A DNA stretch of 25,256 nt, taken from positions 1 through 25,256 of the IMG/VR virus record IMGVR_UViG_3300027797_000127; one strand, written 5' to 3'. Source of the DNA: a virus. Positions 1 to 25,256 of the stretch are shown one piece after another. A program made the translations under genes and the position numbers. Numbering within the stretch: position 1 is the first letter of the stretch; each line of letters opens with the position of its first letter. The notes below the pieces were generated by a model that was not told where the DNA came from, did not search any database, and saw only the letters and a program-made list of their open reading frames with translations.

Positions 1-455
1 CTTCTGCTAACATCCGTAAGGCTGTTGCTAAGTTGCGTTCAGGTCTGTCAGTTCCTCGTAAGGGTTCAATGTACTGGGCAGGTATTCACCCAGAAATTTC
101 ACACGATCTTCGTGCTGAGACTGGTGCTGGTGGATGGCGCTTGCCTCACGAGTACAACTCAAATGAAAACATTTGGGCTGGAGAAATTGGTTCATATGAA
201 GGAGCCTACTTCGTAGAGTCTGCTCGTATGTTCAATGATACTGACGGTGCTTCAAGCGCCAAGGTATACCGTACAATTCTTTGTGGTAAGGAAGCATTGG
301 CTGAAGCCGTTGCTGAAGAGCCACATGTAGTTATCGGTCCAGTTATTGACCACTTGATGCGTTTCCGCCCAATGGGCTGGTACGGCGTTCTAGGCTTTAA
401 GCGTTATCGCGAAGCAGCCTTGTATCGTATTCTAAATGGTTCATCAGTCGCTTAG
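1..455 (+). CDS. Major capsid protein, N4-gp56 type (C-terminal part only)
   Basis: The reading frame is open from the left edge (first whole codon at base 3) to TAG at 453-455, giving the last 150 residues of a larger protein. The visible part contains AGIHPEISHDLR, GEIGSYEGAYFVES and a C-terminal stretch GWYGVLGFKRYREAALYRIL. These are landmarks I associate with the C-terminal half of N4-gp56-family HK97-fold capsid proteins. Such proteins form the icosahedral shell of the phage head. The N-terminal half and the start lie outside the window. A GNRA-loop hairpin follows directly after the stop, ahead of the next gene. Family assignment is by motif memory and not by a search; an HK97-fold capsid role is likely also because neck, tail and lysis genes follow. 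Confidence 0.85.
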   Translation, partial: SANIRKAVAKLRSGLSVPRKGSMYWAGIHPEISHDLRAETGAGGWRLPHEYNSNENIWAGEIGSYEGAYFVESARMFNDTDGASSAKVYRTILCGKEALAEAVAEEPHVVIGPVIDHLMRFRPMGWYGVLGFKRYREAALYRILNGSSVA

Positions 456-465
456 TTGATTGACT

Positions 466-491
466 GGGGGGCAGGAGAAATCCTGCCTCTT
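466..491 (+). promoter_or_regulatory. RNA hairpin after the capsid gene
   Basis: GGCAGGA (470-476) pairs perfectly with TCCTGCC (481-487) around a GAAA tetraloop (477-480). The stem can be lengthened by G-T wobbles out to about 466-491. No T-run follows, so it is not a canonical terminator. It sits between the capsid stop and the ribosome-binding site of the next gene, where it could stabilise the capsid mRNA or reduce readthrough. Confidence 0.5.
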
Positions 492-513
492 AGTAAGTTC
501 ACTAAGGAGAACA

Positions 514-786
514 ATGGCAACGTACACACTCGTAACACCAACCCTTGAACAAGGCCCTATTGGTGGACATCGTTTACACACACACTTTAAGCAACGCACA
601 AAAAGTTACACTATCATTTTAGACGGTGGTGTTTACTCACTTATACAATTTCCATCTGAAGATGAGTTAGTAACTTATACTGCTTACTATATGGGTGGAT
701 GCAATCATAAGGGAATTACTGAGGCTATCAGAACAGCAATGATTGCTGATGGTATTGTAACTTCGGCTAATTTTACAACAGAGTAG
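514..786 (+). CDS. Hypothetical small protein after capsid gene
   Basis: This gene encodes 90 residues starting MATYTLVTPTLEQGPIGG. I chose the ATG at 514 because AAGGAG (504-509) lies at proper spacing, although the frame is open to a TTG at 460. The protein alternates beta-type segments (SYTIILDGGVYSLIQF) with a short helix near the C-terminus (ITEAIRTAMIADG). No signal peptide, membrane segment or cysteine cluster is present. Its position immediately behind the capsid gene and 6 bases before the next gene suggests a virion-assembly role (head decoration or completion), but I do not recognise the family. Confidence 0.7.
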   Translation: MATYTLVTPTLEQGPIGGHRLHTHFKQRTKSYTIILDGGVYSLIQFPSEDELVTYTAYYMGGCNHKGITEAIRTAMIADGIVTSANFTTE

Positions 787-792
787 GGACAA

Positions 793-1242
793 ATGCACCG
801 ACATATTAGTAAGGTAATTGAATGGGGTTTTACCCCTGAACATAATTTTATGGCTTCTCAATACGGTTGTGTTTTATGTGATGAGACTTCTGAAAAACCA
901 TTTGAGTATGAAGAAGTTTCTATTGACCATAATGACTGCGATATTGATTGCTTTGGTTGCAAAGCCAAGAACCTTCAGTTAAATGCAGGTGATGCTAGAG
1001 GTGATGTAAACGCCAGCGGCACCACACAGAAGAAGTGGAACTCTGAACTCGAAGCATATCGTAGTGCTAGATCACAGGGTATCCAGCCTAACGGTACCAA
1101 AAGAAAACAAGTAGAAGCAGCACACGATGCATCTGAAAAATTAGGTGCAGCGTATGATGGCGGTACAATGGTACAAGCACAAAAGATAGACAAACCAACA
1201 GCCACAGTAATGAGAGAACTCAAGGAAGCGGGAATACAATAA
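793..1242 (+). CDS. Hypothetical protein with N-terminal zinc-binding motif
   Basis: This encodes 149 residues from ATG 793. The N-terminal third has two paired-cysteine knuckles, C26-x2-C29 and C53-x2-C56 (plus C49 and H46), which suggests a treble-clef or zinc-ribbon fold. The rest is charged and helical (KKWNSELEAYRSARSQGIQPNGTKRKQVEAA), ending in a predicted helix before the stop. It lies in the capsid-proximal cluster and its stop overlaps the next start (TAATG at 1240-1244), implying translational coupling. The function is unknown. Candidates are a head scaffold or a DNA-binding packaging accessory, but the sequence does not decide between them. Confidence 0.7.
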   Translation: MHRHISKVIEWGFTPEHNFMASQYGCVLCDETSEKPFEYEEVSIDHNDCDIDCFGCKAKNLQLNAGDARGDVNASGTTQKKWNSELEAYRSARSQGIQPNGTKRKQVEAAHDASEKLGAAYDGGTMVQAQKIDKPTATVMRELKEAGIQ

Positions 1243-1361
1243 TGCCTCAAGTCGGAAAAAAATCATTTCCATACACAGCAGCAGGTATGCGTGCAGCAAA
1301 AAAAGCAGTTAAGAAGACTGGTAAGAAAATGGTAGTTAAGAAAATGGGCAAGAAGAAGTAA
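1242..1361 (+). CDS. Very small basic protein (39 aa)
   Basis: A short gene starting at ATG 1242 within TAATG and ending with TAA at 1359-1361. The product begins MPQVGKKSFPYTAAGMRAAK and ends in a run of lysines (KKMVVKKMGKKK); about a third of its residues are Lys or Arg. Short proteins with a V-G-K-K-x-F-P-Y-T-x-x-G-M start are common in tailed phages of aquatic bacteria, usually near capsid or connector genes, with no assigned function. Coupling to the preceding gene and the clean stop support it. A nucleic-acid contact role is an inference from charge only. Confidence 0.7.
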   Translation: MPQVGKKSFPYTAAGMRAAKKAVKKTGKKMVVKKMGKKK

Positions 1362-1379
1362 CTAACAAGGGTGGGGACA

Positions 1380-2078
1380 ATGGCTAAACAAAAGAAAGAA
1401 ACCTTAGCAGTCGCTTGGTGCGACAATGGTATGGTAGATGGCAAGTTTATGGAAGGTGTTGTAGATACCCTTATAAACTCAGGTGTAGAGTTCTGTGGCT
1501 CGTTAAGAGCACACGGTAATCAGATAGCACAGCAGCGAGAGATGTTAGTTAATCGCTGGTATGACAACAATAAATCTGATTGGTTACTCTGGCTTGACTC
1601 GGACATTATGATTACTCCAGAAAAGTTTTTAAAACTCTGGAATCGTAGAGATGCTAAAGATATACCGTTGCTTACTGGTGTTTACTTTACAAGTAACGAA
1701 CCAGAGCAACCATTGATGAAGCCATTAGCAACTGTATATGAGTTTGCTCAGGCTGAGTTTGGTATTGGGATTAGAAGGCTAGACCCACTACCAAAAAATA
1801 CCTTTATGAAAGTAAGCGCGGCTGGTATGGGATTTTGCCTGATGCACCGTAGCGTAATAACAAGAATTAAAGAAGCGCTGCCAAATGTTCCGTTCTTTAC
1901 AGAGGTGGGTGCTAACAAGCAGTTCACTGGTGAAGACATTTATTTCTTTGCAGTAGTAAACAAAGCAGAGATTCCACTTTGGTGTGACACTGGTGCAACC
2001 GTGGGACATATGAAACGATTCAATATGGACGAAAACTACTATGACGCTTTTGGTAGGGGTAAAGGTTATGCAGACTAA
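1380..2078 (+). CDS. Glycosyltransferase (GT-A fold, DxD motif)
   Basis: This encodes 232 residues from ATG 1380; an in-frame GTG at 1371 is less likely. The segment DWLLWLDSDIMITPEKF carries a D73-S-D75 (DxD) motif after a hydrophobic strand, the metal and sugar-nucleotide site of GT-A glycosyltransferases. It is followed by the aromatic GVYF strand, then GEDIYFF and a late CDTGATVGH, where a histidine commonly closes the metal site. It would transfer a sugar from a nucleotide donor in the cytoplasm. Acceptor and donor are unknown. Lying between capsid and neck genes and next to a methyltransferase, it may decorate virion proteins. The last 11 bases overlap the methyltransferase gene. Confidence 0.75.
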   Translation: MAKQKKETLAVAWCDNGMVDGKFMEGVVDTLINSGVEFCGSLRAHGNQIAQQREMLVNRWYDNNKSDWLLWLDSDIMITPEKFLKLWNRRDAKDIPLLTGVYFTSNEPEQPLMKPLATVYEFAQAEFGIGIRRLDPLPKNTFMKVSAAGMGFCLMHRSVITRIKEALPNVPFFTEVGANKQFTGEDIYFFAVVNKAEIPLWCDTGATVGHMKRFNMDENYYDAFGRGKGYAD

Positions 2079-2661
2079 ATATCCTAATTGGTTTGAAATG
2101 ACTGCAAAGCAAAACTTTGAGTCACAACTACTACCGCTTGCCGGCAAGTTTGGTCTAAGGTTTTTGCAAATCGGCGCTTTTACAGGCGATGCATCTGTCT
2201 GGCTAGTAGATAATGTACTTGTCACAAAGAACTCTGTGCTAGAGGACGTAGATATCTGGACTGGTTCGGATGAGACAGAGCACAAAGAGATGAACTGGTT
2301 AGACGTAGAACGTGTATACGATTCACGGATTGCTTTCCGTCCCAATGTAATTAAGTACAAGATGGATAGCAAAGAGTTTCTTCGCTCTGTTGAAGAACCA
2401 ACGTATGATTTTATCTATATAGATGGAGATCACACCGCAGAAGGTGTGCTACAAGATGCTGTGCTTGCTTGGAGATTACTCAAGCCAGGTGGGATTATGG
2501 CATTTGATGACTATCTATGGGAAGACCCTAGAGGTATCCAGTTCCAGCCAGGCTGGTCAATAGATACCTTTGTGGGAGCAGTCAAAGAAGAATCAGAAGT
2601 TTTACTATCAAACTCTCAAGTATGGCTAAGGAAAAATAATGACAGCAGCCTGGACACGTAA
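2068..2661 (+). CDS. Class I SAM-dependent methyltransferase
   Basis: This encodes 197 residues from ATG 2068, which overlaps the end of the glycosyltransferase gene; an in-frame ATG at 2041 would add nine unlikely residues. LQIGAFTG (33-40) is the SAM-binding glycine loop (motif I). YDFIYIDGDH (113-122), followed by a helix and LLKPGGIMAFDDY, is the Methyltransf_24-like pattern. The family often acts on sugars or small molecules and O-methylates glycans. Pairing with the adjacent glycosyltransferase suggests a two-step glycan modification, for example sugar addition followed by methyl capping. The target is inferred, not shown. The next gene starts within its 3' end. Confidence 0.78.
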   Translation: MQTKYPNWFEMTAKQNFESQLLPLAGKFGLRFLQIGAFTGDASVWLVDNVLVTKNSVLEDVDIWTGSDETEHKEMNWLDVERVYDSRIAFRPNVIKYKMDSKEFLRSVEEPTYDFIYIDGDHTAEGVLQDAVLAWRLLKPGGIMAFDDYLWEDPRGIQFQPGWSIDTFVGAVKEESEVLLSNSQVWLRKNNDSSLDT

Positions 2662-2932
2662 AGAGGGCAAGAACCCTAAAGGCGGACTTAATGCCAAGGG
2701 CAGGGCATCTTATACTGGTGGCACGCTAAGAGCCCCTGTAAAGTCTGGAGATAACCCGCGTAGGGCATCTTTCTTGGCACGCATGGGCAGTATGCCAGGA
2801 CCAGAACGCAAACCAAACGGTGAGCCAACAAGATTACTTTTATCCCTACAGGCTTGGGGTGCATCTTCTAAGGCTGATGCAAAAGCAAAGGCTGCTGCTA
2901 TATCTAAAAGAAACCAAAGGAAAATAAAATGA
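2639..2932 (+). CDS. Small basic phage protein (KEGKNPKGGLN type)
   Basis: This encodes 97 residues from ATG 2639, overlapping the methyltransferase end by 23 bases. It opens MTAAWTRKEGKNPKGGLN and contains GDNPRRASFLARMGSMPGP, with a Lys/Ala-rich helical tail. I recognise this as a conserved small protein of unknown function seen in cyanophages and other aquatic phages (I believe a DUF family, number not certain). It is strongly basic and has no membrane segment. It is one of five small basic proteins in this stretch. The stop overlaps the next start (ATGA at 2929-2932). Confidence 0.75.
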   Translation: MTAAWTRKEGKNPKGGLNAKGRASYTGGTLRAPVKSGDNPRRASFLARMGSMPGPERKPNGEPTRLLLSLQAWGASSKADAKAKAAAISKRNQRKIK

Positions 2933-3234
2933 CAAACAGAAACAGTGCAGGTATTAGCGGTTCTGGTGGCAGAAACGTTGCAAAAATTTACAAGCCAGAA
3001 GGCCCAAGTAATTATAATCCAAATACTTCATATAAATTCCCAATGACACATAGTCAATCAATAGCATTTGGCAAATTAGCACGCAGTCCTAAGACTGCTG
3101 ATACGCTTTTTACTCTTCCTAAAGGTGCAAAAAATTTACCTGATAAAGAAACAAAACAAATGCAGGCACGTAGAATTGCTGACCGCAAGCGTACATTAGC
3201 CCGCGCTGAATCAATTATTCGTCGTACTCGTTAA
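2929..3234 (+). CDS. Hypothetical small basic protein
   Basis: This encodes 101 residues from ATG 2929 in an ATGA overlap. The N-terminus is Gly/Ser/Asn-rich and probably disordered (MTNRNSAGISGSGGRN). The C-terminal half is Lys/Arg-rich and helical (MQARRIADRKRTLARAESIIRR). There are no cysteines, signal or membrane segments. I do not recognise a family. Coupled translation with its neighbours and similar charge suggest a shared role in the virion or in DNA packaging. Confidence 0.65.
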   Translation: MTNRNSAGISGSGGRNVAKIYKPEGPSNYNPNTSYKFPMTHSQSIAFGKLARSPKTADTLFTLPKGAKNLPDKETKQMQARRIADRKRTLARAESIIRRTR

Positions 3235-3244
3235 ATAATTTTTT
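3213..3244 (+). terminator. Weak AT-rich terminator-like hairpin
   Basis: AATTATT (3213-3219) can pair with AATAATT (3234-3240), followed by TTTTCC. The stem is all A-T, so it would be weak. It overlaps the end of the preceding gene, and the 31-base gap here is one of the few gaps in this gene cluster. Confidence 0.25.
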
Positions 3245-3265
3245 CCTTTAATCGTTAGGACGACA

Positions 3266-3448
3266 ATGAAAAAGAAAGCCAAATCTAAAGTCAACGCTGC
3301 TGGTAACTATACCAAACCTGGTATGCGTGCTTCTCTGTTTAAGAAAATTAAGGCTGGCTCTAAGGGCGGAGACCCTGGGGAATGGTCTGCTCGCAAGGCT
3401 CAACTACTAGCAGTTCAATATAAAAAGGCAGGCGGAGGTTACAAGTAA
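3266..3448 (+). CDS. Small basic phage protein (60 aa)
   Basis: This encodes 60 residues from ATG 3266, preceded by only a weak AGGA-type ribosome site. The sequence opens MKKKAKSKVNAAGNYTKPGM, then RASLFKKIKAGSKGGDPGEW, and ends with a Lys/Gly-rich tail. The NYTKP...LFxxIKAGSKGG...WSARKAQLLA pattern is one I recognise from small conserved proteins of aquatic phages with no known function. It is very rich in Lys and Gly. The stop overlaps the next start (TAATG). Confidence 0.75.
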   Translation: MKKKAKSKVNAAGNYTKPGMRASLFKKIKAGSKGGDPGEWSARKAQLLAVQYKKAGGGYK

Positions 3449-3684
3449 TGGCGCTTGCTAAATCTCAAAAGTCTTTAAAGGATTGGACTGGACAGAAGTG
3501 GAAAACTTCTGATGGCAAACCATCAAGAGGAAAAAAAAGATATTTACCTGCTGCTGCTTGGGCTTCTTTAAGCGCATCAGAAAAAGCAGCAACTAATAAA
3601 GCCAAGGCTAGGGGCAATGCCAAAGGTAAACAATTTGTAAAACAACCTAAATCAATTGCAAAGAAAACGGCAGGTTATAGATAA
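3448..3684 (+). CDS. Small basic phage protein (DUF5872-like)
   Basis: This encodes 78 residues from ATG 3448, overlapping the previous stop by one base. It begins MALAKSQKSLKDWTGQKWKT and ends KQPKSIAKKTAGYR, the arrangement I associate with DUF5872-type small proteins of viruses and some bacteria. The DUF number is from memory and should be checked. It is strongly basic and lacks cysteine. It belongs to the same coupled string as the two preceding genes and the following one. Confidence 0.75.
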   Translation: MALAKSQKSLKDWTGQKWKTSDGKPSRGKKRYLPAAAWASLSASEKAATNKAKARGNAKGKQFVKQPKSIAKKTAGYR

Positions 3685-3938
3685 TGGCACTAGGTAAAGA
3701 TGGTAGCAGTCTAACTGCAGAACTTAATCGCCTTGCTGGTACAACTGGCAAAGCAGACCAAGGTGCAGCAAACACTTATGCCAGTACATCTGGTCTAGGA
3801 GTTCTTGCAGCACTTAACATCAAGGCTAGCGCAACACGTCAACCTTCTGCATACAAAGGTCTTAATGCTGTCTGTAATGAACTTGCCTCTACTACTGGTA
3901 AGTCTGCAATCGCTGCGCTAAGGAGCATAAACGTATAA
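3684..3938 (+). CDS. Hypothetical structural-region protein
   Basis: This encodes 84 residues from ATG 3684, sharing one base with the previous stop; its own stop shares one base with the next ATG. It is Ala, Ser and Thr rich (LAGTTGKADQGAANTYAS), helical, nearly neutral, and has one cysteine. Family unknown. Position and coupling to the next gene suggest a head-tail joining or tail-completion role. Confidence 0.65.
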   Translation: MALGKDGSSLTAELNRLAGTTGKADQGAANTYASTSGLGVLAALNIKASATRQPSAYKGLNAVCNELASTTGKSAIAALRSINV

Positions 3939-4864
3939 TGACTACTCTAACGGATATGATTAATGAAGTATCAATGAACCTTTCAGGTTATACACTTCAA
4001 CAAGACCGTGCTACCCACATCACAGCCAACGTAGCAGCAACCGCCTCAACCATTGCTGCACCTATTACTCTATCCCTTGCATCTACCGATAGCGTAGGTA
4101 AAGGTATTGTTGAGATTGATGAAGAACTATTCTGGGTAGATAACTATGACCGGGTTGGTAACACAGCAACTATTGCTCCTTATGGTCGAGCATATCTAGG
4201 TACTACCCTTGCTGCACACACAGCAGGTACTAAGGTTACTATTGCTCCTACTTTCCCTCGTTTTGCAATTAAGCGAGCAATTAACGATACTATCAACGCT
4301 ATTAATTCATCTATTTTTGCAGCCAAGACAACTACTATTACATCTAACGCTGCAGTTGCAGCCTTTAGATTGCCTACTACTGGTACTACATTAAATATTA
4401 CTAAAATTCTTAGTATTGCATATCAAACGCTAGGTGCAAGCAAAGAGTGGACTCCTATTCGTTCTTACCGTTTTGACGGTAATGCTAACTCAACTGCATT
4501 TACTAGCGGTCAGACTGTATCTATTTATGATTATATTCCTTCGGGACGTACTATCCAGATCGTGTATGCTACCGACCCAACTCCGTTTACTGCTAACTCA
4601 GATGTATTTACAGACACTACTGGATTACCAGAGTCCTGCAAAGACCTAATCGTTCTTGGTGCTATCTACCGTCTGCTATCTAATCTTGACCCAGCACGTG
4701 CATCAATGGTTAGCCCACAGGCAGATGAGACAGACTCCAAGCGTCCATACGGTTCATCTCAATCTCTTACCAAGCAAGTTTACGCTTTGTTTAATCAACG
4801 ATTAAATGAAGAAGTTAGAAACCAGCAAGACAAATATCCTATCCGTGTCCATTATTCTCTTTGA
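3938..4864 (+). CDS. Putative neck / head-tail connector or tail structural protein
   Basis: This encodes 308 residues from ATG 3938. The N-terminus (MTTLTDMINEVSMNLSGYT) is a short helix. It is followed by a beta-rich domain with EIDEELFWVDNYDRVGNTATI and GRAYLGTTLAAHTAGTKV, a pattern that recurs at the start of the next gene product (EEIVDVSNYASGNTLTIARG...AVAHSAGAVV). The C-terminal third is more helical (ESCKDLIVLGAIYRLLSNLDPARAS), as in tail-completion proteins. It is cytoplasmic with no signal. Location between capsid genes and the fibre genes fits an adaptor or baseplate-type protein. I cannot name a family with confidence. Confidence 0.6.
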   Translation: MTTLTDMINEVSMNLSGYTLQQDRATHITANVAATASTIAAPITLSLASTDSVGKGIVEIDEELFWVDNYDRVGNTATIAPYGRAYLGTTLAAHTAGTKVTIAPTFPRFAIKRAINDTINAINSSIFAAKTTTITSNAAVAAFRLPTTGTTLNITKILSIAYQTLGASKEWTPIRSYRFDGNANSTAFTSGQTVSIYDYIPSGRTIQIVYATDPTPFTANSDVFTDTTGLPESCKDLIVLGAIYRLLSNLDPARASMVSPQADETDSKRPYGSSQSLTKQVYALFNQRLNEEVRNQQDKYPIRVHYSL

Positions 4865-4875
4865 TAGGCAGATAA

Positions 4876-6522
4876 ATGACAACTAGAAAATACTCATCCA
4901 GAGCACAACAGACCACACTAACTAGCGGTATTACCTCTGGTGATACAACTATGACCGTAGGTTCTGGTGCTAACCTTATGGGTGGCAAAACACCCGCAGT
5001 AGGTGAAACCTACACAATTGTTATTGACCCTGATACCGCTCTTGAAGAAATTGTAGATGTAAGTAACTACGCATCTGGTAACACACTTACCATTGCTAGA
5101 GGCATTGATGGCTCTACTGCAGTAGCCCACTCTGCTGGTGCCGTTGTCCGACATATGGTTATTGGTCGTGACCTAACTGAGGCTAACACACACATTGAGA
5201 ATACAACTACAGCACACGGTATTACTCTTGCTAACATAGTCCAGACTGGTACTACTGGCACAGTAACAAGCACAATGATTCTTGACGGAACTATTCTTAA
5301 CGCCGATGTCAATGCTTCTGCTGCTATTGCTTATAGCAAGTTAGCCCTTGCAGGAACTATTACATCTGCTGATATTGCTAACGATACTATTGTTAATGCA
5401 GATATTAATACTGCTGCAGGTATTGCACTTAGCAAATTAGCAACCGACCCATTAGCCCGCGCCAACCATACTGGTACTCAATTAGCAGCAACTGTCTCAG
5501 ACTTTGATACACAGGTTCGTACATCTCGTCTAGACCAAATGACTGCACCAAGCGCTGCGGTGTCGGTAAACAGTCAGAAAATTACAAATCTTGATACACC
5601 AACCGCATCAGCAGATGCAGCAAATAAAGGTTATGTAGATACACAGATTACCGCCTTAATTGGTGGCGCTCCTGGAACACTTGACACTCTTGATGAAATT
5701 GCTGCTGCTATCAATGATAGCGGTTCATTTGCTACATCTGTAGTACTGCGCGATGGCACACAGGCTATGACTGGCGCTCTTGCAATGGGAACTAACAAAA
5801 TTACAGGACTTGGAACACCTACTGTATCTACTGACGCAACCACTAAAGGTTACGTAGATGGCATTACAACTGCACCTAGCAACTTGACTGGCGTTATTAC
5901 ATCTGTTGGTCCAGCAACCTCTATAGCCTCTCAAACAGGTACTGGTACTAAGTTTGTAGTAGATACCAGTCCAACTCTTGTAACCCCTGTACTTGGTGTG
6001 GCTACAGCCACATCTATTAATGGAACATCTATTCCGTCAACTAAGACTTTGGTGGTGACTACAGATAAACTATCCATTCTTGCCGCTACAACCTCAGCGG
6101 AACTTGCTGGAGTTATCTCTGATGAGACTGGAACTGGCGCTCTTGTTTTTGGAACTAGCCCTACTATTGCAACTCCAGTAATATCTAGTCCTAAAATTTC
6201 TAGCACTTATAGTGCTAAGACTGCTGCATATACATTTGCATCTGGTGATGAAGGTCAGTTGTTCTCAATGAACAACGCTGCTACTCAGCAGTTTAATATT
6301 CCAACAGATGCCACATTCAACTTTGCAGTAGGTACAGAGATTAACGTCTTCTGGATTACTGGTGCAGGTCAACCTACTATCGGTGCTGTAACTCCTGGAA
6401 CTACAACTGTAATTTCAACTGGTGCTACCAGTGCAACTCCTAAACTACGTGTAGTCAACTCTGGTGCAACCTGCAAGAAGATTGCAGCCAACTCTTGGAT
6501 TATTTTTGGAGACCTTGCCTAA
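4876..6522 (+). CDS. Tail fibre protein
   Basis: This encodes 548 residues from ATG 4876. The N-terminal 110 residues repeat the beta fold seen in the preceding protein (GSGANLMGGKTPAVGETYTI, DGSTAVAHSAGAVV). NHTGTQ (197-202) is a classical fibre motif. Two units of the form KIT-NLDTP/GLGTP followed by KGYVD (K251 and K324, about 73 residues apart) are shaft repeats found in phage fibres. The C-terminal part is Thr/Ser/Gly rich and beta-structured. It should form a trimeric shaft that presents receptor-binding domains. The stop overlaps the start of the next gene (TAATG), the first of three receptor-binding-like paralogues. Confidence 0.85.
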   Translation: MTTRKYSSRAQQTTLTSGITSGDTTMTVGSGANLMGGKTPAVGETYTIVIDPDTALEEIVDVSNYASGNTLTIARGIDGSTAVAHSAGAVVRHMVIGRDLTEANTHIENTTTAHGITLANIVQTGTTGTVTSTMILDGTILNADVNASAAIAYSKLALAGTITSADIANDTIVNADINTAAGIALSKLATDPLARANHTGTQLAATVSDFDTQVRTSRLDQMTAPSAAVSVNSQKITNLDTPTASADAANKGYVDTQITALIGGAPGTLDTLDEIAAAINDSGSFATSVVLRDGTQAMTGALAMGTNKITGLGTPTVSTDATTKGYVDGITTAPSNLTGVITSVGPATSIASQTGTGTKFVVDTSPTLVTPVLGVATATSINGTSIPSTKTLVVTTDKLSILAATTSAELAGVISDETGTGALVFGTSPTIATPVISSPKISSTYSAKTAAYTFASGDEGQLFSMNNAATQQFNIPTDATFNFAVGTEINVFWITGAGQPTIGAVTPGTTTVISTGATSATPKLRVVNSGATCKKIAANSWIIFGDLA

Positions 6523-7076
6523 TGCCAATTCTAGGAATTATGGCTTCATCTATGCAGGGAGCGGTAGGCGATTATGAGTCTATTGCTACTGCAAACGGTA
6601 CAGGCTCAAGTGGCACTATTACATTCTCTTCAATCCCTGCAACCTATAAACATCTGCAGATTAGATATATTGGACGCAACTCGGCAACAGGTGCCACCCT
6701 TGCCACTTTGAGAATGAGAATAAACGGATACACATCAACCTATCCTTTACACAGATTATCTGGCAATGGTTCTACTGTTGCTGCTTACGGTAGTACCGCC
6801 GAAGTTTACATTCAAGACATTGCGTCAATGTCAACTAACTTAGCAGCAGCCTCTATTTATGGCGCTGGTATTATTGACATTCTAGATTATGCAGATACTA
6901 ATAAATATAAAACTGTACGTTCATTAAGTGGAACTGACCTTAATGGCTCTGGTGAAATATATTTAGGCTCAGGTTTATATCAACAGACTACGGCTATCTC
7001 CTCAATGACTTTGGAAGCCAACGGCGTAAACTGGCTTACTAACTCCACTTTTGCACTATACGGGATTAAGGGGTAA
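6522..7076 (+). CDS. Tail-associated receptor-binding-like protein, paralogue 1 (LYGIK)
   Basis: This encodes 184 residues from ATG 6522, overlapping the fibre stop; a start at 6495 would overlap the fibre by 28 bases and is unlikely. After an N-terminal extension (MPILGIMASSMQGAVGD) it shows YESIATANG, then TITFSSIPATYKHLQIRYIGR, and ends STFALYGIKG. The same core appears in the next two genes. LYGIK-ending proteins are common in phage tail regions and are thought to be jelly-roll-like host-binding tips. That role is family knowledge combined with position and is not proven here. It is about 17 residues longer at the N-terminus than its paralogues. Confidence 0.75.
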   Translation: MPILGIMASSMQGAVGDYESIATANGTGSSGTITFSSIPATYKHLQIRYIGRNSATGATLATLRMRINGYTSTYPLHRLSGNGSTVAAYGSTAEVYIQDIASMSTNLAAASIYGAGIIDILDYADTNKYKTVRSLSGTDLNGSGEIYLGSGLYQQTTAISSMTLEANGVNWLTNSTFALYGIKG

Positions 7077-7080
7077 ATAA

Positions 7081-7578
7081 ATGGCTACAACTTATGAACC
7101 GATAGCGACTACAACGCTTGGCAGCGCAGCAAGTAGTGTTACCTTCTCAAGCATTTCTGGTACTTACACCGATTTAGTGTTGGTTTCTGTGCCGATAGTC
7201 ACCGCAGCCACCACCTTTGCGGTGCGCTTTAATAGCGACAGCACTGCTTTATATTCAGCAACTATTTTAGAAGGTAACGGAACGAGTGCGGCATCTACTC
7301 GCGTATCTGCCCAAACTGAAATCCGTATTTCCTACGTTGCAACTTCTCGGACAACTAATACATCAAATATAATTACACAGATACAAAACTATTCTAATGC
7401 TACAACTTATAAAACTTTGCTTAGTAGGGATAACGCAGCCAGCGATGGCACAGGTGCAATAGTTGGACTATGGCGCAGCACTGCGGCAATTACAAGCCTA
7501 ACTATTATTCCTCTAACTGGGGGTTCTATCATAAATACTGGCTCAATCTTTACCCTATACGGAATTAAGGCGGCATAA
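7081..7578 (+). CDS. Tail-associated receptor-binding-like protein, paralogue 2 (LYGIK)
   Basis: This encodes 165 residues from ATG 7081, four bases after the first paralogue. It opens MATTYEPIATTTLGS, continues VTFSSISGTYTDLVLV, has a central ILEGNGTSAAS segment matching the RLSGNGSTVAA and RLQGDGSVASS of its neighbours, and ends SIFTLYGIKAA. It is beta-rich and Ser/Thr-rich with no cysteine. It is a tandem duplicate of the flanking genes that has diverged mainly in the middle, as expected if it faces variable host receptors. The stop overlaps the next ATG. Confidence 0.75.
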   Translation: MATTYEPIATTTLGSAASSVTFSSISGTYTDLVLVSVPIVTAATTFAVRFNSDSTALYSATILEGNGTSAASTRVSAQTEIRISYVATSRTTNTSNIITQIQNYSNATTYKTLLSRDNAASDGTGAIVGLWRSTAAITSLTIIPLTGGSIINTGSIFTLYGIKAA

Positions 7579-8081
7579 TGGCTAACACTTATGTAAAGAT
7601 TGCATCCGTCACTGTTGGTTCAGGCGGTGCGGCAACTATGGAGTTTACTAGCATCCCTGCAACTTACACAGACTTGCTTGTTAAGGTTTCTGGTCGGACA
7701 AATAACGCAGCGACAAGCGACAGCGTTTTGTTTTATTTTAATGGTCTTACAACAAATCAAACTATGAGGCGCTTACAAGGTGACGGTTCAGTTGCTTCAT
7801 CTTCAACATCAACAGCAAGTCAATTCGTTGTCGTTGGTGCTACGGCAACTGCTAGCACTTTCGGTAACGCTGAAATCTATGTGCCAAATTATGCAGGCTC
7901 AACCAATAAATCTTTCTCAATAGATGCTGTGCGCGAGGACAATACAACCGTTACGAATACGCAAATGTGGGCAGGATTATGGTCATCTAGTGCAGCAATA
8001 ACTCAGATAACTATTGCTGGTCAGTCTACCAATTTTGTTCAGTATTCAACCGCAACCCTTTACGGCATCAAATCATCCTAA
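7578..8081 (+). CDS. Tail-associated receptor-binding-like protein, paralogue 3 (LYGIK)
   Basis: This encodes 167 residues from ATG 7578. It opens MANTYVKIASVTVGS, continues MEFTSIPATYTDLLVKVSGR, and ends STATLYGIKSS. It is the third member of the tandem set and is closest to paralogue 1 in the SIPATY segment. The middle (DSVLFYFNGLTTNQTMRRLQ) carries the region that likely forms the sugar- or receptor-facing loops. Three copies may give several tip types on one virion or several subunits of one tip. Confidence 0.75.
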   Translation: MANTYVKIASVTVGSGGAATMEFTSIPATYTDLLVKVSGRTNNAATSDSVLFYFNGLTTNQTMRRLQGDGSVASSSTSTASQFVVVGATATASTFGNAEIYVPNYAGSTNKSFSIDAVREDNTTVTNTQMWAGLWSSSAAITQITIAGQSTNFVQYSTATLYGIKSS

Positions 8082-8091
8082 GGAGAATAAA

Positions 8092-8319
8092 ATGGCAGAC
8101 ACAAAGATAATCGTAGATTGCTCTACGGGTATTACAACTGAGGTAGAACTAACCGCAGCAGAAATAGAACAGCGTGCAGTTGACGCTGCAGAATATGCGG
8201 CACGCAAGGCAGAAGAAGAAGCAGCAGCAGATGCAGCAGCAGCAGCCAAGGCATCAGCACAGGCAAAGTTGGCAGCACTCGGCCTAACTGCTGACGAAAT
8301 TGCAGCACTGTCTAACTGA
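8092..8319 (+). CDS. Small acidic coiled-coil protein (tail region)
   Basis: This encodes 75 residues from ATG 8092, chosen over upstream in-frame starts because AAGGAG sits just before it. The product starts MADTKIIVDCSTGITTEVEL and then forms one Ala/Glu-rich helix (residues about 24-65), ending LGLTADEIAALSN. Similar short proteins follow fibre genes in many phages, where fibre-assembly or tip-associated roles are suspected. The 76 bases before the next gene hold an out-of-frame 20-codon stretch described in the findings. Confidence 0.7.
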   Translation: MADTKIIVDCSTGITTEVELTAAEIEQRAVDAAEYAARKAEEEAAADAAAAAKASAQAKLAALGLTADEIAALSN

Positions 8320-8395
8320 AGACATCTTCCCGTTAGCGCGGGATATAGATGATGCAATAGATGAAGCAGAAGAACAAATATACTAAGGAGATACG

Positions 8396-10351
8396 GTGGC
8401 AACTAGAGATATAACCGAAGGTAGAGGTTCTGCAACCGCAAACATAGGTCGTTCTATTGCTATTGACTTAGGTATTGTTTCATCTACTTCTACTTGGCAG
8501 AACACCAATGAAGCATATGATGTAGCCGTTGGCGGCTTGCCGTTCTTCTATGCTATTAGTGATTCTCGTCCATATGTCCGTCAGACTGCACCGTTTAATA
8601 AAGAACAACAAGATACAAGTGCTGAACCAGGTGAGCAATCGCTTACTGGTTGGTGGCTAAGAAGCCAGTCTTCTTTCCATAATGGCACAGGTATTAAGTT
8701 CTATGATCCATCTGCAGGTGAAACAGTTGCTCACCGCTTTACTGACTCAGACAATGTAGATGTGTGGACTAAGGGGCAGGTAACTCTGCTCAAAGAAACA
8801 GCCAATATGACTGGTGTTACTAGTGGTATCTATAAACTTATCTCTGTTGTAGATGGTTCAACTGATAAACTTGTTGCTTGGACACCAGCAAATACAACTA
8901 TTAAAAATTATACTGCTGGTGGAACCGCTGTTACATACAGTGATGTAGTTACTGCTGGCTTAGATACAGCAACACTTGCTATTGCAACTGATGGAGCACA
9001 CTTATTTGTTGCTGACAACGACCATATCTACTCAGGTGAAATTGCAACACCTACTACTGGGTACACGGAATACTATGCAACTGGTAGTGCACGAGTAGTA
9101 ATGGCTTGGGTCAAACAACGCCTTGTTGCTGGTGTTGGTGCTGGTATCTATGAATTAACTGGCACTAAGGGCACATCACGTGCCTTGCCTACAGCAACCT
9201 ACACACACCCTAATGCTGATTGGGTCTGGTCATCTATTTCTGAAGGTGGCTCTGCCATCTATGCGGCTGGTTATCTTGGTGGTAACTCCGCCATCTACAA
9301 GTTTGTTCTATCTACTGCTGGTGTTATGCCTACCCTGACATCAGGAATTGTGGCAGCAAAACTTCCTATTGGCGAAATAGTTTACAAGATTGAATCTTAC
9401 CTTAATTACCTAATGATTGGTACTAATAAAGGTATGCGTGTGGCTGCTATTTCAGATACCACTGGTGACTTACAATACGGTCCACTTATATTTGAAGACA
9501 CTAATGGTGTCCGTGATTTCACTTTTCGTGATAAGTATGTCTGGGCTGCAGGTACAGTCAATGGTTGCGCTGGTTTATACCGTGTTGACCTAGGTACAGA
9601 GATTGAATCTTTACGTTTTGCTTATGCTAAAGATGCTTACCTTAGCACTGCTGCTGGCTATGCTACTAGTGTAGATTTTGTAGGCAATACCAACCAGATA
9701 GCCTTTACTACATCAGGTAGCCACGGCATAGCCATTCAATCAACTACAGTCTTGTCAACATCTGGTTCCATAACTACAGGTAAGATTAGATTCTCTACCC
9801 TAGAACCTAAGAATTATAAACGTCTTATTGCTCGTGGGTCATTTACATCTGGCACGCTTACACTGTCATCTCTTGCTACAACTGCGGGTGGCTCCGATAC
9901 CCAATATGACCACATAGGTTATAACTCTGGTGTAGACCCAGTAGAAATAACTACCACTCAGCCTGAAGTAGCACAAGAGTTCCTTGCCTATAAGTTTACA
10001 TTTGACCGTGATGCTACAGATACTACTGCTGGTCCGACCTTTAAAGGCTATCAGGCTAAGGCAACCATTGCTACTCCGCGTCAACGTATCATTCAGTTTC
10101 CTGTTTATTGCTTTGACATAGAAACTGACAGGTTTAATACTGTAGTTGGATTTGAAGGCAGAGCCTTTGAGCGTATCAAACTATTAGAAGAAATTGAAAA
10201 AACAGGTGACGTGCTTACTTGGCAAGACCTGACAACAGGAGAATCACAACAAGCAGTAATACAGCAAGTTACATTTAGTCGTATGACTCCACCGGATAAG
10301 CGCTTTGATGGCTTTGGTGGGGTTATAGAGATAACTATCAGAACGGTATAA
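8396..10351 (+). CDS. Large tail protein, probable beta-propeller-like
   Basis: This encodes 651 residues from GTG 8396, supported by AAGGAG at 8385-8390. The sequence is beta-rich throughout, with repeated aromatic strand-turn units (GAHLFVADNDHIYSGEI, WVWSSISEGGSAIYAAGY, YLMIGTNKGMRVAAI, KYVWAAGTVNGCAGLYRV) typical of propeller blades. A C-terminal domain ends FGGVIEITIRTV. No signal or membrane segment is present. Phage tail nozzle and hub proteins can have such architecture, so a tail tube, nozzle or distal tail role is reasonable. The exact family is not identified. Confidence 0.7.
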   Translation: MATRDITEGRGSATANIGRSIAIDLGIVSSTSTWQNTNEAYDVAVGGLPFFYAISDSRPYVRQTAPFNKEQQDTSAEPGEQSLTGWWLRSQSSFHNGTGIKFYDPSAGETVAHRFTDSDNVDVWTKGQVTLLKETANMTGVTSGIYKLISVVDGSTDKLVAWTPANTTIKNYTAGGTAVTYSDVVTAGLDTATLAIATDGAHLFVADNDHIYSGEIATPTTGYTEYYATGSARVVMAWVKQRLVAGVGAGIYELTGTKGTSRALPTATYTHPNADWVWSSISEGGSAIYAAGYLGGNSAIYKFVLSTAGVMPTLTSGIVAAKLPIGEIVYKIESYLNYLMIGTNKGMRVAAISDTTGDLQYGPLIFEDTNGVRDFTFRDKYVWAAGTVNGCAGLYRVDLGTEIESLRFAYAKDAYLSTAAGYATSVDFVGNTNQIAFTTSGSHGIAIQSTTVLSTSGSITTGKIRFSTLEPKNYKRLIARGSFTSGTLTLSSLATTAGGSDTQYDHIGYNSGVDPVEITTTQPEVAQEFLAYKFTFDRDATDTTAGPTFKGYQAKATIATPRQRIIQFPVYCFDIETDRFNTVVGFEGRAFERIKLLEEIEKTGDVLTWQDLTTGESQQAVIQQVTFSRMTPPDKRFDGFGGVIEITIRTV

Positions 10352-10355
10352 CACA

Positions 10356-10556
10356 ATGACACTACAGGATTGGGCTGCATTTGCACTATCAATTACATCT
10401 TTAGTAGGAGCATTTGCACTTATGATTCGTTGGATGGTTAAACACTATCTAATTGAACTTAAAAATAACGGGGGATCATCAGTTAAAGACCAAGTTGAAA
10501 GGTTGGAATCCCGCGTTGACCAAATTTACCTCCTTCTTTGCGAAAGAGACAAGTAG
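10356..10556 (+). CDS. Small membrane protein with coiled coil, holin-region candidate
   Basis: This encodes 66 residues from ATG 10356. One membrane segment (about residues 7-30, [22 protein letters not shown]) is followed by a charged helix, [19 protein letters not shown], with heptad character. That is a membrane-anchored coiled coil with the C-terminus probably in the cytoplasm. Its 3' end overlaps the start of the Pro-rich secreted protein by about 41 bases. The location at the tail/lysis boundary suggests a holin or lysis-timing role, but a virion or membrane-exclusion role is equally compatible. Confidence 0.65.
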
Positions 10557-11832
10557 AAAATTAAGTGTTTTACTTCTAGTATTTGGCACATCTTTTTTAT
10601 TAAATCCCTCTGCTAGCGCAGTTGCACCAGAGTTAATGGTTAGAAATGTAACAATCATCTGCGCTAACACTGCTGGTGAAACATACACAGCAAATACAGG
10701 TTGGGATGCAGACAACTCTTATTTCAATGGTAAAGGCGACATAGCAAGATTATTTTGCGAAGGTGGCTTTATTGGTCAATGGACTATCTATGTAAGTGAT
10801 AACTACACAGGCGTTGGAAGATACTATAACGGTATAAATCCTAATCCTGCTCCTACTCCAGAACCAACCCCTAGTCCTTCTCCCACTCCAGAACCAAGTC
10901 CTTCTCCAACTCCAAGTGAGACTGCAACACCTGTAGTTGAGACAGTAACTCCTGTTTTAACGCCTTCTCCCGAACCTGAGCCATCGCCCAGCCCAGAAGA
11001 AACCCAAACAGTAACCATAATAGAAACATCTACTCCTCTTTCCGAGACTTCAACTGCTCCTTCTGAACCCGTTCCAACCGAACCTCAGCCAGAACCAGTA
11101 GTAATAATCCAGCCCCAGCCAGTAGTGGTACCGCCACCACCAGAAATTGTTGAACCATCACCTACTCCTGAACCTGAGCCTGAGGTTGCTCCCGAACCCG
11201 TTCCTGTTGAAGATCCCAGCCCAGAGCCTGTCCCCGAGCCTGATCCCATTCCTGAACCTGAGCCACTGCCAGACCCAGCACCTGAACCTGCTCCTGAGCC
11301 AGAACCCGAAGTCGCTCCTGAGCCTGTTCCAGAGCCTGAATTAATTCCTGAGCCAGCACCCGAACCTCCTGCTGTAGAAGAACCTGCGCCAGAGATAGCG
11401 CCTGAGCCTCCTATGGTAGCAGATGAAAACGCTACAGAGGAAGAGAAGGCTGAAGTTGCTGAAGCGATTATTGAAGCAGCACATGGCGAACCAGTAACAG
11501 CAGAAGCAATTGCAGATGCTGGACTTACTTATGCAGACCTGCCTCCAGAGACTCCTGTTGAGGTACGCCAAGACGAAGATGGTAACGAAGTAGTTATCAC
11601 AGCCGAGGTAGCAGCAGCACTTGTGGTGCTTGAAAACCCAGCAGCCCTTGTGGCTGCAATCTTTACTGACCCGGGACAAGCCTTGCTTGCTATTGCAAGT
11701 ATCGGTGCTGATATGTCAGATGAAGAAAGAACAGAATCAGAAAAAATTATTGTCGCATCAGTTATTGCTGGACAGGCTGCAGTTAACGCAGCAGGTATGG
11801 CAGGAGCAGCAGCCTATAGGAGAAAACCATGA
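10516..11832 (+). CDS. Secreted protein with long Pro-Glu stalk
   Basis: This encodes 438 residues if it starts at TTG 10516, which yields a clean signal peptide: basic start, hydrophobic core [14 protein letters not shown], and cleavage after PSASA (residue 35). A codon at 10453 is another possible start but would place 21 residues before it. Residues 36 to about 107 form a small domain with two cysteines. Residues about 108-299 are a Pro/Glu/Thr-rich stalk of repeated P-x-P-E units. The C-terminal ~140 residues are Ala/Glu-rich helical and end in a weakly hydrophobic helix followed by RRKP. No LPxTG sorting motif is seen. It would be exported and could span the peptidoglycan. Function is unknown; see findings. 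Confidence 0.75.
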
Positions 11833-11996
11833 AGATACTAAGAGATATGGCTGAACAACTATGGACGCTACTCGGCATGTTTATTGCTTGGGTAGTCCTT
11901 GATGGTTCAGCAAAAACTGTAGTCGGTTATGCAATCGGCGGAACATTAATTGCATGGGCTATTACTTACCCACTACGTAACGGAGACGACAAATGA
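11829..11996 (+). CDS. Putative holin, two membrane segments (55 aa)
   Basis: A short gene from ATG 11829 (overlapping the previous stop as ATGA) to TGA 11994-11996. The product has two hydrophobic segments, [14 protein letters not shown] (11-24) and [17 protein letters not shown] (31-47), joined by a short polar turn (DGSAKT). It ends in charged NGDDK. Size, topology and position just before the endolysin gene (whose ATG lies at 11993, within the last codon) match small holins that open the membrane for lysis. The alternative is a general small membrane protein. Confidence 0.65.
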
Positions 11997-12457
11997 CAGT
12001 TGAACACAGCCAAAATGGTTGGGTAGCATCTAAAGATAAAGAAGCAATTAACATTAAACATTTCCCGGTTGCTGGAACAAAGATTAGATTACAGTGCAAC
12101 GAGATATGTGGTCCAGTATTAGCAGCATTTGCCGCTGAATTTCATACAACCGTAGAACCCCTTGAAGAAGGGGTCTTTGATGACTGGTCATATGCATACC
12201 GTCAAGTTCGTGGTAAGACAGAAGACTTATCTAACCACTCATCTGGTACTGCTATTGATCTAAATGCTGTCAAGCATCCGCTTGGTAAAGAGAATACTTT
12301 TACTGAGGCTCAACGTAAGACATTAGATATTCTTTGCAAGAAGTATGGGCTACGCGCTGGCTATACCTATAAGACTCGCAAAGATGATATGCATTTTGAG
12401 ATAGTAGAAACACCTGAACAGGTAAAAGCACGTGTAATTAAGATGAAACTAAAGTAA
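11993..12457 (+). CDS. Endolysin, M15-type (VanY-like) peptidase
   Basis: This encodes 154 residues from ATG 11993. LSNHSSGTAIDLNA contains the S-x-H-x6-D metal motif (H82, D89), and DDMHFEI supplies the third ligand H134 with E136 beside it. These are the zinc-binding landmarks of Peptidase_M15_4 enzymes, which cut peptide stems of peptidoglycan. The protein is a catalytic domain with no separate wall-binding domain and no signal peptide, so export would rely on a holin, as expected from the neighbours on both sides. The gene contains a terminator-like hairpin at 12157-12174. Confidence 0.88.
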   Translation: MTVEHSQNGWVASKDKEAINIKHFPVAGTKIRLQCNEICGPVLAAFAAEFHTTVEPLEEGVFDDWSYAYRQVRGKTEDLSNHSSGTAIDLNAVKHPLGKENTFTEAQRKTLDILCKKYGLRAGYTYKTRKDDMHFEIVETPEQVKARVIKMKLK

Positions 12458-12468
12458 AGGACTCCCTA

Positions 12469-12657
12469 ATGAATCAAGAACAGATTAAGCAAATTGCTCT
12501 TTCGTACCTACGCTCAGCAGCCGCTGTTGCCCTAGGACTTTATATGACTGGCGTTCACGACCCTAAGACACTGGCTTCTGCCTTTGTAGCAGGTCTTGTA
12601 GGCCCAATCCTCAAGGCGCTAGACAGATCAGCACCTGAGTTCGGCCTCAAGAAGTAG
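12469..12657 (+). CDS. Putative holin, single hydrophobic domain (62 aa)
   Basis: This encodes 62 residues from ATG 12469, with AAAGGA upstream at suitable spacing. The central region AAAVALGLYMTGVHDPKTLASAFVAGLVGPILKAL holds two hydrophobic helices separated by HDPK. The C-terminus is polar (DRSAPEFGLKK). Proteins of this type, with xGxxDPKTLxxAFxAGxxGPxLKAL, follow endolysin genes in many aquatic phages and are usually called holins; I rely on that pattern. It is the last gene before a strong terminator. Confidence 0.65.
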   Translation: MNQEQIKQIALSYLRSAAAVALGLYMTGVHDPKTLASAFVAGLVGPILKALDRSAPEFGLKK

Positions 12658-12695
12658 CCATTTAAGGCCCATAGCAGCCCAATAGAGACAAGGAA

Positions 12696-12745
12696 ACCCC
12701 CTACCTAAGTAGAAATACTCAGGCTAGGGGGTCTTTTTCTCTTTT
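12696..12745 (+). terminator. Strong rho-independent terminator closing the late operon
   Basis: ACCCCCTA (12696-12703) pairs with TAGGGGGT (12725-12732). The stem continues CCT (12704-12706) with AGG (12721-12723), with one bulged C at 12724. An inner AGTA/TACT stem is capped by a GAAA tetraloop (12712-12715). A CTTTTTCTCTTTT tract follows. It separates the rightward late genes from the convergent leftward zinc-ribbon pair. Confidence 0.88.
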
Positions 12746-12920
12746 ACCCACCCGTAGAGTAAAAGCCAGTACCCCTGAACTGTACTGCAGGTGCAGAGTA
12801 CACCCTTGTAGAGTTCATAGTACACTTTGGACAGGTTATTTCTGTCTCACGTTCCCTATAGGAACGGGTGATTTCAAAGGTATGTTCGCATCCATTACAT
12901 TTATACTCGTAGGTAGGCAA
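12744..12920 (-). CDS. FmdB-family zinc-ribbon protein
   Basis: This encodes 58 residues starting at TTG 12920 (first residue read as Met). The normal family start is M-PTYEYKC and a GGAG ribosome site lies just upstream, so the longer frame to 12959 is not the true start. PTYEYKCNGCEHTFE (C8, C11) and CPKC (C30, C33) form the zinc ribbon. The C-terminal SAPAVQFRGTGFYSTGG is the signature end of FmdB-family proteins. These are presumed regulatory or metal-binding; the biochemical role is unknown. It is the second gene of a short leftward operon, two bases after its partner. Confidence 0.88.
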   Translation of the reverse strand: MPTYEYKCNGCEHTFEITRSYRERETEITCPKCTMNSTRVYSAPAVQFRGTGFYSTGG

Positions 12921-12922
12921 GG

Positions 12923-13048
12923 TTATCTCCCTGCTGGGTTGCAGTAGCAACTCCAACACTCATAGGTGATATCGTCGATGATGTGGAAAGCATCTTCTTC
13001 GGTATTGATTATCTTGTCGCATGACTGGCATTCATGGGTTTCAATCAT
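12923..13048 (-). CDS. Small zinc-ribbon protein (41 aa)
   Basis: A short leftward gene from ATG 13048 to TAA 12925-12923. AAGGAG lies 8 bases upstream of the ATG. The product opens MIETHECQSCDKIINTEED, has C7-x2-C10 and C31-x2-C34 (with C36), and ends NPAGR. This is a compact zinc ribbon like those encoded elsewhere in the window. It leads a two-gene unit with the FmdB-like gene. The family is not recognised, but the ribosome site and cysteine spacing make it convincing. Confidence 0.75.
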   Translation of the reverse strand: MIETHECQSCDKIINTEEDAFHIIDDITYECWSCYCNPAGR

Positions 13049-13068
13049 TAGTTGTACTCCTTCGGATT

Positions 13069-13099
13069 GCGAGAACCATAGCACATGTGTTATTCTCGC
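13069..13099. promoter_or_regulatory. Dyad over the leftward promoter
   Basis: GCGAGAA (13069-13075) and TTCTCGC (13093-13099) form a perfect 7-base inverted repeat around a 17-base centre that itself contains the palindrome CACATGTG (13082-13089). On the minus strand this overlaps a TGCTATGGT extended -10 (13083-13075). It may be an operator controlling the small zinc-ribbon genes. No binding protein is known. Confidence 0.4.
13075..13083 (-). promoter_or_regulatory. Extended -10 promoter, leftward zinc-ribbon genes
   Basis: Read on the minus strand this is TG-C-TATGGT, an extended -10 element. Transcription would start near 13068 and leave a leader of about 20 bases carrying the AAGGAG site. 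No convincing -35 hexamer is visible. Confidence 0.35.
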
Positions 13100-13166
13100 G
13101 CTGCGGGTAACCGTGGGGCAGAAACTTCAATCGACGGGTGACGGGCATAAGCCTAATCCATCGCCT

Positions 13167-13229
13167 CCCTGAACCACCATAATTTTTTATGGGGGGTAGG
13201 GGGGCATTTCTTTATCTTAGGGTTCAGGG
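13167..13229. promoter_or_regulatory. Nested inverted repeats with G-runs, divergent intergenic region
   Basis: CCCTGAACC (13167-13175) and GGTTCAGGG (13221-13229) are exact inverse complements. Inside them CCATAA-TTTT-TTATGG (13177-13192) is a perfect hairpin, directly followed by two runs of six G (13191-13196 and 13199-13204) separated by TA. No gene is visible here. It could be a replication start, a regulatory structure or a G-quadruplex element. The role is unproven. Confidence 0.45.
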
Positions 13230-13258
13230 CAGTTCCGCCCACATCTCAAGACAAGGTG

Positions 13259-13267
13259 TGCTATGCT
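13259..13267 (+). promoter_or_regulatory. Extended -10 promoter for the replication operon
   Basis: TG-C-TATGCT is an extended -10 element ending 6 bases before the ATG at 13274. The predicted start of transcription therefore falls on or next to the A of the start codon. This would give a leaderless mRNA, which is common in Actinobacteria. No clear -35 and no ribosome site at usable distance are seen. Confidence 0.4.
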
Positions 13268-13273
13268 TGCTCC

Positions 13274-14017
13274 ATGAATCAATTACCAGAACATATATCC
13301 TATTCCTCTCTAACCACTTGGCAAGAATGCGGTTGGAAATATTATCTTACTAAAATTGAAGGCGAAGAAGAAGATCATGCCGTTTGGTTTACTGGCGGTT
13401 CTGCCGTCCACAAGGCTACTGAGGTCTATGATCTTGAAGGCGGCGATGCTGAAAGCATTTGGAACAAAGTATGGTTTGAACAAGTAGCCGAAGATGAACA
13501 CATCAATGGTGATATGAATACTTGGCAATTCGCCAAGCGAGAAGACATGTCATGGTGGTATGGTGAAGGTCTATGGATGCTTGATAAGTGGATAGCATTT
13601 CGTAACAATGGATGGAATGTTTATGAAGATTTTGTTGAAAAGCAATATGAAATACCGATAGAAAATACCGTGGTCAAAATGGCTATTGACCGCGTTATGA
13701 CTGATTTCGAGGGGAATCGGGTGCTCCTCGACATCAAAACCGGTGCGTCATCTCAGAGGCATCCCTTGCAACTTGCGGTCTACGCTTGGGCTCTTGAGAA
13801 GCAAGGAGTTACTGTCGACAAGGCAGGCTTCTGGGATGCACGCACTGGTAACATTTCGTTATGGAACCTTTCTAATTTACATTCAGAACGCATTGAAGAT
13901 ATGCTCAATACCTTTGATAAGGCTCGTAAAGATTCTATCTTCTTGCCTAACCTATCCAACTGTGGACGTTGTGGTGTAATGTCTGCCTGCAAGTATGTCA
14001 ATTCAAGAGTACAATAG
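13274..14017 (+). CDS. Cas4/RecB-like PD-(D/E)XK nuclease with Fe-S cysteines
   Basis: This encodes 247 residues from ATG 13274. ISYSSLTTWQECGWKYY opens the RecB-nuclease fold. GGSAVHKATE carries H46, AIDRVMTDFEGNRVLLDIKTG gives D139 and D153-x-K155, and HPLQLAVYAW supplies the Q166/Y170 motif. C19 with C230, C233 and C239 reproduces the one-plus-three cysteine arrangement of Cas4 and AddB iron-sulfur nucleases. It probably resects or processes DNA ends during phage replication or recombination. No CRISPR array or other cas genes are present. It heads a rightward operon and seems to lack a ribosome site. Confidence 0.88.
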   Translation: MNQLPEHISYSSLTTWQECGWKYYLTKIEGEEEDHAVWFTGGSAVHKATEVYDLEGGDAESIWNKVWFEQVAEDEHINGDMNTWQFAKREDMSWWYGEGLWMLDKWIAFRNNGWNVYEDFVEKQYEIPIENTVVKMAIDRVMTDFEGNRVLLDIKTGASSQRHPLQLAVYAWALEKQGVTVDKAGFWDARTGNISLWNLSNLHSERIEDMLNTFDKARKDSIFLPNLSNCGRCGVMSACKYVNSRVQ

Positions 14018-14045
14018 AGTTCAACTACAAACAAAGGAGCAAGAG

Positions 14046-14468
14046 ATGACTGGAAATTTCCAAGTCAGTAGCAAACTCAACGATGGTCGAATCTTCGTTG
14101 TTTCCTCAGAAACCTTCACGGGGTTTTGTGAGGCGTTAGAGCAGGTAACAGGAATCGAAGAGTCACAAGATGTACTCAAGACGATGGCTACTTCTCTTTT
14201 AGGAGCACCACAAAGCGCAGTACAAGCAGTAAATAATATCCGCGAAGCCTTTGGCAACGTGGTTATCGACCATACTGCACATCCAACACAAACAAACACA
14301 TCTGGCCCTTCGGGTAAAACCTGTAAGCATGGCCCGATGACACCACGCACAGGCAGCGGTGCCAAGGGTCCTTGGAAGGCATACATGTGTCCTTCTCCAA
14401 AGGGAACTCCTGACCAATGTGAACCTGAATGGCTTCGCCGTGGCGAGCCAGCATGGAATAGTTTCTAA
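14046..14468 (+). CDS. Hypothetical replication-region protein with C-terminal zinc motif
   Basis: This encodes 140 residues from ATG 14046, chosen because AAGGAG (14034-14039) lies 6 bases before it. The N-terminal 75 residues have strands then helices (GRIFVVSSETFTGFCEALEQV). After a Pro/Thr/Gly linker, C93-x-H95 pairs with C115 and C125 in KTCKHGPMTPRTGSGAKGPW followed by KAYMCPSP...DQCEP, a likely metal-binding module. Proteins with this C-terminal module are frequent in phages of Actinobacteria and sit by replication genes. An ssDNA-binding role is possible but unproven. It lies between the nuclease and the ATPase. Confidence 0.7.
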   Translation: MTGNFQVSSKLNDGRIFVVSSETFTGFCEALEQVTGIEESQDVLKTMATSLLGAPQSAVQAVNNIREAFGNVVIDHTAHPTQTNTSGPSGKTCKHGPMTPRTGSGAKGPWKAYMCPSPKGTPDQCEPEWLRRGEPAWNSF

Positions 14469-14471
14469 GAC

Positions 14472-15260
14472 ATGAGAACACTTGCCCGCGCAGTAGGTAG
14501 TAAAGACATAGGTGGCGAACCGCTACCAACTGTTTTTCGTACCTTTGAAGTGAACAAAGTTGTTATCCGCAGAGCGGAAGTATCTATGATCGCTGGTACT
14601 CCTGGTGCGGGCAAGTCAACTCTTGCCTTGGCAATTGCATTGCGTTCTAAGGTGCCGACACTCTATGTCAGCGCTGATACAAATGCACATACTATGGCTA
14701 TGCGCTTGCTATCAATGATTACTGGCAAGCCTCAGTCAGAAGCAGAGATGCTTCTTGAATCTGAGGTTGCAACATCTCGTCAATTAATTAACGAAAACTC
14801 AGGGCATATCTTTTGGTCGTTTGAATCTTCACCTACATTGGTGGATTTAGACCAAGAGGTACTTGCCTTTGAGGAATTATGGGGTTGTTCTCCCACGCTT
14901 ATTGTTGTTGATAACCTGATGGATATTGCCAATGATGGTGGGGAAGAATTTGCCAACATGCGTTCAACCTTGAAAGAACTCAAGTATTTAGCACGTGATA
15001 CTAATGCTGCAGTGCTAGTGCTACATCATACCAAAGAATCATATAGCGGCAATCCATGTCAGCCACGCTCTGCGTTGCAGGGAATGGTTGCACAATTGCC
15101 AGCGTTAATATGTACTATCGGAACTAACGCACCGGGCTATATAGCAATAGCCCCTGTTAAGAACCGATACGGCAAAGCCGACCCGTCAGGGGATACGGCT
15201 TATTGGTTGCAGTTTAATCCAGAAATTATGGATGTCTCCGACATACCTGAAAGGGCATAA
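14472..15260 (+). CDS. RecA/DnaB-like ATPase (putative replicative helicase or recombinase)
   Basis: This encodes 262 residues from ATG 14472. Walker A is AGTPGAGKST (residues 41-50) and Walker B is TLIVVDN (142-148). LHH (184-186) with TKES resembles the RecA/DnaB motif 3 region. The protein consists of a single P-loop core with only about 30 residues before it, so it lacks a DnaB N-terminal domain and is closer to AAA_25/RepA-type helicase cores. It probably unwinds or remodels DNA with the split primase encoded downstream. Neighbouring nuclease and primase genes support a replication or recombination role. Confidence 0.83.
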   Translation: MRTLARAVGSKDIGGEPLPTVFRTFEVNKVVIRRAEVSMIAGTPGAGKSTLALAIALRSKVPTLYVSADTNAHTMAMRLLSMITGKPQSEAEMLLESEVATSRQLINENSGHIFWSFESSPTLVDLDQEVLAFEELWGCSPTLIVVDNLMDIANDGGEEFANMRSTLKELKYLARDTNAAVLVLHHTKESYSGNPCQPRSALQGMVAQLPALICTIGTNAPGYIAIAPVKNRYGKADPSGDTAYWLQFNPEIMDVSDIPERA

Positions 15261-15261
15261 G

Positions 15262-15345
15262 ATGACTACATCACCATGGATAGAACCTGATTCACCTGAT
15301 TGGGATACTTTCCCATATAGTGATGATGATGAAGACGATGACTAA
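15262..15345 (+). CDS. Tiny acidic protein (27 aa)
   Basis: A short gene one base after the ATPase stop, ATG 15262 to TAA 15343-15345. The product is MTTSPWIEPDSPDWDTFPYS followed by seven acidic residues. Its end overlaps the following gene by about 8 bases in another frame. The acidic tail could mimic DNA or bind a basic partner, but the gene is so small that I rate it as probable only. Compact spacing on both sides is the main support. Confidence 0.45.
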   Translation: MTTSPWIEPDSPDWDTFPYSDDDEDDD

Positions 15346-15541
15346 AGATATATATGATTTATACCCAGATTATACAAGGGCGATGGATATCCGTGGTGAA
15401 CCAACCTCGGTATGCATCTGTGGATGTTTCATTTGGAATTTAAAAGTATCGTTCGATGAGGACGGTACTATCGGAATGTATTTCAGAGATATGGAGTGTG
15501 TTGACTGTGGAACACGGGCAACTGCACCAATTGAGGAGTAA
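15338..15541 (+). CDS. Small zinc-binding protein (67 aa)
   Basis: The frame has several tandem starts (GTG 15320 and ATGs 15323, 15326, 15329, 15338). I take ATG 15338, where the protein begins MTKDIYDLYPDYTRAMDIRG. C26-x-C28-x-C30 and C54-x2-C57-G build a zinc-ribbon-like site, with a short beta hairpin between them. It lies two bases before the signal-peptide-bearing lytic enzyme. The start is uncertain by up to six codons. The family is not recognised. Confidence 0.65.
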   Translation: MTKDIYDLYPDYTRAMDIRGEPTSVCICGCFIWNLKVSFDEDGTIGMYFRDMECVDCGTRATAPIEE

Positions 15542-15543
15542 TA

Positions 15544-15969
15544 ATGAAACAACTGAAACTGTACGCTTGGCTAATGTCCACTATAGTTTTTGTGGGAACT
15601 TTGCCACACACTGCGAGTGCAATACTTATCAAACCTATTACGGAGAAGAAAGAGAAGGTTCCACCATGCGAACCGAGCATTTCTTATATGAAGAAAGCAG
15701 CCAAACAAATAGCCAGAGGGAAAGTTTTGGCTACGTACCAAAGCAACTATGAGTGGAAAGCACTCTTTAAGTTATGGGATCGAGAATCTCGTTGGGATTA
15801 TACAGCAAATAACCCACGATCTAGCGCATTCGGCATTCCCCAGATGCTGACAATGCCTGAGAACACCCCCATGATTAAACAAATTGATTTAGGATTAAAA
15901 TATATTAAGCATCGTTATGGTTCTCCTTCAAGAGCCTTAGCCTTTCACAATTCAAATGGGTGGTACTAA
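15544..15969 (+). CDS. Secreted lysozyme-like (SLT-type) transglycosylase
   Basis: This encodes 141 residues from ATG 15544. A signal peptide (MKQLKLYAWLMSTIVFVG, cleavage after TASA, residue 26) precedes a lysozyme-fold domain. The domain has FKLWDRESRWDYTANNPRSS (E81 is the likely catalytic acid), AFGIPQML, and the end segment YIKHRYGSPSRALAFHNSNGWY. This matches the transglycosylase-like domains of actinobacterial secreted and tape-measure proteins. It would cleave glycan strands outside the membrane without needing a holin. Unusually, it is placed inside the replication cluster and not in the lysis cassette. Confidence 0.85.
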   Translation: MKQLKLYAWLMSTIVFVGTLPHTASAILIKPITEKKEKVPPCEPSISYMKKAAKQIARGKVLATYQSNYEWKALFKLWDRESRWDYTANNPRSSAFGIPQMLTMPENTPMIKQIDLGLKYIKHRYGSPSRALAFHNSNGWY

Positions 15970-16305
15970 TTGTCTAATCCAGCCAAAGCCAAGGGTTCCA
16001 AGGCTGAAAGAGATGTCGTCAATTATCTTATTGAGAATGGTTTCCCATACGCCGAAAGGCGTTTAGCAGGGGCACAAGAAGATAAGGGCGACATCGCTGG
16101 AGTCAATGGTGTGTGCATAGAAGTCAAAGATCATGCTAAGATGGCCCTATCGGGTTGGATAGAGGAGATGATACTTGAAACCAAACACGCAAAAGCATGG
16201 ACTGGTGTGGTTATTCACAAGCGTAAAGGGAAAAGTTCTCCTGCTGATTGGTATGCTAGTATGCCTGTATCTATCTGGCTTGAATTACTCAAGAAAGTTA
16301 CTTAA
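15970..16305 (+). CDS. Holliday-junction-resolvase-like PD-(D/E)XK nuclease
   Basis: This encodes 111 residues from TTG 15970, immediately after the preceding stop. KGSKAERDVVNYLIENGFPYAERR is the opening helix and strand of small resolvase-like nucleases. GDIAGVNGVCIEVKDH supplies D41 and E51-x-K53. The short, single-domain form resembles Hjc-type resolvases that cut branched DNA before packaging. An alternative is a restriction-like accessory nuclease. Neighbouring primase and ATPase genes favour a replication role. Confidence 0.78.
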   Translation: MSNPAKAKGSKAERDVVNYLIENGFPYAERRLAGAQEDKGDIAGVNGVCIEVKDHAKMALSGWIEEMILETKHAKAWTGVVIHKRKGKSSPADWYASMPVSIWLELLKKVT

Positions 16306-16307
16306 AG

Positions 16308-16685
16308 ATGAGAGATAACCCTAACATTGCTGGCATATTAGAGCATTATGGTGCGCTAGTACCTACTCGCCGTGGGTGGGCTAAGATGAAGTGCCCGTTT
16401 CATAATGATTCTCACGCTTCCTCTGCAGTCAATTTAGATGAAAATATATTTAAGTGCCATGGCTGTAACTATAAAGGCAACGGATATGCTATCATTATGC
16501 TCAAAGAAGGAGTTAATTTTCATGAAGCAATTACAATCGCACAGGGAATCGCTGACTCACGCGGCGAAGTACTACCACAGCGCCCTGCACGAGGCGGAAG
16601 ACTATCTCGCAGAACGCGGTATAACTATGGAACAAGCGACGAAAGTTCGCTTGGGCGTCGTGCTAGAGCCGTTAACGGGACATGA
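16308..16685 (+). CDS. Primase zinc-finger protein (CHC2 type), split primase part 1
   Basis: This encodes 125 residues from ATG 16308. KMKCPFHNDSHASSAVNL, then FKCHGCNYKGNG, gives C29-x2-H32-x17-C50-x2-C53, the CHC2 primase zinc finger, followed by LKEGVNFHEAITIAQGIAD. This domain recognises template for primer synthesis. The last about 43 codons (DSRGEVLPQRPARGG and onward, very Arg-rich) overlap the next gene in another frame and look like the shadow of its coding sequence. The true conserved part probably ends near residue 85. A stand-alone zinc-finger subunit or a frameshifted primase are both possible; see findings. Confidence 0.78.
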   Translation: MRDNPNIAGILEHYGALVPTRRGWAKMKCPFHNDSHASSAVNLDENIFKCHGCNYKGNGYAIIMLKEGVNFHEAITIAQGIADSRGEVLPQRPARGGRLSRRTRYNYGTSDESSLGRRARAVNGT

Positions 16686-17145
16686 AGCATACATCAATCG
16701 GCTATCTATCCCGTATATCACTAGGTCGGGTGTGGTTGATTTACGGTTTAGGTCATTGGACTTATCGGAACCGAAGTATATGGGTATGGCCGGTGCGTCT
16801 ACACATCTCTACAACGTCTCGGCGTTCTTTAGGGCGACAACATACATTTGCATTTGCGAAGGTGAGATTGACACGATTACGCTCGATGTTAGTTGTAATA
16901 TACCTGCCGTGGGGGTTCCAGGCGTGAACAATTGGAAGAAACATTACTCAAGATTATTAGGTGACTTTGATAAAGTATTTCTTTTTGCTGATGGCGACAA
17001 CGCTGGTGCTGAGTTTGGTAAAACTCTTTCGAGAGAATTAGGCAACTTAGTAGTAGTGCAGATGCCTGATGGCGAAGATGTTAATTCAATGTATCGAATC
17101 CACGGTGCAGAGTACTTTAGGAATAAGATTGCGAGTGTGCACTAA
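16522..17145 (+). CDS. Primase TOPRIM protein, split primase part 2
   Basis: This encodes 207 residues from ATG 16522, supported by AAGGAG at 16507-16512, nine bases before it. An open frame to 16438 is not needed. AEDYLAERGITMEQATKVRLG is the helix that precedes the catalytic core. YICICEGEIDTITL (E113) and VFLFADGDNAGAEF (D157, D159) are the TOPRIM motifs, with GVPGVNNWKK between them. It should synthesise RNA primers together with the zinc-finger protein. It is in the +1 frame relative to that gene and overlaps it by 164 bases. Its stop overlaps the next start (TAATG). Confidence 0.85.
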   Translation: MKQLQSHRESLTHAAKYYHSALHEAEDYLAERGITMEQATKVRLGVVLEPLTGHEAYINRLSIPYITRSGVVDLRFRSLDLSEPKYMGMAGASTHLYNVSAFFRATTYICICEGEIDTITLDVSCNIPAVGVPGVNNWKKHYSRLLGDFDKVFLFADGDNAGAEFGKTLSRELGNLVVVQMPDGEDVNSMYRIHGAEYFRNKIASVH

Positions 17146-17489
17146 TGTTAATGCCAGAAGAAGGACACTTTGATTGCACAGAGACTGACTGTAATTTTAG
17201 TACTTGTGATCTGTTTGAGTTCATGTACCACTGCGGTGTTGAATACAAGTGGGCAGTGCGTTTAGATAAACGATACTCATTTGACTTATTTGAATTCCTG
17301 CAGATACTTAACGATATTGTAGATGCTGGCGATTTAGATGCAGCGTATGACCATATCCAAAGTGCTACATTATTGATGGTAAACGCTAGCGGAGATGACT
17401 TACACAAGTTTATTGAGGAAGCAGTTGTTCGATCTGAAATGGATAATGTCATGGCTGGCGTAGAAGGGTTGCTCAAAGAAAATGAATGA
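17145..17489 (+). CDS. Hypothetical acidic protein after primase
   Basis: This encodes 114 residues from ATG 17145 (a second ATG at 17151 is possible). The N-terminus has C10, C16, C21 and a later H29/C30 (GHFDCTETDCNFSTCDLFEF), perhaps a small metal site. The rest is acidic and helical (FLQILNDIVDAGDLDAAYDH, LHKFIEEAVVRSEMDNV). No signal or membrane segment is present. It overlaps the next gene by 8 bases. I do not recognise the family. Confidence 0.65.
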   Translation: MLMPEEGHFDCTETDCNFSTCDLFEFMYHCGVEYKWAVRLDKRYSFDLFEFLQILNDIVDAGDLDAAYDHIQSATLLMVNASGDDLHKFIEEAVVRSEMDNVMAGVEGLLKENE

Positions 17490-17772
17490 GCCAAGTAAAT
17501 TTGATTTAGATGTATGGGAAACAATGGATTCACTTGCTGAATTACTATTGAGCAAACACCGGGATTACGGCCCAAAGAATATTTCACTATCGCCAGGTGG
17601 TCCGCTTAACGGATTACGTGTGCGCATGTGGGATAAATTAGCACGCATAAATAATTTAACTGAAACAAACAATGACCCAAAGCACGAATCCCTTGAGGAT
17701 TCCTTCAAGGATATGGCAAACTATGCAATCATTGGATTGCTAGTGTTACAAGAAAAGTGGCCTCAAGAATGA
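17482..17772 (+). CDS. Nmad1-like protein (DUF1599, nucleotide modification associated)
   Basis: This encodes 96 residues from ATG 17482. LLSKHRDYGPKNISLSPGG, GLRVRMWDKLARINNL and ESLEDSFKDMANYAIIGLLVL are the conserved blocks of the Nmad1/DUF1599 family. That is an all-alpha, MazG/dUTPase-like fold found in phages and often linked to modified-nucleotide metabolism. It may hydrolyse or bind nucleotides. Nothing else in the window is an obvious base-modifying enzyme, so the link to DNA modification is only by family. The stop overlaps the following start (ATGA). Confidence 0.82.
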   Translation: MNEPSKFDLDVWETMDSLAELLLSKHRDYGPKNISLSPGGPLNGLRVRMWDKLARINNLTETNNDPKHESLEDSFKDMANYAIIGLLVLQEKWPQE

Positions 17773-18101
17773 AAAAGATATTTGGACCTTATAAAGGGAG
17801 CAAGCAAAATGGCGGAAGACCAATCTATGTTTTTAAGCGAAGAGGAAAAGACGGAAGTGTTGAAACTACTTCAAGCAATAAGGCACGGGTTGATTACGAG
17901 AAGAAAACAGGAAAATCCCTACCGCGTACCACCGACGTTGACCATAAAGATAACGGCGGAAGGGCCGGACGAGACGGACGTGGCAATCTGCAAACAATGT
18001 CTCACTCAGCAAATGTTGCCAAAGAAAACAAACGACGCGCCGTTAAAAAGATTGCGCCTAAGAAAAAAATTATAAAGAAAGCGGTTAAAAAGAAATCATG
18101 A
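17769..18101 (+). CDS. HNH endonuclease
   Basis: This encodes 110 residues from ATG 17769 (GTG 17757 would overlap the preceding gene more). GRPIYVFKRRGKDGSVETTS is followed by the HNH core: TTDVDHKDNGGRAGRDGRGN (D58, H59, N73) and NVAKEN (N82). A strongly basic Lys-rich tail follows (APKKKIIKKAVKKK). It resembles free-standing phage HNH nucleases that nick DNA and act in packaging or homing. There is no intron or split gene around it. A second open frame of 88 codons overlaps it completely; see findings. Confidence 0.82.
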   Translation: MKKIFGPYKGSKQNGGRPIYVFKRRGKDGSVETTSSNKARVDYEKKTGKSLPRTTDVDHKDNGGRAGRDGRGNLQTMSHSANVAKENKRRAVKKIAPKKKIIKKAVKKKS

Positions 18102-18838
18102 AAACTATAGTTTGCATTTCCGATCTTCAAGTACCGTACCACGATGTAGAAGCAGTCAAAGCAATTGCTAAGTTTATCAAGGCATACCAGCCAGATACTG
18201 TTGTCTCATGTGGTGATGAGATGGATATGCAGACCATCAGTAAGTGGAGCAAAGGCACAGAGTTAGAGTTTGAACGCTCCATGGGTCGTGACCGCGATCT
18301 TACCAAGCAAGTGCTCTATGACTTAACCGTTGAGCATATGGTGCGTAGTAACCACACAGATAGATTATTTAACACCGTAATGATGAGAGCGCCAGGATTA
18401 CTGGGATTACCCGAGTTAGAGTTAGAAAATTTTTTAGGTTTGAAAGAACTTGGAATTCAATACCACAAAGACCCATATGAATTGGCGCCTGGGTGGTTAT
18501 TGATGCATGGGGATGAGGGAAATGTTCAGCCAACTGCTGGCGCTACGGCGTTAGGATTGGCTAAACGTTCAGGTATGTCTGTGGTGTGTGGACACACACA
18601 TCGCATGGGACTTACTCACCACACACAGACTTATCGTGGTGGTAAGCCTAAAACCATCTGGGGCATGGAATTAGGCAACCTGATGAATTACAACAACGCG
18701 AAGTATATCAAGGCTGGGTTGTTTACTTGGCAGCAGGGCTTTGGTATACTTCACGTTGATGGTAAGACAGTAGTACCTCAGATCGTACCCATTATAAACA
18801 ATTCATTTACCGTGGAAGGCAAAACTTGGAAGTGGTAA
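18098..18838 (+). CDS. Calcineurin-like metallophosphoesterase
   Basis: This encodes 246 residues from ATG 18098, overlapping the HNH stop. Metal-site blocks are ISDLQVPYHD (D9, H15), VSCGDEMD (D40), RSNHTDR (N85, H86; serine replaces the usual glycine of GNH), LLMHGDEG (H137) and CGHTHR (H166, H168). Together they form a two-metal phosphoesterase site. The substrate may be nucleic acid, a cyclic nucleotide or another phosphate ester. Phage homologues are common in replication regions. The next gene starts within its last codons. Confidence 0.85.
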   Translation: MKTIVCISDLQVPYHDVEAVKAIAKFIKAYQPDTVVSCGDEMDMQTISKWSKGTELEFERSMGRDRDLTKQVLYDLTVEHMVRSNHTDRLFNTVMMRAPGLLGLPELELENFLGLKELGIQYHKDPYELAPGWLLMHGDEGNVQPTAGATALGLAKRSGMSVVCGHTHRMGLTHHTQTYRGGKPKTIWGMELGNLMNYNNAKYIKAGLFTWQQGFGILHVDGKTVVPQIVPIINNSFTVEGKTWKW

Positions 18839-19506
18839 TTGAACAGTACGATAATTTAGTAGCAAATATTGCTTATGAGTTTGGGCGTAAGTTTCAGATG
18901 GTGGAAGCCAATGATATACGCCAAGAGTTGTGGGTATGGTTTCTTGAGCATCCTAACAAGGTCAAGACATGGGAAAGCCTAGATGGCAAGCAGGCTACCA
19001 AACTAATAGCACGCTCACTTCGCAATTGCGCTAAGGATTACTGTCAGAAAGAGAAGGCTGCGCGTGTGGGTTACCGGGTAGAAGATAACTATTACTACGA
19101 TAAAGAACTCGTTGAAATGTTGTTGCCTGCTGTGTTGCGTGGTGACATGGTAGCCCCTGCACTAACTGAAATGGGCTATCAATCTACTAAAAAGGTAGCC
19201 TCCGAAGGTGGCAACTGGTTTGCTATGGTAGGAGATATTAACCTAGCACTTCATAAGTTAACCAGCGAACAGTACTATGTGATATGCTTGCGCTTTGAAG
19301 AAGGAAACGACAATGCGACCATGGCTAAAGAACTTGAGATATCTGAGGATGCTGCTCGCATGAGAGTTAATCGTGCACTTAATAATTTAATTAACTATCT
19401 AGGAGGGGAACGCCCAGTGAAAGAAAGAGATTATCCAACCGAACAATTAAATGACGACGATGTATGTGAGCAGCCCGCGGGCGCGCAAGGAATTGATAAC
19501 GCATGA
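18826..19506 (+). CDS. Sigma-factor-like transcription protein
   Basis: This encodes 226 residues from TTG 18826; GGAAGG at 18814-18819 gives it a good ribosome site. GTG 18832 is an alternative. NLVANIAYEFGRKFQMVEAN then DIRQELWVWFLEHP resembles sigma region 2 (core binding and -10 recognition). LTSEQYYVICLRFEEGNDNA then TMAKELEISEDAARMRVNRA is a region-4-type helix-turn-helix. The middle (residues 85-140) lacks a clear region 3. It could redirect host RNA polymerase to phage promoters. It might instead be a sigma-like accessory without full activity. The stop overlaps the next start (ATGA). Confidence 0.72.
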   Translation: MEVVIEQYDNLVANIAYEFGRKFQMVEANDIRQELWVWFLEHPNKVKTWESLDGKQATKLIARSLRNCAKDYCQKEKAARVGYRVEDNYYYDKELVEMLLPAVLRGDMVAPALTEMGYQSTKKVASEGGNWFAMVGDINLALHKLTSEQYYVICLRFEEGNDNATMAKELEISEDAARMRVNRALNNLINYLGGERPVKERDYPTEQLNDDDVCEQPAGAQGIDNA

Positions 19507-19640
19507 TATGCGAGGTGTGTTCTCAAGCCGGCAAACTGAACTCAATTAAAGAGTACGCTCATGCAACGGCTATGCATTTAGAGTGCGAGTATGCAAACTG
19601 TCCCTGTCAGCACAAGGTAGGCGCAGGATGGCACAGGTAA
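19503..19640 (+). CDS. Small zinc-binding protein (45 aa)
   Basis: A short gene from ATG 19503, overlapping the sigma-like stop (ATGA), to TAA 19638-19640. The product has C3-x2-C6 and C28, C33, C35 with H37, e.g. MICEVCSQAGKLNSIKEY and LECEYANCPCQH. It ends the rightward run of genes. Its stop is directly followed by the CGACTATGTATGTA element. Family unknown; coupling and cysteine pattern support it. Confidence 0.7.
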   Translation: MICEVCSQAGKLNSIKEYAHATAMHLECEYANCPCQHKVGAGWHR

Positions 19641-19654
19641 CGACTATGTATGTA
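19640..19654. repeat. Dispersed repeat element, copy 1 (15-base core)
   Basis: ACGACTATGTATGTA lies directly after the last rightward stop. The same sequence occurs in two longer copies (24020-24045 and 24111-24136) beyond the other end of the leftward operon. In all three cases a GC-rich CGCGCGTG-type stretch follows. Confidence 0.6.
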
Positions 19655-19670
19655 TGCTCCCAACACAAAC

Positions 19671-19750
19671 CTCGCGCGCGTGTGCGCGCGTCCGTGAGCG
19701 TGCCACGCTCAGAATCCTCGCGCGTGTGCGCGCAAGCGTACCACGCTTAG
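19671..19750 (+). repeat. Tandem pair of GC-rich hairpin units
   Basis: Unit 1 (19671-19712) and unit 2 (19717-19750) both begin CTCGCGCG...GTGTGCGCGC and end with a hairpin. In unit 1 this is GAGCGT-GCC-ACGCTC (19696-19710), in unit 2 AAGCGT-ACC-ACGCTT (19734-19748). The outer pair changes G-C to A-T on both sides, which is compensatory. The alternating CG/TG runs (e.g. 19673-19690) could also adopt Z-form DNA. No gene is present between 19641 and 19806. Confidence 0.6.
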
Positions 19751-19753
19751 GGC

Positions 19754-19791
19754 AAAAAAAAAGCCCCTCGCACATGGTGTGTGCGAGAGGC
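19754..19791 (-). terminator. Terminator for the leftward operon
   Basis: GCCCCTCGCACA (19763-19774) pairs with TGTGCGAGAGGC (19780-19791) through a five-base loop, with one mismatch. On the minus strand the stem is followed at once by nine T (19762-19754). It lies 16 bases beyond the last leftward gene. A TTATTTTTTA on the other side may let it also stop rightward transcription, less efficiently. Confidence 0.85.
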
Positions 19792-19806
19792 GTGTGGGAT
19801 TATTTT

Positions 19807-19998
19807 TTAATGTAGCGTGGGCTTGTATATCGGTACGATATTGGCGTTGATTAACTTATCGCCATGCGATATCGCTTCTTCTAGCGTATCAAAGACACCG
19901 TAGACGGCGGTAGTCCCATTAGACGCGTTAGTGATGGTTATGTATCCAAGCAACATCATTGAGTCGCTTGCATACTGCACCTCTATTGTTGTAGTCAT
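19807..19998 (-). CDS. Hypothetical small protein, last gene of leftward operon
   Basis: This encodes 63 residues from ATG 19998, chosen because AAAGGAAATC lies just upstream; the frame is open to 20070. The product MTTTIEVQYASDSMMLLGYI then NGTTAVYGVFDTLEEAISHG is a mixed alpha/beta small domain without cysteine. It is the last gene before the operon's terminator. Not recognised. Confidence 0.65.
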   Translation of the reverse strand: MTTTIEVQYASDSMMLLGYITITNASNGTTAVYGVFDTLEEAISHGDKLINANIVPIYKPTLH

Positions 19999-20012
19999 GA
20001 TTTCCTTTCGGG

Positions 20013-20132
20013 TTAAAGCGCTAACGCAAGCATTGTGCCTACGATAACGATCGTAAAGAACGAAGTCCACACGATAAGTCCAATCGAATCACGCACGCTC
20101 ATAGCGAAGTAATCGTAATCATCATTATCCAT
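20013..20132 (-). CDS. Small single-pass membrane protein (39 aa)
   Basis: This encodes 39 residues from ATG 20132, which overlaps the WhiB stop by 8 bases; a start at 20231 would overlap WhiB by over 100 bases and is rejected. The N-terminus is acidic (MDNDDYDYFAMSVRDS), followed by one hydrophobic helix (GLIVWTSFFTIVIVGTMLALAL) that runs to the C-terminus. It is C-terminally anchored in the membrane. Family and role unknown. Confidence 0.6.
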   Translation of the reverse strand: MDNDDYDYFAMSVRDSIGLIVWTSFFTIVIVGTMLALAL

Positions 20133-20430
20133 TGCGACCTGCCCTCTGTACATATTCCATAAACGGGCGATAACTGTCTGAGAAACTTTCAGGCTTAATG
20201 CCCGACTGTTCCTGTAACTCGCGCCGTTCATGTCTATCTAGTCCAGCCCATATTCCGTGTATGTTATCAAAGCGTAAAGAGTAATCTTTACACTCATCAA
20301 AGGCGGGGCATGTGGCACAGATTTTTCTTGCCATCATAGCCTCGGGTGTGCGTGACCATGCTTTAGTGCCACCTACCTCAATAGGAAACCACCACTCAGG
20401 ATCGTGCTGTGCACATGATGCGTCTTTCAT
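20125..20430 (-). CDS. WhiB-family iron-sulfur regulator
   Basis: This encodes 101 residues from ATG 20430. C6, C38, C41 and C47 (AMMARKICATCPAFDECKDY) ligate the [4Fe-4S] cluster. WWFPIE precedes, and GIWAGLDRHERREL is the G-[V/I]-W-G-G-like turn that WhiB proteins use to contact sigma factor and DNA. The family is confined to Actinobacteria and their phages, making this the best host indicator in the window. Phage WhiB proteins can interfere with host WhiB regulation; here it may also control the leftward operon in which it lies. The start overlaps the preceding stop (ATGA). Confidence 0.92.
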   Translation of the reverse strand: MKDASCAQHDPEWWFPIEVGGTKAWSRTPEAMMARKICATCPAFDECKDYSLRFDNIHGIWAGLDRHERRELQEQSGIKPESFSDSYRPFMEYVQRAGRNG

Positions 20431-20768
20431 AACTTACCCCCACCTAAAAAGAATACACGAAATGTGCACTCAAACTTATCGCCCGAACAGGGCGACTTTC
20501 TATTTGCGCCACACGAAGCACATGGGTACTCTTGTGGATTATCCATATCAAAATCCTTCTTGCGAAGGCTCTTGTATTTAATACGCGTAACCTTAGTGAA
20601 AGTGTTCCACTTAAGGCTAACGCGTACCGGTCCGTCTATCTCCCATGAATCATCTATGTGTAGATATTCAGCAGGAAATAGATTTGCGTGTGATGAAAAT
20701 ATACCCTGCTTGGTTTCACGCCAAGCAAGGGTATTCCACTCATATTTTCTTATGCGTGTAACTGTCAT
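20427..20768 (-). CDS. Hypothetical protein with C-terminal zinc motif
   Basis: This encodes 113 residues from ATG 20768, chosen because it overlaps the stop of the small upstream gene in an ATGA; TTG 20798 and ATG 20792 are less likely. The N-terminal 75 residues are beta-rich (WEIDGPVRVSLKWNTFTKVT). C83-x2-C86, C94 and C101 then form a metal-binding module (EYPCASCGANRKSPC). Position between a zinc-ribbon gene and WhiB suggests a nucleic-acid or redox link. Not recognised. Confidence 0.68.
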   Translation of the reverse strand: MTVTRIRKYEWNTLAWRETKQGIFSSHANLFPAEYLHIDDSWEIDGPVRVSLKWNTFTKVTRIKYKSLRKKDFDMDNPQEYPCASCGANRKSPCSGDKFECTFRVFFLGGGKL

Positions 20769-20896
20769 GGTTTTACGCTCATGTTTGACCATGCGCAAGT
20801 CCGACAGTAATTGCGTACTGCTACATCATGCGAAGGCACCATAAGTGGCATATTGCAATCGTAACAATTACGCGTGAGGTATTTCTGTGTAGTCAT
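20765..20896 (-). CDS. Small zinc-ribbon protein (43 aa)
   Basis: A short leftward gene from ATG 20896 to TGA 20767-20765, with AAAGG six bases upstream. The sequence starts MTTQKYLTRNCYDCNMPLMV and has C11-x2-C14 and C31-x2-C34. It overlaps the preceding gene by 29 bases and the following one by 4 (ATGA). Family unknown; a compact ribbon without other domains. Confidence 0.72.
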   Translation of the reverse strand: MTTQKYLTRNCYDCNMPLMVPSHDVAVRNYCRTCAWSNMSVKP

Positions 20897-21074
20897 AGTG
20901 ACCTTTCTCTAACGGGAGTTGCCCCGCTAATGTCTGAAATTGCGTGGCTCGCAACATCAGTTGTGCGTGTTTCGTTGTATCTCCCTGCAATAACGCTTGC
21001 TCAGCGTCATGCAAGAATAACTCGGCGCGTACCCCATAATAGTACGGAGTTGGTGTACCTGTGCGCTTTACCAT
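20868..21074 (-). CDS. Hypothetical helical protein (68 aa)
   Basis: This encodes 68 residues from ATG 21074, which overlaps the amidotransferase stop; the frame is open to 21140. A GGAAGGTGG tract lies upstream. The product MVKRTGTPTPYYYGVRAELF then LHDAEQALLQGDTTKHAQLM forms helices without cysteine. It could be a small partner of the adjacent enzyme, as overlapping genes in this operon suggest, but this is inference. Confidence 0.65.
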   Translation of the reverse strand: MVKRTGTPTPYYYGVRAELFLHDAEQALLQGDTTKHAQLMLRATQFQTLAGQLPLEKGHYDYTEIPHA

Positions 21075-21880
21075 GTCCAAGCACCACCTTCCGTAGGATA
21101 CGGCTTTACCTTGTTCGTTGCTCTTTGATAACACAGGCAATCACCCTTACGGCAATAGCATGAGTAGCATGAGGAACATGTCTCACAGTAATTCGGGTCG
21201 CTATCGTACCCAATTTCTACGGCAGTATCGCATACCATGCAGTAGTCACCTGTGTCATTGACGCCGAAGTCAATAGGCTTGACGGAGTACCAACTACGAG
21301 CACTAGAAGTGGGTAAGTAACACGAGTCGTTAGACCACCATGTACCTGTGGAGTCTTTAGTGCCCTTGTTCTCGTGTATCAGATAGGCTTGCCATTGAGC
21401 GCGTGTGTCTACCGTTAAGATAGCAACCTTAGAACCCGAAGTGAAATCCTCAATGAGGTTCATCACTTGTACATTGTCGAGTGCAGATACACCACCTATA
21501 GCAGGTAGCAAATCCTCAGCAAAGATACGCGTGTCACTTCGCATATCTCCTGTTGGCTCAATGATAGGCAGTATGCCATTGTGTGCAAGATAGGTACGCT
21601 CATCGCCACCTACCTTAAACGGATGACAGTTATCTACTGTCGTTGAGCCATGCGTGGCAAGTCGAGCGTGCCATAGGGCATACCCTTCGAGATACTTGTT
21701 ACGCATTTCGATGAAGCGGTTGATCGAAGTGTCGGCGTTCATTGTTCGTTCAGCGTGAATACGATTCTCGCTTGGTATAACAATAGCGAACCCGAATCCG
21801 TGTGGATTATTGAGAGCAGAGTTTTCCAATTTCTCTCGTGACGGAATTACATAGGGTGGTACTAGGCATAGCATACACAT
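21068..21880 (-). CDS. Class II glutamine amidotransferase with C-terminal Cys-rich module
   Basis: This encodes 270 residues from ATG 21880 (AAGGAG seven bases before it). MCMLCLVPPY places Cys2 directly after the initiator Met, as required for the Ntn-type nucleophile. HGFGFAIVI, WHARLATHG (R73), YLAHNGIL (N101, G102) and RSDTRIF (S115, D116) are the remaining glutaminase motifs of class II amidotransferases. It would release ammonia from glutamine or cleave a related amide. Residues 214-250 form a Cys-rich tail (CMVC, CETCSSCYSCYCRKGDCLC) not typical of the family. It directly follows the amidoligase gene, 11 bases away, pointing to a coupled reaction. Confidence 0.85.
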   Translation of the reverse strand: MCMLCLVPPYVIPSREKLENSALNNPHGFGFAIVIPSENRIHAERTMNADTSINRFIEMRNKYLEGYALWHARLATHGSTTVDNCHPFKVGGDERTYLAHNGILPIIEPTGDMRSDTRIFAEDLLPAIGGVSALDNVQVMNLIEDFTSGSKVAILTVDTRAQWQAYLIHENKGTKDSTGTWWSNDSCYLPTSSARSWYSVKPIDFGVNDTGDYCMVCDTAVEIGYDSDPNYCETCSSCYSCYCRKGDCLCYQRATNKVKPYPTEGGAWTW

Positions 21881-21891
21881 GTCATATCTCC

Positions 21892-23361
21892 TTAGTTATC
21901 ATCATCTGATGGGTCTTGGTCACGAGTGAACGATTCGCTCATGATTAACGCTAGGTTGGGGTACTTGACCGACTCATTTGATACATACGCAGCAAAGCGT
22001 AACCAAGATAAGGCGGTGTTATTGCCTGTAACTTTAAGATCGCGAGTGTATTCCACACCAGCAGTTACAAACTCTAACGCAGAAAGTATGCGTTCTTTGC
22101 GGAGAGAACCCTTAAAGACGCGTATTTCTATCGTTGCGAAGTTTTCCGTATTAACGGCTGCACAATGTCCGTCTCTAGATTGTCCATGCTTGACCTTAGG
22201 TACGAGTTTTCCCTTGTCCGAGAAAGACGCGTAACTATTTGATGGACGCCCAGCAATACGCGCTACTTGTCGCTCATTGTCGTAAATGAGTTTCATGAAC
22301 CGCAGTTGGTGTGCTTGCATGTGCATGATATCTTGTGGGTTACTATCCCACTCAACCCTACCGCCAAAGGCTTCACGAGATACATGGACATGAAGCCCAC
22401 AAGTAGTCGTATTCCATGAGCGGTGTCCGCTACTCTTTAACTTCCTTAGTACACTCCACTCAAACTTCTTTTGATAGTACTCAAGCGTGTGTGGGTGTGT
22501 GACTATCTCAAATCCGTCATTGAGTGAGCCGTCAGATTTCATGTATGCGTGGTTACCCAGTATGTCTTGTGCTATCTGCGCACCTTCATGGCGTGAAATA
22601 GAACGAGCCTCAACCTCTAACTCAAAGCCCATGTGATATGAACCTTCGCCAAAGAATATGGGGTTGGGCTTGTATCCGTAACTGTGGATGATATTATTGC
22701 GCTCAACTTCCTCGCAGTAATGGGAGTTACCACTCCAAACATCACTCCCACATTCATCACAGTCGTAGACATTATCACTCACACAGTCGCTACAATATCT
22801 CTGACCATTGTATATGCTAGTGTTGTTATCGTGAACAGTATTCTCACAATTCTCACAGTAGGTGAAGTTTGCCTCTCCACCATGCGAATCGTAATAAATC
22901 GCACAACACATCTCACAACGCCAGTTACCCTCAACCCTATTAAAACTAGAAAATCGAGCGGTATCAACGGTTGATTCGTTGAGATAGAACGACATGTGTG
23001 TGCCCCAACTTCTTTGTTGAGTGCTTGCGTAGGAATCACCGCAGTCCTCACAGTCCTCGCTCATTGCGCAAGTTCTGTGAACCCTGATTTCAGATCCGTC
23101 TGCTAAGCGTGAATCAGTTAGTGCCCACCTAACCTCATCTGCATACTCAGGCTTGAGACAAGCAACACAGGTATCAACTGTGCTTACGAAGGGGAAGTCC
23201 TCTGCCTTTGGAACAGGTACTTCTTCCATGTCGTTGAAGCGTGTTCTAAGACACCTGATACAGAGTTCAGGAGTCTCAAAGCGTGAGAACACGAATAGAA
23301 ACTCAGGTGAATTACATCTGTGACACATGCCCACTCCTGTAAGTCCGTATGATTCTGTCAT
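21892..23361 (-). CDS. Cys-rich amidoligase (glutamine-synthetase-like ligase)
   Basis: This encodes 489 residues from ATG 23361, with GAAGG about 8 bases upstream; TTG 23388 is rejected. Residues 13-220 hold many paired cysteines: CHRC 13-16, CIRC 34-37, CVAC 65-68, CEDC 104-107, CEMCC 149-153, CENC 169-172, CSDC 190-193, CDEC 201-204. These look like several zinc ribbons or treble clefs. The ligase domain begins near 243: HMGFELEVEAR (E247, E249, E251), DGSLNDGFEIVTHP (277-290), CGLHVHVS (321-328, H324, H326) and FATIEIRVFKGSL (E412, R414). These are the blocks of amidoligase-type COOH-NH2 ligases. It probably forms an amide bond using ATP. The substrate is unknown. Confidence 0.82.
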   Translation of the reverse strand: MTESYGLTGVGMCHRCNSPEFLFVFSRFETPELCIRCLRTRFNDMEEVPVPKAEDFPFVSTVDTCVACLKPEYADEVRWALTDSRLADGSEIRVHRTCAMSEDCEDCGDSYASTQQRSWGTHMSFYLNESTVDTARFSSFNRVEGNWRCEMCCAIYYDSHGGEANFTYCENCENTVHDNNTSIYNGQRYCSDCVSDNVYDCDECGSDVWSGNSHYCEEVERNNIIHSYGYKPNPIFFGEGSYHMGFELEVEARSISRHEGAQIAQDILGNHAYMKSDGSLNDGFEIVTHPHTLEYYQKKFEWSVLRKLKSSGHRSWNTTTCGLHVHVSREAFGGRVEWDSNPQDIMHMQAHQLRFMKLIYDNERQVARIAGRPSNSYASFSDKGKLVPKVKHGQSRDGHCAAVNTENFATIEIRVFKGSLRKERILSALEFVTAGVEYTRDLKVTGNNTALSWLRFAAYVSNESVKYPNLALIMSESFTRDQDPSDDDN

Positions 23362-23531
23362 GAGGCTACCTTCTTTTCTCCTGTGCAAAAACCGCAGGTT
23401 AGTTGGTGTTTGACCCCAAGGTTATGGAGTATCTGTGCAAGGGGTACTCCGCATGAGCGGAATAGGAGACAAGCGAACTCGTCATCTGTCAAACCAGCCT
23501 GCGACTCTGAACGGTTATCCGAGAGGCTCAT
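23358..23531 (-). CDS. Small hypothetical protein with CxxC (57 aa)
   Basis: A short leftward gene from ATG 23531 (overlapping the preceding stop, ATGA) to TGA 23360-23358 (overlapping the amidoligase ATG, again ATGA). The product begins MSLSDNRSESQAGLTDDEFA, has a helix-turn-helix-like stretch VPLAQILHNLGVKHQLTCGF, and C46-x2-C49. The double overlap strongly supports it as a real gene. It may be a small partner or regulator of the amidoligase pair. Confidence 0.7.
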   Translation of the reverse strand: MSLSDNRSESQAGLTDDEFACLLFRSCGVPLAQILHNLGVKHQLTCGFCTGEKKVAS

Positions 23532-23851
23532 GACTGCACCGCAAGTGGATGTGCGTAGACTGCGATAGGATTAGGGTTAAGCCCTATCTCTTGTAAGTGT
23601 GTGTGCAGTACTGTGTGCACACGGTATAGTTCCAACTTGCTCATTTCTTTTCCTTCTAGTGTGTCGTAATGCTTGCGTAATTCGTTAATTGCTGAATCAA
23701 GCGTCATTACATCACGCGGTGTGAACTCCACCGTTTTCACCACGAAATACTCAAAGAGTACGCCTGTGATTTCATCTCGTGCTTCATCTGTAGCAAGAAG
23801 TCCTCGCTTGTATTGCTCAAGGACTTTCTCGATTCGTGCTTGTGCGTCCAT
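23528..23851 (-). CDS. Hypothetical helical protein, first gene of leftward operon
   Basis: This encodes 107 residues from ATG 23851, with AAAGGAAATAGC before it. It is fully helical and charged: MDAQARIEKVLEQYKRGLLA, TLDSAINELRKHYDTLEGKE, ELYRVHTVLHTHLQEIG. No cysteine, signal or membrane segment is present. It leads the operon and lies just downstream of a long terminator-like hairpin in its leader. Family unknown. Confidence 0.7.
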   Translation of the reverse strand: MDAQARIEKVLEQYKRGLLATDEARDEITGVLFEYFVVKTVEFTPRDVMTLDSAINELRKHYDTLEGKEMSKLELYRVHTVLHTHLQEIGLNPNPIAVYAHPLAVQS

Positions 23852-23870
23852 GCTATTTCCTTTCGGGTAA

Positions 23871-23916
23871 AAGAAAAATCCTTACCACATACAAGTACAG
23901 GTAGGGATTTTTTCTT
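23871..23916. terminator. Bidirectional terminator or attenuator hairpin in operon leader
   Basis: AAGAAAAATCCTTACC (23871-23886) pairs with GGTAGGGATTTTTTCTT (23900-23916) around a 13-base loop. On the plus strand the stem is complete with one T-G wobble and one unpaired T; on the minus strand that wobble becomes a C-A mismatch. T-runs exist on both strands. On the minus strand it lies between the likely promoter and the first gene of the operon, so it could attenuate the operon; on the plus strand it would stop antisense transcripts. Confidence 0.6.
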
Positions 23917-23940
23917 GGGGTCGGCTTTGACCTTGGAGAA

Positions 23941-23949
23941 AAGATACCA
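23941..23949 (-). promoter_or_regulatory. Candidate extended -10 for the leftward operon
   Basis: Read on the minus strand, TG-G-TATCTT is an extended -10-like element. Transcription would start near 23934 and pass through the 23871-23916 hairpin before reaching the first gene. No clear -35 is visible, and an imperfect AT-rich inverted repeat (23961-23981) lies just upstream. Weak evidence. Confidence 0.25.
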
Positions 23950-24019
23950 TGGCTCTGAGCAGGACTTTTATTAAAATCCTTCTTCACCCGAATGGGATAC
24001 ATGTGCGTATGTGAGTGAG

Positions 24020-24045
24020 TGACGACTATGTATGTACCGCGCGTG
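24020..24045. repeat. Dispersed repeat element, copy 2 (26 bases)
   Basis: It has the core CGACTATGTATGTA followed by CCGCGCGTG. It is identical over 26 bases to 24111-24136, 91 bases further right, and shares a 15-base core with 19640-19654. All three copies are in the same orientation. Confidence 0.75.
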
Positions 24046-24300
24046 TGTGGGAGTTGTCTGTGCGTGCATACATGCGTGCCGGTGCGTGCGTGTGCGCCGG
24101 TGCGTGCGCATGACGACTATGTATGTACCGCGCGTGGGTATGTTCCGCCCGTAAAAGCGTGCGACACGCCCGACCGCGTGGGTGGGTCTGAGCGTGGGAG
24201 CGTGAGCGTGTCCGAGCGTGCGCGAGCGCGTACGAGCGCGAGCGTGTCCAAGCGTGGAAAGAAAATCGCCCAGCGTGGAAAGGAAAGAACCAAGCGCCGA
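24046..24300. repeat. GC-rich GCGTG repeat region with Z-DNA-prone tracts
   Basis: This stretch is filled with short GCGTG/GAGCGTG/GAGCGCG repeats, especially at 24180-24285, and contains long alternating pyrimidine-purine tracts such as 24059-24079 (21 bases) around a near-palindromic GCATACATGC. A second copy of the 26-base repeat is inside it. I see no reliable gene. It continues into a purine-rich stretch to about 24400. An origin, a protein-binding array or a recombination site is conceivable. Confidence 0.5.
24111..24136. repeat. Dispersed repeat element, copy 3 (26 bases)
   Basis: Exact 26-base direct repeat of 24020-24045. The two copies fall in different reading frames, so the repetition is not due to a repeated protein segment. 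Confidence 0.75.
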
Positions 24301-24421
24301 GAGCCGAAAGACCGCCAACACAAACTAAAAGAAAGAAACCAGCGATCCACCGAAGGAAAGAGCCGAGACCTCGAAGGAAACCGAGAGCCCTAAAAAAATT
24401 ACTCCTCCTCAGCTCCCGGTC

Positions 24422-25036
24422 TTGCTTTACTCCCCGAAATCGAGCGCCGAAACACTAAAAAAAAAGATTCTCCAAATGCTCGGTATTCCCTCGATGTCAT
24501 GGTTCAATTCTCCCAGAGGGTCAAACCCCCCTCGGAAAAGCAGGAATATCGTGAAGGAAAAAATGGCAGAGTGGGCGAAAGCAAATTGGGGAAATCTCTC
24601 AGAAAAGTCCGCTAAATCAGTAATAAACCGCGTAATCGCAGTAATCGAGAAAAACCCAACAACGCTAAAAAGCGCGCTAGTCGGACTCACTCAAAGCCTG
24701 AACGCCCTCGGTTCGAAAGAGGACACAACCGAGCAAGACACCGCCGAAGTGTGGTTCATCTCGGAGTTCATAACCGCCATGCTCATCCCTATCGCCGATC
24801 ACATTGACGCGATCACCAAAGAAAACGCCAACACAAAAGCAAGCGCCAGCCCTAAGAAGCGCAGCGAAGTTTGGGCAGACTCGAAAGAGGAAGCCCAAGC
24901 AATAGCCGAAGCGCAGAAGCCAGCCAAGCCAGCACGCAAGCCACGCGGAGCAGAAGCAGAAGCGCCAGCCCTCGAAGTAGGCTCCGACCTACTGAAAGCC
25001 CTCGCGGTACTGAAAAGCGCAGGGTTGATCAAATGA
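24422..25036 (+). CDS. Hypothetical helical protein (start uncertain)
   Basis: The frame runs from TTG 24422 to TGA 25034-25036, up to 204 residues. Better-supported starts may be ATG 24476 or ATG 24563, the latter with AAGGA four bases before it. The sequence is mostly helical: MAEWAKANWGNLSEKSAKSV, AEVWFISEFITAMLIPIADH, then an Ala/Lys/Pro-rich linker (EAQKPAKPARKPRGAEAEAP) and a final helix DLLKALAVLKSAGLIK. No signal or membrane segment is evident. The codons are much more GC-rich than in the left part of the window. Some small terminase subunits have a similar size and charge, but I have no motif to claim that. It overlaps the next gene. Confidence 0.6.
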   Translation: MLYSPKSSAETLKKKILQMLGIPSMSWFNSPRGSNPPRKSRNIVKEKMAEWAKANWGNLSEKSAKSVINRVIAVIEKNPTTLKSALVGLTQSLNALGSKEDTTEQDTAEVWFISEFITAMLIPIADHIDAITKENANTKASASPKKRSEVWADSKEEAQAIAEAQKPAKPARKPRGAEAEAPALEVGSDLLKALAVLKSAGLIK

Positions 25037-25197
25037 CCGCCCTCGACATGCTCGCGGTGATAATCGCGCTAGGCGTATCCATGGCGCTCATTATCACCAG
25101 CGCAGTTCAAAACGCACGCTTAACACGCTCGCGCGATATGTGGCGCAACTACGCTATCGAAGCATGTCGCGAGTGTGGGAACACGCGGAGCAGATAG
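25033..25197 (+). CDS. Small membrane protein (54 aa)
   Basis: A short gene from ATG 25033 (overlapping the previous stop, ATGA) to TAG 25195-25197. An upstream in-frame extension to 24871 overlaps the preceding gene and is rejected. The product MTALDMLAVIIALGVSMALI carries one membrane helix (about 6-24), followed by a polar region with C45-x2-C48 (EACRECGNTRSR). This is a single-pass membrane protein with a possible metal or disulfide pair. Family unknown. Confidence 0.65.
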   Translation: MTALDMLAVIIALGVSMALIITSAVQNARLTRSRDMWRNYAIEACRECGNTRSR

Positions 25198-25218
25198 TTA
25201 GCCAACACAAAACGAAAG

Positions 25219-25250
25219 CCCTCACGCATCCAGCGTGGGGGTTTTTTTTT
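25219..25250 (+). terminator. Rho-independent terminator at right end
   Basis: CCCTCACGC (25219-25227) pairs with GCGTGGGGG (25233-25241) with one T-G wobble and a five-base loop, followed by nine T (25242-25250). It ends the rightward pair of genes. Confidence 0.88.
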
Positions 25251-25256
25251 CGCCTC

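Follow-up and report, generated by a model that had tools for sequence, protein, structure and literature searches.

A compact amidoligase-amidotransferase pair with cysteine modules in a tailed phage: conservation, relatives and possible functions

The locus and its surroundings

The window analysed here is the whole of a virus contig of 25,256 bases (IMG/VR record IMGVR_UViG_3300027797_000127), which is probably a fragment. Genes for head, tail, lysis and replication functions are accompanied by an exonuclease, a helicase, a primase, a phosphoesterase and a sigma factor (PHROGs and further annotation), and the carrier is a tailed phage. No phage record matched the first 24.9 kb of the window at the DNA level. 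Because the window holds a WhiB-like gene and its relatives include actinobacteriophages, an actinobacterial host is loosely suggested. Fairly near the head gene, the plus strand carries glycosyltransferase-like and DNA-methyltransferase-like ORFs (Table 1).

On the minus strand, a gene for an amidoligase is followed 11 bases downstream, in the same orientation, by a gene for a class II glutamine amidotransferase. Re-reading the sequence confirmed the coordinates, strand, lengths and 11-base gap given in the initial annotation. The junction between the two genes, read directly as TAAGGAGATATGACATG, contains a good ribosome-binding site, AAGGAGATATGACATG. In PHROGs, both proteins match phage families, most of them of unknown function.

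A small ORF overlaps the end of the amidotransferase gene. Its family shares the core TPYYYGVRAELFLHDAEQAL and is represented in 60 of 80 related loci; wherever a homologue was mapped, it follows the amidotransferase immediately. Pfam and PHROGs gave no match for this ORF, and it is possibly a third operon component or a mere neighbour. The same strand block includes a WhiB-like regulator (Pfam E 5.9e-15), which lies near the pair in 58 of the 80 related loci, and the block may be closed by a strong hairpin that resembles an intrinsic terminator by consensus. In near relatives the order is ligase, amidotransferase, small ORF and WhiB-like gene, then a converging sigma factor, phosphoesterase and primase, while in a more distant group the pair precedes a primase on the same strand; gene order within one phage group is weak evidence of function. 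Two further observations concern the flanks of the pair: an ORF on the same strand has a conserved C-terminal CASCGA...C...C motif and is found in 10 related loci, and a stretch of imperfect short tandem repeats lies upstream of the operon.

Table 1. Coordinates of the features discussed, as window positions unless a bacterial contig is named
Feature	Position	Strand	Basis or remark
Glycosyltransferase-like and DNA-methyltransferase-like ORFs	1371-2661	+	
Intrinsic-terminator-like hairpin, 12 pairs then a T run	19763-19791	-	pattern scan, consensus match only
WhiB-like regulator	20125-20430	-	Pfam
ORF with conserved C-terminal cysteine motif	20427-20798	-	
Small ORF, 68 aa if the ATG at 21074 is the start	20868-21074	-	overlaps the end of the amidotransferase gene
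Class II glutamine amidotransferase (predicted), 270 aa	21068-21880	-	Pfam, AlphaFold2, residue conservation
Spacer of 11 bases with the amidotransferase ribosome-binding site	21881-21891	-	sequence read directly
Amidoligase (predicted), 489 aa	21892-23361	-	Pfam, AlphaFold2, residue conservation
Imperfect short tandem repeats, 10-21 bases	24073-24296		before the plus-strand gene at 24422
GajA/GajB (Gabija) near a bacterial pair	L190:1737-5278		
Type IV restriction enzyme near a bacterial pair	L197:10270-12831		

Predicted folds, active sites and cysteine modules

The sequence blocks from which the longer protein had been called an amidoligase are backed by profile searches, in which it scores above the Pfam cut-off for Amidoligase_2 (PF12224; 25.7 bits against 22). 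AlphaFold2 models of both proteins were built with alignments of window relatives, and comparison with PDB structures covered ligase residues 238-489 and amidotransferase residues 1-198. The ligase model (mean pLDDT 88.5) has a predicted glutamine-synthetase fold at about residues 238-489, for which YbdK is the best structural match (Z 12.1, rmsd 4.2, 219 aligned, residues 240-489). Foldseek and the PDB comparison further matched this domain to glutamine synthetases and to plant glutamate-cysteine ligase, and the Pup-system enzymes PafA and Dop are also among the Foldseek matches. Residues E247, E249, D277, S279, E285, H324, H326, N362, R372, N404, E412 and R414 are invariant in 44 aligned sequences, and the catalytic residues are mostly kept in 18 ligases from distant lineages. 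By profile and model, the protein is a member of Amidoligase_2 with a putative activity in ATP-dependent amide ligation.

The shorter protein, initially assigned to the class II amidotransferases for its Cys2, R73, N101-G102 and D116, scores above the Pfam cut-off for PF13230 (GATase_4; 27.2 bits against 23) and slightly below that for PF13522 (24.4 bits against 27). NCBIfam returned weak glmS hits, far below cut-off, and nothing else. The best structural match of its AlphaFold2 model (mean pLDDT 81.9) is the glutaminase domain of GlmS (Z 13.8, rmsd 3.7, 175 aligned); EgtC (Z 13.2) and PurF match as well. Cys2, Arg73, Asn101, Gly102 and Asp116 are invariant among 49 aligned sequences, and the catalytic residues are mostly kept in 78 sequences from distant lineages, a set picked for starting with MC, so that Cys2 is present there by selection. 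Taken together, profile and model identify the protein as a class II glutamine amidotransferase with a GlmS/PurF/EgtC-like Ntn fold and a putative role in glutamine hydrolysis and ammonia transfer. Its glutaminase site is complete, and with no synthase domain of its own it would need a partner. The glutamine-synthetase-like and Ntn folds that the initial annotation had left to structure prediction are thus both predicted, and the loss of catalytic residues in relatives that it had raised as a doubt does not occur in the 44-49 aligned sequences.

Cysteine-rich modules had been noticed at the N-terminus of the ligase and at the C-terminus of the amidotransferase; we could locate their CxxC motifs and found most of their cysteines conserved. 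In the ligase, CxxC motifs at 13, 34, 65, 104, 149, 169, 190 and 201 form modules at about residues 13-37, 65-152 and 169-216, and those from 65 onward are invariant or more than 90% conserved in the 44 sequences. The amidotransferase module spans residues 214-250, with CxxC motifs at 214, 232, 235 and 238 in addition to the pair at the N-terminus, and C214, C217, C232, C235, C238, C241 and C250 are invariant in the 49 sequences. Judged by this pattern, the modules of both proteins probably bind zinc. Similarity of the ligase modules to LIM domains stays below threshold (best PDB LIM chain E 0.013; Pfam LIM on the relative L186 E 0.00094, 19.8 bits against a cut-off of 22.9), and the term LIM-like suggests a lead rather than an assignment. 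The earlier proposal that the modules choose the target is plausible as a putative role.

Spread of the pair and its known relatives

Adjacency was counted in scans seeded with the ligase, since loci found through the amidotransferase are biased; near-duplicates were removed and enough flanking sequence was required. An amidotransferase lies downstream on the same strand within 1500 nt in 100 of 111 non-redundant ligases, a count that varies with the profile thresholds and with the relatives present in the collections. The distance between the genes in these loci is mostly 0-37 nt, or they overlap, and about one in ten ligases has no adjacent amidotransferase. The adjacency is far beyond chance, and the lack of conserved adjacency that would have told against the initial reading is not seen. 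Viral loci found through the amidotransferase have a ligase in 76 of 80 cases; the remaining four have their amidotransferase at a contig edge. Viral contigs searched with the single ligase sequence returned no relatives; alignment queries did find them.

The pair occurs in mycobacteriophage Marvin, a Manatee Spring phage genome, the Methylophilales (OM43) phage MEP402, Clostridia, Coriobacteria and other bacterial contigs, and it spans phages of varied hosts as well as mobile elements of Clostridia and Coriobacteria. A serine recombinase is found nearby in 14 of 40 bacterial loci, and the copy in Pygmaiobacter (L178) is 100% identical to one in a predicted provirus (L224).

Two loci (L164 and L165) have two tandem ligase ORFs ahead of one amidotransferase. 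Two candidate fusions of ligase and amidotransferase were rejected, that in L185 being frameshifted relative to L190 and that in L032 missing the amidotransferase start, including Cys2.

The initial annotation had put the pair forward as the window's best candidate for a previously undescribed system, which it is not. Marvin gp105 and gp106 bear the annotation of glutamine amidotransferase domain proteins, an amidoligase together with an amidotransferase has been reported in OM43 phages (PMC10580990), and a larger cassette has been described (PMC5498523). Marvin gp105/gp106 and MEP402 gp06/gp07 are the same two genes in the same order and on the same strand as in the window, with homologous catalytic domains. 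Sequence identity is low, the Marvin amidotransferase being 36% identical over 71% of the window protein, and the number of CxxC motifs in the ligase differs, with five in Marvin, two in MEP402 and eight in the window.

RIO1-like podoviruses and their relatives carry the larger cassette, a set of seven peptidoglycan-modification genes (PMC5498523, which cites Hardies 2013 and Iyer et al.), and cassette genes are listed for LUZ24-like phages (PMC3890496). The version in phiEco32, LUZ24 and RIO-1 shares with the window the co-occurrence of Amidoligase_2 and a class II amidotransferase, but it adds a gamma-glutamyl cyclotransferase, a COOH-NH2 ligase and an ATP-grasp enzyme, and its amidoligases have no CxxC, unlike the window ligase. 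The cyclotransferase (PF06094) is present in all three reference phages, whereas none was found in the window, 24 related records, Marvin, MEP402 and MW202733; relatives near 41 kb are likewise without it. A profile that detected the COOH-NH2 ligase (PF14395) of phiEco32 and LUZ24 and missed that of RIO-1 found none in the window itself or in 18 related records. The RimK (ATP-grasp) profile matched nothing in the window or its relatives and detected the reference phages weakly or not at all. Since neither PF06094 nor PF14395 was found and the ligase carries CxxC motifs, the window holds a compact two-gene, Cys-module form already represented by Marvin.

An adjacent amidotransferase accompanies one of the six ligases that have no CxxC and 99 of the 105 that have at least two, a pattern that modules serving the partnership would produce (p = 0.002, tested at a threshold of four CxxC), although the groups are small, the sequences related and the split picked after seeing the data, and the relation is suggestive only. 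The modules are not required for every pairing, because the phiEco32, LUZ24 and RIO-1 amidoligases keep an amidotransferase in their cassette.

Possible functions of the pair

Unrelated phages and bacterial mobile elements commonly carry the pair, which is tightly conserved and keeps its catalytic residues. It is a genuine pair, present in many phages and known from the literature; our best guess for its function is the glutamine-dependent amidation of a carboxylate. Papers citing Iyer et al. 2009 see related cassettes as modifying the cell wall or blocking superinfection (PMC10580990, PMC5498523); the OM43 study, with reference to that work and to the Marvin paper, names cell-wall modification, superinfection or secondary metabolites as proposed roles (PMC10580990). 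No substrate of the pair is demonstrated in the literature found. Its discovery would resolve a proposal repeated in phage papers on the strength of gene context, and would tell what purpose the conserved cysteine modules have.

We favour, with confidence and doubt about evenly balanced, a two-subunit glutamine-dependent amidoligase of a tailed phage, because a complete glutaminase site without a synthase domain has an ATP-dependent ligase as its constant neighbour. The amidotransferase, with Cys2 at its N-terminus after removal of the methionine, would release ammonia from glutamine, and the ligase would use ATP to activate a carboxylate as an acyl phosphate in the manner of glutamine synthetase. 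Ammonia would then pass from one subunit to the other and be added to the carboxylate, giving an amide. The cysteine modules would dock the subunits on each other, on a macromolecular substrate, or both, and the phage would probably benefit when taking over its host or competing with other phages, for instance by altering the cell envelope. What points to a conflict role is context, namely the mobile elements and two defence-gene neighbourhoods, together with the published proposals. Among the few bacterial contexts examined, without a systematic count, two have defence genes near the pair, Gabija in one and a type IV restriction enzyme in the other. The two predicted folds, the conserved catalytic residues and cysteines and the strict gene pairing support the favoured reading; the ammonia transfer, zinc binding, complex, substrate and benefit are inferred. 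Every functional statement here draws on sequence, predicted structure and gene context. MurT/GatD consists of a Mur-ligase-like protein and a class I amidotransferase, both unrelated to the window proteins. The window pair would work alike, MurT/GatD carrying out a glutamine-dependent amidation of peptidoglycan glutamate (PMC3267633). Against a glutamine-dependent complex stands the roughly one in ten ligases without an adjacent amidotransferase.

The main rival, which we hold to be unlikely, is a pair of opposed enzymes: the ligase would join an amino acid or an amine to a carboxylate, and the Ntn enzyme would be an amidase that removes or edits a gamma-glutamyl (or similar) amide. In ergothioneine biosynthesis, the glutamine-synthetase-fold ligase EgtA works with the Ntn amidase EgtC, which hydrolyses a gamma-glutamyl amide and does not feed ammonia to a synthase. 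EgtC fits the amidotransferase fold as well as GlmS does (Z 13.2 against 13.8), which leaves room for a hydrolase role, and the ligase has plant glutamate-cysteine ligase among its best matches. The likeness to EgtA/EgtC is at the fold level, with none closer seen, and no other ergothioneine genes were noticed in the window. The RIO1-like cassette also fits such a division of labour, its amidotransferase being grouped with degradation genes (PMC5498523). Yet Asn101-Gly102 and Arg73, expected of a glutaminase site, are fully conserved, and the tight one-to-one adjacency suits a stoichiometric complex at least equally.

Protein or peptide tagging, a more doubtful reading still, would have the cysteine modules binding a host or phage protein to which the ligase attaches an amino acid, a peptide or ammonia, comparable to Pup ligation. 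The weak resemblance of the N-terminal modules to LIM domains and the Foldseek matches to PafA and Dop point this way, but that resemblance is below threshold, and the ligase matches glutamine synthetase and YbdK equally well or better. The small ORF downstream of the amidotransferase, the one small ORF considered in this respect, belongs to a family with no conserved Pup-like C-terminal Gly-Gly-Glu/Gln. Far less probable than any of these is an auxiliary metabolic pair boosting nitrogen assimilation in the infected host, as suggested for a phage with an amidoligase, an amidotransferase, a glutathione synthase and a gamma-glutamyl cyclotransferase (PMC10945688). That proposal draws on the growth of cells with the whole phage instead of on the genes. 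A pair that consumes glutamine alone assimilates no nitrogen, and conserved cysteine modules would be unexpected in an enzyme of small-molecule metabolism.

A bolder version, which we regard as rather improbable, makes the Cys-module ligase and its amidotransferase a protein-modifying conflict system of phages and mobile elements, distinct from the cell-wall cassette, whose LIM-like array would pick out the host protein to be amidated or tagged in a glutamine-dependent way. PADLOC gave no match to a known defence system for the two window proteins and their relatives. Among the few bacterial contexts examined, without a systematic count, two have defence genes near the pair, Gabija in one and a type IV restriction enzyme in the other.
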